DNA from: a candidate division TA06 bacterium | GTDB lineage: Bacteria > Edwardsbacteria > AC1 > EtOH8 | Direction: 5' to 3' | Assembly: GCA_016235665.1 (NCBI GenBank) | Contig: JACRJI010000008.1 | Location: 186,001 to 250,000 of the forward strand | Length of the DNA stretch: 64,000 nt | Shown here: positions 1 to 64,000 of the stretch, in pieces | Position numbering within the stretch: the stretch's first letter is position 1 | Layout: the number at the start of each line of letters is the position of its first letter | The notes under the pieces: generated by a model | Databases searched by the model: none | Told to the model about the DNA's origin: nothing | The model's input: only the letters and a program-made list of their open reading frames with translations | Made by a program: the position numbers and the translations under genes

Positions 1-805
1 ACAGGGGGATCTCCTCCCGGTACCACAGCAGTTTTTTCTTAAGCCCGTCATCGGTCCCCTTCAGGTGGCCGGCGATCTGGTTGAATGTGTTCTTGTGGTC
101 GGTCACTATGCTGTGGATGTCGTAGGAAGCCAGGTCGTTAAGCAGGCTGATGATGAAGGGCGGCTGGGCGTGCACCCGGTAGGGCGCTTTAGCCCTTACA
201 TACTGTTTCTGCACCTGCTGCCAGTTCTTCACCAGCTCCTTGACGTCGCGTTCCAAAACCTTCTGGTCCGCCCCCACCGCGGCGGTCCTGACTATCAGGC
301 CGGATCCCTTGGGCAGCGAAGGCTGAAGAGCCTTGCGCAGCCGGGAACGTTCCTCCCGGTTCTCGATCTTGCGGGAAATGCCGATGCCGCCCTGGTTGGG
401 GATCAGCACGCAGAAGCGGCCGGGGAAAGAGACGTAGGAGGTAAGCCGGGGGCCTTTGCTCCCCAACGGTTCCTTTGAGATCTGGACCATGATCTCCTGA
501 CCGGCCTTCAGGGCGGCTTTCTGCGGTTTAAAGGCGGGCTTGGCCCCGGCTTCATCATCGGCCAGGTCGCTCAGGTCAAAGATGGCGTCATCCAGCGACA
601 GAAAACCGCTTTTGTAGGTCCCGATGTTGACGAAGGCGGCGTTCAGTCCCGGCAGCACCTTTTCCACCACCCCCTTGTAAATGTCGCCCACCGAAAGTGT
701 TTCCTGGGGGCGCTCCACCCAGAACTCGGAGAGCTTGCCCTCGTCCTCCAATACGGCTATCCGCATCTCGCGGTCGGTGGCATTTATGATGATATCTATG
801 GCCAT
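1..805 (-). CDS. rng: Ribonuclease G/E family protein (C-terminus outside window)
   Basis: The minus-strand frame opens with ATG at 805 (MAIDIIINATDREMRIAVLE) and stays open to the window edge, so about 268 N-terminal residues are visible. The N-terminus has the S1-like domain typical of RNase E/G (SVGDIYKGVVEKVLPGLNAAF, with LSLDDA shortly after), followed by the start of the nuclease region with GIGISRKIENREERSRLR. RNase G/E endonucleases mature 16S rRNA and turn over mRNA. The start lies seven bases after the coaX stop, and a purine-rich GGTAAAC overlapping that stop could serve as ribosome-binding site, so the gene is probably the last visible member of birA-coaX-rng. The catalytic aspartates and zinc-link lie outside the window, so RNase G versus a longer RNase E cannot be decided. 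Confidence 0.9.
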   Translation of the reverse strand, partial: MAIDIIINATDREMRIAVLEDEGKLSEFWVERPQETLSVGDIYKGVVEKVLPGLNAAFVNIGTYKSGFLSLDDAIFDLSDLADDEAGAKPAFKPQKAALKAGQEIMVQISKEPLGSKGPRLTSYVSFPGRFCVLIPNQGGIGISRKIENREERSRLRKALQPSLPKGSGLIVRTAAVGADQKVLERDVKELVKNWQQVQKQYVRAKAPYRVHAQPPFIISLLNDLASYDIHSIVTDHKNTFNQIAGHLKGTDDGLKKKLLWYREEIPL

Positions 806-812
806 GTAAAGT

Positions 813-1571
813 TTACCTTTCTTGTTCCTCTTTTTCCTGCAGAGCCAGGTTCAAACCCTTGAAGATCAGCAGTTGGTCGGTTATTGAATTTTTGATGTGC
901 GGCCCGGCCATTCCGGCCAGGCCACCGGTAACAACTATTTTGGGCCGCCCCTTCATCTCGGCGGAGATGACAGCGACAAGTTCCTTTACCATCCCGATGG
1001 TTCCCCAGTATATACCGGATTCTACCGACCCGGCGGTGTCGCGGCCGATGGCTGCCCTGGGCCTTTTTATGGGGATCAACGGAAGCTGTGCCGTCTTTTC
1101 GTTCAAGGACCTGGCCATGGTCGCCGGCCCCGGGGCAATGGCCCCGCCCAGATGCCGGCCCAAAGGATCCACGGCGTCCCAAGTGATGGCTGTGCCGATA
1201 TCCACCACTATCACCGGCATTCCGTAAAGTTTGGCGGCAGCGTAAGAGCAGACCGCCCTGTCGCAGCCCAATTGCTGGGGCAACCGGTACCGGGTCTTAA
1301 AACCTTTCAAGGTTGAAGCGTCGGCCACCAGGCAGTGAATATCCAGCAGCTGTTTGACGGCCGTCACTGTATGCTGGGTTATTTCCGGGACCACCGAGCA
1401 GATGGCGGCTGACTTGATGGATTTTACCCCCATGGCCTTGTCCAGGAAGTTGTACACCCGGTCGTAGTCCGGCCGGCCGCCGTGCTCCATCCTGGCCTGG
1501 CGGACGCATTTGTTCTTGGAGAAGACCGCCAGCCCCAGCTTGCTGTTGCCGATGTCTATCAGCAGCCGCAT
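813..1571 (-). CDS. coaX: Type III pantothenate kinase
   Basis: A 252-aa acetate/sugar kinase-fold enzyme catalysing the first step of CoA synthesis, pantothenate to 4-phosphopantothenate. Motifs seen are the N-terminal phosphate loop MRLLIDIGNSKLG, the substrate region GRPDYDRV, VVDIGTAITWDAVD with its aspartate, GRHLGGAIAPGP, and VESGIYWGTIGMV near the C-terminus. The frame is open upstream, but MRLLIDIGN is the family's usual N-terminus and starts two bases after the birA stop, so 1571 was chosen. Length is normal for CoaX. It is translationally close to birA, a pairing common in bacteria. Confidence 0.94.
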   Translation of the reverse strand: MRLLIDIGNSKLGLAVFSKNKCVRQARMEHGGRPDYDRVYNFLDKAMGVKSIKSAAICSVVPEITQHTVTAVKQLLDIHCLVADASTLKGFKTRYRLPQQLGCDRAVCSYAAAKLYGMPVIVVDIGTAITWDAVDPLGRHLGGAIAPGPATMARSLNEKTAQLPLIPIKRPRAAIGRDTAGSVESGIYWGTIGMVKELVAVISAEMKGRPKIVVTGGLAGMAGPHIKNSITDQLLIFKGLNLALQEKEEQER

Positions 1572-1573
1572 GA

Positions 1574-2362
1574 TCAGCCGATCTCCGCCACCGTGCCGGA
1601 ACTGCAGCAAATGGCCTGGCCGTCCTGGTCCAGCAGCAGCAAAGCGCCCTGGGCGTCAAATCCGGTGACCACGCCCTTCTGGAACTGCCCGTCATCGCCG
1701 GAGACCAGCACCCATTTCTGGTTGAGGAAGAACCTGGGCTTAAGTTCCCCGGTGAAGGCCGAAAAACCCTGTTCCATAAATCTCTGATGATCTTTTTCCA
1801 AGTTCGTCAGCAGGGCTATCAGCAGGTCCTCCCGGAAAATATGTTTGCCGGATTCAAGTTCCAGCGAGGTGGCGGTTTCGCACAGTTCCAGGGGAAGCAT
1901 CTGGTTGTTCAGGTTGAATCCCATACCTATGACTACGTTGTCCACCAGTCCGGCCTTGAGATCTGACTCGGACAATATCCCGCCCAGCTTGCGGCCCCTG
2001 CAGTAAAGATCATTGGGCCACTTTATCTCCACCGGGATCCCGGCTGCGGCTTCCAGTGTTTTGGCGGCCGAACAGCCCAGGGCCAAAGTCAGCCCCTGCA
2101 TTTTGATGGGATTGGCTTTGGGCCGGAGCAGCAATGAAAGATACAGGCCCACTCCGGGCGGTGAATACCATGAATTCCCGGAACGCCCCCGCCCGGCCTT
2201 CTGTTCCTCGGCGATGACGATGGTGCCGTCCGGCACATTGCCCGCCGCCAGTTCCTTCAGCTGATCGCTGGTGGATCCCAGCTTTTCAAAGTAATAAAGT
2301 CTCTGGCCGAAACCGGCGGTCTTGAGGTTTTGTTTTATGTAGTCTATTTCTAATATATGCAT
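1574..2362 (-). CDS. birA: Biotin--[acetyl-CoA-carboxylase] ligase, catalytic type without HTH
   Basis: A 262-aa biotin protein ligase that activates biotin with ATP and transfers it to the biotinyl carrier domain of carboxylases. The substrate loop GRGRSGNSWYSPPGVGLYLS and the catalytic KWPNDLYC are present, followed by GGILSES and a small C-terminal SH3-like domain (GVVTGFDAQGALLL). The protein begins directly with the catalytic domain (MHILEIDYIKQNL), so the N-terminal winged helix of the bifunctional repressor is absent and it should not regulate biotin genes. An in-frame ATG 30 bases upstream exists, but MHILEID fits the fold better. It is the first gene of the birA-coaX-rng group. Confidence 0.92.
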   Translation of the reverse strand: MHILEIDYIKQNLKTAGFGQRLYYFEKLGSTSDQLKELAAGNVPDGTIVIAEEQKAGRGRSGNSWYSPPGVGLYLSLLLRPKANPIKMQGLTLALGCSAAKTLEAAAGIPVEIKWPNDLYCRGRKLGGILSESDLKAGLVDNVVIGMGFNLNNQMLPLELCETATSLELESGKHIFREDLLIALLTNLEKDHQRFMEQGFSAFTGELKPRFFLNQKWVLVSGDDGQFQKGVVTGFDAQGALLLLDQDGQAICCSSGTVAEIG

Positions 2363-2438
2363 GGTGTAATAATAACCTAAAAGCATTGACAATTCAAGAA
2401 AAAACCATTGCTACGGATATTGAGTTCAGAATACGAAT

Positions 2439-2518
2439 TTTATAAGGAAACCAGGAATGCAGGAATCTATTGAAGTTTCCAATGTTGAGTGTTCATGGTT
2501 TCATGGATTCCTTATAAA
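2439..2518. terminator. Long inverted repeat between nadC and birA
   Basis: An 11-bp perfect inverted repeat (TTTATAAGGAA at 2439-2449, TTCCTTATAAA at 2508-2518) encloses about 58 bases with weaker internal complementarity. It sits just after the nadC stop and before birA, so it may end nadC transcription or attenuate birA. It has no classical U-tract, so the terminator role is an inference. Confidence 0.4.
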
Positions 2519-2531
2519 AGCACTTTATGCA

Positions 2532-3395
2532 TCACCCAAGGGATTTCAAGCCCAAAGAAAAATCCAGGGCCGGGGCCGAATGAGTGATGGCGCCGACGGA
2601 AACGTAATCCACCCCGCACTCGGCGATCTGGCGGACAGTTTCCAGGCTGACATTCCCCGAAGCCTCCAGCTTGAGCTTCCCCCTGTCCCGGGCTGGCAGG
2701 GAAAAGACCATCCGGCAGGCCTCGGCCATCATCTCCGGCTTCATGTTGTCCAGCATTATGACGTCCGGCTCCAGCGCAGCCGCCTCCTCCAGCTGAGCCA
2801 GGCTCTGGACCTCGATCTCTATCTGCACCTTCTTGTTCTTCTGCCTGACCATCTCAATGGCCGCCGCCGGGCCGCCGGCCGCCTCGATATGGTTGTCCTT
2901 GATCAGCACCATGTCGTACAGCCCCATCCGGTGGTTCTGGCCGCCGCCGCAGGCCACCGCGTACTTTTCCAGATAGCGCAGGCCGGGAGTGGTCTTGCGG
3001 GTGTCCAGTATCTTGGCCCGGGTGCCCTCCACTGCTTTAACGAAATCGTTGGCGGCGGTGGCCACGCCGGAGAGATGTTGGAGAAAGTTCAGGGCGGTCC
3101 GCTCGGCCGTCAGGATGCTTTTGGTCCGGCCCTGGATGGTCAGCACCACCTGGCCGTATTCCAGCCAGATGCCGTCGGCCAGTGGAGCTTCCATCTGCAG
3201 GTCTTTGTCCACCGCCAAGAACACCTGCCGGCAGACATCTATCCCGGCCAGCACGCCCTCCTGTTTGTTCAGTATCAGGGCCAGCCCCCGGGCCTCTTCC
3301 GGAACGGTGTAAGAAGTAGTGATGTCCCCTTTGCCGATGTCCTCCTTGAGGGCCTGTTTGATCAGGGGATTTACTTTTTTAAGATTGAGCTTCAT
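2532..3395 (-). CDS. nadC: Nicotinate-nucleotide pyrophosphorylase (quinolinate phosphoribosyltransferase)
   Basis: A 287-aa enzyme converting quinolinate and PRPP to nicotinate mononucleotide in de novo NAD synthesis. Family signatures are EDIGKGDITT near the N-terminus, LNFLQHLSGVAT, the DTRKTTPGLR substrate motif, CGGGQNHRMGLYDMVLIKDNH, and the C-terminal phosphate-binding LEASGNVSLETV and GVDYVSVGAITHSAPALDFSL. Full length for the family. No nadA or nadB is visible nearby. The ribosome-binding site is weak, but MKLNLKKVNPL is the only sensible start. Confidence 0.95.
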   Translation of the reverse strand: MKLNLKKVNPLIKQALKEDIGKGDITTSYTVPEEARGLALILNKQEGVLAGIDVCRQVFLAVDKDLQMEAPLADGIWLEYGQVVLTIQGRTKSILTAERTALNFLQHLSGVATAANDFVKAVEGTRAKILDTRKTTPGLRYLEKYAVACGGGQNHRMGLYDMVLIKDNHIEAAGGPAAAIEMVRQKNKKVQIEIEVQSLAQLEEAAALEPDVIMLDNMKPEMMAEACRMVFSLPARDRGKLKLEASGNVSLETVRQIAECGVDYVSVGAITHSAPALDFSLGLKSLG

Positions 3396-3421
3396 GGCAC
3401 TTAATCAAATATTATACTTTG

Positions 3422-3466
3422 ATTGTCATTGCTTACAGCTTATAGCTGACAGCTTACAGCTATAAG
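3422..3466. repeat. Low-complexity AGCTTACAGCT repeats
   Basis: Imperfect tandem copies of a short AGCTTAC/AGCTGAC-type unit fill the gap between the M28 peptidase and nadC. The same low-complexity type recurs at about 11598-11640, 54993-55030 and 57500-57540. Confidence 0.6.
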
Positions 3467-4720
3467 TTACTTCTTGTACTCCGGCGCCCATTTCATCTCC
3501 GGCGGCACCTGCAGGGCGTTCCACAGGTATTTCTCTATCTTGTCTTTCAGCGTCCGGTCTATCTCCTTGTTGACCGGATATATTTTGGCGTTGAGCGCCC
3601 GGTCCAGAAGATTTATCCCGGCCTCGATGGTGGGCTGCAGGCCCCGGGCCGAGGTGTACTCCACCGTGTCCCCCGGGGTGTGGATATTGAACGAGCTTTG
3701 GCCGCCCTCCCGGGAAATGTTGACCGAAGGCACCTCGTAGACCGAGAACGGCATGCAGTCGCTGGAATATATGTCCACCGCGCTGCGGAAATAGTGGCCG
3801 ATCTCACGGGTGATGCCGCAGACATACCCCTGCAGCTGGGCGGTGCCCAGCACCTCAAAATGGTTCAGCCCCAGATCGTCTCCGCCTACGTCGATGTTGA
3901 CCACCAGCCCGGCCCGTTCCGCGATCTCCTTCTTGTGTTTCTCCACATAGGAAAAGCTGCCACGCAGGCCCATCTCCTCGCCGGAGAAGAATATCACCCG
4001 CAGGTCGCGGGCCGGAGGGTTCTTGGAGAAATGCTCGACGGCCTTGAGCAATGAGACCACCCCGCCGCCGTTGTCGCAGGAGCCGGGAGAGCGGGCCACG
4101 CTGTCGTAATGCCCCACCGCCAGGGTCAAAGTGCGGTCTTTGCCCGTGCCCTTGATGTCCACGATGATGTTGCGGGCGGTGCGCCGGGAAACGGTCTGCT
4201 TTATTTTGAGAATCGCTTTTTTACCGGACAGCCCGGCCAGCTTGGCGCCGTCTTCGTAGGACACCGTGGCCGAAGGGATGTATCCCTCCTCATAGTTTTT
4301 CTGGCGGTACGACCAGCTGGGGGCCTCCCGTTGCGGGCTGCCAATGTCTATCAGGGCCTTGGCCCCGGACCTTTTGATGGCTTCCACCAGTTTGCGGCCG
4401 TAGGAATAGGTCAGGATGATCTTGTCTTTGTATGAGCCCCGGTCGTTGGTCAAGACCTCCAGGTCTTCCAGGTAGACCAGCTCGCCGCTGATGATCTGGC
4501 TCTTGGTCAGGCCAAAGGGATGGGCCTTGAAGGTCTTTCCCCCGCAGGAGATGCTGGCGGTGCCGGTGTCAAAAGCGTGTAGCTGGAACGGCTCAAGCTG
4601 GTGCTTGACCTTAAGCTGGCCGAGGTATTTGGTGATGATCTTGATGGCCTTGGTCTCGTTGGCCGAACCGGCCAGTCGCTCGAAGTTGAGCTCTTTGAGG
4701 ATCTGGTGAGCGTTGAGCAT
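3467..4720 (-). CDS. M28 family zinc aminopeptidase/carboxypeptidase-like protein
   Basis: A 417-aa metallopeptidase with a protease-associated insert in the N-terminal half and an M28 catalytic domain. Zinc ligands can be followed in order: GHYDSV (His), SPGSCDNGGG (Asp), FFSGEEMGLRGS (catalytic Glu and ligand Glu), NIDVGGDD (Asp) and NIHTPGDT (His). There is no signal peptide, so it is probably cytoplasmic. ATG at 4720 (MLNAHQILKEL) is preceded by AGGATTAAA and chosen as start; the longer open frame reaches into an upstream repeat and was rejected. It lies after uvrB, separated by a family A repeat. Confidence 0.88.
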   Translation of the reverse strand: MLNAHQILKELNFERLAGSANETKAIKIITKYLGQLKVKHQLEPFQLHAFDTGTASISCGGKTFKAHPFGLTKSQIISGELVYLEDLEVLTNDRGSYKDKIILTYSYGRKLVEAIKRSGAKALIDIGSPQREAPSWSYRQKNYEEGYIPSATVSYEDGAKLAGLSGKKAILKIKQTVSRRTARNIIVDIKGTGKDRTLTLAVGHYDSVARSPGSCDNGGGVVSLLKAVEHFSKNPPARDLRVIFFSGEEMGLRGSFSYVEKHKKEIAERAGLVVNIDVGGDDLGLNHFEVLGTAQLQGYVCGITREIGHYFRSAVDIYSSDCMPFSVYEVPSVNISREGGQSSFNIHTPGDTVEYTSARGLQPTIEAGINLLDRALNAKIYPVNKEIDRTLKDKIEKYLWNALQVPPEMKWAPEYKK

Positions 4721-4773
4721 TTTAATCCTATTATTATGTTTAATGGCTGTCAATCTTAATTCTTTACAATTAT

Positions 4774-4966
4774 GTTCTTTTCTTTTTGTACCGCCAACAA
4801 GAAAAGAACCAAAAGAAAAAGCTCGTCGCAAAGAACCATCCGGGCGCTGTGCTTCTCGTTGCCGGCGGGCTTGTCTGAACTCGGGCTTTGGCCCAGCCCT
4901 CAAACACGCCAGACAAGCTTTTAACCGCCGTCAACTGCGATGCTCACTGATGGTTCTTAACGCGAC
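4774..4966 (+). repeat. Family A structured dispersed repeat, copy 1
   Basis: First copy of a dispersed intergenic element found six times here. It begins with an 11-bp inverted repeat (GTTCTTTTCTT / AAGAAAAGAAC). It contains nested stems (GTCTG..CAGAC around GGGCT..AGCCC) and ends with an outer stem in which AAGAACCATC near the left pairs with GATGGTTCTT on the right, next to GTCGC/GCGAC. It fills the uvrB-M28 gap and encodes no plausible protein. Confidence 0.85.
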
Positions 4967-5038
4967 ATACCCTGGTTGGTACCGGCCGAGCCCCGGTTGG
5001 GGAGGAAAAGAAATACATCAGCGTCATTCCGTGTCCTA

Positions 5039-7132
5039 TTAAGTTTTTGGTTTTCTCTTGCTGCTACGGACGTTCTTCACCCCGAAGTCCGGCTTGCCTG
5101 CCCCGAAGGAAGCGGGGGCCTTGATCCCTCCGGTCCGCTTGGGTTTTCCCGGGGCCTCGTCCCCCTTCAGTGTCTTGATCTGGTCCCGGATCACCGCCGC
5201 CCGTTCAAAGTCCATGGCCGCGGCCGCCTCGAACATGGCCTTCTCCAGCTGGGCCATGATCTCCTCATTGGACAGCCCCGAGACCTGGTAGGCCGCCAGC
5301 TCGTCCCGGACCACCTCCTGCTTGGAGTCGGCCACCGAAGTGGCCAGCATCACCTCTTCGATGGACTTGATGATGGACAGCGGCGTGATGCCGTGCTCCT
5401 TATTATAGGCCAGCTGGACGGCGCGGCGGCGGTTCATCTCGCCCAGCGCTTTCTTCATGGAGTCGGTGACCCGGTCGGCGTACATGATGACCTTGCCCTG
5501 GACGTGGCGGGCCGCCCGGCCCGAGACCTGGATCAGCGAGCGCTCGGAACGGAGGAAGCCCTCCTTGTCGGCGTCCAGGATGGCCACTAAAGACACCTCG
5601 GGCAGGTCCAGGCCTTCGCGCAAGAGGTTGATGCCGACCAGGACATCGAACTCGCCCAGGCGCAGGCCTCTTAATATTTCCACCCGCTCGATGGCGTCTA
5701 TCTCCGAATGCATGTAGCGCACCCGCACCCCGGCCTGGTCAAGATATTCCGAAAGATCCTCCGACATCTTCTTGGTTAAGGTGGTGACCAGCACCCGCTC
5801 CTTCCGCTCCACCCGCTGGCGGATCTGCTCCAACAGATCGTCTATCTGTCCGGCGATGGGCTTCACCTCCACCTCGGGGTCCACCAGGCCGGTGGGCCGG
5901 ATGATCTGCTCTATCACCCTTCCCTGTGACCGGTTGAGTTCGTAGTCGGCCGGAGTAGCGGAAGTGTATATCACCTGGTTGACCATGGACTCGAATTCCG
6001 GGAATCTTAGCGGCCGGTTGTCCATGGCCGAGGGTAACCTAAATCCGAAGTCAACCAGGGTCTCCTTGCGGGAGCGGTCCCCGGCGTACATCCCGCCGAT
6101 CTGGGGAATGGTGACGTGGGACTCGTCCACTATCAGCAGGTAATCCTTGGGAAAGAAATCCAGCAGACAGAAGGGCCGCTCGCCCTCCTGGCGACCGGAG
6201 AGATAGCGGGAGTAGTTCTCGATGCCCGAACAGTAGCCCAGTTCCTTGATCAGCTCCAGGTCGTACTTGGTGCGCTGCTGGATCCGCTGGGCCTCCAGCA
6301 GTTTCCCCTGGTTGGTGAGGTCGGCCACCCGCCACTTGAGCTCCTCCTCGATGCCCTGAAAGGCCGTCTCCAGCCGGGGCGGGGAGACCACGAAGTGCTT
6401 GGTGGGATAGATGGCCACCCTATCGCGGGTTTCCATCACCGTGCCGGTCAATGGATCGAACTGGGAAAGTTTTACCACCTTCTCGTCGTCCAGCTCTATC
6501 CGGATGCCGATGTTCTCGTCGCCGGGATGGACCTCGATGAAGTTGCCTCTTACCCTGAAAGTGGCCCGTTCAAAGGCCACGTCGTTGCGGGAGTACTGGA
6601 TGCGGACCAGCTGTTTCATGATCTCCTCCCGTTCGGCCTTCTGCCCCAGTTCCAGCAGAAGCACGTACTCCTTCCACTCGTCGGGCGAGCCCAGGGAATA
6701 GATGCATGAGACCGAGGCCACGATGATCACGTCCCTCCGCTCCAGCAGGGCCGCGGTGGACTTAAGCCTCAGGCGGTCGATGTCGTCGTTCTTGGATGCG
6801 TCCTTCTCGATGTAGGTGTCGCTGGACGGGATGTAGGCCTCGGGCTGGTAGTAGTCGTAATAGGAGATGAAATATTCCACCGCATTGTGGGGAAAGAATC
6901 CCTTGAACTCGCCGTAAAGCTGGGCGGCCAAGGTCTTGTTGTGGGAGATGATCAAGGTGGGCCGGTTGAGCTGGGCGATGACGTTGGCCATGGCAAAGGT
7001 CTTGCCGCTGCCGGTAACGCCCAGCAGCACCTGGTCCTTGACCCCGGCGTTGATGCCTTCCAGCAGTTGCTGGATGGCCTGGGGCTGGTCCCCGGTGGGT
7101 TTGTAGGTGGATTCGAGTTTGAACTGGTTCAT
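5039..7132 (-). CDS. uvrB: UvrABC system protein B
   Basis: A 697-aa excinuclease subunit that verifies DNA damage handed over by UvrA and recruits UvrC in nucleotide excision repair. Seen in order: GDQPQAI near the N-terminus, Walker [13 protein letters not shown], the strand-wedging beta-hairpin region around [17 protein letters not shown], the DESH box with [17 protein letters not shown], helicase motif [29 protein letters not shown], and a C-terminal UVR motif ([20 protein letters not shown]) that binds UvrC. Full length. uvrA is on the opposite strand at 38991, so the two are not in one operon. No clear ribosome-binding site precedes the ATG. Confidence 0.97.
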
Positions 7133-7170
7133 GAAATTATTGTAGCATAAGAGATATTAAGTGTCAATGT

Positions 7171-7236
7171 AAAACAGAACCCCGCCGGCTTGTCCGCCGA
7201 AGCTTTAGCGGAGGCGGGAAGGCGGGGTTCTGTTTT
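7171..7236. repeat. Large hairpin containing a short dispersed repeat (family E)
   Basis: A 16-bp perfect inverted repeat (AAAACAGAACCCCGCC / GGCGGGGTTCTGTTTT) encloses a roughly 30-bp element beginning CTTGTCCGCCGAAGC. Related elements occur at about 35413, 53957 and 61138. It lies upstream of uvrB, and with T-rich flanks it may end transcription entering from the TPR gene. Confidence 0.65.
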
Positions 7237-7252
7237 GACCTAACCTGGTTGG

Positions 7253-7400
7253 GTCCGAACCTCTCCCTTAATCCCTCTCCAATGCTTGCCCTGAGCATTG
7301 CCGAAGGGTGGAGAGGGAAACTTGCATCCACCTCCTACCGGGAGGGGGATTAGGCGACGCACGGAGAAGGACAAACTTGTTTTTCTACCGAAGTGGGGCG
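7253..7400. repeat. Family B dispersed repeat with a nested family C element
   Basis: A CT/GA-rich module (CCTCTCC..GGAGAGGG, then CCTCCTACCGGGAGG) found at several intergenic sites in the window. In this copy the loop of the first hairpin contains a second short repeat (TGCCCTGAGCATTGCCGAAGG), which looks like a nested insertion. Confidence 0.7.
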
Positions 7401-7599
7401 GTCCGAAGCCCGGGGCTGGCCCCTTACCCCCATAAACCCCATGTTTTGTGCCCAAATATGCTTTCTACCAATTATCAGCGATACCATGAATGGTATCGCT
7501 ACATACTCATCAAGGCCGAACTCCGCCGGCCTGCTACGTATGGTCATTTATGACCATTGATGATTTACTATCGATATCGTTTACGGTATCGCGGGTTCA
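7401..7599. other. Gene-free stretch before the 21-bp array
   Basis: No convincing gene. It contains a short palindromic motif repeated with variation: GCGATACCATGAATGGTATCGC around 7479-7500 and GATATCGTTTACGGTATCGC around 7573-7591. Confidence 0.5.
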
Positions 7600-8157
7600 C
7601 CGGTGATATGCCTCCTACCCCATGCAATACGTTTCCTACTCACTCGCTTTATACATCTTCTCCCATGCTATACACATTCTCTCCCTCGTTTTATGCTTCC
7701 TTTCCCATGATATACTCTTGCTTTCCCACGTTATACGCATTTTCTCCCTTGATATGTCCTTCCTTTCACATGAAATACGCTTCCTTACACTCGATATATG
7801 CTTGCTTACAGGTGAAATACGCTTGCTTAAAGGTGAAATGTGCCTGCTTAAAGGTGAAATATGCTTGCTTACAGATGAAATGCGCTTGCTTAAGGGTGAA
7901 ATATGGTTGCTTACTGGTAAAATATGCTTGCTTACAGGTTAAATGCGCTTGCTTAAGGGTGAAATATGGTTGCTTACTGGTAAAATATGCTTGCTTACAG
8001 GTTAAATACGCTTCCTTACGGGGGAAATACGGTTCCTTAAGGGTGGAATGTGCTTCCTTAGACGATGACGGAGCGTCCTTAAGCAAAGAAGGCCATTCCT
8101 TACGAGTGGAATGAGCCTCCTTAAGATTGGAATGTGGTTGCTTGTCAGTGAAATATG
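7600..8157. repeat. Degenerate 21-bp tandem repeat array (about 26 units)
   Basis: Consecutive 21-bp units can be aligned over about 550 bases. The best-conserved core, 7800-8020, follows the pattern GCTTGCTTACAGGTGAAATAC. A two-unit block is repeated almost exactly near 7880-8000. Some units contain inverted halves, for example CATTCC..GGAATG near 8093-8112. Because 21 is a multiple of three, several frames stay open on both strands, so the repetitive peptides encoded are most likely artefacts. The array lies between the TPR gene and uvrB. No spacer structure is present, so it is not CRISPR. Confidence 0.85.
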
Positions 8158-8176
8158 AAAAACGGTAGTGTACAAT

Positions 8177-9607
8177 CTAAACGCTCTGGTTTTTAATAAT
8201 TTTAATACACGCTTCAATTTTTTCCTTTATTACCGGCAAGTTATACCCTTGGCATATTTCTAAAACCTTCTGATAATATTCCAAGGCTTTTTGTAGGTCA
8301 CCCAATGTCACATATATATTGCCTATGTTGCAAAGAGCATTGGTTTCACCTTCCTTGTTGCCAACAACTTGGTGAATCTCTAAAGATTTCTGATGAAGCT
8401 TCAAGGCCTTTGGCAGTTCGCCCAATGTCTGATAAACATTACCCATATTGCCGATGGCATTGGCTTCTCCTAGTTTGTTACCTATCTCTTGATGCATTTC
8501 TAAAGCTTTCTGATAATGGCCCAAGGCCTTTAGCGTTTCGCCTAATATCTCATACACATTACCTATGCAACAGAAAGCATTGGCTTCGCCTACCTTGTTA
8601 CCTATCTTTTGATGCATCTCCAAAGCCTTTTGCTGATGTTCCAATGCCTTTGGTAGTTTACCCAATATCCCATACACATTACCCATATTGCCTATAGCAT
8701 TGGCTTCTCCTAGTTTGTTGCCTGTCTCTTGATGTATTTCTAAAGCTTTCTGATAATGTTCCAATGCCTTTGGTAGTTCACCCAATATCCCATACACAAC
8801 GCCCATGTTGCCGTAAACACTAGCTTCGCCTTGCGTATTGTCTATCTCTTGATATATCTCCAGAGCCTTTTGATAATGCTCTAAGGCTTTTTGCATTTTA
8901 CCAAATGTTTTATATTCAATGCCAATGTTGCAGCGAACATTTGCTTCGCCTTCCTTATTGTCTATCTTTTGATATATCTCCAGAGCCTTTTGATAATGCT
9001 CCAAGGCTTTTGACATTTCGCCCAATGTCTGATGCACATTGCCCATGTTGCAGAGAGCATTGGCTACGCCTTCCTTGTTGTCTATCTCTTGATATATGTC
9101 CAAAGCTTTTTGATAATGTACCAATGCTTTGGGTAAATCGCCCAATATCTTAAATACAATACCCATGTTACAAAAACATGCCGATATGCCATATTTATCG
9201 TTAATTTCATTAAATATATCAAAAGCCTTTTTATAATCCCTCATGGCAATTTCATTGTTACCTTTATTCTGCCAGCACAATGCCATTTGGGAATAGATTA
9301 TCGCTTTATCCTTTTTTCTTGCACAGGGCAATAACTTTTCAAATATTTCTATGGCCTTATCCCATTCATAATTGGTCATAGCTTTAAGGCCATCCCTCAG
9401 AAGCCCCTGTATCTTTGTATTCGCTCGTTCAGGGAGACCATTAAGATAAAGCTCCACCTTGGATGACTGTTCAACTTGCTTTTGTAGTTCCTTTATCTCG
9501 GCTAGAATATTTTGTGCATCTTTCTTTGAAGCACTATTACGCCAAAAAAGCAGTCCAAATAAGCCGCCCGCTAATATACTAAGTATAGTTATTGATTCCG
9601 TAGACAT
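8177..9607 (-). CDS. Membrane-anchored TPR repeat protein (nine 40-aa repeats)
   Basis: A 476-aa protein with an N-terminal membrane helix (ILAGGLFGLLFW), a short coiled segment (IKELQKQVEQ), and then nine consecutive 40-residue tetratricopeptide units from about residue 105 to 465. Most follow the pattern GEANAxxNMGNVYxxLGxLPKALEHYQKALEIHQ. The 40-residue spacing, rather than 34, resembles kinesin-light-chain/LGN-type TPRs that bind partner peptides. The repeats are very alike, also as 120-bp DNA units, which suggests recent expansion. No enzymatic domain and no operon partner are visible, so the partner is unknown. The 21-bp array begins right after the stop. Confidence 0.85.
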   Translation of the reverse strand: MSTESITILSILAGGLFGLLFWRNSASKKDAQNILAEIKELQKQVEQSSKVELYLNGLPERANTKIQGLLRDGLKAMTNYEWDKAIEIFEKLLPCARKKDKAIIYSQMALCWQNKGNNEIAMRDYKKAFDIFNEINDKYGISACFCNMGIVFKILGDLPKALVHYQKALDIYQEIDNKEGVANALCNMGNVHQTLGEMSKALEHYQKALEIYQKIDNKEGEANVRCNIGIEYKTFGKMQKALEHYQKALEIYQEIDNTQGEASVYGNMGVVYGILGELPKALEHYQKALEIHQETGNKLGEANAIGNMGNVYGILGKLPKALEHQQKALEMHQKIGNKVGEANAFCCIGNVYEILGETLKALGHYQKALEMHQEIGNKLGEANAIGNMGNVYQTLGELPKALKLHQKSLEIHQVVGNKEGETNALCNIGNIYVTLGDLQKALEYYQKVLEICQGYNLPVIKEKIEACIKIIKNQSV

Positions 9608-9644
9608 ATCATCTCTTAATTGTATAAATTGTTTTACTTTGACC

Positions 9645-9720
9645 CAATTCCTTCCCTTTTCGGGAAGGGCTGTTTACAGTCCCTCTCCGCAGCGGGGAGG
9701 GATTTAGGGAGGGGTCAACA
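9645..9720. repeat. Family B dispersed repeat
   Basis: CT/GA-rich hairpin pairs (CTTCCC..GGGAAGG and CCCTCTCC..GGGGAGGG) between the TPR gene and glmS, of the same type as at 7253, 38715, 38895 and 41808. Confidence 0.6.
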
Positions 9721-9722
9721 CA

Positions 9723-9750
9723 AAGCCCCGATGCTCTCGCATCGGGGCTT
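9723..9750. terminator. Rho-independent terminator downstream of glmS
   Basis: A near-perfect hairpin, AAGCCCCGATG..CATCGGGGCTT, begins four bases after the glmS stop. On the minus strand it is followed by TTTGTGTT, a modest U-tract. Confidence 0.8.
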
Positions 9751-9754
9751 CTAT

Positions 9755-11587
<1,833 letters not shown>

Positions 11588-11639
11588 ATTTTATTCCTTA
11601 AGCTTTCTGCTTTAAGCTGTCAGCTGTAAGCTTCACGTT

Positions 11640-12983
11640 TCACAATTCACGTTTCACGCTATTCACCAGTTCCCTGGCCGTCTTCCCGTCCTTAGCCTCG
11701 GCTATCACCCGCACTATCGGCTCGGTGCCCGAAGACCGGACATGCACCCAGGAATCCCGGAATATGACCTTCACCCCGTCGCTGGCATCAATCTTCTGCC
11801 CGGCATATTTCTTTTTTACCAAAGCCAGGAGTTTTGCAGGCTCTTTCACCTCCAGCGTTTCCTTGATCATGGCGTATGCCGGAAGTTTCCCGGCCAGTTG
11901 GCTGATGCTCTGGCCGCTTTGAGCCATCAGTTGAAGGATCAAAGCCATCCCGGCGGTGGCGTCGCGCCCGTAGTTCAGCTGCGGGATTATGATGCCGCCG
12001 TTGCCCTCTCCGCCTATCAAGGCCCGGCTCTTTTTCATGGCGCTTACCACGTTGGCCTCGCCGATGGCGGTTCGGATGACCTTGGCCCCGTATTGGCCTG
12101 CGGCATCCTCCACCATCCGGCTGGTGGAAAGGTTGGTCACCACCGGGCCTTTCTTGTTCTGCAGCATGAACATCACGGCCAGGGCCAGGGAATATTCCTC
12201 GCCCAAGGCCTTCCCATGGTCAGAGACGATGGACAACCGGTCCACGTCGGCGTCGGTGGCAAAGCCGATGTTGGCTTTGTGCCTTTTGACCGCGGCTTCC
12301 AGCGCTTTCAGGTTCTTGGCCTGGGGCTCGATGGGCCTGGGGAAATCGCCGTTGGTCTCGGGATAAAGCGATATCACCTGACAGCCCAGTTTCTTCAGCA
12401 GCGTTTCAAATATCGGGCCGCCGGCCCCGTGGCAGGTGTCGGTGACCACCTTGTATCTTTGTTTTTTTATCAGGGGAATATTCAGAAAAGGCAGGTCCAG
12501 TATCCTTTGGACATGGTCCTCGATGGCAGTCTGGTAGCGGAACGAGAAACCCAGATCATCAAAGCCCAAATATCTCTGCTGTTTGTCCTGGAAAAGCGAG
12601 ATCACCTTCCGGCCCTGCGGTTGGCTCAGGAAGATCCCTTCGCCGGAGACGAACTTCAGGGCGTTCCACTGGGGCGGGTTGTGGCTGGCGGTGATGGCGA
12701 TGCCGCCCCTGGCCCCCAGCTCCCGGACCATCAGCTGGACGGTGGGGGTGGGGACGATCCCGATCTTTATCACGTCGCAGCCGACAGACTGCAGAGCAGC
12801 TTCCACCGCCGATTCCAGCATCGGCCCGGAATGGCGGGAGTCGCGTCCCACCACGATCCGTCCCTGTCCGCAGAAGGTGCCGAAGGCCGCGGCGAAGCCG
12901 GAGACGTTCTCCGGGGTCAGGCTCTGGCCCACTACTCCCCGGATCCCGGCCACGCTGATCATCAATTTGTCATGAGAGGTCAA
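11640..12983 (-). CDS. glmM: Phosphoglucosamine mutase / phosphohexomutase family
   Basis: A 447-aa alpha-D-phosphohexomutase. Motifs: GIRGVVGQ near the N-terminus, GRDSRHSG, the phosphoserine loop TASHNPPQWNALKF, the metal loop DADVDRLS, the sugar loop GGEGNGG, and the C-terminal phosphate-binding RSSGTEPIVRV. TTG at 12983 was taken as start because AGGCGG lies six bases upstream; the ATG at 12962 lacks such a signal. Adjacency to glmS argues for phosphoglucosamine mutase, converting glucosamine-6-P to glucosamine-1-P. Sequence alone does not exclude phosphomannomutase activity. Confidence 0.88.
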   Translation of the reverse strand: MTSHDKLMISVAGIRGVVGQSLTPENVSGFAAAFGTFCGQGRIVVGRDSRHSGPMLESAVEAALQSVGCDVIKIGIVPTPTVQLMVRELGARGGIAITASHNPPQWNALKFVSGEGIFLSQPQGRKVISLFQDKQQRYLGFDDLGFSFRYQTAIEDHVQRILDLPFLNIPLIKKQRYKVVTDTCHGAGGPIFETLLKKLGCQVISLYPETNGDFPRPIEPQAKNLKALEAAVKRHKANIGFATDADVDRLSIVSDHGKALGEEYSLALAVMFMLQNKKGPVVTNLSTSRMVEDAAGQYGAKVIRTAIGEANVVSAMKKSRALIGGEGNGGIIIPQLNYGRDATAGMALILQLMAQSGQSISQLAGKLPAYAMIKETLEVKEPAKLLALVKKKYAGQKIDASDGVKVIFRDSWVHVRSSGTEPIVRVIAEAKDGKTARELVNSVKREL

Positions 12984-13001
12984 AATATACCGCCTGTTGT
13001 T

Positions 13002-13637
13002 TTATGTTTTTTTCATCACCAGGTAAGCCAGGGGAAACCTGCCGTCGATCTTTTCATCCTTGATGATCGTGAAACCGTTGTTTTGCAGAAAGACCTTAAG
13101 CCCGTCAACGCTCCATTTATTGACGACCCTGAAACCGCTCAAGGCCCCAGCCACACTGGCGATGATCCGGCTCTTCAAGTTTTCCCCCACGCAAAAGGTC
13201 GGGGCAATAAAGATCCCGCCGGGCTTCAATATCCTCCCGACCTCATTCACCGGCTTCTCCGGCTCATACAGCAGGTGCAGCAGGTTGGATGCGATCACTA
13301 TGTCAAAAGAACCGTCGGGGATCTTCAGGCTGTAACAATCCTGGACATGAAAGTCAATGTTCCCGATGCCCAGATCTTTTTGCTTTTGCCGGGCAATACG
13401 GATCATCTCAGGCGATATATCCGAGGCGGTTATGGATGAGACTTTAGTGCAAAGAGCAAAAGACAGTATCCCGGTCCCGGTGCCGATCTCCAGCACAGTT
13501 TGGTCGTTTTGCAACTCGGTGCTTATCTTATCGAGAATGATGCCGTATGTCTTGCTGACCGTGTTCTTTATAAATGAGTCGTAGTTTCCGGCGAACTTAT
13601 CCCAGAACCTGGTCTCTTTGATCTGTCTGCTGTTCAT
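13002..13637 (-). CDS. Class I SAM-dependent methyltransferase
   Basis: A 211-aa methyltransferase of the UbiE/methyltransferase-11 type. The SAM-binding motif I is VLEIGTGTGILSF, followed by ITASDISPEMI, DCYSLKIPDGSFDIVIASNLLHLL and LKPGGIF. The start MNSRQIKETRFW at 13637 was chosen; the open frame continues upstream into the 46-bp repeats beside tRNA-Thr and would add a nonsense leader. The substrate cannot be inferred. It sits between tRNA-Thr and glmM with no obvious link. Confidence 0.85.
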   Translation of the reverse strand: MNSRQIKETRFWDKFAGNYDSFIKNTVSKTYGIILDKISTELQNDQTVLEIGTGTGILSFALCTKVSSITASDISPEMIRIARQKQKDLGIGNIDFHVQDCYSLKIPDGSFDIVIASNLLHLLYEPEKPVNEVGRILKPGGIFIAPTFCVGENLKSRIIASVAGALSGFRVVNKWSVDGLKVFLQNNGFTIIKDEKIDGRFPLAYLVMKKT

Positions 13638-13689
13638 GCTGTCAATGCAGTCAAGTTGGTGATTGTGATTTGGGGCCTCTGCCCCCGTC

Positions 13690-13808
13690 ATCACGGGGCG
13701 AGGTATAAGCCAAGCATGGAGCCGCTGACCCCGCCAGGGCGGGGCAAGGTATAAGCCAAGCATGGAGCCGCTGACCCCGCCAGGGCGGGGCAAGGTATAA
13801 GCCAAGCA
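13690..13808. repeat. 46-bp tandem repeats carrying the tRNA-Thr 3' end
   Basis: The 22-base string GCCAAGCATGGAGCCGCTGACC occurs at 13709, 13755 and 13801, exactly 46 bases apart; the last copy is the true tRNA 3' end. Between copies lies a GC hairpin, CCCCGCCAGGGCGGGG, with a variant CCCCG..CGGGG at about 13683-13698. The hairpins could act as tRNA terminators, and the tandem copies look like duplications of the tRNA 3' region. Confidence 0.85.
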
Positions 13809-13884
13809 TGGAGCCGCTGACCGGAATCGAACCGGTGACCTACGCTTTACGAGAGCGTCGCTCTACCAACTGAGCTACAGCGGC
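13809..13884 (-). tRNA. tRNA-Thr (anticodon CGU)
   Basis: A 76-nt cloverleaf on the minus strand. The acceptor stem is GCCGCTG / CAGCGGC, the D-arm contains AGCTCAGTTGGTAGAGC, the anticodon stem ACGCT/AGCGT encloses loop CTCGTAA with anticodon CGT, and the T-arm is CCGGTTCGATTCCGG. Discriminator T and an encoded CCA end follow. It reads threonine ACG codons. Confidence 0.95.
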
Positions 13885-13926
13885 CTGGAGGTGCTATCTT
13901 GTTGTGCTGGGCTTCCCTTGCGTCTC

Positions 13927-13958
13927 GTCCTGAGCTTGTCGAAGGAAGCTACAGCGGC
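13927..13958. repeat. Family C repeat and partial tRNA-Thr 5' copy
   Basis: A TCCTGAGCTTGTCGAAGGA element is followed directly by AGCTACAGCGGC at 13947-13958, identical to the 5' end of the tRNA-Thr gene as it reads at 13873-13884. The tRNA is therefore flanked by fragments of itself on both sides. Confidence 0.7.
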
Positions 13959-14030
13959 TGAAACGATCCCACTAAATACACTAAAACACACCAAAATACA
14001 CTAAGAAATGCTAATAATATTTTGTGCCTT

Positions 14031-14813
14031 TTAGTGGGCAGATATTTTCCTTTCATGCCTTAATTTTAACATCAAACCGGCCGTGATTGCAAATAAAATG
14101 ATGCCCAAGCTGATCCACTGATTATTGGTCAAACCAAAGCTCCATTTTTGGGACTGCTCGTAGATACGGTACTGGTCGCTGACGAAACGCCATATCCCGT
14201 AAAACAAAAAGAGCAGACAGAGGGAAAAGCCGGGGAACTTTCTCCTGTTCCGCAGGGCCCACAGCAGGCCGAAGGCGGCAAAACCAAACAGGGCCTCGTA
14301 AAGTTGGGTGGGATGCACCGGGCAACCCGAAGCAAACCCAGCCGCGCCGTTGGCCGGGAAAGTGACCGCCCAGGGAAGACTGCTTGGTTTGCCGAAACAA
14401 CAGCCGTTAAGAAAACAGCCGATCCTCCCCAGCCCCAGGCCCGCTGCAAACCCGGGCGCCGCAATGTCGGCGATGGTCCAGAATGACAGCTTCCGCACCC
14501 GGCAATAAATAACCGCTGTCAGGGTCCCCAAAATGAACCCGCCGTAAAAGGTCAGCCCCCCTTCCCACACCGCCAAAGCATGCCAGGGGTTTGAAGAGTA
14601 CTCGTTCCAATGGGTGGCCACATACATCAGCCGGGAACCGATGACCGAGCCGGCCATGATGAACACGCCCAGGTCAACTATCAGGTTCTTGTCCAGCCCG
14701 AATTTCTTGGCCTGCAGTTCCATCAGCCAGATCCCGGCAAGAAAAGCCAGGGCCAGCATCAACCCGTAACTGTGCAGTGTCAGGGGCCCTATTTTAAAAA
14801 TGTCTGGAAGCAT
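14031..14813 (-). CDS. lgt: Prolipoprotein diacylglyceryl transferase
   Basis: A 260-aa polytopic inner-membrane enzyme that attaches diacylglycerol to the lipobox cysteine of prolipoproteins. Signatures are HSYGLMLALAF near the N-terminus, GSVIGSRLMYV, VWEGGLTFYGGF, the family motif GRIGCFLNGCCFGKPS, and HPTQLYEALFGFA. About seven hydrophobic segments are evident. It follows rodA and ends the mreBCD-mrdA-rodA-lgt run. At least one lipoprotein in the window (55407-55862) is a plausible substrate. Confidence 0.95.
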   Translation of the reverse strand: MLPDIFKIGPLTLHSYGLMLALAFLAGIWLMELQAKKFGLDKNLIVDLGVFIMAGSVIGSRLMYVATHWNEYSSNPWHALAVWEGGLTFYGGFILGTLTAVIYCRVRKLSFWTIADIAAPGFAAGLGLGRIGCFLNGCCFGKPSSLPWAVTFPANGAAGFASGCPVHPTQLYEALFGFAAFGLLWALRNRRKFPGFSLCLLFLFYGIWRFVSDQYRIYEQSQKWSFGLTNNQWISLGIILFAITAGLMLKLRHERKISAH

Positions 14814-14814
14814 C

Positions 14815-14881
14815 TATCTACAGTATTCAGTATTCAGTATTCAAAATTCAGTATTCAGTATTCAATATTCAGCATTCTGTA
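14815..14881. repeat. ATTCAGT heptamer repeat
   Basis: About eight tandem units of a 7-bp motif (ATTCAGT, with ATTCAAA and ATTCAAT variants) fill the rodA-lgt gap. Confidence 0.8.
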
Positions 14882-16105
14882 TCAGTACTCGTACCGCCTC
14901 AGGCCGATGTTCAAAAGGATCCCGGTCATCACCAGCATGGTGATCAGGGAGGTTCCGCCGTAACTCAGGAACGGCAGGGGTATCCCGGTCACCGGCATGA
15001 TCCCCAGGGTGACCCCGATGTTCAGGAAAACGTGGAACCCTATGATGGCGATGATCCCGATGGCGGTGAAGCTGGCGAACCGGTTGCGGGCCTGCCGGGC
15101 AATTGTCATCCCCCGGAACAAAAGCCAGAAGAAAAGCGACAGCACAACCAGGACCCCGATGAAGCCGAACTCCTCGGCGAAGGTGGAAAAGATGAAATCG
15201 GTATGCTGTTCCGGCAGGAAGGAAAGTTTTTTCTGGGTGCCTTGCAGAAAACCCTTGCCCAGCAGTCCGCCCGAGCCCACCGCTATCTTGGACTGCAATA
15301 CGTGCCAGCCGGCCCCCTTGGGGTCCAGGTCGGGATTGATGAAGGTCAGCAGCCTTTTGCGCTGATACCCCTTGAGCCCGTACCAGACGGCCGGGGCCAG
15401 ACTGCCGATCAGAATGTTGATCAGGAATATGGGCAGGGCGTACTTGAATTTGACCTTAAAGAACCAGAAGGCCAGGGCCATCAGCAGCATGAAACCTATC
15501 CAGCTGGGCATCGAGATCACGGCCACCATCGAGAGCACCGGCGAGACCATGAAAAAAAAGTTGCCGAAGGAAAGCCCCTGCCAGAACACCATGGTCAGAA
15601 AAAGCGCGGCGAACGACAGTGAGGTCCCCAGATCGGGCTCCACCAGCACCAGGGCCGCCGGCAGCAGCACTATGCCGACTGGAACCAGGAGTTTCCAGAA
15701 TTTATCGAAGGAAAAATCGTGGGCCGAAAGCACCTTGGCCAGCACGAAGACCGTGGCCAGCTTGGCCAGTTCCGAGGGCTGGAACCTGACGAATCCGAAA
15801 TTTATCCAGCGGTGGGCCTTCATCACCGGGGGGGCGAACAGCACCGCCACCAAAAGTATCATCGAAACTATATACAGAGGCCAGGCAAAGGCCTCGAAAT
15901 AACGGAAGGGAACGGCGATGGTCACAGCCATCAGCAGCAGGCCCAGCCCCAGCGAGAAAAGCTGCTTTTGCCACAGCCCCAAAAGCTGGGGCTGGTCGAT
16001 CTGGGTGGCGCTGTATATGGCCACGATGCCGATGGCGCACAGCGACAGGGCCGCCGCCACCAGCTGCAGGTCAAAATCGCGGGAGCCTAAAAATTTGATC
16101 TTCAT
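14882..16105 (-). CDS. rodA: Rod-shape-determining peptidoglycan polymerase RodA
   Basis: A 407-aa SEDS-family membrane glycosyltransferase that polymerises lipid II in the elongasome together with class B PBP2. About ten membrane helices are visible. Motifs include AIGIVAIYSATQ, the WINFGFVRFQPSELAKLA segment, LVEPDLGTSLSF, HTDFIFSTFAEEFGFIG with the catalytic aspartate region, and GIPLPFLSYGGTSL near the C-terminus. Its ATG overlaps the mrdA stop in ATGA, indicating coupled translation with its partner PBP. Confidence 0.96.
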   Translation of the reverse strand: MKIKFLGSRDFDLQLVAAALSLCAIGIVAIYSATQIDQPQLLGLWQKQLFSLGLGLLLMAVTIAVPFRYFEAFAWPLYIVSMILLVAVLFAPPVMKAHRWINFGFVRFQPSELAKLATVFVLAKVLSAHDFSFDKFWKLLVPVGIVLLPAALVLVEPDLGTSLSFAALFLTMVFWQGLSFGNFFFMVSPVLSMVAVISMPSWIGFMLLMALAFWFFKVKFKYALPIFLINILIGSLAPAVWYGLKGYQRKRLLTFINPDLDPKGAGWHVLQSKIAVGSGGLLGKGFLQGTQKKLSFLPEQHTDFIFSTFAEEFGFIGVLVVLSLFFWLLFRGMTIARQARNRFASFTAIGIIAIIGFHVFLNIGVTLGIMPVTGIPLPFLSYGGTSLITMLVMTGILLNIGLRRYEY

Positions 16106-17913
16106 TGTGTCCCCGCCGTTGTCTGGCCTGGTTGCGGGAGCAGGCCCCTTATTTCCAGATATCTATGCATGATCTTTCCGGCTATGGGAGCGGCGATCTC
16201 CGAACCGTGACCGGCGTTCTCCACCAGCACCGCCACCGTTATGGCCGGGTCATCCTGGGGGGCAAAACCCACGAACCAGGAATGGTCCTTGCCGTGGGGA
16301 TTCTGGGCGGTCCCGGTCTTGCCGCAGACCCTCACCCCTTCTATCCGGGCGGCCCCCCCGGTGTGGCCGGGCTCGTTGACCGCCCCGTACAGCGCCTGTT
16401 TTATGACCGACACCGTGCTTTCAGAAAGAGGCAGCCTCCTTTTGCTGATGACCTCGCCGGTCATCACTTTTCCCGCATGATCCTCGACCTTTAAAAGCAG
16501 ATGGGGCTGGCACCACACTCCCCCGTTGGCCAGGGCCGCGTATAGCGATGCCATCTGCAGCGGGGTGGCCATCACCTCGCCCTGGCCGATGGACATGTTG
16601 GCCGAATGTCCCACCGTCTTTGCGTATTTCCCCAGACGCTTCTGATACCAGGCATCATCCGGGATCAGACCGGAATTCTCTTGAGGGAGGTCGATTCCTG
16701 TCTCAGAGTTGAATCCCAGATCCTTAGCCCATTTGGCCATCCCGGTTATCTTAAGCAGCATTCCCAATTGATAGAAATAAACATCGCAGGAATTGACTAT
16801 GGCCCCGTGCAGTTCCAGCGAGCCGTGTCCCCCCCTTTTCCAGCATTTAAATGCCCGGTTGCCTATCACCAGGCTGCCATGACAGGAGGCCTTCATCCTT
16901 GTTTCCGGAGTGATCAGCGATTCCTCCAGGGCCGCGGCGGCCGTGACCACCTTGAAGGTGGAGCCCGGCGGGTAAGCGCTGCGGATGGCCCGGTCCCACA
17001 AGGGGTAGCTGGGATCGTTGACCAGGCGGTTCCAGTCATCGGCCCGGATGCCGGCCGCAAAAAGGTTGGGATCGAAGTTGGGGCGGCTGACCAGGGCCAG
17101 CACCCGGCCGGTCCGGGGTTCTATGGCCACCGCCGCCCCGATCATGTCCCCGGTAAAAAGGCTTTCCGCCAGGGCCTCCAGACGCCAGTCGATGGTCAGG
17201 GTTATGTTGCTGCCGGGGTCGGGCTCTATCCTTTCGGCTTCGGACACCGTTCCCAGGTCGCGTCCCCTGGCGTCGACCTCGATGAAATCCCAGCCGTTGA
17301 CCCCCTTCAGATAATTTTCGTATTTAAGCTCCAGTCCGCCCTTGCCGATGTAATCGCCGTAGCTGTAGCCCTGGTCCCGGTATTTGGCGTACTCGGACTG
17401 GCCCAGGGACGAGGTGTATCCCACCAGATGGCTTGCCAGGGGGCCGTATTCAACCTTGCGCAGTGATTCCACCTCCAGCCGCAAAGCCGGCAGGTTCAGA
17501 ATATTCTCCTCGATCCGGGCCACCTGTTCGGGAGAAAGATCCTTGACCAGCACCACCGGGTCCTTGGGAAATATCCGGCGCTGGGAGATCACCGAGTTTT
17601 TCAGCAGCAGGCTGTCCAGCCCCAGCAGGGCGGCCGCCTTGCTGACCGAGGCCTGCCAGTCGTTAACGGTCACCAGCACCAGATCGAACCCAGGACGGCT
17701 CTGGGCTATCAGCACACCGCTGCAGTCAAAGACCAGTCCCCGGGGGGCCGGGATCATCAGCCTCCGCAGCCGGTTCTGCTGGGAAAGCCTGGCGTAATGT
17801 CCGTGCCTGACCACCTGCAGGTATCCGGCCCTGAACAGCAGGGCGGAAAAACCCAGGGCCAGCAATGCCAGAATGGAAAGGACCCTTTCCCTGCTTCCCA
17901 GTTCATTTGCCAA
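16102..17913 (-). CDS. mrdA: Penicillin-binding protein 2 (transpeptidase)
   Basis: A 603-aa class B PBP that crosslinks peptidoglycan during cell elongation. It has one N-terminal membrane anchor (SILALLALGFSALLF), a dimerisation domain beginning at PAPRGLVFD, and a transpeptidase domain with SxxK (Ser318-Thr-Phe-Lys321 in YPPGSTFKVV), the SxN-type motif in GHSANMS, and KTG in CGKTGTAQNPHG. Full length. It lies 22 bases after mreD and overlaps rodA by four bases, the classic elongation cluster. Confidence 0.96.
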   Translation of the reverse strand: MANELGSRERVLSILALLALGFSALLFRAGYLQVVRHGHYARLSQQNRLRRLMIPAPRGLVFDCSGVLIAQSRPGFDLVLVTVNDWQASVSKAAALLGLDSLLLKNSVISQRRIFPKDPVVLVKDLSPEQVARIEENILNLPALRLEVESLRKVEYGPLASHLVGYTSSLGQSEYAKYRDQGYSYGDYIGKGGLELKYENYLKGVNGWDFIEVDARGRDLGTVSEAERIEPDPGSNITLTIDWRLEALAESLFTGDMIGAAVAIEPRTGRVLALVSRPNFDPNLFAAGIRADDWNRLVNDPSYPLWDRAIRSAYPPGSTFKVVTAAAALEESLITPETRMKASCHGSLVIGNRAFKCWKRGGHGSLELHGAIVNSCDVYFYQLGMLLKITGMAKWAKDLGFNSETGIDLPQENSGLIPDDAWYQKRLGKYAKTVGHSANMSIGQGEVMATPLQMASLYAALANGGVWCQPHLLLKVEDHAGKVMTGEVISKRRLPLSESTVSVIKQALYGAVNEPGHTGGAARIEGVRVCGKTGTAQNPHGKDHSWFVGFAPQDDPAITVAVLVENAGHGSEIAAPIAGKIMHRYLEIRGLLPQPGQTTAGTQ

Positions 17914-17935
17914 GGATGTATCCCCCGTTGAAAGG

Positions 17936-18436
17936 TTAGACCAGGCTCAATTTTGTTTTCCCGGGTCGGGGCAGGAAATGCTTCATCGGCGGCATCAATA
18001 GAGCGCCCAGCAGGACCGTGAACAGCGCACTGCCCAGGCCGAAACGGAGTAAAACCGAAAAGTATCCGCCCGGCCCCCCTCCGCCCCGGCCCCAATATTC
18101 AAAGAACTGCCGGACCAGGGTCAAAAGCCCGGCCACCAGCAGTTGGCTGGAAAGCTGGTCCTTGTAGAGCCTTTCCCGCAATGACCCGGCCCAGTATCCT
18201 GAAACCGCTCCGCTGAGGGTGAACAGGCCCATGGTGGACGGGTGGTAACAGTCGGCCATGAAGCCGGCCGTCACCCCGGTCAATATCCCCGGGCCGGTGC
18301 CCAGGGTCAGGGCCGTCAGCCCGATGATCATGGCGATGAAATCCGGCTGCAGCCTCCAGACCGACAAAAGTCCGGAAAGCGAGTACTGGACGAACACCGC
18401 CAGCCAGGCCAACAAAAACAGTTTTAAATTCCTCAT
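17936..18436 (-). CDS. mreD: Rod shape-determining protein MreD
   Basis: A 166-aa, highly hydrophobic inner-membrane protein with about five helices (for example LFLLAWLAVFVQYSLSG and LFTVLLGALLM). It contains the MreD-like LQPDFIAMIIGLTALTLG and GFMADCYHPSTMGLF. Low primary conservation is normal for the family. Position between mreC (ATGA overlap) and mrdA makes the assignment firm. Confidence 0.9.
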   Translation of the reverse strand: MRNLKLFLLAWLAVFVQYSLSGLLSVWRLQPDFIAMIIGLTALTLGTGPGILTGVTAGFMADCYHPSTMGLFTLSGAVSGYWAGSLRERLYKDQLSSQLLVAGLLTLVRQFFEYWGRGGGGPGGYFSVLLRFGLGSALFTVLLGALLMPPMKHFLPRPGKTKLSLV

Positions 18437-19386
18437 TGCGGGGCTTTCTCCATCTGCAGCGGAGTGGTATCGGGAAGTTCTATCCTGAATTCCGGCGCCC
18501 GGATGATTATCTGAGGCTGGTATGATCTTTTCATTTTCCTGGCTCTGGCGGCCATGGTATCCGGGGCCGCCACCGGGGTCAGCAATGGCAGCGGCGGGTT
18601 CTGCCCGCCCCTGATCACCAGCACCTGATTGATGCGGTTAAGGTCCAGGGACGGCCGGACCTCCACGTCCAGCACCAGTTTTCTCTTGTCCACCCCCGCC
18701 TTCTCCACCACCCCCAGCATCAGTCCGTAGGGGAACACCCCGCCGTAGCCGGAGGATACTATGGTGTCGCCTACGGCCACATCGGCCCGCAGGGGAACCC
18801 GGTCGAACAGGCAGGACATTCCGGCCTGGGTCCGGAATATCCCCAGCACCCTGCTGCGCAAGTCAATTGCGCTGACCCTGGAATCCGGGCTGAACACGGT
18901 CTGAACCGCCGATTGGTTCTCATCCGCGCTGGAGATCAGGCCCACCAGGCCCAGGGTGGAGATCACCACCATTCCCGGTGAAAGGCTGTCTCCGGCGCCC
19001 TTGTCGATCAAAAGATCAGGACTGAGCAGCACCGGCTCCCTTCCCGCTATCTGGGCGGTAACCAGATTCCAGGAAGACAGCTGCTTGAGTTCCAACGCCT
19101 GGCGCAACCCGGCATTCTGCCGGGCCGCTTCCATCAGCGTAGAATGCTCCAGGCTGAGGCTGGCCAGTTGGTCCTTTAGAACGGCGTTCTCTTTCCAGCT
19201 GGCCAGCAGAGAGCGGGCCCGGGACAAAGGCCATTCCAGGGGAGCAAAGATAGTGCCCACCACTTTCTGCCCCAGCCACAGTTTGGCGCCCTGGGGCAGG
19301 ATCATCAGGGTGATTGACAGAATGACTGCGGCTCCTAGCGAGGCCCAGTCGGTCTTTTTAAGAAATCTGAAGTTTAACAGCCGCAT
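18433..19386 (-). CDS. mreC: Cell shape-determining protein MreC
   Basis: A 317-aa bitopic protein: one N-terminal membrane helix (LGAAVILSITLMIL), a coiled coil around residues 60-95 (SWKENAVLKDQLASLSLEHS), and the beta-rich periplasmic core with VISTLGLVGLIS and SGYGGVFPYGLMLGVV. MreC links cytoplasmic MreB to periplasmic cell-wall synthesis. The proline-rich C-terminal tail is longer than the core needs. It overlaps mreD by four bases. Confidence 0.93.
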   Translation of the reverse strand: MRLLNFRFLKKTDWASLGAAVILSITLMILPQGAKLWLGQKVVGTIFAPLEWPLSRARSLLASWKENAVLKDQLASLSLEHSTLMEAARQNAGLRQALELKQLSSWNLVTAQIAGREPVLLSPDLLIDKGAGDSLSPGMVVISTLGLVGLISSADENQSAVQTVFSPDSRVSAIDLRSRVLGIFRTQAGMSCLFDRVPLRADVAVGDTIVSSGYGGVFPYGLMLGVVEKAGVDKRKLVLDVEVRPSLDLNRINQVLVIRGGQNPPLPLLTPVAAPDTMAARARKMKRSYQPQIIIRAPEFRIELPDTTPLQMEKAPQ

Positions 19387-19419
19387 GTATGTTCAGTATT
19401 TTATGAACTCTTTAGCCAC

Positions 19420-19603
19420 AAAAGCTTGCACTGAGCAGAGCCGAAGTGGCATAAAGGGCACAAATAAGCTTAATTGAAAAATATGAGACTAATTATCCCT
19501 TTCTTTATGGGAAGGACTGGGAACCCTCATTGGCCGCTGATAAACGCAGATTATTATCCATACGATCAGCGTTAATCCGCGTCCGGAAAAATATTATTTG
19601 TTC
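19420..19603. repeat. Family C element and gene-free gap between mreC and mreB
   Basis: Contains a GCACTGAGCAGAGCCGAAGTG element (about 19428-19448) and a short GATAAACGCAGATTATTATCC segment, and otherwise no gene. Confidence 0.5.
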
Positions 19604-20668
19604 TTATTCCTTGCGGCTCTGCATCAGCACCTTTTCATAATCGGCCGGGGACTCCAGCACCTTGCCGGCGCCCAGCACGATGCATTGCTGGGTTTCCACC
19701 GCCAGTTTGATCGGCAGGTTGGTCTCCTCCCGCAGCAGGGCGTCCAGGCCCTTCAGCAGGGATCCTCCCCCGGTCATGGTAATCCCGGCGTCCACGATGT
19801 CGGCCGCCAGTTCCGGCGGGGTCTGCTCCAGCGCTTTCTTGACCGCCAGCACGATCTGTGACACCGGCTCGCGCAAGGCCTCGCGGATCTCCTCGCTCTT
19901 GATCTTGATGGCCCGGGGGATGCCCTGCACCACGTCCCGGCCCTTGACCTCCATCTCCTTGCTTTCCTCCACCGGGAAGGCCGAGCCGATCCTGATCTTG
20001 ATCTCCTCGGCGGTCTGCTCCCCGATCAGAAGGTTGTGGGTCTTGCGCAGATATTCCAGGATGGCCTCGTCCATCTCGTCGCCGGCTATCCGGATGGAGG
20101 TGTTGCGGACGATGCCGGAAAGGGCAATCACCGCAATCTCGGTGGTGCCGCCGCCGATGTCGATCACCATGCTGCCCATGGCCGAATCCACTGGCAGGCC
20201 CACCCCGATGGCGGCGGCGATGGGCTCGGCGATCAAAAAGACCTCGCGGGCCCCGGCGTGCTCGGCCGAGTCGCGCACCGCGCGCTTCTCCACCTCGGTG
20301 ATGCCCGAGGGAACGCAGATGATCACCCGGGGCCGGATCAGGGTCCGGCGCTTTTGGGCCATCTTGAAGAAGGCCCTGATCATCTCCTCGCAGATCTCAA
20401 AGTCGGCGATCACCCCGTCCTTCATGGGCCGGATGGCCCGGATCTCGTCGGGGGTGCGGCCCAGCATCTTCTTGGCCTCGTTGCCCACTGCGATCGGCAT
20501 CCCGGTCTTCTTTTCGATGGCCACCACCGAAGGCTGGTTCAGCACGATTCCCTTGCCGGCCACGTAGACCAGGGTGCTGGCGGTTCCCAGATCCATGGCC
20601 ATGTCGTGGGAGATCACGGATCCGAAGATGTCGCTTAGTATGTCCCTGAGGTCAGGCAGTTTTATCAT
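19604..20668 (-). CDS. mreB: Rod shape-determining protein MreB (actin homologue)
   Basis: A 354-aa bacterial actin that forms membrane-associated filaments directing lateral wall synthesis. Motifs: MDLGTASTLVYV (phosphate 1), the N-terminal GIVLNQPSVVAI, MVIDIGGGTTEIAVI (phosphate 2), SIRIAGDEMDEAI, and GITMTGGGSLLKGLDAL (adenosine motif). A strong ribosome-binding site, GGAGG, lies four bases before the ATG. It is the first gene of mreBCD-mrdA-rodA-lgt. Confidence 0.97.
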   Translation of the reverse strand: MIKLPDLRDILSDIFGSVISHDMAMDLGTASTLVYVAGKGIVLNQPSVVAIEKKTGMPIAVGNEAKKMLGRTPDEIRAIRPMKDGVIADFEICEEMIRAFFKMAQKRRTLIRPRVIICVPSGITEVEKRAVRDSAEHAGAREVFLIAEPIAAAIGVGLPVDSAMGSMVIDIGGGTTEIAVIALSGIVRNTSIRIAGDEMDEAILEYLRKTHNLLIGEQTAEEIKIRIGSAFPVEESKEMEVKGRDVVQGIPRAIKIKSEEIREALREPVSQIVLAVKKALEQTPPELAADIVDAGITMTGGGSLLKGLDALLREETNLPIKLAVETQQCIVLGAGKVLESPADYEKVLMQSRKE

Positions 20669-20826
20669 TATTCCTCCAATTGGATGGTATGTTCAAAGTA
20701 TTAAAGTATCAAAGTAGAATCAGTAGTAAAGTGAGAATCGAGCAAAGCGCAAATGTATATGGCAGGCCTCACCGGAGGCCTTGATGGATACTAGCGATAG
20801 TCTTTAGGCTATCGCAGCAGGAAGAA

Positions 20827-21627
20827 TCAGCTCCCGGTGCTCTCGTAAGCCTTGACCCCCTGTTTCCAAGTGAACATCCCCAGCCCAAAGAAGATCAGGC
20901 CGATGGCCGGGGTCAGCCAGGCGTAGATCCCGTATCCCTTGCGGCCCAGCACCTGCACCGCCGGATAAAAGGCGGTAAAGGCGTAGGGAATGATCCAGCA
21001 CAAAATGAACCTTAACTTGGGATCGTAGATGGTGACCGGGTAGCCGGAGAAATTCTGCATCAGGTGAAGCACCGAGACCAGGCTGCCCCGGTCGTTGAAC
21101 CAGAAGGTGGCGCTGATAACGGCGGTGAATATCCCCAGATAGATCAGGCAGGCCGACACCACCATTCCCAGGATCATCAGGTGCTGCAGAAAGGAAAGGG
21201 ATATTTTCAGGTGGTGCAGGGAATAGGCCATGATCATCAGTCCCACCAGGATGTTGGAGATCTCCTCAAAGTGCACCCGCTCGATGATCACCTGAAAGAA
21301 GCTGTCCAGGGGCCGCAGCAGCACCCGGTCGAACCAGCCCTCCACGATGTAGCGCTCGCTCACTTCGAACAGGTTGGAGAAGAACAAAAAGAACAGGCCT
21401 AGGGTCAGCTGGGAGAATCCGTAGATGTAGAATATCTCGTAGCGGTACCAGCCTTTTAGGTGCGGCACCTTGCCGAACAGGGCGGCCACGAAAAGCACCC
21501 CGATCATCTGGGTCATGAAATTGGCTATGAACCCGGCCCAAAAGTCCTCGCGGTAGGCCAGCCGGGACTTGAGCGAGTTGGAAACGTTGGCCCAGGCCAG
21601 GTTTATGTAGAATATAATTCGTCGCAT
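20827..21627 (-). CDS. ABC-2 family transporter permease (second permease)
   Basis: A 266-aa membrane protein with about six helices, similar in type to ABC2_membrane_6 (DUF990) permeases. Features are the amphipathic N-terminus NLAWANVSNSLKSRLAYR, YIVEGWFDRVLLRPLDSFFQ, and a C-terminal GLIFFGLGMFTWKQGVKAYESTGS. These permeases usually occur as a pair with one ATPase, and both partners are here. The exported substrate is unknown. It is separated from the first permease by an unusual AT-rich ORF. Confidence 0.85.
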   Translation of the reverse strand: MRRIIFYINLAWANVSNSLKSRLAYREDFWAGFIANFMTQMIGVLFVAALFGKVPHLKGWYRYEIFYIYGFSQLTLGLFFLFFSNLFEVSERYIVEGWFDRVLLRPLDSFFQVIIERVHFEEISNILVGLMIMAYSLHHLKISLSFLQHLMILGMVVSACLIYLGIFTAVISATFWFNDRGSLVSVLHLMQNFSGYPVTIYDPKLRFILCWIIPYAFTAFYPAVQVLGRKGYGIYAWLTPAIGLIFFGLGMFTWKQGVKAYESTGS

Positions 21628-21650
21628 CTAATGATCAAAATTCAGATATA

Positions 21651-22145
21651 TTACCAAATCAGGGTGTCAATTGGATTTAGTTTAAAACACATTATTGCGC
21701 TGATTGCCAATATTAAAAAAATCACAATATAGCCAAATACTTTTCTAAATATGCCATGCGAAGATCTAACGATTCTGAAACCGAAAAAACTCAGTATCAA
21801 TGTTGACCATAGACCCATTGCTGAAAACAGTCTCGGAATTTTGTAAAATAGCGTTCCATAAAGTGGGTTATATATATCATAGGGTTTTGCAAACAAACAC
21901 ATAAATGATAATATTAGTATAGCTATGTAAAGCGTAAAGAAACTGAAATAAGGTATCGTTTTTCGGTAAAAAATACAAGATAACGTACAGATACTAATCG
22001 TTAATAACGAAATAAAATTTATAAATAAACTGACAATATACTGCATATTACCGAAAAGCATTTTAGTGTTCAAAAAATGCAATGTTAAACAAAGAAATAC
22101 AATACCAATAATGAAATAAAGTTTCTTTGACAAAGTGTGATTCAT
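21651..22145 (-). CDS. AT-rich putative membrane protein inside the ABC operon
   Basis: A 164-aa ORF starting MNHTLSKKLYFIIG at 22145, where its ATG shares one base with the preceding permease stop (TAATG), so translation is probably coupled. About five hydrophobic helices are seen (YFIIGIVFLCLTLHFL, FINFISLLTISICTLSC, FFTLYIAILILSFMCLF and others). No family was recognised. Base composition is far more AT-rich than both neighbours, suggesting a later acquisition between the two permease genes. A longer open frame through this region mixes an antisense-phase reading of the permease with this ORF and is not real. Confidence 0.7.
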   Translation of the reverse strand: MNHTLSKKLYFIIGIVFLCLTLHFLNTKMLFGNMQYIVSLFINFISLLTISICTLSCIFYRKTIPYFSFFTLYIAILILSFMCLFAKPYDIYNPLYGTLFYKIPRLFSAMGLWSTLILSFFGFRIVRSSHGIFRKVFGYIVIFLILAISAIMCFKLNPIDTLIW

Positions 22146-22948
22146 TACCCCCCCTGTATCTCCAGCCTCCTGATCCCATAGTGCCACAGCAGCTGCCCGG
22201 CGGCGTAGATGATGATGATCCACATTATCTGCAGCAGCACCCCCTGGTGGACGCGGGACAGCGGTTCCATGCCCAGGTAGATCCGGAGCGGCGCGTAGGC
22301 GATGTACTTGAAGGGCAGCCAGAACAGGGCCTTTTGGACCCAGCCCGGGAAAAAAGTGATGGGGATCATCACCCCGGAGAAGACCTCCACCAGCAGCTGC
22401 TTGAAGCGGAACACCCCCTCGTTGTTGCGGGTGAAGAAGGCCACCAGCCCGGTCAGATAGCTGATGCCGGCGTGCAGGAAGAAGCTTAAGACCATGCTCA
22501 GGGGAAAAAGATACGGCCCCAGCTTGCCCGAAGGCAGCTGGACCGGGAACAGCAGCGAAGCCACCACTATGATGGGCAGGGTCATGAAGATGAACATGAA
22601 CACGGCCCGGCCGAAGGAGCGGAAATAGTGGTAGAGCTGGAAATTGGTGGGTTTCAGCAGGTCCATCACTATCGATCCGTCCTTGACCGCGTCCCCGATC
22701 ATCCGGTCTATCCGATTGGCAAAAAAGGTCCGGGCCGACCAGCCGATCACCACGTAGGTCATCATCTGCTCCATGGTGAACCCGGCTATCACCTGCCGGC
22801 CGGAATAGACCGCCTTCCACAGGAAATAGTTGAGGGCGATGATCAGCAGATAGGAGACAAAGCTGGCCAGCACCTGAAAGCGGTAGGCCAGGTAGGTAAT
22901 GTAGCCCAGCCGCATGAACTGCCAGTATTTGGCGGACCGCATCCTCAT
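22145..22948 (-). CDS. ABC-2 family transporter permease (first permease)
   Basis: A 267-aa six-helix permease of the ABC2_membrane_6 type. It has FMRLGYITYLAYRFQVL at the N-terminus, GSIVMDLLKPTNFQLYHYFRSFG, and the loop FFPGWVQKALFWLPFKYIAY characteristic of the family. It overlaps the ATPase stop by four bases, so ATPase and permease are co-translated. Confidence 0.87.
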   Translation of the reverse strand: MRMRSAKYWQFMRLGYITYLAYRFQVLASFVSYLLIIALNYFLWKAVYSGRQVIAGFTMEQMMTYVVIGWSARTFFANRIDRMIGDAVKDGSIVMDLLKPTNFQLYHYFRSFGRAVFMFIFMTLPIIVVASLLFPVQLPSGKLGPYLFPLSMVLSFFLHAGISYLTGLVAFFTRNNEGVFRFKQLLVEVFSGVMIPITFFPGWVQKALFWLPFKYIAYAPLRIYLGMEPLSRVHQGVLLQIMWIIIIYAAGQLLWHYGIRRLEIQGG

Positions 22949-23949
22949 TGGACCTTCCGCCCCTCATAGACCTTGCGCACGATCTCCTCGATCGGCGGCT
23001 CCTCCAGCCCGATATCGCGGACGTCCAGGCTGGACAGCAGCAGGTGCATCAGCTGGGCGACGTTCACCTGGCTGCGGTTGAAGCTGATCTCCCAGTGGTA
23101 GGCGTCGGTGGACTGCAGGTCCAGGGGAAAGTCCTTAAGCAGGTCGGCCAGCCCCGACAGCTTTACCGGGAAGATGGTCTCCAGCAGCAGCCGGCGGCTG
23201 GCGTCCACCCCGTCCTTGAGGGCCTTCAATTCCCCGTCGTAGATGATCTTTCCGGCGTCTATCATCAGCACCCGGCTGCACAGTTCCTCGATGTCGGACA
23301 TGTCGTGGGTGGTCAGGATGACGGTGGTGCCGTACTCCTGGTTGATCTCTTTGATGAATTCCCGGATGTTGGCCTTGACCGCCACGTCCAGCCCGATGGT
23401 GGGCTCGTCCAGAAAGACTATCCTGGGATTGTGAAGCAGCGAGGCCGCCAGATCGCAGCGCATCCGCTGGCCCAGGGAAAGCTTGCGCACCGGGACCTCC
23501 AGCAGTTCCTTCAGTCCCAGCACCCGGTCAAATTTCTCCAGCCGGGCCTTGTAATCGGACACCGGGATCTCGTAGATCTTTTGCAGCAGGTTGAAGGACT
23601 CCATCACCGCGATGTCCCACCACAGCTGGGTACGCTGGCCGAAGACCACCCCGATCTGCTTGACGTGCTGGTAGCGCTGCTTGTAGGGGATAAGCCCTTG
23701 GACCCGCACCCGGCCCGAGCTGGGCACCAGGATCCCGGTCAGGATCTTGATGGTGGTGGATTTTCCCGCGCCGTTGGGGCCGATGTAGCCCACGATCTCC
23801 CCAGCATCAATGGAAAAGTTGACCTGGTTCACGGCGTGAACGGTCTCGTATTTTCGGGCCCAAAGATCCTTGAAAGCCCCCGTCAGACCGGGCCTCCGGC
23901 GGTAGCGTTTGAAATCCTTGACCAGGTTATTTACTTCGATGATCGGCAT
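22945..23949 (-). CDS. ABC transporter ATP-binding protein
   Basis: A 334-aa ATPase driving the two downstream permeases. Walker A is GPNGAGKSTTIK, the Q-loop region is VFGQRTQLWWD, the signature is KLSLGQRMRCDLA, and Walker B is RIVFLDEPTIGLDV with the H-loop in TTHDMSD. An N-terminal extension (VKDFKRYRRRPGL) and the QRTQLWWD segment are typical of ATPases paired with DUF990-type permeases. The C-terminal 90 residues form an accessory domain. First gene of the operon. Confidence 0.93.
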   Translation of the reverse strand: MPIIEVNNLVKDFKRYRRRPGLTGAFKDLWARKYETVHAVNQVNFSIDAGEIVGYIGPNGAGKSTTIKILTGILVPSSGRVRVQGLIPYKQRYQHVKQIGVVFGQRTQLWWDIAVMESFNLLQKIYEIPVSDYKARLEKFDRVLGLKELLEVPVRKLSLGQRMRCDLAASLLHNPRIVFLDEPTIGLDVAVKANIREFIKEINQEYGTTVILTTHDMSDIEELCSRVLMIDAGKIIYDGELKALKDGVDASRRLLLETIFPVKLSGLADLLKDFPLDLQSTDAYHWEISFNRSQVNVAQLMHLLLSSLDVRDIGLEEPPIEEIVRKVYEGRKVQ

Positions 23950-24196
23950 AAACTCATTTAAGGCAGAATAATAAAGAAAAAATCAAGATCCCAAATCATA
24001 AACAAATAATAATGTTCAAACACTAAAATCAGTTTAAAGTTTTGTGATTTTTATATTTGAGATTGTTTAGTTTTTAAGAATTAGGGCTTAGAATTTATGA
24101 AATTTATGGCATTTTATTCAAACTTGTATTTTATCACAAGTCCTAAATACTGTCAATGCAATAAATTAAGCTATCAAAAATAATTATGTAAAAAAT
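23950..24196. other. AT-rich intergenic region
   Basis: No gene is recognised between the ABC operon and the terminator at 24197. The sequence is strongly AT-rich and probably contains the promoter of the ABC operon, but no single promoter can be defended by eye. Confidence 0.4.
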
Positions 24197-24224
24197 AAAG
24201 AACGAAGCTAATACTTCGTTCTTT
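24197..24224. terminator. Bidirectional rho-independent terminator
   Basis: An 11-bp perfect stem, AAAGAACGAAG / CTTCGTTCTTT, with a six-base loop, lies 31 bases after the methyltransferase stop and is followed by T-tracts on both strands. Confidence 0.85.
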
Positions 24225-24255
24225 TTAACGCGTTTAGAGCAATCCATGTGTTTTT

Positions 24256-25077
24256 TTATACTTTTATTCCCCAAACTATCATCCGCGACAGGGCTTTGAG
24301 CGGGATCTTGGCAAAATCCTCCAAAACGGAGTCTATCAGCTTCCCAGCCTCCGGCCCCCAGCGTTTTATATAGGCGGACCGCCGCTCCTCCAGGGTCTTG
24401 GACATGATTCCGACATAACCCGGGGTGTCGGGGACATCCAGACCTGACGACCGGATGTCTTTCAGTCCCAGCTTTCCCAGAAGAGCAATGTAATCCTCCA
24501 GCAGATGCAGGCCCCAGCAGGCTTTCCCTTCCAAAGCCGCCAGTTGGACGTTCATCCGCTCCATCCTCCCCTCTGCCGACTGGGTTTCCACGTCGGCAAA
24601 GCCGTCCCTGATCTTATCGTAGACCACGAACACCCCGCCCGGGGCCAGCACCCGGATGCAGTCGGCCAGGGCTTTGGCCACGTCGCCGTCCTGGCTGACG
24701 AAGTCGTGCAGGGCCATCCGGGAGATCACCAGCCCGGCTGATCCGTCCGGCAGGGGCAGGCTGGTGGAATCAGACTGCAGCACTTCCAGCCGAAGGTCCT
24801 TGAACCGTTCCTTAAGCTTGGCGGCCGTGGTATCCAGCCGCTCCACCGCGTACAGCTTCCCGGTGATCTTGATGTATTTCTGCAGCAGTTCGTCGGTGAA
24901 ATCTCCCATGCCCGCCCCCAGCTCCACCGCCGGCAGGACGAGCTTATCGAACAACGGCTTGAGCGACTTCTGCTCCTCGAGCTCCAGGGCTTCTTCCTTT
25001 AGAAAGTACTGCCGGGACTCGTCTTCGGAGATCCCTGCCTCCTTGGCAAAAGCGATTATCTCTTCCTGCTTGATCAT
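24256..25077 (-). CDS. Class I SAM-dependent methyltransferase
   Basis: A 273-aa methyltransferase with an N-terminal helical extension (EAGISEDESRQYFLKEEAL) and a Rossmann core. SAM motif I is VELGAGMGDFTDELL, an acidic residue follows in YAVERLDTTAAKL, then LQSDSTSLPLPDGSAGLVISRMALHD and LAPGGVFVVYD. The substrate is unknown. Its ATG overlaps the acetyltransferase stop (ATGA), so the two form an operon ended by the hairpin at 24197. Confidence 0.85.
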   Translation of the reverse strand: MIKQEEIIAFAKEAGISEDESRQYFLKEEALELEEQKSLKPLFDKLVLPAVELGAGMGDFTDELLQKYIKITGKLYAVERLDTTAAKLKERFKDLRLEVLQSDSTSLPLPDGSAGLVISRMALHDFVSQDGDVAKALADCIRVLAPGGVFVVYDKIRDGFADVETQSAEGRMERMNVQLAALEGKACWGLHLLEDYIALLGKLGLKDIRSSGLDVPDTPGYVGIMSKTLEERRSAYIKRWGPEAGKLIDSVLEDFAKIPLKALSRMIVWGIKV

Positions 25078-25859
25078 AGTATCCTTTCATTGGCCATGAA
25101 TTCGTTGTATTCTGCGGTTATTTCAAAACCCAGTTTTTGGTAGCATCTGATGGCATCCGCGTTGTCGGTCTTTACATTGAGCCCGATGATATCAACCGTC
25201 TTCAGCAGGTTCCGGCACAAGGCCGCCGTGACAATGGTTCCCAGCCCTTGGCCCCGGAACTCAGGCAAAGTGGCGATGTTCCCCAATGCCACCACTTTGT
25301 ATTTCGGAGAATAGACATGGATCCCGGCGATGCTGGTCAAACGGCCTTTCTGCCGGAGGCCGAAATACTGCCCGGTCTCCAGCATCCGTGCGTCGAACCA
25401 GTTGCCGGGATAGGCGGAAGCGTAGAAGTCCAGAATCTCATCTTTGTCCCTGGCGTCAAGTTGAATGGCGCCGGTGCTGTCGATATCACCCAATTTGCTG
25501 CTGCCGGTCAAGGTCATTTTATAATGGGTGCCGTGTGGTTCTATCAAAAATCTGTCTTCCATGGAGCTTTCCAGACCCGGAGTCAAATGGCAATAGAACC
25601 TTTTAGGGATTTTATCCTTAAGTTCATCAAGCAGCCCCGGCATTGCAGCAGAACCGGAATCATCCAATGCCAGCAGCACCGGGAGTTCTGTGCCTGTATA
25701 CAAGAGCGCCAGGGCACTGATCATTCCCTTCTGTTCCAAGGCGTACCAGGCAGTATAGGGAAAAAAGAAATCATCCAGGTCGCCTAGCTCGTACAGGTGC
25801 AGGACGGTGTTTTGGCGCAGGAATGACTCGATGACAGCTTTATCTTTTAAAATAACCAT
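25074..25859 (-). CDS. GNAT family N-acetyltransferase
   Basis: A 261-aa protein. The C-terminal half is a GNAT domain: VVALGNIATLPEFRGQGLGT contains the acetyl-CoA-binding R/Q-x-x-G-x-G/A loop (RGQGLG), followed by LNVKTDNADAIRCYQKLGFE. The N-terminal half resembles a second, degenerate GNAT fold, as in GNAT_acetyltr-type proteins. The substrate is unknown; pairing with a methyltransferase suggests a small-molecule or peptide modification pair. Confidence 0.85.
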   Translation of the reverse strand: MVILKDKAVIESFLRQNTVLHLYELGDLDDFFFPYTAWYALEQKGMISALALLYTGTELPVLLALDDSGSAAMPGLLDELKDKIPKRFYCHLTPGLESSMEDRFLIEPHGTHYKMTLTGSSKLGDIDSTGAIQLDARDKDEILDFYASAYPGNWFDARMLETGQYFGLRQKGRLTSIAGIHVYSPKYKVVALGNIATLPEFRGQGLGTIVTAALCRNLLKTVDIIGLNVKTDNADAIRCYQKLGFEITAEYNEFMANERIL

Positions 25860-25915
25860 AAAATATTTTCCGGACGCTGATGAACGCTGATATTACCTTT
25901 TAATTTGTCAAAAGA

Positions 25916-27322
25916 TCAGTTCAATCTGCGTTTATCGCTCGACTGAGCGTTAGCCGAAGTCTGCGCCCCATTTAAGGCAGCGTGTTTCTCATTCAGTTTC
26001 TTCACTTCCCTCAATATCATCACCGCGGTTATGGACGCCGCAGTAATATCGGCGATCGGCCCGGACAGCCAGATCCCGTCCATCTTCAGCAGCGGAGGCA
26101 GCAGCAGCACCAGGGGGATCAGCACGATCACCTGGCGCAGAAGGTTGAGGAACATGGCGATCTTTGCCTTGCCGATGGCCTGGAAGAAATTGGAGCTGAC
26201 CACCTGGAAGCCCACCACCGGGAAGGCCGCCAGCAGAAGCCGCATCCCCCGGACCCCGATGGCCATCAGCGCCGGATCGCTGCGGTTGAACAGCCCGATG
26301 ATCGCCCCGGGGAACAGCTGCACCGCCAGAAAGCCGGCCGAGGTGATGGAGGTTCCTGCGATTACAGCTATCTTGAGGGTCCGTTTGACCCGGTCGTATT
26401 GCTGGGCCCCGTAGTTGAAGCCGATGATGGGCTGGGAGGCCAGGTTGATGGCCACCACGCAGAACACCACCATCATGGATATGCTGCCGATGATGCCCAC
26501 GGCCCCCACCGCCCGGTCCCCGCCGTACTTGATCAGCTGGATGCTGAACAGGGCATTGATGACGCTGCCGGCCAGCTGCATGGCGAAGGGCGCCATTCCG
26601 ATGGAGAAGATGCCCAGCACGATGCTTTTCTCCAGCCTCAGGTTCGGCCATTTAAGCCGCAGGAACCCGTCCTTCCTAAGGAAATGCGACTGCACCCAAA
26701 GGCTGGACATGGCCATCGACAGCACGGTGGCGATGGCCGCGCCCCTGACCCCCATCTTGAAGACAAAAATGAACAGCGGATCCAGCAGGGCGTTGGCCGC
26801 CGCCCCCAGGATCATGGTGTACATGGCCGTTTTGGCGTTCCCCTCGGCCCGGATCAGATTGTTCATGCCGAAGCCGGTGACCTCGAAGATATTCCCCCAC
26901 AGGATGATGGTGATGTAGTCCCGGGCGTAGCCCAGGGTGTCAGGCCCGGCCCCGAACAGCGCCAGGATCCGGTCGCGGAACAGCAGGCCCAGGCTGGTCA
27001 TGGAAACAGCCACCAGCACCATCAGGGTGAAGGCGTTGCCCAGTATCTTCTCGGCCGCGGGCTTGTTCTGCTGCCCCAACCGGATGGAGACCAGCGATGA
27101 GGCCCCCATGCCCACCAGCATCCCAAAGGCCATGGCGATGATCATGATTGGAAAGGTGACGGTCAGTCCGGCCAGGGCCAGCGAGCCCACCCCCCGCCCG
27201 ATGTAGATGCGGTTGACCACGTTGTACAGGGCGTTGGTCAGCACCCCGACGATGGCCGGGACGAAGTATTTCCACAGCAGTTTTCCTACCGGGGTATGGC
27301 CCAGTTCCTGGGTGCGGTCCAA
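25916..27322 (-). CDS. MATE family efflux transporter
   Basis: A 468-aa, twelve-helix multidrug/sodium antiporter-type protein. N-terminal features are PVGKLLWKYFVPAIVGVLTNALYNVVNRIYIG and GMLVGMGASSLVSIRLGQ, mirrored in the second half by GSISMMVVFCVVAINLASQPIIGFNYGAQ. The start was placed at TTG 27322 because AGGAG sits seven bases before it; the longer frame would add 33 residues lacking MATE character. The C-terminal tail (AQTSANAQSSDKRR) is encoded partly by a family C dispersed repeat at 25938-25959, which may have extended the ORF. Confidence 0.88.
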   Translation of the reverse strand: MDRTQELGHTPVGKLLWKYFVPAIVGVLTNALYNVVNRIYIGRGVGSLALAGLTVTFPIMIIAMAFGMLVGMGASSLVSIRLGQQNKPAAEKILGNAFTLMVLVAVSMTSLGLLFRDRILALFGAGPDTLGYARDYITIILWGNIFEVTGFGMNNLIRAEGNAKTAMYTMILGAAANALLDPLFIFVFKMGVRGAAIATVLSMAMSSLWVQSHFLRKDGFLRLKWPNLRLEKSIVLGIFSIGMAPFAMQLAGSVINALFSIQLIKYGGDRAVGAVGIIGSISMMVVFCVVAINLASQPIIGFNYGAQQYDRVKRTLKIAVIAGTSITSAGFLAVQLFPGAIIGLFNRSDPALMAIGVRGMRLLLAAFPVVGFQVVSSNFFQAIGKAKIAMFLNLLRQVIVLIPLVLLLPPLLKMDGIWLSGPIADITAASITAVMILREVKKLNEKHAALNGAQTSANAQSSDKRRLN

Positions 27323-27424
27323 ATGATTTCTCCTGAATAGTTCATTACCATTGCCCGCAAAATATGCGAAAACCACTAAAATATTTTGGCGTCTTTTCGC
27401 AGGTTTGGCGGACCGAAACAAAGT

Positions 27425-27448
27425 GGTGCGGGCAGTGATACCCGCACC
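27425..27448. terminator. Possible terminator upstream of the MATE gene
   Basis: An 8-bp perfect GC stem, GGTGCGGG / CCCGCACC, with an eight-base loop. On the minus strand it is followed by ACTTTGTTT. It lies about 235 bases after the cupin stop. Confidence 0.5.
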
Positions 27449-27684
27449 GTAAAATGTATTATAACCGAATAAAATTTTATATTCAAGCCATGTCTTTTTA
27501 CTTTTTATATGTTTTTGTCTGCATTAGCAAAGTATCATATTTTTGATTAAACATGTTTAAAGATTCACCCGGATTGCTTTCAATTTTTTATAGGGTTTTT
27601 CACTTCTGGGCTATGGCAAAATCAAGAATAGTCAGCTAAAAAAACTAAATCTCAAAAGTCTTCCATTCAGGCCAAGCTAATTCA

Positions 27685-28056
27685 TCATACCTCAAGCCGC
27701 TCGAAACTCTTCTTTGTGATCTCGGACTTCACCTTCCCGGTATGTTCTATCCCGGCCGGCTCGAACAGCATCAGCTTCACCAGCCCCTTGGGAACCACCC
27801 GGTGCTCGGTGCCCCGCTTTACGATATACATCTCCCCCTTTTGCAGTGTCGCACTGCCGCCCTTCTCCTGGACCTCCAGCTCCCCGTCCATCACCAGGAA
27901 CATCTCGTCCTCGTTCTCGTGGGTGTGCCACGGCACCTTGTCGCCCTGACATTTCACCACCATCACCAGCTGTCCGTTAAGCTCGCCTATTATCTTGGGC
28001 GAAAAGGTATCCTGGAACATTTCGAAACATTTTTCCAGATTTATCGCTTTTGGCAT
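27685..28056 (-). CDS. Cupin domain protein
   Basis: A 123-aa single-domain cupin. Motif 1 is visible as PWHTHENEDEMFLVMDGELEV, with two His and a Glu as metal ligands, and motif 2 as MYIVKRGTEHRVVP. The start MPKAINLEKC at 28056 is preceded by AAAGGAGC; the longer frame runs into the SDR gene. Such proteins bind a metal and range from isomerases to sensors, so no activity is assigned. It follows the SDR gene by 26 bases. Confidence 0.85.
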   Translation of the reverse strand: MPKAINLEKCFEMFQDTFSPKIIGELNGQLVMVVKCQGDKVPWHTHENEDEMFLVMDGELEVQEKGGSATLQKGEMYIVKRGTEHRVVPKGLVKLMLFEPAGIEHTGKVKSEITKKSFERLEV

Positions 28057-28082
28057 ATTTTGCTCCTTTAAAGGTTTGTTTA

Positions 28083-28799
28083 TTAGATTCTGTCGTAAAC
28101 AACGTTGGGTAAAAGTTTCAGGATGATAGCAATAATGCTCCACCGTTTTGTTATATAAGCCACTTTCTTTTTTCCCTTTATGGCGTGGAATATCTGCTGG
28201 GCCGCTTTATCTACCGAAGCCACCCAAAATTGTCCTTCGCCCTTGGCCATGGAGGTGTCCACAAAACCAGGCCGGATGTCGCTTACGTAAATGGGCTTTT
28301 TCAACCTGGCCGCTTTCTGCCGCAGGGCTTCCAGATAGTTGATCTGGTAGGCTTTGGTGGCGCCGTAAGAAGGTGCCTGCCTGCTTCCGCGGATCCCGGC
28401 AATGGAGCTAATCGCCGCCAAGTGTCCCGATCCTTGACCTTCGAAATATCTAAAGGCCCAGTCGGCGATGCCGGTGAATCCGGTCACATTCGTTTCGATG
28501 GTCCTTTTCTCTATGGCAAAATCGAGATCGTCGTTCAGGTCGCCCGTGCCGGAACTTATGACCAGCAAGTCCAGCCCACCCAGTTCCGCCGCCAGTTCTT
28601 CCAGCAGTTGGATCGTGTTTATAGTATCGGTCACATCAATGACTTTTGCAAAATACCTCTCCGGCGTTTCGCTTTTAAGCTTTTCCAGCAACTCTTTTCG
28701 CCTGCCGGTTATTCCGACCAGATAATTGTTTTTAGCCAGAATTTCTGCCAGACCTTTCCCGATTCCGGAGGTTGCTCCAATTATTACCGCTTTTTTCAT
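28083..28799 (-). CDS. SDR family NAD(P)-dependent oxidoreductase
   Basis: A 238-aa classical short-chain dehydrogenase. The cofactor motif is GATSGIGKGLAE, the structural NNAG equivalent is replaced by ISSGTGD, and the catalytic residues appear as Ser in ISSIAGIRG and YGATK (Tyr and Lys). The substrate is unknown. It is probably cotranscribed with the downstream cupin gene. Confidence 0.87.
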   Translation of the reverse strand: MKKAVIIGATSGIGKGLAEILAKNNYLVGITGRRKELLEKLKSETPERYFAKVIDVTDTINTIQLLEELAAELGGLDLLVISSGTGDLNDDLDFAIEKRTIETNVTGFTGIADWAFRYFEGQGSGHLAAISSIAGIRGSRQAPSYGATKAYQINYLEALRQKAARLKKPIYVSDIRPGFVDTSMAKGEGQFWVASVDKAAQQIFHAIKGKKKVAYITKRWSIIAIILKLLPNVVYDRI

Positions 28800-28904
28800 T
28801 TGTTATAATTCGTAAAAATTTGTATGTGTTATCGACCGATTTTTAATATACTAACTATACACCCCGCTCTGATATAAAATCAAGAATATTTTATAAAAAA
28901 TAAA

Positions 28905-28926
28905 CCCGAACGGTTTCCCATCCGGG
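28905..28926. terminator. Terminator of the ABC/M1 peptidase operon
   Basis: The minus-strand hairpin CCCGGATGG-GAAA-CCGTTCGGG (two G-U pairs) is followed by TTTATTTTTT, about 95 bases after the stop at 29023. A closely related hairpin serves the DUF3795 gene at 33616. Confidence 0.8.
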
Positions 28927-28983
28927 CTAAAGATCCAACCCCCTTCAAAAGTATTATATATTCTATCCTCAGTGCAGGTCTTA

Positions 28984-29022
28984 CTCCCCTTCTCCTATAA
29001 AGAGAAGGGGACGGGGAATGAG
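28984..29022. repeat. Family B-type hairpin
   Basis: CCCCTTCTC..GAGAAGGGGACGGGGAATGAGTTA directly after the M1 gene stop. The same string type recurs at about 38895-38940. Confidence 0.6.
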
Positions 29023-32000
29023 TTACTTCACCCTCACTATATTGTCCTCCCGGTTGCGGTCTATTAAAACCAGATGCGGGTCTATCCCGGCTTTGGCCGG
29101 CTGGCCGTCTACCGTAATCTGGAAGGTTGCCGGGCTGGCGGCTATCTTATGTTTTTTTAGATACAGCTCCCCGCCCTTTTCGTCCATCACTCCAAGATAG
29201 ATATAATCATTTACCGGAATCTCGGTCTGGTTGCCGATGCTGTCGGCCCGGAATTTTTTGGTTTCAACGCTCAGGGTCACCTGGTATTTTCCGTCTTCCA
29301 GCTTTTGGATTTCGGCGGATACTGCCTTATTTTCGAAGATGGTGATGGTTTCAAATAAGTCTTCTATCAGATATTTTAAACTGTCAGGGGCTGCGGCCCT
29401 AAGTTCTTCCACCATCTCTTTTGAAGTGACAAAGCTGTCCCGCCGGGAGCCAAACCTTTTGACGATGTTTCCCAAAGCGTTGTTGACCTTGTCCTTCCCG
29501 ATGTACTCCTGCAGGGCATACAGCGCCAGGCCGCCCTTCTGATAGGCCAGATAGCTCTGTCCGTCCAGGCTCCTAAGCAACGGCCGCTCGCCCTTGGTAT
29601 CCCGCTTGCGCCTCCGCAGATAAATGTCCATCTCCTCCTTCAGAAAGTCGCGCGACATCTTTTTGCCGTATTCCTTTTCCAGACACATCACCCACACATA
29701 TTGGCAGACGTTCTCGGTGGGCAGGTATAGTCCCTCGGCATAGGCAGGGCATACGAAGTAGGCCCACCACTGATGGCCCAGCTCATGGGCCGCAATGCCG
29801 AACACCCGGTCGGGCCGGTCCGGCTTGTCCAGATTGCTGACGAACCCGGCGCTCTCCCGCCAGATGAACACAGTGGGCTGGGACCGGGCCCCGCCCTCCT
29901 CCAGGTAATCGGGGATCTCCACAATCCGCTGGGCCTTATAAGGAAACGGGGAGAAGGCGCTATTGCACATGTCCAACCCGGCTTTGACGCCGTTTATCAT
30001 CCGCTTGGCATTGTAGGCATGTTTTGGATCATGATAGATCTCGATGGCCACCCCGGCATGAGACTCACGCATCACCTGGTAACGACCCGAGGCGATGATG
30101 AACTCATCGTGAATGGGAATGTCGGATTTATAGAGGTAATGGTTACGGCCTCCTTCCTGCCATTGTCTTGCCAGATCGCCGTTGGAGACCACTTTCTGAT
30201 CTCCGCTGGTTGATATCTCGGCCTCATAGGTGACCATCAGGTTGCCACTGTAGGGGATCGTAGGATCGGCCTTTTCCAAGGTTGGCACCGGGCTATTCTC
30301 CGGCAGGCCGTATTTTTTGCGGTCGTAGCGGTCCTTCAGCACCAGCTCCTTGTTGAACCCGATGCCGGGAAAATATTTGGCGTTGCCTCCGGCACCTGAG
30401 AAGATCAGACAACTGCCGTTGGCCGCCAGCTCGTCCTTGGGATTATTATCGGTGAAACCCTTGGCCTCGGCCACCAGATCGAAATCAAGTTTTATGGAAT
30501 CGCCGGGCCGCAACGGCGTTTGCAGTTTGTAAATATGAAAGCCCATCTCCTCAGGTCCCATGACCAGTTGGGCCGGCTTGTCGAAGCTGAGGCTATTTAT
30601 GCCGCTTATGTATTTATCGAACAGGTTGAGGTATATTTCAGGAATGACGTTTGCCGTTTGATTTACCAGCAGATAGCTGCCTTTTAGAAATACTTTTCGT
30701 TGTTTAGGATAGAGATCGATTTTCAGACTCACCTCCCTGGTGCCCGGCTGGGGGACATCCTGGTACTGGCCGAATCTTTTCTCATAGACGGACTGTTCCT
30801 TTTTCTGGTCGTCCTGGGACTGGTATTTGTTCAGAATGTGCCGGTTGTAGTATATGAACCATCCGGTGCCCAAAAACATGAGCGATAAAATCACCATCCC
30901 AGAGACATGCAGGGGCTTCATATTCTGCTTGGCCAGGCGCAGCCGGTGTTTAAGCGAGGTTTCGTTGCCGTGCCGCCATAAAAGAGAGGTGACCAGCAGC
31001 ATCAGCGCCGCCAGCAGCAGCCAGTAAAAGGTGTACCACAGTATCGTCTGGCCGTAATGCCCGAAACCGTTGAGGTTGGAGTAAACATACTTGGGTATGT
31101 GCCCGTAGCGGAATATGGGCGAGGCCGACTTGAACGTCTCATACAGGGCCATGTCGCCCAAAAACCAGGCAGTGGAAATGAAAAAACCGACATACTTGTT
31201 GGGCGAAAGATTCTGGATGAAGACTACCAGCACCGCCATCAGCCCGAATTTCACGAACTCGATCCCGAACAGCCCTTTCAGGTACAGCACCGGCTCGATG
31301 TCGTAGAAACCCAGACTAAGCTGCACGCCGACGCCCACCAGCATCGAAAGCAGCACATAGAAGAACTGGATGGACAGCAATGCCGTCAACTTGGAGCCCA
31401 GCCTGGCCCAGTGCGGCACCGGCATGGTATCGTAGAACTCGTGCGACCGGCTGTCCCTTTCCCGCCATACGATAAACCCGCCGAACAGAATGGTGATGGG
31501 TATCATGTATATCCAGATATGGCTGGTGTACTGCAGGAAAAACGAAGTAAAGGGATAGACCTCATAATTGGCCTCATTGACGTTTCCGATAAAATTCGTC
31601 AGTATCTCGCCCATGGCCATAAAAGTAAGGATGATGAAGGCAGGATGCAGGGCTGTCCGTTTGAATTCCCGGCCGGCCAGTCCCAAAAACTGAGACCAAT
31701 GTACGGCCAAAGAATGCTGCGGCTTGGATTCGGCCAACGGTTTTAAGGTTTTGATCTCGCCCGTCTCCAAAGGGGCTTCATCCGATTTAAGCAATTGCTT
31801 CCTGCCTTCCAGCACCGATACCAGTTTAAACCTCTTCCAAGTGAAGAACATTAATGCGGCGGCAAAAAACAGCCACAGGCCGCGGTTCAAAAGCAACCGA
31901 TAATCAAGGGGCATGGTATTGGCGTTCATTTCGGCCACTGTCCAGAATTTGGTCAATTCGTTCAGGGCGGAAATACCAAAGGGGTCTGCCAGTATTTTTG

Positions 32001-32613
32001 CTGTGATAGCTTGCATTTTGGCAAAAGCGATGGAGGACAGCACATAGGCTATAAAAAATACCACTCCGGCCACGTAGGTATTAACCATCTTGCGGGTCAG
32101 GCTGGCCAGTGAGAAGAATACGCTGCCGGCCAGTATCAGATTGGGCAGTACTATCACCAGCAAAGGCAGCAGAAAAGACCAGATGCTCCATGGTCCCAAA
32201 TAACCTTCGGGCAGCTGCATTCCTCCTATAAAAAGCCCGGGGATTATCCCTAAAAAGGCCAGCAGGTTGGCCGCCAGTCCGCCTAAAAATCGCCCTGCCA
32301 GATACTGGAACTTGGTCACCGGTGCAGTAAAGAAGAACTCGTGAACCCCGGCGCTGAAATCCTTGGCCACAGCCCGGCCCACCATGATCATAGTGAACAG
32401 TATCCCTGCCAGTGTATAGCTCCCTAATAGTCTGGCGATTATTATCGGTGCGTTGTGCCATTCCCGCCCGAAGGTGATATACAAAAAAGTCACACCCGGC
32501 CTGGTTTCGGCGATGAATTTGGCAGTGCCTAACGCCAGCAGTCCGGCAAAGATATAAAACACCGGACTTTTAAGCTGATCTTTCAGCTCTTTTATAAATA
32601 TCTTCCACATCAT
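29023..32613 (-). CDS. ABC-2 permease fused to an M1-family zinc aminopeptidase
   Basis: A 1196-aa two-part protein. The first 600 residues or so contain two sets of membrane helices in ABC-2 permease style, starting MMWKIFIKELKDQLKSPVFYIFAG and including TAPVTKFQYLAGRFLGGLAANLLA and a second WRERDSRSHEFYDTMPV half. The C-terminal half is an M1 peptidase with the zinc motif HELGH at about residue 942 (AAHELGHQWWAYF), a downstream Glu in YLPTENVCQYV, and EGGARSQPTVF before it. Such fusions are known in several phyla. Domain order suggests the peptidase faces outward. The ATPase gene ends six bases upstream. The substrate is unknown. Confidence 0.88.
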   Translation of the reverse strand: MMWKIFIKELKDQLKSPVFYIFAGLLALGTAKFIAETRPGVTFLYITFGREWHNAPIIIARLLGSYTLAGILFTMIMVGRAVAKDFSAGVHEFFFTAPVTKFQYLAGRFLGGLAANLLAFLGIIPGLFIGGMQLPEGYLGPWSIWSFLLPLLVIVLPNLILAGSVFFSLASLTRKMVNTYVAGVVFFIAYVLSSIAFAKMQAITAKILADPFGISALNELTKFWTVAEMNANTMPLDYRLLLNRGLWLFFAAALMFFTWKRFKLVSVLEGRKQLLKSDEAPLETGEIKTLKPLAESKPQHSLAVHWSQFLGLAGREFKRTALHPAFIILTFMAMGEILTNFIGNVNEANYEVYPFTSFFLQYTSHIWIYMIPITILFGGFIVWRERDSRSHEFYDTMPVPHWARLGSKLTALLSIQFFYVLLSMLVGVGVQLSLGFYDIEPVLYLKGLFGIEFVKFGLMAVLVVFIQNLSPNKYVGFFISTAWFLGDMALYETFKSASPIFRYGHIPKYVYSNLNGFGHYGQTILWYTFYWLLLAALMLLVTSLLWRHGNETSLKHRLRLAKQNMKPLHVSGMVILSLMFLGTGWFIYYNRHILNKYQSQDDQKKEQSVYEKRFGQYQDVPQPGTREVSLKIDLYPKQRKVFLKGSYLLVNQTANVIPEIYLNLFDKYISGINSLSFDKPAQLVMGPEEMGFHIYKLQTPLRPGDSIKLDFDLVAEAKGFTDNNPKDELAANGSCLIFSGAGGNAKYFPGIGFNKELVLKDRYDRKKYGLPENSPVPTLEKADPTIPYSGNLMVTYEAEISTSGDQKVVSNGDLARQWQEGGRNHYLYKSDIPIHDEFIIASGRYQVMRESHAGVAIEIYHDPKHAYNAKRMINGVKAGLDMCNSAFSPFPYKAQRIVEIPDYLEEGGARSQPTVFIWRESAGFVSNLDKPDRPDRVFGIAAHELGHQWWAYFVCPAYAEGLYLPTENVCQYVWVMCLEKEYGKKMSRDFLKEEMDIYLRRRKRDTKGERPLLRSLDGQSYLAYQKGGLALYALQEYIGKDKVNNALGNIVKRFGSRRDSFVTSKEMVEELRAAAPDSLKYLIEDLFETITIFENKAVSAEIQKLEDGKYQVTLSVETKKFRADSIGNQTEIPVNDYIYLGVMDEKGGELYLKKHKIAASPATFQITVDGQPAKAGIDPHLVLIDRNREDNIVRVK

Positions 32614-32619
32614 AGCCGA

Positions 32620-33486
32620 CTACCTTTTAAGAGTGTGGAAATAGACATCCTCCAGACCGGCTGGTTGGGGGATAAAACCATCCCCCGGATCGCCGGCATT
32701 GTGGATGCGAATTAAAGTCCTGCCGGCAAACAGTCGCGATGACAGCAGATCATATTTATTCTGGTATTCGGGTATCTCCGATTTTGGTATCTCCTTCTCC
32801 CAGACCTTTCCCTCTAATGCAGCAATGGCATCCAGCGTCCTGGCTTGCAGCACTATCCGCCCCTTATCGATGATGGCCAGACTGGGGCAGAGGTCGGAGA
32901 CGTCGTCTACGATATGAGTGGATAGTATGACCACCTTGTCCTGTCCTATCTCGCTTAAAAGGTTGTGGAACCGCACCCGCTCGGCCGGATCCAGCCCGGC
33001 GGTAGGCTCGTCCACAATTATCAGCTGCGGATTTCCCAGCAGCACCAGGGCGATGCCGAACCTCTGTTTCATGCCGCCGGAAAAAGTCCCCAGTTTCTGC
33101 TTTCTTTGCTCCCACAGGTTGACCCTTTTTAAAAGTTCATCCACCTTGCCCCGCCGGGCCTTTTTAGCTTTGATGCCCTTGAGCAATATGAAATGATCCA
33201 GCATAGATTCGGCTGTTTCCTTGGGATAAAAGTCGAATGTTTGGGGCAGGTAGCCCAGTGTTTTTTTGACCTCCATTTTTTCTTTCAGCACATCTATTTC
33301 ACCGAAATAAACTTGTCCGGTATCCGGTTCCTGGAGGGTGGCGATGGTGCGCATCAGGGTGGTCTTGCCGGCTCCGTTGGGACCCAAAAGGCCAAACATG
33401 CCGGTGGGTATCTCCACCGAAACGTTGTTCAAGGCCGTCACTCCGTTGGAATATTTCTTGGTGAGATTGCTGATTATTAGGTTCAT
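32620..33486 (-). CDS. ABC transporter ATP-binding protein
   Basis: A 288-aa ATPase, almost certainly the partner of the permease-peptidase fusion that starts six bases after its TAG stop. Walker A is GPNGAGKTTLMR, the Q-loop is GYLPQTFDFYP, the signature is FSGGMKQRFG, Walker B is LIIVDEPTAGLDP, and the H-loop is STHIVDD. A good AGGAGAG ribosome-binding site precedes the ATG. Confidence 0.93.
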   Translation of the reverse strand: MNLIISNLTKKYSNGVTALNNVSVEIPTGMFGLLGPNGAGKTTLMRTIATLQEPDTGQVYFGEIDVLKEKMEVKKTLGYLPQTFDFYPKETAESMLDHFILLKGIKAKKARRGKVDELLKRVNLWEQRKQKLGTFSGGMKQRFGIALVLLGNPQLIIVDEPTAGLDPAERVRFHNLLSEIGQDKVVILSTHIVDDVSDLCPSLAIIDKGRIVLQARTLDAIAALEGKVWEKEIPKSEIPEYQNKYDLLSSRLFAGRTLIRIHNAGDPGDGFIPQPAGLEDVYFHTLKR

Positions 33487-33615
33487 GGAAGTGCTCTCCT
33501 AAAAATTATTGGAAGGATAATAAATGGAAGTAGTTAATGTTCCAACCGGTTATTATTAAGATTACGCACCGGCCCTGCCATTTGTTTCAAGTTTTTTGCT
33601 CTTAAAAGACTAAAA

Positions 33616-33637
33616 CCCGAATGGTTTTCCATTCGGG
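33616..33637. terminator. Terminator of the DUF3795 gene
   Basis: A perfect 9-bp hairpin, CCCGAATGG-TTTT-CCATTCGGG, followed on the minus strand by TTTTAG, 20 bases after the stop at 33658. Confidence 0.85.
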
Positions 33638-33657
33638 CTCAAGTGATTTTTATATTG

Positions 33658-34116
33658 TTAAACATCCATTTTCTTCGTCTTATAATCGCTCCATACCTTT
33701 CCTGCCTTTTCCTCAGCCCACTTCTTCAGCCCCATCTTCTTTATCAGGCACAGATTATAAACCTTCAGGTTTTGGGGCAGCATATTGGCCCTATCAGCAA
33801 ACGGCTGGAGCAGTTCGCAGGGGAAATCCCCACACTCGCTGCAGTTATGCAAACCATGGTCTTCGGCGCAGCTGTAGATTCGGCATTGCCCGTTCTCTCC
33901 TATCAGACAGCACTTGCCCTCCGGAAATATTTTGTTCTGGTCGGCCAGAAAAGCTTTCCCTTTCCTGGCTCGGCAGCCATCGCAAGATGACTTTTCCAGG
34001 TCCATTCCGATCCTTTGCGAGATCTGTTGCCTTATCGCTTGGTTGGAACTGGCCTTGAATACGATGCACTCGAAACAGGCTATTCCGCAAGGCGCAGTCA
34101 TATTCTTATGATCCAT
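33658..34116 (-). CDS. DUF3795 cysteine-rich protein
   Basis: A 152-aa protein with eleven cysteines: CGIACFEC near the N-terminus, SCDGCRARKG, KCCLIGENGQCRIYSC, and HNCSECGDFPCELL. This pattern matches DUF3795 proteins, thought to bind zinc or an iron-sulfur cluster. No enzymatic activity is established. AGGAG precedes the ATG by five bases. Single-gene unit with its own terminator. Confidence 0.88.
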   Translation of the reverse strand: MDHKNMTAPCGIACFECIVFKASSNQAIRQQISQRIGMDLEKSSCDGCRARKGKAFLADQNKIFPEGKCCLIGENGQCRIYSCAEDHGLHNCSECGDFPCELLQPFADRANMLPQNLKVYNLCLIKKMGLKKWAEEKAGKVWSDYKTKKMDV

Positions 34117-34176
34117 CTATTCTCCTTTAGTAATTTTTGAATGTTTTATCACATTAAAAAAGCGATGGATTGGTCA

Positions 34177-35172
34177 TTACTTCTCTATCCACTCGATGGC
34201 CCGCCGCAGCTCAAACTCATGATTGGGCGGAAAGGCATGCCCCAGCCGGGCGTAGACATTGAAACTGGCGGTTACCCCCGACATGATGAACGATCTTATG
34301 GCCTCCAGATTGGACTTGATCATGGCCTCAGATTCCAGCTCCCCGAACATGATATAGACTTTAAGGTTATTCTCCCGGCTGCGGGGCAGGAACTGGTCCA
34401 GCGAAGAATCGTACATCCCAGCCATGGGGATGATGCCCTTGAAAAGAGCAGCATTCTTGGTGCCGATATAATAAGCAGTGGTGGCTCCCTGGGAAAAGCC
34501 CATCAGTATTAGCTTTGAAGGATCTATCTTGTATTGGGCCTGGGCATTTTTTATGGCGGCCAGCACCCTCTGTTCGGCCGTGTCCCGGTCGCCCCAGCTG
34601 TATCCGTCCCTCCCCGCCGGTTCATGACCGTAGGGGGCCAGCACTATGTAACCCATCTGCTGCGGAACGCCGGCCAGGGCCTGCATGATGTTGTTGGGAT
34701 CGCTGCCGTAGCCGTGCAGGGCCACCAGCAGGCCGTAGGTCTTGGCGGTATCCATATCCTGGGGCAGCCCGATGACAGGGTTATCCATTTTGTTTTTCAA
34801 TTCAGCAGCAAGCATTTGAGCCCGGGCCAGGATCTTTCTGTATTGTTTGGTGCTGCGGATATTATTCAGGTCCTGGTCCTGATCAAATTTGTAATAACCC
34901 AGGTCCACCGCCTTTTCCAGCCATCTAATGGCCTCGGCCTGGTTGTTCAAAAGGCTGTAACAGCAGGCCGTGTTATAGACTGCCGCCGTATAGCCGGGAT
35001 AATGCCTTAATGCTGAAATGTAACCCTGGGCCGCTTTTTGATAATCCTTAGCCTGATAATCCTGGGCGGCCAGTTTCAGGTAGTAGTTGGCCGAATCGGC
35101 GTTCTGGGCAATGCTGGGCGAAGACATAAGAAGCAACAGCAGCAGTGGTAACAGGAGTTTAAAGTGTCTCAT
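34177..35172 (-). CDS. Exported TPR-alpha/beta hydrolase (esterase-like)
   Basis: A 331-aa protein. A signal peptide (LLLPLLLLLLMSSPSIAQ) is followed by a short TPR region (KDYQKAAQGYISALRHYPGYTAAVYNTACCYSLL) and, from about residue 130, an alpha/beta hydrolase of the phospholipase/carboxylesterase type. The oxyanion region is LLVALHGYGSDPNN, the nucleophile elbow is GFSQGATTA, and the catalytic His lies in RLGHAFPPNHEF. It should act outside the cytoplasm. The substrate is unknown. Confidence 0.85.
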   Translation of the reverse strand: MRHFKLLLPLLLLLLMSSPSIAQNADSANYYLKLAAQDYQAKDYQKAAQGYISALRHYPGYTAAVYNTACCYSLLNNQAEAIRWLEKAVDLGYYKFDQDQDLNNIRSTKQYRKILARAQMLAAELKNKMDNPVIGLPQDMDTAKTYGLLVALHGYGSDPNNIMQALAGVPQQMGYIVLAPYGHEPAGRDGYSWGDRDTAEQRVLAAIKNAQAQYKIDPSKLILMGFSQGATTAYYIGTKNAALFKGIIPMAGMYDSSLDQFLPRSRENNLKVYIMFGELESEAMIKSNLEAIRSFIMSGVTASFNVYARLGHAFPPNHEFELRRAIEWIEK

Positions 35173-35265
35173 TTTGAACCATCCGTTTTGAATATTTGAG
35201 ATTTTATGTTATGTTTACTCAACAACCTTTGGAAACAAAATACTCAACCGGTGCCAGCCCCGTAA

Positions 35266-35559
35266 GTCGCGTTAAAACGATCAGTGAGCATCGCAGTTGA
35301 TGGCGGTTAAAAGCTTGTCTGCGCCTGTTTGAGGGCTTAGCCAAAGCCCGAGTTCAGACAAGCCCGCCAGCAACGAGAAGCGCAGCGCGGGCCCGCTGAA
35401 GCCTTGCTTGCCCGCCGAAGCTTTGCGTAGGCAGGGCGTAAGCGTGGCCCGGAGAGTTTTAAGCGACGAGCTTTTTCTTTTGGTTCTTTTTCTGGGAGCC
35501 TGCCCTGAGCAAGGCAACCTGCCTTGCAAACGAAAGGGGCGGCACAAAAAGAAAAGAAC
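35266..35559 (-). repeat. Family A structured dispersed repeat, copy 2 (expanded)
   Basis: Reverse-orientation copy. It has GTCGCGTTAAAACGATC at one end and GAGAGTTTTAAGCGAC at the other (seven of nine arm bases pair), the inner GTCTG/CAGAC stem, and the terminal AAGAAAAGAAC. Two segments are expanded here: a family E element at about 35410-35445 and a TGCCCTGAGCAAGGC element in the distal hairpin. This shows short repeats inserting into the larger one. Confidence 0.8.
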
Positions 35560-35610
35560 ATACAGGCATTTAAAGTATTTTAATACATCTTCTCCCCGCA
35601 GTCAAACAAA

Positions 35611-35638
35611 AAAGCGGCCTGTTTTAACAGGCCGCTTT
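35611..35638. terminator. Terminator of the DUF1858 gene
   Basis: A strong hairpin, AAAGCGGCCTG..CAGGCCGCTTT, with A/T tracts on both sides, 12 bases after the DUF1858 stop. Confidence 0.9.
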
Positions 35639-35649
35639 TTAAAGGTAAC

Positions 35650-35871
35650 TTACTTTTTCTCCGCCGGTTCGGCTTCCTTAAGACAGGCATTAAGCTCTAC
35701 CACCAGCTGGCCGGCGTCCAATCCGTGGGTGATAGCCCCCTGTTCCACCGTTTCCCGGTAGGCCACGCTGCAGCCCACGCAGAAAAGACCGTGCGAATAG
35801 AATACCTTGATGGTCTTGGGGTGCTGGTTGACCACCTCCATGATGGTCATTTCCTTGGTGATCTGGTCCAT
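35650..35871 (-). CDS. DUF1858 small redox-type protein
   Basis: A 73-aa protein with the DUF1858 pattern: MTIMEVVNQHPKTIKVFYSHGLFCVGCSVAYRETV, including the CxxC pair (CVGC) typical of this domain, found alone or next to hybrid-cluster and other redox proteins. It is preceded 12 bases upstream by a 37-aa Cys-rich ORF, so the two form a small operon closed by the hairpin at 35611. Confidence 0.88.
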   Translation of the reverse strand: MDQITKEMTIMEVVNQHPKTIKVFYSHGLFCVGCSVAYRETVEQGAITHGLDAGQLVVELNACLKEAEPAEKK

Positions 35872-35883
35872 AAAGCAGTCAGT

Positions 35884-35997
35884 TTATTTCTGCTTCTTCA
35901 TCTGCTTGCCGCAGCACTCCTTGGGAACCTTGGAGGTCTTGCCGCAGTCATCGCACTTGTAGTCCATCTTGCTTCCGCACCCGCAACAATTGCACAT
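35884..35997 (-). CDS. 37-aa cysteine-rich zinc-ribbon-like protein
   Basis: A short ORF starting MCNCCGCGSKMDYKCDDCGK and ending KQMKKQK, with eight cysteines in paired arrangement (CNCCGC, CDDC, CC) and a basic tail. A good ribosome-binding site (AAGGAG, eleven bases before the ATG) and tight spacing to DUF1858 support translation. It is probably a metal-binding peptide. It resembles very small zinc-ribbon/rubredoxin-like proteins, but no family was identified. Confidence 0.7.
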   Translation of the reverse strand: MCNCCGCGSKMDYKCDDCGKTSKVPKECCGKQMKKQK

Positions 35998-36118
35998 TTT
36001 AAGTCGCTCCTTGTTTATTGAGTTTTGTTTTTTGGCCGTTTGTTTTCAAAGATAAGTAATTATCACTCTAAAAAAGCTATTTGTCAAGTACCTAGCCTAC
36101 GACCTGTTTACTGTTTAC

Positions 36119-36142
36119 GTGCCCTGAGCATGTCGAAGGGCT
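36119..36142. repeat. Family C dispersed element
   Basis: GTGCCCTGAGCATGTCGAAGGGC, a short hairpin-forming repeat seen in variants at many intergenic sites in this window. Confidence 0.7.
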
Positions 36143-36165
36143 GTTACTGTTAATTGTTCATTGTT

Positions 36166-37638
36166 TCAAGCCACAACCCTTATCTTCCCCGGCTGCCCGG
36201 CCTCCGGCCCCACCAGGATGGCCCCGATCTTCTTCATGTCCCTAAGATACTCCACCGCCTCTTTGGTGATCCGCTCGCCCGGCACTATCACCGGGATGCC
36301 CGGCGGATAGACGGTAAAGAACTCGGTCGAGATCTCGCCCACCGAATCCTTTAAGGGTATGGCCTTGTAACCGGCAAAAAAAGCCTCTCTCGGGGTCAGC
36401 GACATGGCGGGATAGTTGGAGGGGAACTGGATGTCCAGTTTTTTCAGCCGTGCGTTGGGCTGGCAGGAACCGGCTAATGATTTTAGCGCCGCCAGCAGTT
36501 TGCCGGCCTCGGCTTGTCCGTCGGCCAAAGTGAAGATGAAGGCCACGTGGTCCCAGTCGGCCATCTCGGCCTGGATGCCGTACTTCTCATTAAGTATCTG
36601 GCTGGCCTGGTAGCCGGTCAGTCCCAGCTTGTCCACGAAGACGATCAGCTTGGAAGGGTCCAGTTTGAACGGCTTGACGTCCTCGGCATTCAGGCAGTAC
36701 AGGCCCTTGACGGCGTTGATGTCCTTCTTCAGCTTGACCGAGATCCTGATGGACTTTTCCAGCAGTTCCCGGCCGTGCAGGGCCATCTGCCGGCGGGCCA
36801 GGTCCAGCGAGGCCATCAGCAGATAGGACGGGCTGGTGCTCTGGGTCAGCAAAAGCACTTCCTCCAGATCGCGGATGTCTATGTTGGGCCCCTTGACGTG
36901 CAGCATGGAGGCCTGGGTCAGGCCGGAGATCAGCTTGTGGGTGCTCTCCACGCAGATGTCGGCCCCGGCCTCCATGGCCGAAGTGGGCAAACTCGGGTGG
37001 AACAGGAAATGCGGGCCGTGGGCCTGGTCCACCATCACCACCCTGTCGCGCAGATGGGCGGCCTTCACTATCTTCTCCAGGTCGCAGCATATGCCGTGGT
37101 AGGTGGGCGAGGAGACGAACACCGCCCGGGCCCCGGGGTTCTTTTCCATGGCCCGCTCCACCGACTCCGGCGAGACGTTCAGGATCAGCCCCCACTCCTG
37201 GTTGACCTCGGGATGGATGTAGACCGGCAAAGCCCCGGACATGATCAGCCCGGCGATCACCGACTTGTGGGTGTGCCGGGGGACGATGATCTTGTCGCCG
37301 GGGAACAGCACGCCCATCAGCATGGCCAGGTTGCCGCCGGTGGAGCCGTTGACCAGAAAATAGCTGTGGTCGGCCTGGTAGGCCTTGGCGGCCAGGGCCT
37401 GGGCTGCTTTTAGGACGCCAGTGGGATGGAACAGGCAGTCTGTCTCCGGCAGGACGGTCAGGTCCATCCGGAAGATGTTGTCCCCTACTAACTGGCGCCA
37501 GGCCTGGTCTATGCCCCTGCCCTGCTTGTGGCCGGGGGTGTGAAAGGCCACCTTGGGCTGTTTGACGTAGTCGGCCAGGGCCTCGTACAGCGGTGCCCGG
37601 CTCTGGGGGGAACGGTTGGGGGATGTGCGATGTTTCAT
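36166..37638 (-). CDS. speA: Orn/Lys/Arg decarboxylase family protein (probable arginine decarboxylase)
   Basis: A 490-aa fold type I PLP enzyme of the short Orn/Lys/Arg decarboxylase group (Bacillus SpeA-like). Seen in order: VAFHTPGHKQGRGID, LVNGSTGGNLAMLM, the active-site DQAHGPHFLFHP and ESTHKLISGLTQASMLH (Lys binds PLP), then SPSYLLMASLD and a C-terminal domain with YPPGIPVIVPGERI. The likely reaction is arginine to agmatine. The neighbouring speE supports a polyamine role, but ornithine or lysine remains possible. The ribosome-binding site is weak. Confidence 0.85.
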   Translation of the reverse strand: MKHRTSPNRSPQSRAPLYEALADYVKQPKVAFHTPGHKQGRGIDQAWRQLVGDNIFRMDLTVLPETDCLFHPTGVLKAAQALAAKAYQADHSYFLVNGSTGGNLAMLMGVLFPGDKIIVPRHTHKSVIAGLIMSGALPVYIHPEVNQEWGLILNVSPESVERAMEKNPGARAVFVSSPTYHGICCDLEKIVKAAHLRDRVVMVDQAHGPHFLFHPSLPTSAMEAGADICVESTHKLISGLTQASMLHVKGPNIDIRDLEEVLLLTQSTSPSYLLMASLDLARRQMALHGRELLEKSIRISVKLKKDINAVKGLYCLNAEDVKPFKLDPSKLIVFVDKLGLTGYQASQILNEKYGIQAEMADWDHVAFIFTLADGQAEAGKLLAALKSLAGSCQPNARLKKLDIQFPSNYPAMSLTPREAFFAGYKAIPLKDSVGEISTEFFTVYPPGIPVIVPGERITKEAVEYLRDMKKIGAILVGPEAGQPGKIRVVA

Positions 37639-37653
37639 GATTTTCTTTTTACT

Positions 37654-37687
37654 TTTTTAGCCCAGGCCTTAAGGCCTGGGCTAAAAA
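37654..37687. terminator. Perfect palindrome/terminator between speE and speA
   Basis: A 34-base perfect palindrome built from TTTTTAGCCCAGGCCTT and its complement, starting eight bases after the speE stop, with T-tracts. It acts as a plausible terminator of speE transcription or attenuator before speA. Confidence 0.85.
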
Positions 37688-37694
37688 TAACGAT

Positions 37695-38606
37695 TTATTG
37701 AAATTTCGCCGTCATCAGTTTCTTGTCCGTGATCACCCGCTGTTGTTTCTCAAAGTCCCGGCGCAGGAATTTTGGCAGGCAGAACATCCCCAGGTGGGTC
37801 ACGCCGTCGTAGAACTCCAGCTTCTTCAGTCCCCGCTTCTGGATCAGGTGGTCTATCTGGGCCGGGGAATAGGTCAGCGGGTCATAGGTCTTGGAGCCCA
37901 TGATGAAGCCCCAGGGCAGGCCGAACGAGGGGATGATCACCTGGTAGATGTTGACCACCGGGAAGGCCGTGGAAATGGTCTTGGCGATGGAGGTCAGCAT
38001 GTCCGTGTCGTGGACCCTGGTCGTCCCGGCCTGAAGGGTGATGATGCCGTGTTCGGTCAGCCGGTTGTGGAGCAGCTGGTAGAATTCCTTAGTGTAGAGC
38101 TTGAAGGACGGCCCGCCCTCTATGGGCTCGGTCAGGTCTATGATGATGACATCGAACTTCTCTTTTGACTTTTCCAAATATGTCCGGGCGTCCATGTACA
38201 GGACCTTGGAACGCTTGTCGGTGAAGGCTTTTCCGGCCCACTCCGGCAGTTCCTTGCGGCAGAAGTCCACCAGCTGTTTGTCGATGTCAACCATCACCGC
38301 CTGTTTGACGGACTTGTGCTTAAGGATGTCGCGCAGGGTCTCGCCCTACCCCCCGCCCACGATCATCACCTTCTTGGGGTCGGGATGCAGCAGCAGCGGC
38401 GGATGCACCAGGGCCTCGTGGTAGATGAAGGAATCCTTTTCCGAGCTCTGCATCCGCTCGTCCAGGAACAGGCAGCGCCCGTAGTTGCTGGTGTCCACGA
38501 TGTCTATCTTCTGGTATTTGGTCTGGGTGCTGACCACGGTCTTTTTGACCCCGTGCAGGTGGATCTCGTCCATCCAGTGTTCCAGGTAGTAGTTGCTGGC
38601 GGGCAT
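37695..38606 (-). pseudogene. speE: Spermidine synthase with an in-frame amber codon
   Basis: Reading from ATG 38606 (MPASNYYLEHWMDEIHLHGV, preceded by GGAG) gives a spermidine synthase: the tetramerisation domain with HLHGVKKTVV, DIVDTSNYGRCLFLDERMQ and DSFIYHEALVHPP, then motif VMIVGGG. The next codon is TAG at 38346-38348, and the frame then continues GETLRDILKH..VDIDKQLVDFCRKEL..MDARTYLEK..FDVIIIDLTEP to a normal end at 37695. Homologues usually have Asp or Glu at this codon (GGGDG/GGGEG), so a single GAG to TAG change explains it. glmS and other genes here end in TAG, so amber is a real stop. Either a recent nonsense mutation or a sequence error; otherwise about 303 codons, a normal length. 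Confidence 0.85.
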
Positions 38607-38714
38607 TTGGAATTCTCCGGTGGTTTGTATTTGGATTGTTGTTGACAGAATATGTTTGAGGGTTAATGATACTATATATTGGGAAAAAATCAATGATTAT
38701 TTTATTGGTTAGGC

Positions 38715-38940
38715 CGGACCTCTCCCCTGCCCCTCCCCTGGAATGGGAGGGGAACAAGCCTCCCCCTCCTGCCAGGAGGGGGAGCGAGGGGGCGGTCTGA
38801 ATCCGGCAGGGTGAGGTCGTCCCTTGACATTTGCCCCAAATGCTAATATAATCAAAGGTTGCTTTTTCCCTTACCCGGTCTCTGAACTCAACCCCTTGAA
38901 CCCCTTCTCTTCCCAAGAGAAGGGGACGGGGGATGAGTTA
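38715..38940. repeat. Family B repeats upstream of uvrA
   Basis: Two CT/GA-rich modules, at 38715-38800 and 38895-38940 (the second CCCCTTCTCTTCCCAAGAGAAGGGG), occupy most of the 384-base gap between speE and uvrA, which are divergently transcribed. Both promoters should lie here, but none can be defined by eye. Confidence 0.65.
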
Positions 38941-38990
38941 TATGTTTTTTACAATTATCAATCCTCATTCTTTTTAGGACACCCAATCAC

Positions 38991-41807
38991 ATGATGGACA
39001 AACTGACCATCCGGGGGGCCCGGGAGCACAACCTCAAGAACATAGACCTGGAGATCCCCCGCGACCGGCTGGTGGTGATCACCGGGCTGTCCGGCTCGGG
39101 AAAATCCTCCCTGGCCTTCGACACCCTTTACGCCGAGGGCCAGCGCCGCTACGTGGAATCGCTGTCGGCCTACGCCCGGCAGTTTTTGGGCCTGATGGAG
39201 AAGCCCGACGTGGACTTCATCGACGGGCTGTCCCCGGCCATCGCCATCGAGCAGAGGGCGGCCAGCAAGAACCCCCGCTCCACCGTGGGCACGGTCACCG
39301 AGATCCACGACTACCTGAGACTGCTGTTCGCCCGGATCGGCCGCCCCCACTGCCCCAAGTGCGGCCAGCCCATCTCATCGCAGACCGTCCAGCAGATCAC
39401 CGACGCCATATTGGAACAGCCCGAGGGCACCAAGCTGGCCATTCTGGCCCCGCTGATCCAGAGCCGCAAGGGCGAGTACCGGGAGCTGTTCGACAAACTG
39501 CGGCGCGAGGGCTTTGTGCGGGTGCGGATAGACAAGAAGCTTTATGACATCGACGCCCTGCCGGTGCTGGACAAGAACAAGAAGCACGCCATAGACGCGG
39601 TGGTGGACCGGATGACCATCGGCCAAAAAGCCCAGAAGCGGATCGCCGATTCGCTGGAGACCGCCCTGAAACTTTCGGAAGGTTTGGTGGCGGCCATTTA
39701 CAACGACAAGCAGGAAGTGCTGTACAGCGAAAAGCTCTCCTGCACCAAGTGCCACATCTCGCTGGGCGAGCTTTCGCCCCGGATGTTCTCCTTCAACAGC
39801 CCCTTTGGGGCCTGCCCGGCCTGCTCCGGGCTGGGCACCAAGATGGAGATAGACCCCGAGGCCCTGGTCCACAACCCGGAGCTGACCGTCAACCAGGGGG
39901 CCATATCCCACTACGGCGACCCCATGGGCCACTGGATCGGCAGCCACCTGGAGGCGGTGGCCAAGGCCTACAACTTCTCGCTGGACGAGCCCTGGGGCAA
40001 GATGTCCCAGAAGAACCGGGACATCCTGCTCTACGGCACCGACAGGGAGATCAAGGTCCGCTACGAGTCGGCCTCCAACGACAACGTCTACCAGTTCTCC
40101 AAGAAGTTCGAGGGCATCATCCCCATGATGATGCGCCGCTACCATCAGACCGATTCCGACTACGTCCGCTACGAGGTGGAAAAGTTCATGTCCATCCTGC
40201 CCTGCCCGGTCTGCCAGGGGGCGCGGTTGAAGCCGGAATCCCTGGCGGTGAAGGTGGCCGGAAGGTCCATCAACGAGCTTTCAAAACTATCGGTGAAAAA
40301 TTCCCGGCTGTTCTTCGGCTCCGAGCTGAAGCTGAGCGAAAAGGAAAAGACCATCGCCAAGCAGGTGCTCAAGGAGATCAACTCCCGCCTGGGCTTTTTG
40401 ACCGACGTGGGGCTGGATTACCTGTCTTTGGACCGCAGCTCGGAATCCCTTTCCGGGGGCGAGGCTCAGCGCATCCACCTAGCAACGCAGATAGGCGCCA
40501 GCTTGACCGGCGTGCTTTATGTGCTGGACGAGCCCTCCATCGGCCTGCACCAGCGGGACAACGTGAAACTGCTGAACACCCTGATCAAACTGCGGGACAT
40601 CGGCAACACCGTGATAGTGGTGGAGCACGACCAGGAGACCATGCTGGCCGCCGATTTCATAGTGGACCTGGGCCCGGGGGCCGGGGCCGGCGGCGGCGAG
40701 ATCGTGGCCCTGGGCACTCCCAAAAAGGTGATGCAGACCAAGGCTTCATTGACCGGGCAGTATCTGGCCGGGACAAGGAAGATACCGGTGCCCAAGAAGC
40801 GCCGGGCCGGGAACAAGCTGAGCCTGAAGCTTTTGGGCTGCCGGGAGAACAATCTAAAGGATCTGGACGTGGAGTTCCCGCTGGGAAAGCTGATCGGCAT
40901 CACCGGGGTCTCCGGCTCCGGCAAAAGCACCCTGATCAACGACACCCTGTACCAGGCTTTGGCCCAAAAGCTGTACCGCTCCCGCACCCAGCCCGGCAAG
41001 CATAGGAAAATGGAAGGCTGGGAGAACCTGGACAAGGTGATCAACATAGACCAGTCGCCCATCGGGCGCACCCCCCGCTCCAACCCCGCCACCTACACCG
41101 GGCTGTTCACCACCCTGCGCGAGCTTTTTGCCATGACCCAGGAGTCCAAACTGCGGGGCTACGCCAACGGAAGGTTCTCCTTTAATGTGAAGGGCGGGCG
41201 CTGCGAGGCCTGCGAGGGCGACGGGATAGTGAAGATAGAGATGCACTTCCTGCCGGATGTCTACGTTCCCTGCGAGGTCTGCAAGGGCCAGCGCTACAAC
41301 CGGGAGACGCTGGAGGTACTGTACAAGGGAAAGAACATCGCCGAGATACTGCGGATGACCGTGGCCGAGGCCCAGGGGTTCTTTGCCAACATCCCCAAAG
41401 TGGCCCGCAAGCTGACCACTTTGGCCGATGTGGGCCTGGGGTACATCCAGCTGGGGCAGTCGGCCACCACCATCTCCGGCGGCGAGGCCCAGCGGGTGAA
41501 GCTTTCGGCCGAGTTGTCCAAGATAGCCACCGGCAAGACCCTGTACATATTGGACGAGCCGACGACTGGATTGCACTTTGAGGACGTCAAGATGCTCTTG
41601 GCTGTTCTGCACCGTCTGGCCGACATGGGAAATACCGTGATAGTGATAGAGCACAACCTGGACATAGTGAAGTCCTGCGACTGGATAATTGACCTGGGTC
41701 CCGAGGGCGGCGACGAAGGCGGGCAATTGCTGGCCTGCGGCACCCCGGAACAGGTTGCGGCCAACAAGGCGTCTTATACCGGGCAGTATTTGAAGAAGGA
41801 ATTGTGA
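38991..41807 (+). CDS. uvrA: UvrABC system protein A
   Basis: A 938-aa damage-recognition ATPase of nucleotide excision repair and the only convincing plus-strand gene here. Two ABC modules: Walker [17 protein letters not shown] and [16 protein letters not shown], signatures [13 protein letters not shown] and [12 protein letters not shown], Walker [10 protein letters not shown] and [10 protein letters not shown]. Zinc modules are [24 protein letters not shown], and [18 protein letters not shown]. There are two adjacent ATGs, at 38991 and 38994; AGGA upstream fits either. Full length for the family. It supplies damaged DNA to UvrB encoded at 5039. Confidence 0.97.
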
Positions 41808-42010
41808 CCCCTCCCCTGCCCCTCCCCCGTAAGGAGAGGGGTTCAAGCCTCCCCCTCCTACCGGGAGGGGGATTAGGGGGCGGTCAACGTTAACGGGGCG
41901 GGTCAATGTAATTGACCCGCCCCGTTCTTGACCTCTCCCCAACCCCTCTCCAATGTGGAGAGGGGCCTTTTGCTTCCCCCTCCGCAACGGAGGGGGAACG
42001 AGGGGGCGGT
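41808..42010. repeat. Family B repeats and a GC palindrome downstream of uvrA
   Basis: Contains two family B modules (CCCCTCCC..GGAGAGGGG and CCTCTCC..GGAGAGGGG, each followed by CCCCCTCC..GGAGGGGG) around an inverted repeat, AACGGGGCGGGTCAAT / ATTGACCCGCCCCGTT, at about 41893-41926. The latter is a likely bidirectional terminator between the convergent uvrA and kinase genes. Confidence 0.75.
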
Positions 42011-42013
42011 CGG

Positions 42014-42457
42014 TCACCCCGCCAGCCTTTCGATCTCCTTTACCACTTCCTCCACCGGCTTAAGACTGGTATCTATCACCAGGTCGCAGGGCACGTCCTG
42101 CCACATGGCCTCCTGGTCCTGTATCATCTTGGATATCTGGGGGGTGACCTGGCCGGAGCGCCCGGCAAACCGCTTTTCCAGCACCGCCCGGGGGGCGGTG
42201 AACCGGACCAGGCAGAACTTGCCCATGGCTTTGAACTTCTCCAGGTTGGCGGTGCCCACCAGGATCAGGATGGCGTTCCGCTTGCCGTCAATGGCTTCCT
42301 GCAGCACCGCCTGGAACTTCCTCCAGGCCTCGGCCGGGCTTTTGGCCATGCGGTAATAGCCCTTGCCGGAATAGACCTCGGCCTTGAGCTTGTCCTTTAA
42401 CAGGGCCGCGGCGCTGGATTTGCCAGAGCCTGAAGGCCCGGCGAACAACAGCAGCAT
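42014..42457 (-). CDS. Small P-loop kinase-like protein
   Basis: A 147-aa protein starting MLLLFAGPSGSGKSSAAALL, with Walker A GPSGSGKSS immediately at the N-terminus, as in AAA_33/shikimate-kinase-like nucleotide kinases. VRFTAPRAVLEKRFAGRSG resembles their lid region, and the protein ends PVEEVVKEIERLAG. A good ribosome-binding site (AGGGG) precedes the ATG. The substrate is unknown. No linked pathway gene is adjacent. Confidence 0.75.
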   Translation of the reverse strand: MLLLFAGPSGSGKSSAAALLKDKLKAEVYSGKGYYRMAKSPAEAWRKFQAVLQEAIDGKRNAILILVGTANLEKFKAMGKFCLVRFTAPRAVLEKRFAGRSGQVTPQISKMIQDQEAMWQDVPCDLVIDTSLKPVEEVVKEIERLAG

Positions 42458-42549
42458 TGCTTACCCCTTTTCTTTATTAATGTCTCTCTAAATTTATCAG
42501 TAAAAGAATAAAGCAGGTTCGGTAATAACTCCGATATTATCTCAACTAT

Positions 42550-42738
42550 GTTCTTTTCTTTTTGTGCCGCCAACAAGAAAAGAACCAAAAGAAAAAGCTC
42601 GTCGCTAAAAACTCTCCGGGCGTTGTGCTTCTCGTTGATGACGGGCTTGTCTGAACTCGGGCTTTGTCCAGCCCTCAAACATGCAGACAAGCTTTTTCCG
42701 CCATCAACTGCGATGCTCACTGATCGTTTTAACGCGAC
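42550..42738 (+). repeat. Family A structured dispersed repeat, copy 3
   Basis: Plus-orientation copy with GTTCTTTTCTT..AAGAAAAGAAC at the left, the GCTTGTCTG / CAGACAAGC stem around GGGCTTTGTCCAGCCC, and an outer arm AAAACTCTC opposed to GATCGTTTT (seven of nine pair), next to GTCGC/GCGAC. Lies between the kinase gene and the terminator at 42903. Confidence 0.85.
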
Positions 42739-42902
42739 TTACCGAGGTTGGCACCTGAAGTGCAATACCGAAGCGATCGCTAAGAATATTAATATCCCCT
42801 TGGCGTACTTCGCGGCTTCGCGGTTTGTGTTTAGGCTGTTTGCTAAGTATAAGGGATGATACTGCGTTTGGCAAGGGGTGTCAATAGTATTTTGGGGAAT
42901 TA

Positions 42903-42930
42903 AAAAAGCCGCCCACTCGGGCGGCTTTTT
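42903..42930. terminator. Terminator of the TPR/83-aa operon
   Basis: A perfect 12-bp stem, AAAAAGCCGCCC / GGGCGGCTTTTT, with a four-base loop, a few bases after the stop at 42936. Confidence 0.92.
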
Positions 42931-42935
42931 GGTCT

Positions 42936-43187
42936 TTAGGCGTTGGGTAACTGGGGTGGTTTATATACCTTGGATGCTCCGGGATCAAAGGCGATAATGG
43001 CCGATTCGGCCATCGCCAGGGTGTCGTAGGCTCCAAAGACATTGGCCATGGCAAAGTCGTTGACGTCCTTTTCCGAGGAATAATACCAGACTCCGGACTC
43101 CTGCTTTGCCACCGATTGCTGATAGGCCTGGTCGGATGACGGGTGTACCACGTATTTGGGTCCTGCCTCACGGATGCAAATGTACAT
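42936..43187 (-). CDS. Hypothetical 83-aa protein
   Basis: A short protein beginning MYICIREAGPKYVVHPSSDQA, with VWYYSSEKDVNDFAMANVFGAYDTLAMAESAIIAFDP. No signal peptide, membrane helix or recognised domain. Its ATG directly follows the TGA of the TPR gene, and GGAGGTGA inside that gene's last codons provides a strong ribosome-binding site, so it is translated with it. Function unknown. Confidence 0.7.
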   Translation of the reverse strand: MYICIREAGPKYVVHPSSDQAYQQSVAKQESGVWYYSSEKDVNDFAMANVFGAYDTLAMAESAIIAFDPGASKVYKPPQLPNA

Positions 43188-44126
43188 TCAGTTCACCTCC
43201 TTTTCTTTTTGGTTTAACTGGTTGGTTATTCTTTTTGCTTCTTCGTTAAGACCGGGGATGTCTATGTTCAAAGCTCTCATTTTATCTAAGTATTCCCGGG
43301 CTTGGCCGATCTCGTTCATTTCGTTGTAAACATCCCCAATGTTCAAGAGGGAAACTGCCTGCATGTATTTAGTTCCTTGTTTTACTGCTATATCATAGCA
43401 TTTGTAAAATGATGCGTTGGCCTCCTTGTATTGGTGACTTTTGAAGCAAGCAAGCCCGGCGAAACAACAACTATTCAATAAGTTAGTAGTATCGCCAATT
43501 TTAGTGGCTATGTCTTCTGATGTCTTTAAATATTTAATCGCTGATTGGTGATTATCAACTTCACTGTATAAAAAACCCAACGACCCATAAATATGTCCGA
43601 TGTTTCTAATATCCGATAGGCCTTCATAATAGGCTACCAACTCTTCCAATATTTTTATGGCCTCATTTACTTTCCCGGTGGCATGGTAACTATCAGCTAT
43701 ATTCTCCAGACATATGCACTCATTCTTCCTATCCCCGTTCTTTTTGCAGATCTCCAGGCCGGAGGCGTAGTATTCATAGGCCTTGTCGTTCTTTTCCAGG
43801 TACTGCATCAGCTTGCCCAGGCCGTTGTAGCACTCCACCTGCCCGGAGAGGTCCCGGTGGGCCAGGTATTTCTCCAAGGCCCGGTTGTAATGGGCCTCGG
43901 CCTGGGCGAACTCGCCCTTGACCAGGCTTACCAGCCCCTGACAACTGATGGCCTCGGCCTGCCTTACCTGGTCGCCCTGGAGGGCGGCGGCGGCGTGCAT
44001 CCGCACAAAGTCGCCCAGGGCCTTGTCGTAACTGCCTATCAAGCGGTAAACCTCCCCCCGTTTGCGGTAAAGCTGGAACAGGGAGGTTAGGGGTTCGTTT
44101 AGTTTATGCCGGCGGGAGTGGGGCAT
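43188..44126 (-). CDS. TPR repeat protein
   Basis: A 312-aa cytoplasmic protein composed of about seven TPR units, for example SYDKALGDFVRMHAAAAL, GQVECYNGLGKLMQYLEKNDKAYEYYASGLEI, GNIGHIYGSLGFLY-like segments and MQAVSLLNIGDVYNEMNEIGQAREYL. Repeats of roughly 40 residues resemble the Rap/LGN type, so it probably binds a protein or peptide partner. The partner may be the coupled 83-aa product, but that is only inferred from gene order. Confidence 0.82.
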   Translation of the reverse strand: MPHSRRHKLNEPLTSLFQLYRKRGEVYRLIGSYDKALGDFVRMHAAAALQGDQVRQAEAISCQGLVSLVKGEFAQAEAHYNRALEKYLAHRDLSGQVECYNGLGKLMQYLEKNDKAYEYYASGLEICKKNGDRKNECICLENIADSYHATGKVNEAIKILEELVAYYEGLSDIRNIGHIYGSLGFLYSEVDNHQSAIKYLKTSEDIATKIGDTTNLLNSCCFAGLACFKSHQYKEANASFYKCYDIAVKQGTKYMQAVSLLNIGDVYNEMNEIGQAREYLDKMRALNIDIPGLNEEAKRITNQLNQKEKEVN

Positions 44127-44149
44127 GCTGTTTACGATTTACAATTGCT

Positions 44150-44215
44150 GTTTACGTGCCCTGAGTTGCAGGCTGAGCCGTGCCTGCGATGAGCCGTGCC
44201 GAACCGTAGTTTTGA
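44150..44215. repeat. Family C element cluster
   Basis: CGTGCCCTGAGTTGCAGGCTGAGCC and repeats of GAGCCGTGCC between the res stop and the TPR gene. Degenerate copies of the short dispersed hairpin. Confidence 0.55.
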
Positions 44216-44227
44216 GTTCAATAAATA

Positions 44228-46786
44228 TTAAAACGGCAGTCTGGTTTCCTTGTCATCTCTTGGTGCCATTATCTCTCTGAACTTATTATACGGATACTGC
44301 TCAAACACTTTCTGATCCACCCGCACAAAGCGCCACTTGTTGCCGGTGTTCTTCTCAGCGTCCTGGCACCACTGAACAGCCCGGGCGTCCTTGAATTGGA
44401 CGTTGACATCCTCCAGCCCCTTGGTTTCCACCAAAACATGCTCATTGCCAGTTGTAAGAACTATGAAATCCGGGTAATACATGCGCCGGCTGCTTTCCTT
44501 GTCCTGGTATTCTATGAAAAAGCCGACTTTGCCGGGCAGTTTGCAGAAGGCTTTTACATCCTCGGCCTGGTCCAGGAATTTGGCAAAATCCACCTCGTAG
44601 GCGTTATCGCAAGGTGCATAATTGAAAATGCACTTGTTGGCCGGGTAAACATTCAACTGCCAGACAAAGGGCGGTGTGTCGGACAGTTTTATTGTATCCG
44701 TCGGCTCCGGCTCCCTTTCAACATATGAGATATTCTTGAAGGCTTCCACAAAAGCGTCCACCATCTTCTTTTGGGTGTCGGCTGCGCTTAGGGCATAAAG
44801 CACCCTGGGATCTTCCAACTCAACCGGGGTTTGGAACAGCCTGGCGCTTACGTACTGTTTTACCAGGGGGTAGAACGTGGCAAAGGCCCCGTTTATCCTT
44901 AATTGCTTAAGTATCAGGTCGGTGTAATAGGCGATCACCGACTTGGTGTCCTGCGGCACCGGCAGGCCCCAGGTGCGTTTGACCACCTCCACCCCTTTTA
45001 GCATGTCCACCGCCACGTATTCGGTCTCAAGCACTTTGTTTTCCAATGGAACGCCTAATGATTTGACCTCGTCAATGTCCAGATCGTCGGCATTGAATTC
45101 ACGGATGACAATTCTGGGGCTTAATATGGGCAGTTCTATGTCGTATTCCAGTTTTTTCTCATTGGCAAAGATGGTGGTCAGGTTCAGGTTTTTGCCGGTC
45201 TCAAATTCGGCTATCTTTATCCCCTCCAGCTGTTCCAGTTCTTCCAGTATCTGGGTCAGGCCCGGAGGCCCGATGACCTCCAAAATATTGATGGCCGACT
45301 GGTTGGGGTCGGTGCTGGCCGGTTCGTTGGGGAACATTTTTCTTAAGCCCCGGCCGATCACCTGTTCGGCCAGCACGTTCCTGTGGCCGCCGTAGGGCCT
45401 TAAGCCCACTATGACGTTGACATTGCGGACGTCCCAGCCCTCGTTAAGCATCATGGTGCTGACGATGGCGCTGTGGGGGTTTTCATTGGAGTCAATGGTT
45501 TTGGCAAATTCCCGGGCCTGGGGGATGGATTCCTTCTTGATCTCTCCGGTGCTGTCGGTGTGGATCAGAAGGGTCTTGTTCTTCAGATCGGCCACATTGT
45601 TGACATAGTAAAATATCTCGTCGGCCTCTTCGTTACTGGAGCACTGGAAGAATATCACCGGTTTCTTATCCAATGGAATGAGCGCCTTGCGGTATTCCCG
45701 CCAGCGTCTTATCCCGGCGTCTATCCAGGCCCGGTAACGCTCCACCGCCTTTTTGGAGGCTATCTCCTCGGCCTTTTTGACAATGCCCCGCAAGGGCCGC
45801 TTGACTATGTTCTGTTCTATGGCTTCCCTTAGGGTGAAGTCGGAGATGATCCAGGGGAAAAGAGCCCCGTTCTCGTTGCGGGGGGTGGCCGAAAAGTCCA
45901 GCTCCATGTTTATGCCCCGGCCGTGGACCTTTTTGAGCTTTTTATGGAGATTCAGCAGTATCTTCTTCCATTCCTTCTCCACGCTGTAGATATGGTGGGC
46001 CTCGTCCTTTAGAATGGCGATATCGGGGCAGAGTTCCAGCACGGCCTTGATCCGGTTCTCCTGGTAGATGTCGTGCACATCTTTGACCTCGGGCAGGGCC
46101 ATCACCTCGTCCACAAACTGGTCGGTCTCCTTGCGTTTGCCCTCCCGCTTTTCCAGTTGCTGGATGTTGGTCAGGAACAAAACCCCTTCCGGCACGGTGT
46201 GAATGGGGTCTTCCTTGGTTATGACGGTTAAATTGAAATCGTCCTCCCACTCCGGCGGGATCAGGGGCAGTTGTTTGAATATCTTGCCGCCCACGTAATC
46301 CCGGCACAGCCGGTCGTAGATCACGTTCTTCTCCCCGGCTATCAGCAGGAACTTTGAGGTATAGTCTGGGGACTTTTCGTATTGGTGGTTGAAGTACTGC
46401 CAGACGATGCCCAGGGCCATGACGAATGTCTTGCCGCTTCCGGTGGCCATTTTAAAGGCGTAGAGCGGGTATTGGTCAAAAGAGGGGTCATAGCCCATGA
46501 TCGGCCCGTCGCCGAAATCGCGGGCCAGGTCTATGAAGTTGCGTTTTTTAAGGACTTCGTAGGTGTAGATCAGGGTCTCTATGGCCTCGCGCTGGCAGGT
46601 CCAATAGGAAAAGGGTTCGCCAAAGGCTATGTGGTCTTCGGAGAACCAGTATTGCAGAAGGCGCCGGGTCGTGAGCGTGGCGTTCTGGTAGTTGCTATCG
46701 CGCCAGGAGGCAACGGCGGAACGCAGGCGGTTGGCGAGGTAGGTTTTTGAAGGCTGGCGTATATTATTGCTGTTCACTTGGGTCAT
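44228..46786 (-). CDS. Type III-like restriction enzyme Res subunit (helicase-nuclease)
   Basis: An 852-aa superfamily 2 helicase-endonuclease, last gene of the defence operon. ATGSGKT (residues 114-120) is motif I, DEAHHIY is motif II, DFSATPRN is motif III, and VSTMMLNEGWDVRNVNVIVGL and QVIGRGLRK are motifs V and VI. The C-terminus has a PD-(D/E)XK-type site, MYYPDFIVLTTGNEHVLVETKG. Related Res proteins normally start about 60-100 residues earlier with a PIINSPF..RHFRFD..EGRRxSxYF leader. Here the protein begins just before the LRSAVASWRDSNYQ region, and that leader is found instead at 53850-54032. The ATG shares one base with the nuclease stop (TAATG). Confidence 0.9.
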   Translation of the reverse strand: MTQVNSNNIRQPSKTYLANRLRSAVASWRDSNYQNATLTTRRLLQYWFSEDHIAFGEPFSYWTCQREAIETLIYTYEVLKKRNFIDLARDFGDGPIMGYDPSFDQYPLYAFKMATGSGKTFVMALGIVWQYFNHQYEKSPDYTSKFLLIAGEKNVIYDRLCRDYVGGKIFKQLPLIPPEWEDDFNLTVITKEDPIHTVPEGVLFLTNIQQLEKREGKRKETDQFVDEVMALPEVKDVHDIYQENRIKAVLELCPDIAILKDEAHHIYSVEKEWKKILLNLHKKLKKVHGRGINMELDFSATPRNENGALFPWIISDFTLREAIEQNIVKRPLRGIVKKAEEIASKKAVERYRAWIDAGIRRWREYRKALIPLDKKPVIFFQCSSNEEADEIFYYVNNVADLKNKTLLIHTDSTGEIKKESIPQAREFAKTIDSNENPHSAIVSTMMLNEGWDVRNVNVIVGLRPYGGHRNVLAEQVIGRGLRKMFPNEPASTDPNQSAINILEVIGPPGLTQILEELEQLEGIKIAEFETGKNLNLTTIFANEKKLEYDIELPILSPRIVIREFNADDLDIDEVKSLGVPLENKVLETEYVAVDMLKGVEVVKRTWGLPVPQDTKSVIAYYTDLILKQLRINGAFATFYPLVKQYVSARLFQTPVELEDPRVLYALSAADTQKKMVDAFVEAFKNISYVEREPEPTDTIKLSDTPPFVWQLNVYPANKCIFNYAPCDNAYEVDFAKFLDQAEDVKAFCKLPGKVGFFIEYQDKESSRRMYYPDFIVLTTGNEHVLVETKGLEDVNVQFKDARAVQWCQDAEKNTGNKWRFVRVDQKVFEQYPYNKFREIMAPRDDKETRLPF

Positions 46787-47358
46787 TATTGTAGTTTATG
46801 AAATTTTGCAAGTATTTTCTTAAGTTCTTGTTCATTTAACCCGTTTGTATAATAGCAACCGTTATAATAAGGTTCGTATAACATTGGATCTAAATTGTCA
46901 TCGAAAACGACACCAGCATAGCCAGTGCTTACAATTAATCTCATTTCTTCATTTTTGTGTTTTTCTGGTACTAACTCAGATTCAAGAAATCGGTCATACA
47001 CATAACTTGCTAATTTATTTAATTCTTTATGGTCTTCTTCACTTAGCTGCGCTGGTTTATCATTTTCACCTGTAGTTTTTACTTGAATAAGCGGGATATG
47101 TATAATATCACCCTCTACATGAATACCCCACACATCTGCTGGCGACCTACTGCCCGCTGACCTGAAGACCAAATATTGTTTACCTCTTAATAATAGTTTG
47201 ACATAATCTTCACCCATAATACCAAGTTTAGTGCTGGTAAGATCATGCTCATCTAAAAAAGAGGCAACACGGGGGTTTGATTCTACCGTTAGGTATTGTT
47301 TTTGCTCCGTATTATACAAAGCAACGGTTTCGTCCATAAATTGTTTAAACCAGCTCAT
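46786..47358 (-). CDS. PD-(D/E)XK nuclease-like protein in the RM operon
   Basis: A 190-aa AT-rich gene starting MSWFKQFMDETVALYN at 47358, with AGGAGG six bases upstream. The segment LGIMGEDYVKLLLRGKQYLVF, then SPADVWGI, then IPLIQVKTTGEN has the E..D..QxK spacing of a PD-(D/E)XK restriction-like fold. No established family was recognised beyond that. It is coupled to res by a one-base overlap. Possible roles are an extra cutter or a regulator of Res activity. Confidence 0.65.
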   Translation of the reverse strand: MSWFKQFMDETVALYNTEQKQYLTVESNPRVASFLDEHDLTSTKLGIMGEDYVKLLLRGKQYLVFRSAGSRSPADVWGIHVEGDIIHIPLIQVKTTGENDKPAQLSEEDHKELNKLASYVYDRFLESELVPEKHKNEEMRLIVSTGYAGVVFDDNLDPMLYEPYYNGCYYTNGLNEQELKKILAKFHKLQ

Positions 47359-47368
47359 GATTAACCTC

Positions 47369-50062
47369 CTATATCCCATATTTCTGTTTTCTTATTTCAA
47401 AAGCAGCGTTACCACCCTCTAATGTATTTTTTACGATTTCTTTCATCTCGTTGTCATCTATTGAACCAACAACGCCATCTTTAATATTCGCCTGATTTTG
47501 CGACGCTTCTAATGGTACAATTAATTCAGCGTCGCCCAATACGGGTAAATTCGCATTATGTGTAACCACGATGAATTGTCGTCTTTCTTTTTCATTCCTC
47601 AGCCTATTAACAATATCATTTACGATAAACGCATTATCTAAATCATCTTCTGGCTGGTCAATCACTAATGGATATGGATTTTCAAGTAATATCAACATTA
47701 ATAACGCTGTGCATTTTTGGCCTACCGATAAATTATCAATATTTCTGTATATTGGGTTTTCTTTTGTCCCTAAATTCAATTCTATAAAAGCTACAGTAGG
47801 AATTTCAAGCAGCTCCATTTCCATCATTGCATCATTAATAAGACTTTTACATATTGATTGTGCAGTTGCAGGCTGTATATCATATTTTTTCGAGAGTGCA
47901 TCTGGTCCAGATTTTACGGTATTAGTAAATTCCAATATATTAAACCCGACACTAGACGTTATTTTAGTTATTTGCTCTTCTCTTGCACCCGATTTCAACT
48001 GCCTTATATATCTTACGAATTCACTCTTGTCTTCTTGATATTTCAATATTATTTGCAAAGTTCCCGCTAATTTATCATTGATAGCATTGATTATCTCATT
48101 ACTCTTTCTAAATACCTGCCCCCTTTTATCTTGCAAATCTGCTAATAGATCATTTCTCTTTTTCCCAACAATTACTAACTTTTCTTTGTTCTTGTCACAA
48201 TTCTTTTTCTTATCTCGCAATGCACCAACACGCTGTTCAAGTTTAATCAATTCGTTGGGATCAACATCTTTGATTGTCTTTTGCAATTCCCTTAATGTTT
48301 CGCCATATCTTTCATTTTGCTTGTGATTCAATTCATTCCATTTTTCATTTAATGCATTATATGAGGCAATTGTCTTGTCATATGCCTCCGCAATATTGGC
48401 AATATTTGTGTCAACTGCACCTTGGAGTGAATTTAAAAGACTTTCTAATTCTTTTAACAACTGATAATTTGGTAGTTTGTCATCATCACTTATTTCTATT
48501 TTCAAATCAATACTGTTTTTAAACTGTCCTGCAATTCTTTTTAATGCATTTAATTTATCACTGCTCTGTTTTAGTATATATTCTTCTTTTGAATATAATC
48601 TTTTCTCATTAAGCTTATCATTTATTCCTATTGTTTTATATGCTTTAATCTTTTCCTCAATAGATGGCAACAACGCTATTTCTTCTTCATCGCTTTGTAT
48701 TAATTTTAGTAATGCCTTTATATCATCTTTTGTTTTTGATAAACTAATTTTTATTTGTTTTATATTTTCTTTATCCCCATCTGTTTGATTGCCAATAAAT
48801 CTATCTAATAATTTTAATTGAAATGCTCTATCCTTTGATATTTCATATATTTCTTTTTGACTATACACCTCAAGACCCATAATATCTTTGGGCCGCAATT
48901 CTGTTTTTTCACCACTTTCAATATCTTTAACTACGGGTGATTCCGGGTATGTTCTTTCAAGCAAATACCTCCTTGGGCTGGGTTCATGGGTTTCCAATAA
49001 TAGTGATATTTTAGAACCACTTTTAAAAACATTTTTCAAAACATCATCATTTTGTTCTTCAATTTTATCAACTGTAGATTTAACATCAAAAGCGTATCTT
49101 ATTGTTTCTATTATCGTAGATTTACCTGTCCCTTTCCCGCCAATAACACAGTTTAAATTATCGTTAAACCTTATATCTATGCCATTCAAAAAGCCACCTT
49201 CCCATTTTGCAGCTATTATCTTTGAGTATCTAGGTGCCTGAACTGGTATTTCATTGCTTAATCGAATCCGTGATTCCCAGTCTAAAAATGCTTCCCTCAA
49301 ACCTTCTATTGTAAGTGAGCTCATTTTAATATATGTATATTTGCTACCTATCTCGTCCAATGATTTTGCATCTGATGAATTTAGGCATGCAATGGGAAAT
49401 TTCCTTTTATATAAATCTAATTTGTTTAAAACAGCTTCCGATTCGAATTTGCCAAGTTTGTTTTTCTCTGCTGGTATTTCACCAGCTAAAAGCTCTTGAT
49501 TAGTAAATATATTAATTCTGATCTGTCCTTCCGTTTTCGCCAACAATCCATTACTTGAGGACATATGTGCAGCAATACAAATACCATTATTTTTCTTAAC
49601 TTCTTCAATAATTGAATTTGCATCTTTTTCCGCTGCTTTTGGTGTATTGTCGGGGAAAAAACGATTCCCAGGCAATAATCCAAATTGTGATATTAAACCA
49701 TCTAACTTTTCCGAACCAATATCATCATTAAACAAGCATAGCAAATGTATTCCATCCGAACCACTCATTGTGGTAATTTCAAAACCTGGAAATACTTTTA
49801 TTGGTTTCCCTTTGGCAGCGTTTATTATTAAATCTGCCCACGTTACATCGTTATGTTCAGTTATACCGATTATTGCCAATTTCTTTTCTATCGCTTTATT
49901 GACAAATTCTAAAGCATATTGTTTTTTCCATTCAGCGTCATTAGTATTTATACCAGTAGGTTTTTTAAAGTGGTGCCAAAAAGGCGTATGTATATGTAGA
50001 TCAGCGCGGTAAAATACTGCACCATTTTGCTTATTCAATATTTCATCAAATATACTGCTCAT
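47369..50062 (-). CDS. PHP-SMC fusion ATPase (TrlF/ppl-like)
   Basis: An 897-aa, strongly AT-rich gene. The N-terminal 280 residues form a PHP phosphoesterase domain: DLHIHT at 21-26, TEHND at 68-72, PGFE at 92-95, AAHMSS and NSSDAKSLDEIG. An SMC/RecN-like ATPase follows, with Walker A GGKGTGKST (308-316), a long charged coiled coil (about 430-700), the ABC signature LSVGQ (778-782), Walker B VIDQPEDDLD and the H-loop VVTHN. This architecture is the TrlF-family/ppl type; I recall ppl as a reported single-gene phage-defence system. ATG overlaps the methyltransferase C-terminal ORF stop by four bases, so it is built into the operon. It ends in TAG. Confidence 0.88.
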   Translation of the reverse strand: MSSIFDEILNKQNGAVFYRADLHIHTPFWHHFKKPTGINTNDAEWKKQYALEFVNKAIEKKLAIIGITEHNDVTWADLIINAAKGKPIKVFPGFEITTMSGSDGIHLLCLFNDDIGSEKLDGLISQFGLLPGNRFFPDNTPKAAEKDANSIIEEVKKNNGICIAAHMSSSNGLLAKTEGQIRINIFTNQELLAGEIPAEKNKLGKFESEAVLNKLDLYKRKFPIACLNSSDAKSLDEIGSKYTYIKMSSLTIEGLREAFLDWESRIRLSNEIPVQAPRYSKIIAAKWEGGFLNGIDIRFNDNLNCVIGGKGTGKSTIIETIRYAFDVKSTVDKIEEQNDDVLKNVFKSGSKISLLLETHEPSPRRYLLERTYPESPVVKDIESGEKTELRPKDIMGLEVYSQKEIYEISKDRAFQLKLLDRFIGNQTDGDKENIKQIKISLSKTKDDIKALLKLIQSDEEEIALLPSIEEKIKAYKTIGINDKLNEKRLYSKEEYILKQSSDKLNALKRIAGQFKNSIDLKIEISDDDKLPNYQLLKELESLLNSLQGAVDTNIANIAEAYDKTIASYNALNEKWNELNHKQNERYGETLRELQKTIKDVDPNELIKLEQRVGALRDKKKNCDKNKEKLVIVGKKRNDLLADLQDKRGQVFRKSNEIINAINDKLAGTLQIILKYQEDKSEFVRYIRQLKSGAREEQITKITSSVGFNILEFTNTVKSGPDALSKKYDIQPATAQSICKSLINDAMMEMELLEIPTVAFIELNLGTKENPIYRNIDNLSVGQKCTALLMLILLENPYPLVIDQPEDDLDNAFIVNDIVNRLRNEKERRQFIVVTHNANLPVLGDAELIVPLEASQNQANIKDGVVGSIDDNEMKEIVKNTLEGGNAAFEIRKQKYGI

Positions 50063-50868
50063 TTCACCTTTACCTCCACTACTTTATTTGTATCATTCCC
50101 GAAAACATCCACCACTTTTACCAGCACCTGATACTTCCCCGGCTGTTCATACCTGTGCCGGGCCACGTATTCCACCTTAGGCTCCTTCTTGGTCCTAAAG
50201 CTCTGCCAGTAGTTGCGGAAAGTATCGCCCTTATAATCCCAGTCTATGGCCCAGTAGTCTATCAGCTCCCGGCTGTCCTTGATCTTGGCGGATATCTCCG
50301 CCAGATCTCCGTTGGGCGGGATCTGGAAGTCCGTTATCTTAAGGCTGAACTCCCCGTCCTTGAACTTGGTCTCCACCTCTAAGTAGGCCACCTCGGCGAA
50401 CTTGATGTGCTTAAGAACTTCTTTGCTTACCGCCTCCTCCGGCAGTTTTAAAAGCTGGAAATCAAAGCCCACCAGAGCGGCCTTGATCTCGTTGACCGCC
50501 GGTATTTGGATAAGCTTTAAATCCACCCCGTTCTTCTTGGCCTGCTCCTTGGCCAGGTTGTTCACCTCGTAGCTCCACTCCCAGCCCAAAATATCGGCCT
50601 TGTTGAAATTGGCCGCCCGGCAGGCCACCACCACCTTTTCTATTTCCTCCATGGTAATGGGCGCGTTAAGAGGCCCCACGTGCACCACCCGGCCGGCCTT
50701 GTTGCCGTGCAGGTAACGGTGGCCATTGAGCGGTTTGGCCTGGTAGAGTTTTAGCATGAAGGACAGGTAGTCCTCGGTTCGCTCCTGCCAGTAGACTGTT
50801 TCGTAGTTGCCGATGTTCCACAGTTCGAAAGGCCGGGCGGGGCGGTTGTATTTAGTGTTATCAGGCAT
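50059..50868 (-). CDS. Separate C-terminal domain of the type III-like DNA methyltransferase
   Basis: A 269-aa GC-rich ORF that matches, from RPFELWNIGNYE to FGNDTNKVVEVKVK, the C-terminal part of long type III-like Mod proteins. Recognisable landmarks are GHRYLHGNKAGRVVHVG, ITMEEIEKVV, ILGWEWSYE, FAEVAYLEVE, LIDYWAIDWDYKGDTFRNYW and YEQPGKYQVLVKVVDVFGNDT. In those proteins this follows directly on the methyltransferase core. Here it is an independent ORF with a weak ribosome-binding site, 1.7 kb from the core and separated by an AT-rich ATPase gene. It may still assemble with the core as a split Mod, or be a stranded remnant. Confidence 0.8.
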   Translation of the reverse strand: MPDNTKYNRPARPFELWNIGNYETVYWQERTEDYLSFMLKLYQAKPLNGHRYLHGNKAGRVVHVGPLNAPITMEEIEKVVVACRAANFNKADILGWEWSYEVNNLAKEQAKKNGVDLKLIQIPAVNEIKAALVGFDFQLLKLPEEAVSKEVLKHIKFAEVAYLEVETKFKDGEFSLKITDFQIPPNGDLAEISAKIKDSRELIDYWAIDWDYKGDTFRNYWQSFRTKKEPKVEYVARHRYEQPGKYQVLVKVVDVFGNDTNKVVEVKVK

Positions 50869-50967
50869 AATTTATTTTTCTTACCTATCCCTTTCTTTTC
50901 CAACTTTAAAAAGGGGTATTTTGTTTTCCATGCTACTATTTCATTACCTGTTCGCGCCTTGTATAAG

Positions 50968-52506
50968 CTACTTTATTTCCTCATATTCTGGCTCATCCGG
51001 AAAAGGGTGTACTATAATGCTTTTATCAACCTGTATTTTCAATTTCCTGTAAAACATAGGGTGTATTACACATGTATCCTCGGGTTGAATTACCAGCCTA
51101 TCATTCATTGCATATTCAAAATCAGCTTCTACCCAGCAACCTTCATGCTTCCTAACTCTTCCAACTATGCCAAGCTCAGCAACTAACTTGCGAAAATTCT
51201 GTGGTGAATATTCACCTTTAGGCCAATCAGGCGAACTTCTTGGCGCATATTTATCAAGCAATTTACCTTCAAATATAATTGGAAATTTTACCAATGTATC
51301 TATAATGTTTGCGACATTGTGGTAAATACTCTCATATGTATTTATTATTGAACTAGCTAAATTATCACATTCGTCATGCATGCCTTTTATAATATCACAT
51401 TGTGAGAATTTGGGAAATGTTTCATTAGCCTTCGATAGATATGCTATTTTATTACATATAGCTATTACTTCGCGAGGTTTCATGTGTGTGTGCCGCAATA
51501 TATATGGAAAGGTACTCTCCGATAAACCCATCTTATTTGAAATATTTTCATTAAAATATATATTCCAAAATTTCTTTCTAACAATTTCATACTTATCCCA
51601 TTCATAATCTTCTAATTTTTCGCAAATAATCTGATTTTGCTGAAGATATTTAAAATATCTCCAGCATGTTAATCTAAGAAGGTCTTTCGGTCTCCAATGT
51701 AAGAATATGGGGTTACTAATATATTTTGCGGGATTTCTTACATATGTTTCAGCAAGCTCAGGATAGATTTCCTCAGAAACAAATATTTTTAAATGTATAC
51801 CTTTATCAGAATATTGTAGGTTGAATTTTTTTGCGAATTCTATCATTGCTGCAATACAATAAATTAATAAATGGTTTTTTAGATCATATCTCTCCATTGA
51901 ATCAATGGTAATGAAAAAAGGCTTTTTCTTTGCTTGCTTGAGTATTATTGCTTTAGCGTCATTTGTTACTTGTGATGACAGAATATTCTCCAATTTTTTA
52001 TATATCATACCATCGCTATCAATATATTTATGCAACACACTTTTTACTATTTGTTTAAAAAGTGATAGGTAATTATCCTTCTCTTCGATTAAGAGACATG
52101 CTTTTTTTATATCAATATGAGTTTCTTTAAATTCTATAAATATTTTATACCATATATAGTATTCCCAAAGCTTAATAAGCCTTGGCACTATCACCTCTGC
52201 ATCAAAAGACACTGACCTGCTTATTTTCTCAGCAAGTTCTTCATACTCCATAGGGTTTTGTATATATATATTTTTTGTCGTTTTAAATTTATTTTGGAAT
52301 GTTAAATAATTTGCCAATGATGTTTTACCAGAACCTCGCCTACCAACAATTAAGTAACAATCTTTATCCAATACACCTTTATTAAATGGTGCATGTTTAA
52401 AATAATACTCACTATATTTATCGCCCATTACAGTAATTTCTTCTTCACAAGCAACTTCACCAAATGGGTGCTTAAGCGGATTCTCATCATTGATTACTTT
52501 GGGCAT
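50968..52506 (-). CDS. P-loop ATPase (Sll1717-like) inserted between the two Mod parts
   Basis: A 512-aa AT-rich gene. The N-terminal segment GEVACEEE..YYFKHAPFNKGVLDKDCYLIVGRRGSGKTSLANYL places Walker A GRRGSGKTS at residues 55-63, as in the Sll1717-type P-loop ATPases. An FFITIDSMERYD strand is a plausible Walker B. The C-terminal half contains winged-helix-like segments (WPKGEYSPQNFRKLVAELGIVGRV). Related STAND-like ATPases often occur in defence islands as sensors or effectors. AAAGG precedes the ATG at 52506, and it stops with TAG. Composition differs sharply from the Mod parts on both sides, suggesting insertion. Confidence 0.75.
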   Translation of the reverse strand: MPKVINDENPLKHPFGEVACEEEITVMGDKYSEYYFKHAPFNKGVLDKDCYLIVGRRGSGKTSLANYLTFQNKFKTTKNIYIQNPMEYEELAEKISRSVSFDAEVIVPRLIKLWEYYIWYKIFIEFKETHIDIKKACLLIEEKDNYLSLFKQIVKSVLHKYIDSDGMIYKKLENILSSQVTNDAKAIILKQAKKKPFFITIDSMERYDLKNHLLIYCIAAMIEFAKKFNLQYSDKGIHLKIFVSEEIYPELAETYVRNPAKYISNPIFLHWRPKDLLRLTCWRYFKYLQQNQIICEKLEDYEWDKYEIVRKKFWNIYFNENISNKMGLSESTFPYILRHTHMKPREVIAICNKIAYLSKANETFPKFSQCDIIKGMHDECDNLASSIINTYESIYHNVANIIDTLVKFPIIFEGKLLDKYAPRSSPDWPKGEYSPQNFRKLVAELGIVGRVRKHEGCWVEADFEYAMNDRLVIQPEDTCVIHPMFYRKLKIQVDKSIIVHPFPDEPEYEEIK

Positions 52507-52586
52507 GAATTAACCTTTCTTGGTTTTTGTGAATTAGCTTTTAGTTAAAAGCTATATATGCAATGTTGAATATATGTTGGTATGTT

Positions 52587-53837
52587 TTAGTTTGAATTTA
52601 CCCCCTTGCTCTCGTGTATCCCCAGCAGCCGTTTCCTGGTAACCTGTATTGCAAACTTGGAAAGGTCCGAACCAACCCACCGCCGGCCCAGCTTCTCGGC
52701 GGTTGCCAGCGTGGTGCCCGAGCCACAGAAGAAGTCGGCCACTACGTCCCCGGGTTTTGACGAAGCACTTATTATTCTCTGTAATAGCTTTTCTGGTTTT
52801 TGCGTGTCGTAATATATTTTTTCATCGGATTGGGATTGTGGATCAACAACATCTGTCCATATTGTTTGGCATACTTTACCAGGCAACTCGTCAAGATAAT
52901 ATTTAACTCTTGGTACGTCATTTTTCGAGATTATGATGCGCCCTTCTTTTTCCAACTCATCAATGGTTTTACCCATAGTGCCTGCCCAGTGTCGGCCTGG
53001 TGGTGGTGTTCTTTTCTTACCACAAAATGTTTTAGCGGGTCCCGAGCCTGCACCAGTAAGTGAAACCAACTGGTACTTACGGTTAGTTTTATTTTCAATA
53101 TTCTTAAAGGCTGAATTAATATAGCTTTCATCATAAGGTTGGTATTGCGTTTCCCAATAATAATCAAGTGTCTTACTGTAGAATAATATTAAATCCGCAT
53201 TCCTGCCATATTGCTTTGCGTCACTATGGCTGAAAACTGATTGCCTTGTTATTTCGTTTCTGAAGTTCTCATATCCGAACAACTCGTCCATCATTACCTT
53301 TATGTAATGTCCCACGTGCCAGTCCAAATGCACGTAAATACTCCCATTCTCTGCCAGCAGATCCTTCATCAACGCCAGCCGTTCATACATGTACTTCAAA
53401 TACGACGAGATCCCCCCGCTCCAGGTGTCCTTGTAGGCCCGCTCTTCAATAATGGAAGGCTCCTTCTCCAGCTCCTGGCCGTGCACCGTGGTCTTAACCG
53501 AGAAATCGGACCCGGTAAAAAATGGCGGGTCTATATAGATCAGATTGATCTTGCCGGCCCAGCCCTGTTTCAACAGCGAGCTCATCACCAACTTGTTGTC
53601 ACCCCAGATCAGCTTGTTCTTCCAGTCTTTGGGATACCCCTTGGGGTAATCCTTCTCCGGGTAGTACTGCTCCTGGCTGAACAGCCCTTCCTCAATGTCC
53701 TTCTGGCGGGGCTTGTTCACTGTCTCCACCACCTGGAACGGCAGGTTGGGCCGTTCTATGGGCATCTTCTCGCCCTTCTCCAGCTTGTCGTACTTGTCGG
53801 CCCAGATCAGCTCGATGTATTTTTTGTCGTTTGGCAT
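52587..53837 (-). CDS. Type III-like adenine-specific DNA methyltransferase, catalytic part
   Basis: A 416-aa beta-class N6-adenine methyltransferase core. It begins YIELIWADKYDKLEKGE and KLIWGDNKLVMSSLL, has catalytic motif IV DPPF at residues 103-106, and SAM motif I FFCGSG at about 369-374. The order IV before I defines the beta class. The region between them (about 53280-52790) is visibly AT-rich and includes the presumed target-recognition domain, compatible with its exchange. The protein ends at LLGIHESKGVNSN, where relatives continue into the RPFE domain found separately at 50059-50868. AGGAT lies five bases before the ATG. First gene of the operon. Confidence 0.88.
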   Translation of the reverse strand: MPNDKKYIELIWADKYDKLEKGEKMPIERPNLPFQVVETVNKPRQKDIEEGLFSQEQYYPEKDYPKGYPKDWKNKLIWGDNKLVMSSLLKQGWAGKINLIYIDPPFFTGSDFSVKTTVHGQELEKEPSIIEERAYKDTWSGGISSYLKYMYERLALMKDLLAENGSIYVHLDWHVGHYIKVMMDELFGYENFRNEITRQSVFSHSDAKQYGRNADLILFYSKTLDYYWETQYQPYDESYINSAFKNIENKTNRKYQLVSLTGAGSGPAKTFCGKKRTPPPGRHWAGTMGKTIDELEKEGRIIISKNDVPRVKYYLDELPGKVCQTIWTDVVDPQSQSDEKIYYDTQKPEKLLQRIISASSKPGDVVADFFCGSGTTLATAEKLGRRWVGSDLSKFAIQVTRKRLLGIHESKGVNSN

Positions 53838-53849
53838 CTTATATCCTGT

Positions 53850-54032
53850 TTAAAGAATTACAATAACCGGCATAAAATAGAAACTCTCCCTCCGGCCCTC
53901 AACGATCTGCTCGGTGATGCCGTTGTCGTCAAAGCGGAAATGCCGCTTCGGCGCAACTTGTCCGCCGTAGCTTAAGCGTAGGTGGATGAAGGGAGAGTTT
54001 ATTATCGGGTCATTTATTGTAACTGGCGGCAT
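53850..54032 (-). pseudogene. Fragment resembling the N-terminus of a type III-like Res protein
   Basis: The minus-strand frame reads VTINDPIINSPF, then about twelve odd residues, then PKRHFRFDDNGITEQIVEGR followed by RESFYFMPV. DPIINSPF..RHFRFD..G..EGRR.S.YF.P is the leader typical of Res subunits of this family, and exactly what the res gene at 44228 lacks. The odd residues are encoded by a family E short repeat (53957-53986) inserted after SPF. The frame ends 12 bases before mod, so it cannot yield a nuclease. It is either the displaced 5' end of the same res gene or a relic of a second system. Confidence 0.6.
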
Positions 54033-54040
54033 TCTTTAAC

Positions 54041-54299
54041 ACAAACCTTAAATATTAAGATGTTTTCGTGTAACCACAGTCTTGTTTTTATTCCGCATCA
54101 AACGGCCTGCCAACCCCCTGTAATAATACTATTATATATGGGTAAATGTCAATTTATTTATTGCCTTTTTACCGTTGTTACCTCCTTCGTAAAACCCGCC
54201 CTGCCAACCATTATTTACTAAAAAAACCACCTCCAAAACTGCCAACTGTTAAACTTAACCAAAAACTGCCTATATATATCCTAACCCCTTGCGCTACAA
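54041..54299. other. AT-rich gap upstream of the defence operon
   Basis: No gene is seen. The region is AT-rich and rather C-rich in its right half. Promoters for the operon should lie between here and 53837, but none is clear. Confidence 0.4.
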
Positions 54300-54553
54300 C
54301 CCATTTCCCCTTAAGGAAATTGAATTTCCTGCCTGGGAGATCCGATTTCCTCGACCGGAAACCGGATCTCCCAATGTCCAAATCCTCCATCCCCAGCAGG
54401 AAACTTTCCCTCCCAAACGGGAAATCTTCCATCCTAAACAGGATATTCCCGATCCCAAAGGGTGGATCCCAGATCCCAGATGGGATATCCTCCATCCTAA
54501 TAAGGAGCTTCCCTATCCCAAATGGTAAACACACCATCCCAAATTGGAAATCG
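54300..54553. repeat. Second 21-bp degenerate tandem array, palindromic units
   Basis: About ten to twelve units spaced 21 bases apart, most with a small dyad: ATCCTAAACAGGAT, TCCCAAACGGGA, ATCCCAGATGGGAT, TCCTAATAAGGA. The flanking TTCC/CTCC phase is kept while the arms vary and stay mostly complementary. Period matches the array at 7600-8157 although the sequence differs. Open frames through it are artefacts of the 21-base period. Confidence 0.8.
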
Positions 54554-54555
54554 TA

Positions 54556-54583
54556 AATCCTAGACCCTAAACCCTAGACCCTG
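54556..54583. repeat. CCCTAAA-like heptamer repeat
   Basis: Four tandem 7-bp units (TCCTAGA, CCCTAAA, CCCTAGA, CCCTGGT) immediately follow the 21-bp array. Confidence 0.7.
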
Positions 54584-54594
54584 GTCATTTGTTC

Positions 54595-54924
54595 TTAGGC
54601 TTTGACCTCCCGTTTGCCCCTGGCCTTTTCCTTTACCATCTGGCCCCGCAGTTGTTTTATCCTTAGGGCCATCGGCGCGTTCTTGCCTATCACCCCCACC
54701 ATGGCGTCGGACATGGATGAGGCCAGCACGTAGGCGGCTTCCAGGGACTTCAGGGCCTGGTTGGTGGCTTTCACCAATTCTGCCTTAAGAGCCTCCTGCT
54801 TCATGTCGTCCTCCACCGAGGCTTTTAGGGCGGCATCCAGCGAGCTTAGCTTGGCCGCCGGGTTGAACCCCTGGGCTTTAAGGTCCGCCAGGTTGTCCTT
54901 TAACAACTGGGATACCATCTGCAC
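54595..54924 (-). CDS. Hypothetical alpha-helical protein
   Basis: At least 109 aa, predominantly helical and charged: LLKDNLADLKAQGFNPAAKL, VEDDMKQEALKAELVKATNQ, ending in a basic tail KEKARGKREVKA. The frame is coding-like further upstream (VRFNLTYAQKSAFVQM), with AAAGGAG at about 54966-54972 but no ATG near it. GTG 54924 and ATG 54918 are the nearest accepted starts, so the true N-terminus is uncertain. No family recognised. Its style resembles the fragment at 56658-56945. Confidence 0.55.
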   Translation of the reverse strand: MQMVSQLLKDNLADLKAQGFNPAAKLSSLDAALKASVEDDMKQEALKAELVKATNQALKSLEAAYVLASSMSDAMVGVIGKNAPMALRIKQLRGQMVKEKARGKREVKA

Positions 54925-54992
54925 GAAGGCCGATTTTTGGGCATAGGTCAGGTTGAACCTAACGCGCTCCTTTGTGTTTGGTTGATGTTTTG

Positions 54993-55087
54993 TTATAGCT
55001 ATAAGCTGTAAGCCTTCAGCTGTAAGCTTCTAATTTCCGGCTGCCGTTCCCTCGCAATTCACAATTCACAATTCACACTTTAGCCTT
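54993..55087. repeat. Heptamer-type low-complexity repeats
   Basis: AGCTGTAAGCCTTCAGCTGTAAGC followed by tandem CACAATT units. Confidence 0.7.
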
Positions 55088-55405
55088 TTAGCTGCGAGTT
55101 ACAATAACATTTACCAGGGTATTAAAAACATAATTTCCTACTCCATTTATCAACTTGTTCATCTTTCTTCTCTTGAATATCCCTTGGGTGTTGACCCACT
55201 GTTTCATCTCATACTGCAAACCCTCCACGCTTATTCTGTATTCATTGGCATTGACCTCCCCCTCGGCCAGTTGTCTTGTGTATTGCTTTAGCCTTTGGCT
55301 GTACTCCACGCCTTTTTCCTTTAACAGGTCATGGCCTTCCAGGAGCATGTCCTCAAATTCCCGGTATTCGGGGATCTGGTTCAACCGGTCGTTTATTCCG
55401 TTCAT
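55088..55405 (-). CDS. Hypothetical helical protein
   Basis: A 105-aa protein starting MNGINDRLNQIPEYREFEDM, with AAAGGAC upstream. Charged helices (LLEGHDLLKEKGVEYSQRLK, EYRISVEGLQYEMKQWVN) are followed by a hydrophobic C-terminus (VGNYVFNTLVNVIVTRS). It starts one base after the stop of the lipoprotein gene, so the two are coupled. Function unknown. Confidence 0.65.
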   Translation of the reverse strand: MNGINDRLNQIPEYREFEDMLLEGHDLLKEKGVEYSQRLKQYTRQLAEGEVNANEYRISVEGLQYEMKQWVNTQGIFKRRKMNKLINGVGNYVFNTLVNVIVTRS

Positions 55406-55406
55406 C

Positions 55407-55862
55407 TCATTGTCCTTTCCTGTTGGCATCGTGGTAGGGCGAATTTTTCCTGGCCTTCTCCCCGGCTATGGCCGCATTATGGTCATTGATCGCCTGCTCC
55501 CTGAGGTTGCTGACGAAGGTGGGCGACAGCGGATACCGGGCGTTTTGCAGTTCCATCAGGTTCATTTCAAAATGGTCTTTCAGTATTTTAAAGGCCGCTT
55601 TGCGCAGGTCGTCATTTTCCATCAGCCCGCCCTGATAGCCGTCTGCCTCCCGGCTTATCTTCTGCCAGGCATCCCGTTTGGCCTCAAGCCCGGCGGCATC
55701 CAGCGCCGGCATGACGGAACAGGTATCGATCAGGGCAAGGTGGGCTTGCTTCAGGCCCTCAAAGCTCTGCAAAACGCCGGCGTCAAACGGCGCCTCTTTG
55801 CAGCCGCCCAACGCCAGCAACAATGATGCTGCCCAGACGGCGGTAAAAATCCTTTTAAACAT
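55407..55862 (-). CDS. Predicted lipoprotein
   Basis: A 151-aa protein with a lipoprotein signal peptide (FTAVWAASLLLALGGC, lipobox LGGC at about residue 21), followed by a helical domain with KQAHLALIDTC and DHFEMNLMELQNARYP. AGGGG precedes the ATG by four bases. No family recognised. Lgt encoded at 14031 would acylate it. Coupled to the downstream 105-aa gene. Confidence 0.75.
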   Translation of the reverse strand: MFKRIFTAVWAASLLLALGGCKEAPFDAGVLQSFEGLKQAHLALIDTCSVMPALDAAGLEAKRDAWQKISREADGYQGGLMENDDLRKAAFKILKDHFEMNLMELQNARYPLSPTFVSNLREQAINDHNAAIAGEKARKNSPYHDANRKGQ

Positions 55863-55939
55863 ATTGCCCCTTTTTTATCAGTTCTTTGTTTAAAATACCA
55901 ATGATATTGACCTGACTATTTTCTCCCTGTCCCCGCCGC

Positions 55940-56170
55940 TCATTCAGATCCTTCAGCAACGCCTTCCGGTCCCGGGCCGCGCTTTTTTCTCCACGGCTCT
56001 TTCGAGGTAACGACCACCAAAATGATCCCGGCAATCAAACAAAACGCCAGGGTCATAGAGGCCTTATCATACGGTCCTTTGGCTATGAAAATAAATAGAT
56101 ATCCCGCCGATGACCCGATGGTGTAGATAATGCTGGTCCGGTGCAATATGGTTCGAATGTTTAATGCCAT
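55940..56170 (-). CDS. Small two-helix membrane protein (paralogue 1)
   Basis: A 76-aa protein with two membrane helices (IIYTIGSSAGYLFIFIAKG and MTLAFCLIAGIILVVVTSK), then KEPWRKKRGPGPEG. It is clearly paralogous to the protein at 60208-60429, sharing FIAKGP, LCLIAGIIL or FCLIAGIIL, and EPWRKKRGPGPEG. AAGGAAC precedes the ATG. Function unknown. Confidence 0.75.
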   Translation of the reverse strand: MALNIRTILHRTSIIYTIGSSAGYLFIFIAKGPYDKASMTLAFCLIAGIILVVVTSKEPWRKKRGPGPEGVAEGSE

Positions 56171-56657
56171 GTTCCTTCATTTCTATTTGTGGGGGTAAAT
56201 GCCCCGCTGGCGTTCGTGCCTGGATTTAATAAACTATTGCATTGCCGGGCGATTGATCCGACTACCTCTGCCTACGATTTAGCAAACAAAAAAAGCGGAG
56301 CCTGCCCTGAGACTTGCCCTGAGTGCCATGCTGAGTTTATCGAAGTGCTATGCCTAAGGGATAACCGCCTGCTTTGCCGGCAAAGGGTCGGACACGTCCA
56401 TCGCCCCTACGGGTTACCGTTCAATATTCTGTATTCTGGTGGCTAACCAACCCAGGTTGTCGCGTTAAAAACTTGTGATGAGTGATACACTGAGTGTGTC
56501 GAAGTGTTTATCGAAGGGTGCCTTGGTGACTGCCTCACCTCTCTCCGCAGCGGGCCTGCACTGAGGATCGCGCCATGCCTATCTTTCGAAGCGGAGAGGA
56601 CGGGAAGCCTGCACTGAGTAAGTGCAACTCAATTAACTGCCGAAGTGAGGGGTCAGG
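56171..56657. repeat. Repeat-rich gap (families C, F and partial A)
   Basis: No gene. It contains several family C elements (about 56306-56346, 56484-56515, 56567-56650), a family F string (ATCGCCCCTACGGGTTACC, then TTCAATATTCTGTATTCTGG) and a truncated family A start (GGCTAACCAACCCAGGTTGTCGCGTTAA, 56440-56478). Confidence 0.65.
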
Positions 56658-56945
56658 TCAGCCCTGTTTGGCCCTCGGCCCCTTCTTGAGCCTGTACATC
56701 CTGGGCGCTATACCGAACTCCTGCAGCTTATCCCCGGTCTTGCCGTAGTTCCCCTCCAGCACCGAGACCCACCGGGCCATCTCGTTCTTCAGGTCCTTCT
56801 TGGCCGCGTTAAAATCCAGGGTGGAGATCTGCATATCCGATTTCATCTTTTCCTGCCTGGCGTTGACGGCCTGGTAGGCGTCCAAAAGCTTCTGCAGTCC
56901 GGCCGGGGTCAGGCCCCATTTGGCGATCTCGTTTGGTATTGATTT
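56658..56945 (-). pseudogene. Helical protein gene, probably 5'-truncated
   Basis: Coding-like sequence runs from IPNEIAKWGLTPAGLQKLLDA through EKMKSDMQISTLDFNAAKKD to a basic end, YRLKKGPRAKQG. A stop at 56946-56948 cuts the frame upstream and no ATG is available before the first internal methionines; TTG 56885 is the only early alternative start. Either a truncated copy of a larger gene or a gene using an unusual start. The style resembles the 54595 gene. Function unknown. Confidence 0.5.
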
Positions 56946-57030
56946 TTACCGGCTGTTGCGCCGGAGTGTTTCAATCAATCGTGGTTAACTATCTTAACAA
57001 AACCAAAAGCAAAAGACTAAAGATTTTGGA

Positions 57031-57378
57031 TTATTCTTCCTCGGCTAAACGCGAAAATGATATGGTCCCCAGGCTTAAACTGCCGCTTCCGGAATAGTAG
57101 AATCTGGTGGAAGTCAGGCGCGCTTTCCCGGTTGAATCGGCGGTAAGCCTGTAATAACCGGCAGGGGGCGTCCAATAATAATAATAGACCATCTCAAAAT
57201 ACCCGTTTGATCCGGCCGTATAAGTGCCATAGGTGCCTTCTTCGCATTTTATTGTCCACCCCGTTAAATAGGTTGAGACCCCGGTTTTTGCGTTTCCATA
57301 GCACCAGTAATTAACCGCCATCGCCATCGTTGATATTGATAGCAGGACCAATAGTAAAGCCAGTGTTTTTCTTTTCAT
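57031..57378 (-). CDS. Small exported protein (paralogue 1)
   Basis: A 115-aa protein with a signal peptide (KTLALLLVLLSISTMAMAVN), then NYWCYGNAKTG..YLTGWTIKCEEGTYG and a beta-rich region with PPAGYYRLTADSTGKARLTS. It shares this plan with the protein at 59730-60053: two cysteines at equal spacing, YLTGWTI/YLKGWTI, PPAGYY, ADSTGK and LTS. It resembles a small carboxypeptidase-regulatory-like beta sandwich, an inference only. AGGG precedes the ATG. Confidence 0.75.
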   Translation of the reverse strand: MKRKTLALLLVLLSISTMAMAVNYWCYGNAKTGVSTYLTGWTIKCEEGTYGTYTAGSNGYFEMVYYYYWTPPAGYYRLTADSTGKARLTSTRFYYSGSGSLSLGTISFSRLAEEE

Positions 57379-57499
57379 TTTACCCTCTAGATGTTAATGT
57401 TGCTGTTTCCCATTGTTCTACCGCCTTTTGCTTTGGTTTTGTGCTAAAAACAATGCTGCGCCTTTTGGAATTTACGTTTAACAATTGAACTGCCGCCAT

Positions 57500-57703
57500 C
57501 ATCTGTCAGCTGTCAGCCTTCAGCTTCAAGTTACCGGCTGCTGTCTACTGGGTAGTGTCAACCTTACCTTCACAATTCACAATTCACAATTCACATTTCA
57601 CATTTTACCCTTCACGCCGTACGCTAAACCCTATCCCCTGTTCGCATCGCCCCTACAGTTACCATTCAATATTTTGTGTTCTATAGGCTAACCAACCCCG
57701 GTT
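57500..57703. repeat. Low-complexity and family F repeats
   Basis: AGCTGTCAGCCTTCAGCTTCAAG, tandem CACAATT/CACATTT heptamers, and ATCGCCCCTACAGTTACC with CAATATTTTGTGTTCTATAG leading into family A copy 4. Confidence 0.65.
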
Positions 57704-57931
57704 GTCGCGTTAAGAACCATCAGTGAGCATCGCAGTTGACGGCGGTTAAAAGCTTGTCTGCATGTTTGAGGGCTGGCCAAAGCCCGAGTTCAGACAAGCC
57801 CGACGGCAGCGAGAAGCACAGCGCCCGGATGGTTCTTTGCGACGAGCTTTTTCTTTTGGTTATTTGCTGGCGCCTGCCCTGAGAAGGCTATTTACCTTGC
57901 AAACGAAGGGGCGGCACAAAAAGAAAAGAAC
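57704..57931 (-). repeat. Family A structured dispersed repeat, copy 4
   Basis: Reverse-orientation copy with outer arms GTCGCGTTAAGAACCATC and GATGGTTCTTTGCGAC perfectly complementary over ten bases, inner CTTGTCTG/CAGACAAG and GGGCT/AGCCC stems, and terminal AAGAAAAGAAC. A TGCCCTGAGAAGGC insert expands the distal hairpin. A family F hairpin, CGGGCGATTCATGCATCGCCC, follows at about 57965. Confidence 0.85.
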
Positions 57932-58032
57932 AATATAGATTAGGGTACCGTGTAATATCTTACCGGGCGATTCATGCATCGCCCCTACAGTTACCATTCA
58001 ATATTCTGTATTCCGAATTCACATTTCACACT

Positions 58033-58680
58033 TCACTTAAAATACCCCACCAGCTTGGTTATCAGAATGTTCCTTTCATTCCTCAAAGCCAGCAGTTTTT
58101 CCCGGGTCGAATCGCTTTCTATGGCTTTGGCGCAATTTCCATTGTAATCGTAACCGGCCGAAAGGCATTTCCCCCACAGCCCGGAAAGCACATTGGTGCT
58201 GGTCACGATGTTGCCCTGGTATCTTCCCATGTCCAAAAGCAGGCTGTCCAGGGATTCCCGGGAGGTCAAGTTCAGCATTGCCGCCTCCTGGTACAGGCCC
58301 CGGTGCCACCACCAGGCATTGTCGTCAAAGGCCAGGTACATCCGGTTGATCTCGTCCTGCAGCTTGTTTTGGGCGGCCTTCAGTTCCCTTTTGTCCGGCT
58401 TTAGCCGGTAGTTGTCCTTGTGGTACAGCTCCAGCCTGGTCAGGATGGCGTTGATCTGCCGGTCGGTCAGGATGCCGTTCTTGATTATCTCCCGCTGCAT
58501 GTTAAGCCGGTTCTCCTGCAGCAGCCGATTCTTGACTGAGACCGAAGTTATGTACGGGACGACCAGGGACGACATCAGGGCGCCGGTCAAAAGCAGGAAC
58601 AGGCTGTTGCCGGTTATCCGGGTAAAAAGACCCGGGTGTTTCCCGGCCTGTTTCGCCGGACCATCGATATTTTTAGCCAT
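58033..58680 (-). CDS. Single-pass membrane protein with helical domain
   Basis: A 215-aa protein taken from ATG 58680 (MAKNIDGPAKQAGK), which has GGAAAGG upstream; a TTG 12 codons earlier is an alternative. One membrane helix (NSLFLLLTGALMSSLVVPYI), then a long helical, charged region (ENRLNMQREIIKNGILTDRQ, KPDKRELKAAQNKLQDEINR) and a C-terminal domain with WWWHRGLYQEAAML. No family recognised. Follows the CHAP hydrolase gene. Confidence 0.65.
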   Translation of the reverse strand: MAKNIDGPAKQAGKHPGLFTRITGNSLFLLLTGALMSSLVVPYITSVSVKNRLLQENRLNMQREIIKNGILTDRQINAILTRLELYHKDNYRLKPDKRELKAAQNKLQDEINRMYLAFDDNAWWWHRGLYQEAAMLNLTSRESLDSLLLDMGRYQGNIVTSTNVLSGLWGKCLSAGYDYNGNCAKAIESDSTREKLLALRNERNILITKLVGYFK

Positions 58681-58741
58681 ATCCTCCCTTTCCGTTTTCT
58701 TTTTGTTGTCAGCCAACCAGTTTCTATATGCCGGCCAGTTC

Positions 58742-58778
58742 TTCAGACCTTCAGACCTTCAGACCTTCAGACCTTCAT
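58742..58778. repeat. CAGACCTT octamer repeat at the 3' end of the CHAP gene
   Basis: Four tandem CAGACCTT units that overlap the last codons and stop of the CHAP hydrolase gene. Confidence 0.75.
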
Positions 58779-59645
58779 AACGTCCAGCTTCTCAGTCCCC
58801 AGATCCCTCCTCCTCCTGCACACCTCGTAACCCTCTCGTGACCCCTCGTCATTGGTGTTCCCCTCTATGGTAATAAGGAACCCCTTGCCCTTGCTCTCTA
58901 TCAGCCCGGTGTGCACCCAGTCCAGCTTGTTCTTGGGATGCTTTACAAGGAAGATGTCGCCCGGGGAGATCTCGGCCATCCGGCGGGATATCTGTTTATG
59001 CGGTATCAGCCTATCATGGCTGAGGGCATACAGCCCCAGCCCGTCACAGCTGAAGGTGCGGGTGATCATTTCGGTGAACTTGAACCCACAGGCCGAACAG
59101 GCCAGGTCAAAGATCGTCTGCACGAACCCGGCGCACCAGGGAAAATCCTTTCCCTCATTCCCGTCCATGTAGGCCCGCACCCAGGGACCGTTGTTCGACC
59201 CCAGCTCCCGGGCCTGCGCCGCCAGATGCCGCCTGGCGTAGGGAATGATCAGTCCTTTGAACTTAGCCGCTGGCTGAGCTGCATGGCCGTCAAGAACTGC
59301 CCCTTGTCGAAGCCGCGGCCCAGCCGCTGGCTGAGCTGCCGGGCCGGCGGTGCCTGCCCCCGGTCGAAGCCACGCCCCGGCCATCGGCCCGCACAGCCTG
59401 GCAAATGTCTTTACGTCCACCGCGCCGGTGGCCGGCATTCCGCTTTTGGCCTGGAACTCCTTTACCGCAAAGGCGGTCTGGGGGCCAAAGACGCCGTCCA
59501 GGTCCACCTTGGTCAAAGCCCAATCCGGCCGGGCATGGCGCCACAGCTCCAGCCATTCCTGGATCTTCTTGACGTCATTTCCCTGCGACCCGGTGCGGCA
59601 GGTTTGGGCCAGGGAGAGTTCTTTGAGATAGTGGGTTTTTAGCAT
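58767..59645 (-). CDS. Peptidoglycan-binding CHAP-type hydrolase
   Basis: A 292-aa protein. Residues 18-85 form a peptidoglycan-binding domain (GSQGNDVKKIQEWLEL, DGVFGPQTAFAVKEFQAKSG). An Ala/Pro/Gly-rich linker follows (about 95-128), then a CHAP-like cysteine domain with candidate catalytic Cys171 in FPWCAGFVQTIF, His245 in DWVHTGLIE and Asn263 in IEGNTNDEG. It probably cleaves peptidoglycan peptide or amide bonds. No signal peptide is seen, as in many phage or toxin-like lysins, so export would need another route. The linker DNA carries a 57-bp tandem duplication. Confidence 0.82.
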   Translation of the reverse strand: MLKTHYLKELSLAQTCRTGSQGNDVKKIQEWLELWRHARPDWALTKVDLDGVFGPQTAFAVKEFQAKSGMPATGAVDVKTFARLCGPMAGAWLRPGAGTAGPAAQPAAGPRLRQGAVLDGHAAQPAAKFKGLIIPYARRHLAAQARELGSNNGPWVRAYMDGNEGKDFPWCAGFVQTIFDLACSACGFKFTEMITRTFSCDGLGLYALSHDRLIPHKQISRRMAEISPGDIFLVKHPKNKLDWVHTGLIESKGKGFLITIEGNTNDEGSREGYEVCRRRRDLGTEKLDVMKV

Positions 59646-59729
59646 GGGAAACGATCATCTGATAACTACTAAATAAAGGTATTCCTTTGAAATACTAAAC
59701 TAAAAGTAAAAAGGAATTATGGTTAATGT

Positions 59730-60053
59730 TTAGAATTTATCGAAAATAATATCACCGTAGTCTACCTGGCCAGTCCCGGGATAATAAAGCGCATCTTGCG
59801 ATGTTAAAGTTTGTTTACCGGTTGAGTCAGCATGGAAATAATAGTAACCTGCAGGTGGATAATTTGGATAACCAAAAACAAATCTTCCGAGTGTATCTGC
59901 TATACCAGAGCCATAGGTTGGGCAGGATATAGTCCACCCTTTTAAATATGCTCCACGTGTGCTTTTCGCATGCCCTTCACACCATTGTGGCACTGCATAT
60001 GCTAAAGCTGCAATGATTAATATCACGGCCATGGTTAGGATTGTTCGTTTCAT
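59730..60053 (-). CDS. Small exported protein (paralogue 2)
   Basis: A 107-aa protein from ATG 60053 (MKRTILTMAVILIIAALAYA), chosen because AAGGA lies six bases upstream; an ATG five codons earlier is possible. After the signal peptide come VPQWCEGHAKSTRGAYLKGW, PPAGYYYFHADSTGKQTLTS and a beta-rich end. Paralogue of the 57031-57378 product. Confidence 0.75.
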   Translation of the reverse strand: MKRTILTMAVILIIAALAYAVPQWCEGHAKSTRGAYLKGWTISCPTYGSGIADTLGRFVFGYPNYPPAGYYYFHADSTGKQTLTSQDALYYPGTGQVDYGDIIFDKF

Positions 60054-60068
60054 GGTATTCCTTTTCAT

Positions 60069-60092
60069 TTGTTTGTTTGTTTGTTTATTCCT
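60069..60092. repeat. GTTT tetramer repeat
   Basis: Tandem TTTG/GTTT units immediately upstream of the small exported protein gene. Confidence 0.7.
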
Positions 60093-60207
60093 TTTTACTT
60101 TTAGTTGTTAATCATAAATAAATAGGTTTTCGTAACCGGTTGAATAAACCCCTTTGTGATTTTGTGTTGAAAGAACCCTGTAAATTGTTCACTACAGCAG
60201 CTCCAAA

Positions 60208-60429
60208 TTATATGCCGCCGCCTTCCGGCCCCGGGCCGCGTTTTTTTCTCCACGGCTCTTTCACGGTAAAGACCGCCAAAATGATACCTGCGATCAAACA
60301 CAAAGCCAGGAATACAGAGACCTTGTCCCGCGGACCTTTGGCGATGAAATAAATGATGTATCCCGCCAAGGAAATAATGGTGATGACAATGCCGGTCCGG
60401 TGCAATTTACTTCGGAAATTGAAAGCCAT
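60208..60429 (-). CDS. Small two-helix membrane protein (paralogue 2)
   Basis: A 73-aa protein from ATG 60429 (MAFNFRSKLHRTGIVITI), preceded by AAAGGAAAAACC. Two helices (GIVITIISLAGYIIYFIAKG, VFLALCLIAGIILAVFTV), then KEPWRKKRGPGPEGGG. Paralogue of 55940-56170. Function unknown. Confidence 0.75.
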   Translation of the reverse strand: MAFNFRSKLHRTGIVITIISLAGYIIYFIAKGPRDKVSVFLALCLIAGIILAVFTVKEPWRKKRGPGPEGGGI

Positions 60430-60643
60430 GGTTTTTCCTTTTTGTTCCATTAAGTTGAGTCCGGTGGTTCAGGATATTTCCCTTTGATGCAGATGATGAC
60501 GCACCTGGCAGGGCCAGAACTGACTGCTGGCGAAAGACTGCCGGCGCGGGCAGACCATGTACTCCGCCCCGGCCGGGAACAGACTGTGCTCGCCGTCGGG
60601 TTGTTTCACCGGGCGATATTCCGTAGGCTAACCAACCCCGTTT
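60430..60643. other. Possible gene remnant before family A copy 5
   Basis: The minus-strand frame from GTG 60609 to a TGA at 60469-60471 reads VKQPDGEHSLFPAGAEYMVC, then PRRQSFASSQFWPCQVRHHLHQREIS. It looks coding (Cys, His, Trp content), but it is only 46 codons and abuts repeats on its 5' side, so it may be the tail of a gene destroyed by repeat accumulation. Confidence 0.25.
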
Positions 60644-60840
60644 GTCGCGTTAAATACTATCAGTGAGCATCGCAGTTGATGGCGGTTAAAAGCTTGTCTG
60701 CATGTTTGAGGGCTGGCCAAAGCCCGAGTTCAGACAAGCCCGCCGTCAGCGAGAAGCACAGCGCCCGGATAGTATTTTGCGACGAGCTTTTTTCTTTTTG
60801 GTTCTTTTTCTTAGTTGGCGGTACAAAAAAGAAAAAGAAC
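60644..60840 (-). repeat. Family A structured dispersed repeat, copy 5
   Basis: Outer arms are AAATACTATC and GATAGTATTT, beside GTCGC/GCGAC. They differ from copies 1 and 4 at several positions, yet the partner arm has changed to match, giving direct covariation. The inner stems GTCTG/CAGAC and GGGCT/AGCCC are retained. Confidence 0.88.
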
Positions 60841-60859
60841 AATATGGGTTAGGGTATCG

Positions 60860-60940
60860 CGGAATATCTTACCGGGCGATTCATGAATCGCCCCTACAGT
60901 TACCATCCAATATTCTGTTTTCTGGAGGCTAACCAACCCC
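60860..60940. repeat. Family F hairpin and linker
   Basis: CGGGCGATTCATGAATCGCCC with CCTACAGTTACCATCCAATA, then GGCTAACCAACCCC. It joins family A copies 5 and 6, whose starts are about 300 bases apart, so the pair looks like a tandem composite unit. Confidence 0.7.
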
Positions 60941-60946
60941 TGTGTT

Positions 60947-61130
60947 GTCGCGTTAAATACTTGTCTGGCCTGTTTGAGGGATCGCCAAAGCCCGAGTTCA
61001 GACAAGCCCGACGGTAACGAGAAGCGTAGCGCCCGGATGGTTGGTTCGACAACGCTCACCACAAGTCATTTGCGACGAACTTTTTTCTTTTTGGTTCTTT
61101 TTCTTAGTTGGCAGTACAAAAAAGAAAAAT
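60947..61130 (-). repeat. Family A structured dispersed repeat, copy 6
   Basis: A shortened copy with a deletion in its left half. The new left arm AAATACTTGT is nevertheless nearly complementary to the right arm ACAAGTCATTT (one bulged base), beside GTCGC/GCGAC. The GTTCG-containing insert near 61041-61070 is not in other copies. Confidence 0.8.
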
Positions 61131-61137
61131 ATGGGTT

Positions 61138-61174
61138 CTTGTCCGCCGCAGTTGTATGCCGGTACGAAGGCGGA
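61138..61174. repeat. Family E element
   Basis: CTTGTCCGCCGCAG..ACGAAGGCGGA, a variant of the short hairpin repeat also seen near 7190, 35413 and 53957. Confidence 0.6.
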
Positions 61175-61232
61175 ACGGTATCGCGGAAATGAGATAGCGG
61201 TTAATGTTTAAAGTTCCGCGTCTACTGCCCGG

Positions 61233-62168
61233 TCAGAAGAGATAAGGTACAAGTTGAAACTGTCTGCTCAGCAGTATCCGGTAATTGCCCCCGGGTATGT
61301 ACCCCGCCTTTAATCCTCCCCAGCTGGCGAATATCCCATAAGACTCCTTGCCCCTTAACGGCCACTTGAAGAATCCTCTCGCCTCCCCGGTTATCAGCAG
61401 GCCCGCCGTGGCATATCCCGGCTTTAAAATGCCTTTGCACCCCTGCTGGCCCCAGCTCCCGCCAAAAAAGTAACAGCGCAGACCTATTTCAAAGGCCGAA
61501 ACCACGCCGATGTCGTCAAATGTTTTCCCGGTCTCCGCATCGTAGGCTGTGACATAGGATGAACTGTAGGAAGAAATGAATTCCAGCGGCCCGGGACCCT
61601 GGGAATTTAACTTAAAGCCTGGCAAGCACTGGAATACGATGATGTTTAAAAAGCCTTCAACAGGGTTCAATTGGGCCGAGTTGGGGCCGTATTTGTTTTC
61701 GTATCTTTGCAATTTTTTAAGCCCCGCCTCCTGGGAATAATGCAGGCGGTATAGTTGCAGGGAATCCCAGAGGGCAATAGTGTTACTGTCTATCTCTGGA
61801 TTGTTCCTCAGCTGTTTTAGGATCTCCATCACTCCGTCCAGGGCATTATTCAATTCCCGGTCGTTTGTCAGGTCCTGTTTGGCCACTTCGGTTCTGCTCC
61901 AATGGGCCTTTGTTTTGAAATCACCCAGCGACGAGTACTTGTTTTTAAAACTTTCGATGATCGTGATCTTTCCGGCCAGGGTGTCTACTATGCCCGGCCC
62001 CAGAAAACCTATGTGGGAGCTGTCATCCACCGCCCTTAGTGCCTGGGCCACCTTTCCCAAAAGATCCACATATAGCGGCAGCGGCGGAACGGCATCACCG
62101 GCATGCACTGGTCCCGCCAGGGACAGCAGCACCAGGCATAAGGCTATCTTTCTCAGGCAGTCAACCAT
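61233..62168 (-). CDS. Exported protein of unknown function
   Basis: A 311-aa protein with a signal peptide (KIALCLVLLSLAGPVHAGD), a helical N-terminal half (LLGKVAQALRAVDDSSHIGF, NNALDGVMEILKQLRN) and a C-terminal half of glycine- and aromatic-rich alternation (FEIGLRCYFFGGSWG, TAGLLITGEARGFFKWP, AGYIPGGNYRILLSRQFQLV) resembling outer-membrane or lipid-exposed beta strands. GAGGAGATAAAAGA precedes the ATG. It overlaps the end of the hydrolase gene by 16 bases, so they are cotranslated. Confidence 0.7.
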   Translation of the reverse strand: MVDCLRKIALCLVLLSLAGPVHAGDAVPPLPLYVDLLGKVAQALRAVDDSSHIGFLGPGIVDTLAGKITIIESFKNKYSSLGDFKTKAHWSRTEVAKQDLTNDRELNNALDGVMEILKQLRNNPEIDSNTIALWDSLQLYRLHYSQEAGLKKLQRYENKYGPNSAQLNPVEGFLNIIVFQCLPGFKLNSQGPGPLEFISSYSSSYVTAYDAETGKTFDDIGVVSAFEIGLRCYFFGGSWGQQGCKGILKPGYATAGLLITGEARGFFKWPLRGKESYGIFASWGGLKAGYIPGGNYRILLSRQFQLVPYLF

Positions 62169-63100
62169 TCTTTTATCTCCTCTTGGTGGTTTTTGACATA
62201 GCTCTCCCAGGAATGCGGGTTATTGACGGTAATCTTGGGAGGACCATCGGTGCTAAAGGACTGGCTCAGAATGGCGGCCAGCTCGGTCTTGTTATTTATC
62301 TTCAGCAAGTCCTGCGGGTCGATTTTGGATACCTGCCCCGGCACATCCATATAGGCCCAGTCCAGCCGTTTCTTCAGCAGATAGCCGCCCACCGGATCGT
62401 AATCCCCGGTGATTGACACCAAGTTTTTAGTGGAGCTGTAATTCCAGAACACAACTTTCCTTGAAGGGCATCTCAAACCGCCCGGCTTTAGCACAGCCAG
62501 GTTGCCGGGGACCAGATGCCCGATTTTCTGGGCTACTGTTTTAATCAATTGAACTGGAGAAGCCATAAATATCACATTGGCAAAGCACAGCTTGTCCGGG
62601 GACAGGTTATGCAGGGGTTCATCCGCCACTTTATGCAGCATTTCGTAGGTGTGAAAACAACCCAGACTGTGGCAGATAATGCTTATCTTTTGGTTAGTGG
62701 CCTTAACACTTCTTTTCTGGCCGTCCAAAACAATCTGCTGTAACTGGGTTATGTAAGCGGTCTGGATAGCGTCGTATGCCGCAGAGTTCAACACCGGCCA
62801 AATTATATCGCCGCTGTATTCCGCTATGGTATCGCTGACACTGTCATCGCCAATACCAGGTTTTATGGCGTTTTTAAGGGCTTTGATTGCATCTGTAAAT
62901 TTTATCTTCTCCTTGAACCAATCATTAATATCGTCGTAATACAACGAGTAATAGGCAAACTTGCCGGCCTGATCGTCCAGTCCTCCCTTTAACATATCGA
63001 TCAGCACATGGCCATCGCCTTTTTTAGCGTTACCTATTCCATGTACAAACAGTATGGCCCTGTCCTCAGGCCAAACTTGGGTTTCCGGCTTAAAAGGCAT
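62153..63100 (-). CDS. Alpha/beta hydrolase (lipase-like)
   Basis: A 315-aa protein without signal peptide. N-terminal strand RAILFVHGIGNAKKG forms the oxyanion region, the nucleophile elbow is ICHSLGCFH with Ser145, a candidate Asp lies in SITGDYDPVGGYLL, and a candidate His in NPHSWESYVKNHQ. The arrangement resembles lipase/esterase or DUF-type serine hydrolases acting on lipids. AAGGG lies eight bases before the ATG. Overlaps the downstream exported protein gene. Confidence 0.8.
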   Translation of the reverse strand: MPFKPETQVWPEDRAILFVHGIGNAKKGDGHVLIDMLKGGLDDQAGKFAYYSLYYDDINDWFKEKIKFTDAIKALKNAIKPGIGDDSVSDTIAEYSGDIIWPVLNSAAYDAIQTAYITQLQQIVLDGQKRSVKATNQKISIICHSLGCFHTYEMLHKVADEPLHNLSPDKLCFANVIFMASPVQLIKTVAQKIGHLVPGNLAVLKPGGLRCPSRKVVFWNYSSTKNLVSITGDYDPVGGYLLKKRLDWAYMDVPGQVSKIDPQDLLKINNKTELAAILSQSFSTDGPPKITVNNPHSWESYVKNHQEEIKEWLTA

Positions 63101-63181
63101 CTCTGGCCCTTTCCTTTATTGGTTTACCGTTAAATACTTGAACCTCAACCATCCTTTTAATTTCGGGCCGCCTCCGGCCCT

Positions 63182-63940
63182 CTACTTCACTTTCACCTTC
63201 GAGATCAGCTCCTCGTCGGCCAGCATGGCCAGCCCTATCCCCAGCGGCAGGGCAAAGTAGCAATGCTCCACCGGGATGCCGGACCTGGCCAGGGTCAACA
63301 GCGCCGCCAGGCCCAGGATCAAAGTGGTTAAAAGATTGGGCACGGTGGAACCCATCACCGCCCCGGCCTTTTGGGCCATCTGCTGTACCTTGTTCGTCCC
63401 GTCCTCCGGGGCCGCCATCCCGCCTATCTGGGCGCTGTTCTTGATGTTGATCTTGGCGTAAAAGCCCAGCAGTATCCCGGCCAGCCCGAAAACCAGGTAA
63501 AGGAACAGCGAGGGCACATAGGTGATGCCAAAGGTGCCGGAGCGTCGTACCGGTTCGCCTTTATCCCCGGCCTGGTAGGTATAGTTAAGGGCGAACTGCT
63601 TTTGTCCGGCCGCCACCAGCAGTTCGTTGCCGCCTCTTTTCCAGCCGGGAGCGCTGAGTTTGAACGGCACCAGCAGGTCGTTGCTGTCCCTGGAACCGTT
63701 GACGGTCAGAGGAAACACCGTCCCGCTGTCCGGCCGCATCACAAAGCCCGGCGGGCAGGAAGGCTGTATGTCTATCAGATAAACCCCGCTCTTCTCCTTT
63801 ACCCTTATCTGCACCCACACCGGCACGGTCTTGCCAGGCCCCAGGATGCTGTCGGGCCGGATGATGTCAAAGGCCGGCTGGGCCAAAACTATGCCCGGCA
63901 GAACCAGCACTGCCATCCATAGGTAAAAGAAATGTTTCAT
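63182..63940 (-). CDS. Exported protein with C-terminal membrane helices
   Basis: A 252-aa protein: signal peptide (LWMAVLVLPGIVLAQPA), an extracytoplasmic immunoglobulin-like region (VPVWVQIRVKEKSGVYLIDI, GWKRGGNELLVAAGQKQF), then membrane helices YVPSLFLYLVFGLAGILLGF, LTTLILGLAALLTLARSG and CYFALPLGIGLAMLADEELI. No family recognised. It lies 81 bases upstream of the hydrolase gene and is probably the first gene of this three-gene group. Confidence 0.65.
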   Translation of the reverse strand: MKHFFYLWMAVLVLPGIVLAQPAFDIIRPDSILGPGKTVPVWVQIRVKEKSGVYLIDIQPSCPPGFVMRPDSGTVFPLTVNGSRDSNDLLVPFKLSAPGWKRGGNELLVAAGQKQFALNYTYQAGDKGEPVRRSGTFGITYVPSLFLYLVFGLAGILLGFYAKINIKNSAQIGGMAAPEDGTNKVQQMAQKAGAVMGSTVPNLLTTLILGLAALLTLARSGIPVEHCYFALPLGIGLAMLADEELISKVKVK

Positions 63941-64000
63941 AGGCTGTTTCCTTCTTTTAAGCTGTAGGCTCTAGCTATATTTTCTAAGCTGTTTGTTGCA

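Follow-up and report, generated by a model that had tools for sequence, protein, structure and literature searches.

A 64,000-nucleotide stretch of DNA from a candidate division TA06 bacterium (the window) contains a type III-like restriction-modification (RM) operon in which the methyltransferase gene mod is split at an inter-domain linker, and accessory genes lie both in this gap (slot 1) and between the C-terminal piece, ModC, and Res (slot 2). Relatives are split at the same linker and carry other genes there, and the role of the Mod linker slot as a recurrent cargo site is well supported. We consider it probable that the operon encodes a functional two-piece Mod together with Res and carries interchangeable second-line effectors.

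The operon consists of six intact ORFs on the minus strand, in an order already given in an earlier note on this DNA, whose coordinates proved exact. The Mod core (52587..53837, 416 aa) is a beta-class DNA methyltransferase whose C-terminal end lies in the inter-domain linker. It is followed by a P-loop ATPase of the Sll1717 family (50968..52506, 512 aa, NF047389), ModC as an ORF of its own (50059..50868, 269 aa), a TrlF-family PHP-SMC ATPase (47369..50062, 897 aa, NF045780), a small putative PD-(D/E)XK nuclease recognized by its motif only (46786..47379, 197 aa) and Res, an SF2 helicase with a C-terminal nuclease motif (44228..46786, 852 aa). Catalytic motifs are intact in the five recognisable proteins. 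The best match to a sigma-70-like promoter upstream of the operon (54123..54152, minus strand, TTGACA-18-TATTAT, 11/12) is a consensus match only.

The junctions differ between the two slots. ModC and trlF overlap by 4 bp (ATGA), the TrlF and nuclease ORFs overlap by 11 bp, and the nuclease/Res junction reads TAATG, whereas the ATPase is flanked by an 80-bp spacer from the Mod core stop to its start (52507..52586) and a 99-bp spacer from its stop to the ModC start (50869..50967). Thus, the insertions, which had been described as integrated at the translational level, appear to be translationally coupled in slot 2 but not in slot 1 of the window. The accessory genes are AT-rich, as had been noted, with GC3 values of 0.26 (ATPase), 0.25 (TrlF) and 0.28 (nuclease) against 0.59 for the Mod core, 0.74 for ModC and 0.72 for Res. 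The view that the RM genes are GC-rich like the chromosome is right only in part, since they are richer than the cargo but stay below the nearby uvrA gene (0.87).

The RM part of the operon is well supported. The Mod core carries the motifs DPPF (at 103) and DFFCGSGTT (at 368) and matches Pfam N6_N4_Mtase (E = 7.5e-44) as well as the EcoP15I Mod in the PDB (3.5e-16). ModC matches PADLOC MTase_III PDLC03633 (positions 364-615, 6e-26) and retains all residues that are invariant across 44 aligned homologues. Modelled on its own, it is predicted to comprise an alpha/beta part and a PKD-like beta-sandwich (pLDDT 76.6), the C-terminal part of the model resembling PKD domains. Res is over the cut-off for Pfam ResIII (5.4e-13) and just under that for RE_endonuc (23.3 bits, cut-off 23.4); it contains TGSGKT, DEAH and GRGLR motifs and a C-terminal PDF..ETK nuclease motif. 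These matches bear out the type III-like assignment of the earlier note: the beta-class Mod has catalytic and SAM motifs, and Res has those of an SF2 helicase and a PD-(D/E)XK nuclease. The departure from type III lies in Mod not being one polypeptide next to Res, with the ATPase within Mod and TrlF and the nuclease before Res. Intact Mods, as in Sinorhizobium and Aminobacter, span core and C-terminal domain in one ORF, and Res follows directly. We infer that the Mod core and ModC form one enzyme.

The split was followed through a close subfamily of 17 bacterial and archaeal loci, defined by ModC proteins at least 57% identical. Mod is split at one inter-domain linker in nine of these and fused in seven, and in one neither state was called; none of 78 more distant loci has a split Mod. 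In the seven fused proteins the linker reads ...LLDIHNSKDL..KYGKPARPFELWN, and comparison of the linkers showed that the nine split Mods are broken at the matching position. Split loci occur in bacteria and in archaea. Since eight other loci share the break point, the split is not due to chance. On the tree, split and fused states alternate, with at least four well-supported changes forced by the starred branches. In the sampled relatives, purifying selection on split ModC is strong: dN/dS is 0.06 between a split and a fused locus (L167 and L166) and 0.03 between two split loci (L167 and L169). The window itself sits on a long branch, and the distances from its ModC to split and to fused relatives are about equal. 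No ModC of the close subfamily was found in the viral contigs searched.

Slot 1 of the eight other split loci contains toxin-antitoxin genes from several lineages, either MNT or MNT/HEPN, with a HEPN gene beside the MNT gene in seven; the window is the only locus with slot-1 cargo that has no MNT gene. At two loci (L056 and L066) the MNT/HEPN pairs are adjacent and over the Pfam cut-off (NTP_transf_2 plus HEPN or HepT). The GSx..DxD motif is present in all nine MNT proteins and Rx4-6H in most HEPN proteins, and MNT identity across divergent cargo lineages is often only 22-39%. Junctions in slot 1 of the eight relatives are mostly ATGA-type overlaps, and a GGAGG-like ribosome-binding site is supplied by the tail of the split Mod core. 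In slot 2, other loci carry IetA with a subtilase, Peptidase_M78 and DUF4411, BrxC/D-like ATPases and methylases, or TrlF with Schlafen; taking all loci together, AAA_21/AriA-like, ThsB and Fic families also occur. Apparent insertions separating Mod from Res on plasmids of Rhizorhabdus and Xanthobacter were metabolic genes adjoining IS1380 transposases, not defence cargo, and were not counted. Because the place of the cut is the same and the cargo differs among relatives, the site resembles a slot into which back-up defence genes can be placed repeatedly. The earlier note knew of no described system with the window's gene order. This exact gene set had no second instance in the sequences searched, yet it is one state of a two-slot architecture that does recur, with rotating cargo.

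Both large cargo proteins of the window could be assigned to families, as had been proposed. The ATPase that interrupts Mod is over the cut-off for the Sll1717 P-loop ATPase NF047389 (1.9e-48, 165.7 bits, cut-off 75) and has the Walker A motif GRRGSGKT. Relatives of it were found neither in the other nine of 10 genomes from its own phylum nor in the WOR-3 genomes, plasmids, phages or viral contigs searched. The PHP-SMC ATPase matches TrlF (NF045780, 6.7e-158, 528 bits, cut-off 350) and its PHP and SMC motifs are intact; elsewhere TrlF is found within a type I hsd operon, adjoining brxL, or standing alone. The label PD-(D/E)XK for the small third protein is backed by the motif GED-PADV-QVKT, common to one Fibrella protein, and the protein shares 32% identity with the C-terminal portion of a GIY-YIG protein from Fibrella. 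However, it matches no Pfam, NCBIfam or PADLOC family, and its single-sequence AlphaFold (AF2) model has a pLDDT of 42. Searches gave no PDB relative by sequence, none in phages or viral contigs and one weak relative among plasmids.

We propose that Mod would act as two polypeptides, the core providing the catalytic and SAM-binding motifs and ModC reassociating with it. Host DNA would be marked by Mod, and unmarked DNA would be cut by Res. The Mod linker and the Mod-Res junction would be places where defence or toxin-type genes are repeatedly gained, swapped and lost. The cargo would be co-expressed with the RM core, all six genes presumably lying on one transcript, and would form a second line, a layer of nucleases or toxins under ATPase control that comes into play once restriction has been inhibited, overwhelmed or lost. 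Such a part as back-up effector or guard, the most likely one for the cargo, would follow the logic that has been demonstrated for PrrC within the EcoprrI operon. Conceivably, although we regard this as speculative, the linker is a dedicated docking slot, with cargo that is co-translated, binds the split Mod and is held inactive until Mod is inhibited or lost. If so, a restriction enzyme would carry a general guard whose cargo can be swapped.

Addiction is an unlikely explanation of the locus. A toxin inside mod would make loss or disruption of the RM system lethal and so stabilise the locus, with no role against phages. The MNT genes of the eight relatives, seven of them with HEPN as in complete toxin-antitoxin pairs, fit this explanation, as does the turnover of split and fused states, and an addiction gene would be well placed in the interior of the protector gene mod. 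Yet in slot 1 of the window the ATPase stands alone and no antitoxin is visible, and the families in slot 2 (IetA, TrlF, BrxC/D-like) are known or likely to act against phages and are not classical addiction genes. We find it distinctly improbable that the operon, set in a defence neighbourhood, is a neutral landing site where cargo accumulated passively, hitchhiking on the RM promoter and functionally unlinked to it. The cargo is diverse, with a GC content below that of ModC in 12 of 12 loci tested, TrlF is also found on its own, and there is no cargo in slot 2 for 5 of 12 relatives within the subfamily and for 24 of 56 other loci. But it is one linker that is reused, ModC has been kept intact and evolves under purifying selection where this could be measured, and conflict-system families are abundant in the cargo, judged from the cargo genes alone.

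Just upstream of Mod lies an N-terminal remnant of another, canonical BPTD_3080-type Res (53865..54032, minus strand, 46 residues matched), and across 56 columns this remnant shares 66% identity (E = 1.5e-18) with the intact Res encoded by a genome of the same family (G001, L199:5820-8867). A remnant of an upstream helicase, as in Spirosoma, Vibrio and Tunicatimonas, was also considered and rejected; the upstream remnant belongs to this other Res. In a genome of the same genus, Res of the window lineage is frameshifted and decayed; thus, the system has not always been maintained. Despite these two signs of decay, it is highly improbable that an insertion broke Mod and left the locus a dead composite, or that the contig is a chimera, and both are disfavoured, since the six ORFs and their motifs are intact, the window ModC keeps its invariant residues, the window is part of a 458 kb contig, and the identical split in eight independent assemblies speaks against a chimera.

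In the literature searched, we found no description of a core methyltransferase gene that is repeatedly opened at one inter-domain point for toxin-antitoxin or ATPase genes. The relatives form a natural series of matched systems, split or fused and differing in cargo, so that mechanistic coupling of immunity and suicide modules can be tested directly against their mere co-location. A simple rule for new defence genes also follows, namely to inspect the Mod linker and the Mod-Res gap.

With type III systems (EcoP15I Mod/Res, BPTD_3080-type Res) the operon shares a beta-class Mod containing the motifs DPPF and FxGxG, a Res combining an SF2 helicase with a C-terminal PD-(D/E)XK motif, and the order of Mod before Res on one strand. 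It differs in the two ORFs of its Mod, broken at the inter-domain linker, in the defence or toxin genes lodged inside mod and in the mod-res gap, and in a Res that is under the cut-off of NF046055 (BPTD_3080; 2.6e-82, but 277 bits against 800). Type III m4C systems are described in which mod has on its 5' side an additional gene for a helicase-like ATPase, one conserved helicase (PMC8259958), and the order helicase-Mod-Res was found on Vibrio and Tunicatimonas plasmids. An accessory ATPase gene closely linked to mod and res is common to both, but the helicase lies outside mod, whereas here variable cargo lies within mod and in the mod-res gap. BREX and BREX-related systems carry back-up effectors (PMC12839542), and interchangeable nucleases, HEPN proteins and ABC ATPases embedded among core genes are a shared trait. 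Here, however, the core is Mod/Res with the core methyltransferase gene interrupted, and profile searches found no PglZ, BrxC, BrxL or DUF499 among the six genes of the window. With a score above the family cut-off, the PHP-SMC protein of slot 2 belongs to TrlF, but at 256 bits it is under the cut-off of 1000 for the anti-phage protein Ppl (NF042955), and it adjoins the small putative nuclease. Guards embedded in restriction operons, prrC among them, are already known; in EcoprrI a toxin-type gene is embedded in the restriction operon as an RM guardian (PMC3710099, PMC12707154). A toxin-type gene inside an RM operon is shared, as far as can be read from the genes alone. Immunity loci are said not to appear to encode MNT antitoxin-like genes (PMC3506569), and the relatives of the window differ from RM guardians in carrying them. 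Furthermore, prrC sits among the whole hsd genes of a type I operon, whereas here a core gene itself is split.

The six ORFs that the earlier note had placed on the minus strand at 44228-53837 were all found there, each intact. The Mod core (416 aa; N6_N4_Mtase in Pfam, 7.5e-44) carries the motifs DPPF and DFFCGSGTT, and Res (852 aa; ResIII in Pfam, 5.4e-13) contains TGSGKT, DEAH and GRGLR, with PDF..ETK at the C-terminus. Both Mod pieces are covered by the PADLOC model MTase_III PDLC03633 (616 positions): the core matches from position 20 onwards, the Mod C-terminal domain (ModC) at 364-615. Slot 1, between core and ModC, holds an ATPase with the motif GRRGSGKT that matches the Sll1717 ATPase family (NF047389, 1.9e-48, above cut-off). 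Slot 2, between ModC and Res, holds a small putative nuclease and a PHP-SMC protein identified as TrlF (NF045780, 6.7e-158, above cut-off), with the PHP motifs DLHIHT, TEHN, GFE, AAH and SSDA and the SMC motifs GKGTGKST, LSVGQ, DQPEDDLD and THN. The C-terminal part of a GIY-YIG protein on a Fibrella plasmid (L043, 8464-9459) is the sole relative found of the small nuclease.

The accessory genes are indeed AT-rich, as had been noticed, with a GC3 of 0.25-0.28 compared to 0.59-0.74 in the RM genes; GC3 of uvrA near the operon is 0.87. Overlapping junctions, which had been taken to integrate all insertions, are present at slot 2 (ATGA, 11 bp, TAATG) but not at the slot-1 ATPase, which has spacers of 80 bp and 99 bp. 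The top sigma-70-like match (54152-54123, 11/12) is located upstream of the entire operon; weaker matches within it are consensus hits only. An N-terminal remnant of a second, canonical BPTD_3080-type Res (53865-54032, minus strand) stops just before the Mod core start, and an intact relative of it is encoded in a genome of the same family (L199:5820-8867 in G001). Downstream, a gene for a TPR-repeat protein (43188-44126, same strand) adjoins Res; its membership in the operon is not obvious.

The split of Mod is real and precise. Plasmid relatives from Sinorhizobium and Aminobacter encode core and C-terminal domain in a single ORF, directly followed by Res. A genome scan with a fused Mod as query yielded 80 loci; ten of these, six loci from about 920 further genomes searched and the window form a close subfamily (identity 57-74% in ModC and 59-67% in Res, where present). 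The linker of the seven fused members reads LLDIHNSKDL..(K)KYGKPARPFELWN or nearly so. The core of each of the eight split relatives stops directly past SKDL of this linker, and that of the window ends with SKGVNSN; ModC of split loci starts with M..KY.(K/R)PARPFE. The new core tail of the split relatives gives a purine-rich GGAGG-like stretch, and the gene that follows usually starts in an ATGA overlap with the core. A GGAGG-like site also precedes most of their ModC starts. None of 78 other loci, all with ModC below 50% identity, has a split Mod. No methyltransferase motif was found in ModC, so that a role in assembly or specificity is more likely for this domain than catalysis. Part of its fair structural model (pLDDT 76.6, pTM 0.57, 44 aligned sequences) resembles PKD beta-sandwich domains (4l9d, E 7.6e-5, TM 0.75 on target); a weak match of residues 235-268 to PKD_4 in Pfam agrees with this.

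The split recurs. Because four loci have gappy rows and some branches are long, only starred nodes of the ModC and Res tree were used; the label split or fused requires five changes, of which at least four are forced by starred branches. Fused L166 is sister to split L167, and fused L063 to split L169; the window branches early (support 83/67) on a long branch. Split ModC is under purifying selection in the relatives, with a dN/dS of 0.06 (L167 against fused L166) and 0.03 (L167 against split L169), both from pairs without the window, dS being saturated in most other pairs. The loci are spread over Nitrospirota, WOR-3, Aminicenantota, Methanophagales, Aenigmarchaeota and Ferroplasma, which points to transfer across domains. 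A decayed Res of the window lineage with interrupted frames is present in a genome of the same genus (L198 in G007, 7711-9353), where it lies among other neighbours at the edge of a contig; over 1.6 kb its nucleotide identity is 86.8%.

The cargo turns over between loci. Slot 1 encodes MNT and HepT in L058, L066, L167, L169 and L170, MNT, HEPN and a 69-aa ORF in L056, and MNT alone in L076. Two tandem MNT/HEPN toxin-antitoxin-like pairs of different lineages lie within one split mod in a Vermiphilus MAG (L094, 1895-3500). The MNT/HEPN genes of L058, L066, L167 and L169 belong to a single lineage, with 61-81% identity; L170 and L076 (64% in MNT) form a second, 45-48% identical to the first, and further lineages occur in L056 and L094, with MNT mostly 22-39% identical to the rest. 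GSx..DxD is present in 9/9 MNT and Rx4-6H in most HEPN proteins; the HepT ORF of L169 has an apparent frameshift close to its start.

Slot 2 contains at least one co-directional ORF of at least 90 aa in 7/12 subfamily relatives and 32/56 others. It encodes an AAA protein (IetA in PADLOC) and a subtilase in L054, a 23S-IVP four-helix protein in L066, and HTH/Peptidase_M78 and DUF4411 proteins in L169. The slot of L167 (7497-11900), with a methylase, a Csa1-like nuclease, a 282-aa protein and a BrxC/D-like ATPase, is apparently a second small defence system between ModC and Res; L166 has a methylase, a BrxC/D-like ATPase and two unknowns. L115, with a distant Mod, has TrlF and Schlafen AlbA. Nucleotidyltransferase, KilA-N, HEPN/HepT, AAA_21/AAA_15, Schlafen and subtilase are the Pfam families seen most often among 69 cargo proteins. 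In each of the 12 subfamily relatives tested, the cargo has a GC content below that of ModC (mean difference -0.058, Wilcoxon p 0.0005). On a Spirosoma plasmid, ZorA2-like and ZorB2-like genes lie directly 3' of Mod and Res (L039, 13499-15588).

Type III systems recognise unmodified DNA and cut it by means of a Mod dimer plus Res (PMC8259958), and the RM complex keeps PrrC of EcoprrI latent until anti-restriction frees it (PMC3710099; PMC12707154). Mod core and ModC would presumably reassemble, and the slot cargo would probably serve as a second-line effector. TrlF was found amid the genes of a type I hsd operon and also adjoining brxL, which supports a role as frequent partner of restriction systems. 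A Klebsiella plasmid (L186, 6029-16766) has a type I RM operon whose R, S and M genes are interspersed with those for TrlF, an AAA ATPase and a protein with an RNA-binding domain.

For RM loci of types I and III, toxin-like domains have been recorded, with the argument that immunity loci apparently do not encode antitoxins of typical TA systems (PMC3506569); the MNT/HEPN pairs in slot 1 are a partial counter-example. We found no description of mod opened at the linker as a cargo slot in the accessible literature, most subscription journals and preprints being outside its coverage. BREX loci with embedded back-up effectors have been described (PMC12839542). In the type III systems described with an extra ATPase, this gene is located 5' of mod (PMC8259958), whereas here the cargo lies in the mod linker and between mod and res.

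Follow-up and report, generated by a model that had tools for sequence, protein, structure and literature searches.

Gene content of the locus

In the window (the whole stretch of DNA analysed, 64,000 nucleotides), a short open reading frame that resembles the beginning of a res gene is found directly in front of a complete type III-like R-M operon (Table 1). The stop codon of this frame, herein called the stub, lies 12 nt before the start of mod-N, whose relatives align from residue 1. For the 197-aa accessory protein, no family match was obtained in Pfam, NCBIfam or PADLOC.

Table 1. Features of the stub, the adjoining operon and the repeats in the window
Feature	Position	Strand	Basis
Upstream flank genes (109, 113, 151 aa)	54595..55862	-	tblastn against L084; common to the G003 locus
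Promoter-like TTGACA-N18-TATTAT, upstream of the stub	54123..54152	-	consensus scan
res stub ORF	53850..54032	-	60 aa; first ~46 codons of a BPTD_3080-type res
Dispersed repeat copy ("family E"), core CGCTWAAGCTWCGGCGGACA, inside the stub	53951..53985	-	not present in G001 or G003; further copies in the genome and in congeners
mod-N, N6/N4 DNA methyltransferase, intact start	52587..53837	-	PF01555; PADLOC MTase_III PDLC03633
Accessory gene, Sll1717-family P-loop ATPase, between mod-N and mod-C	50968..52506	-	NF047389
mod-C, separate C-terminal Mod part	50059..50868	-	PDLC03633 positions 364-615; relatives split likewise
Accessory gene, TrlF-family AAA-like ATPase with PHP domain	47369..50062	-	NF045780 above cut-off; PF02811
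Accessory gene, 197 aa	46786..47379	-	ORF
852-aa Res of the type III-like system, complete	44228..46786	-	ResIII and endonuclease domains; N-terminus aligned with relatives
~200-bp repeat copies	4767-4967, 35262-35490, 42543-42742, 57658-57868, 60598-61042		

The family to which the operon (44228-53837) belongs has its mod gene split into mod-N and mod-C in all relatives in which both parts were observed. Various kinds of accessory gene occupy two fixed places, namely the gap between mod-N and mod-C and the gap between mod-C and res. In relatives, these accessory genes include short pairs of nucleotidyltransferase-like and HEPN-like genes, an HTH protein paired with a PIN-like protein and, at L019, several genes that by eye resemble a type III CRISPR effector. 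In the congener G007, a relative of the 852-aa Res with 74-92% identity lies at a contig end in two overlapping pieces in different frames (L057:15680-17355), with stops in the N-terminal piece; the system is thus decayed there.

The stub and its relation to the Res of the operon

The translation of the stub (MPPVTINDPIINSPFIHLRLSYGGQVAPKRHFRFDDNGITEQIVEGRRESFYFMPVIVIL, followed by the stop) comprises DPIINSPF, then a 12-residue stretch, IHLRLSYGGQVA, and then PKRHFRFDDNGITEQIVEGRRESFYFMPV, and it contains the N-terminal leader pattern NSPF..P.RHF.FDD.G......EGRR.S.YF.P. It matches positions 2-41 of the 970 positions of the NF046055 profile (restr_BPTD_3080, E 0.001) and shares 80% identity with residues 1-46 of the intact, 1015-aa BPTD_3080-type Res encoded in the related genome G001 (L055, 9820-12867). 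With the insert removed, the identity to this Res rises to 87% (E 1.7e-17), which is far beyond chance. An earlier, sequence-only reading had taken the frame for the usual leader of a Res family, and the profile and protein matches bear this out. Since the stub scores 17 bits against a family cut-off of 800 bits, and the helicase and endonuclease domains (~1000 aa) are absent, it is a fragment of a BPTD_3080 family Res and not a member protein.

Does this fragment belong to the res gene at the other end of the operon? The sequence-only reading had proposed that the res at 44228 begins without its leader, and that the stub is its true N-terminus, split off by an insertion of the mod/accessory block near the 5' end. 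The two parts do occupy ordered, non-overlapping sections of the NF046055 profile, with the leader on positions 2-41 and the 852-aa Res from position 64 onwards, but this collinearity, although found as that reading had expected, is not diagnostic, because it is to be expected for any pair of superfamily members. In 24 relatives of the 852-aa Res (at least 50% identity and a readable start; 40 named relatives overall), the protein has its own short N-terminus (MKPTELLHPDQRRPSKAY...), which aligns with the N-terminus of the 852-aa Res; a leader HMM detected a leader upstream of none of these 24 orthologues. This HMM recovered its positive controls, namely two stubs and the leader of a divergent Res in L054, and the test therefore had power. 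Judged by these alignments, the 852-aa Res is complete and needs no leader. Moreover, the stub belongs to a different Res subfamily, because it is 80% identical to the start of the G001 Res, whereas between the remainder of that protein and the 852-aa Res the identity is only ~24-30%. The order mod-N, mod-C, res, with res last, is also found in relatives of the operon, which speaks against such an insertion. The leaderless homologues and the closer match of the fragment to another subfamily refute the proposed split, which we regard as almost certainly wrong; a single ancestral gene composed of the leader and the 852-aa Res is ruled out by the same relatives and the same contrast in identity.

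The inserted repeat

The sequence-only reading had also noticed a repeat of family E behind SPF, and this is correct: it is a net in-frame insertion of 30 nt after NSPF (~33 nt replacing 3) that both G001 and G003 lack. Between NSPF and RHF, 64 of 64 related leaders are free of indels. For the core CGCTWAAGCTWCGGCGGACA, the genome yielded 24 near matches versus 2 for a reversed control, and two congeners yielded 46 and 26, while none was found in one other genus of the family. Two further copies of the ~30-bp imperfect palindrome occur in the window, at 35407-35423 and 7189-7213. The copy in the stub occupies the middle of a CTTCATGAAG palindrome that belongs to the intact res. Elsewhere in the genome and in relatives, copies are often found within the loop of a hairpin resembling a terminator (e.g. 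AGCCCAGCCCTT...AAGGGCTGGGCT), as if palindrome centres were the target of this dispersed repeat. One copy lies ~110 nt from a Y1-type transposase ORF (L006:1634-2080). Near copies were detected within ~1.5 kb of 4 out of 20 Y1_Tnp loci, in one case with 4 mismatches; a connection with Y1-type transposases, and a REP/RAYT origin of the element, are thus conceivable but weakly supported. Rickettsia palindromic elements are another kind of short palindromic repeat.

The window harbors other repeats as well. A dispersed repeat of ~200 bp (GTCGCGTTAA...CATCAGTGAGCATCGCAGTTGA and TTTTTCTTTTGGTTCTTT) recurs on both strands, with five or more copies. Two tandem arrays (7649-8125 and 8256-9275), built of 21-nt and 120-nt units, are probably within coding sequence.

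The locus in related genomes

The window genome (G000) belongs to one genus, G001 and G003 together to another, and all three to the same family. Among five family members compared at the locus, only G001 retains an intact BPTD_3080-type res. G003 has a stub of 44 codons, with its stop ~30 nt before a 988-aa Eco57I-type R-M gene, so that both stubs stand directly upstream of R-M genes that are unrelated. A whole-genome search with the intact Res found the remainder of a BPTD_3080-type res neither in G000 nor in G003. DNA similarity to the G001 res ends at nt ~137 of the coding sequence in the window and at nt ~131 in G003, i.e. the first 44-46 codons are retained and the breakpoints are 6 nt apart. 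This proximity suggests either one ancestral stub that travelled with its flank or a preferred point. As G001 and G003 are of one genus and G000 is of another, the intact res in G001 requires two truncations or recombination.

The flank genes of 109, 113 and 151 aa also neighbor the stub in G003; a sigma-54 regulator, a response regulator and a 108-aa gene are common to G001 and G003, a single small gene (76 aa) is common to G001 and the window, and the lipoprotein gene of the upstream flank also adjoins R-M genes in G002 and G005. Next to these neighbors, which are shared on the upstream side only, the R-M content differs in each genome: the type III-like system in the window, the BPTD_3080 system in G001, an Eco57I-type enzyme with Z1 in G003, a different Eco57I-like enzyme with a NACHT protein in G002, and a type I system in G005. 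With its partly matching upstream genes, the position thus looks like an R-M exchange locus.

It is very probable that the stub is a scar at such an exchange locus, at which one R-M system was displaced by another. An ancestor would have had a BPTD_3080-type system, presumably a working one, whose res started at the position of the stub; a version of this res is intact in G001. A replacement or deletion would then have removed res beyond approximately codon 46, and the complete type III-like operon (mod-N, ATPase, mod-C, TrlF, the 197-aa gene and res) would have been placed directly behind the leftover 5' end, before the dispersed 30-bp repeat inserted itself, in frame, into the stub. This order of events, including the late arrival of the repeat, is the one we infer, and recombination through the flanks would be a plausible route for the exchange, rather than a deletion followed by an insertion. 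Displacement is supported because G003 retains the same stub, ending within 6 nt of the end of the window stub and in front of a different R-M gene, because the rest of the old res is absent from both genomes, and because the leader resembles the G001 Res far more closely than the 852-aa Res resembles the remainder of that protein. It is further supported by the leaderless relatives, identified with an HMM whose controls were recovered, by upstream genes that are pairwise common among G000, G001 and G003 (and, for the lipoprotein gene, G002 and G005) while the R-M type is different in each, and by the repeat, which breaks a spacing that is otherwise free of indels. Several observations speak against displacement: synteny is partial, with a gene order that differs between G000 and G003 and a single small gene common to G001 and the window, neither a common right-hand flank nor a right edge of the exchange was found in the stretches compared, the intact res in G001 calls for two truncations or recombination, and the boundaries have neither repeats nor an integrase, the window operon also being without significant flanking direct repeats. 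The sequence-only reading had named the loss of a second res copy as an alternative history, and in view of the G003 stub, the absent remainder and the varied R-M content of the locus, this came close to the displacement proposed here.

Stubs and breakpoints in other genomes

In Chloroflexota, the genome G196 shares 931 bp of DNA similarity with the intact locus of G061, consisting of the flank and 43 res codons, and none thereafter, so that the break lies at nt ~129. In G255, a stub whose homology ends at codon ~49 immediately precedes a C5-methylase gene, and a Vsr gene follows at some distance. An old stub is common to G357, G127 and G143, with homology ending at codon ~65 in G357. In G563 (L160:1498-2121), a 234-aa frame fuses residues 1-66 of a BPTD_3080-type Res to the C-terminal residues 879-1010, an internal deletion that left the leader and the nuclease end. 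A few solo stubs were seen in 400 Chloroflexota genomes, stubs below 100 aa were absent from 395 genomes of a second phylum, that of G035, and in 33 genomes with Res relatives the significant leader hits lie in full-length genes, except for degenerate copies in G038. The idea that the solo leader is a conserved small gene was dismissed, as none of 10 plasmid hits had it and other surveys gave few or none.

These ends would agree with a preferred break or integration point at the 5' end of res (codon ~43-66), at which many independent losses produced stubs of similar length: the breaks at nt ~131, ~137 and ~129, the ends at codons ~49 and ~65, and the junction of residue 66 to 879 all fall there. 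However, the stub query consisted of the first 43-46 residues and missed shorter stubs, and stub lengths with a decaying distribution would accumulate close to this limit. The clustering near codon 45 is thus partly a matter of ascertainment, because the N-terminus itself was the query. Truncations to residues ~172 and ~305 also occur, and neither an integrase nor a repeat was seen at the junctions. We therefore consider a preferred break unlikely.

Has the stub been kept for a function, as a leader peptide or RNA that couples or regulates the R-M operon behind it? The stubs of G000, G003 and G255 lie within ~12-30 nt of the next R-M gene, the promoter-like sequence is part of a 60-bp block that is 90% identical in G003 and could drive the operon through the stub, and pN/pS between the stub and the G001 res is 0.24 (P ~0.002 against neutrality). 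The low pN/pS can, however, date entirely from the time when res was whole, several Chloroflexota stubs are not immediately followed by an R-M gene, and the second phylum yielded no short stubs. The insertion of the repeat into a spacing that is free of indels in all 64 leaders also argues against a function. We thus regard a functional stub as very unlikely; the scar left by displacement is probably inert, without a peptide function, in the lead region of the mod operon. It is likewise improbable that the first ~45 codons of a BPTD_3080-type res and their promoter region form a reusable left edge, either a preferred exchange point or a retained leader, behind which unrelated R-M operons are repeatedly installed, in two genera here and possibly in Chloroflexota.

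In-place swapping of R-M systems is usually inferred only from variable gene content. Displacement at this locus is an ordinary kind of event that is unusually well documented by its leftover, and if the nearly coincident breakpoints do mark a real exchange point, they would offer a handle on such swapping. The misleading reading of a split gene is thereby also corrected.

Comparison with known systems

Like type III R-M systems (Mod/Res), the window operon combines a Mod-like methyltransferase with a ResIII helicase-nuclease, but its subfamily differs in that Mod is made up of two genes throughout, with accessory defence genes between the parts. The BPTD_3080 family (NF046055), which was not named in the literature searched, is matched by the stub in the N-terminal 40 positions, and the intact G001 protein has the same leader; the stub differs in having ~46 of ~1000 codons, with an insertion and without the helicase or nuclease part. 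Family E shares with REP/RAYT and other short palindromic repeats (PMC2817692, PMC8266576) that it is a short, dispersed, imperfect palindrome in genomes with Y1-type transposases, but it is only weakly associated with Y1_Tnp genes and has a low copy number.

The locus as a whole resembles R-M exchange loci such as the enterobacterial immigration control region (ICR; PMC12707154), in which varied R-M or defence systems likewise occupy one chromosomal position between conserved neighbors. Here, the lineage is of the uncultured type with few genomes and the right edge is undefined; in contrast to the ICR, a piece of the earlier occupant remains at the left edge, and this leftover end would show directly the replacement of one R-M system by another at a fixed chromosomal locus.
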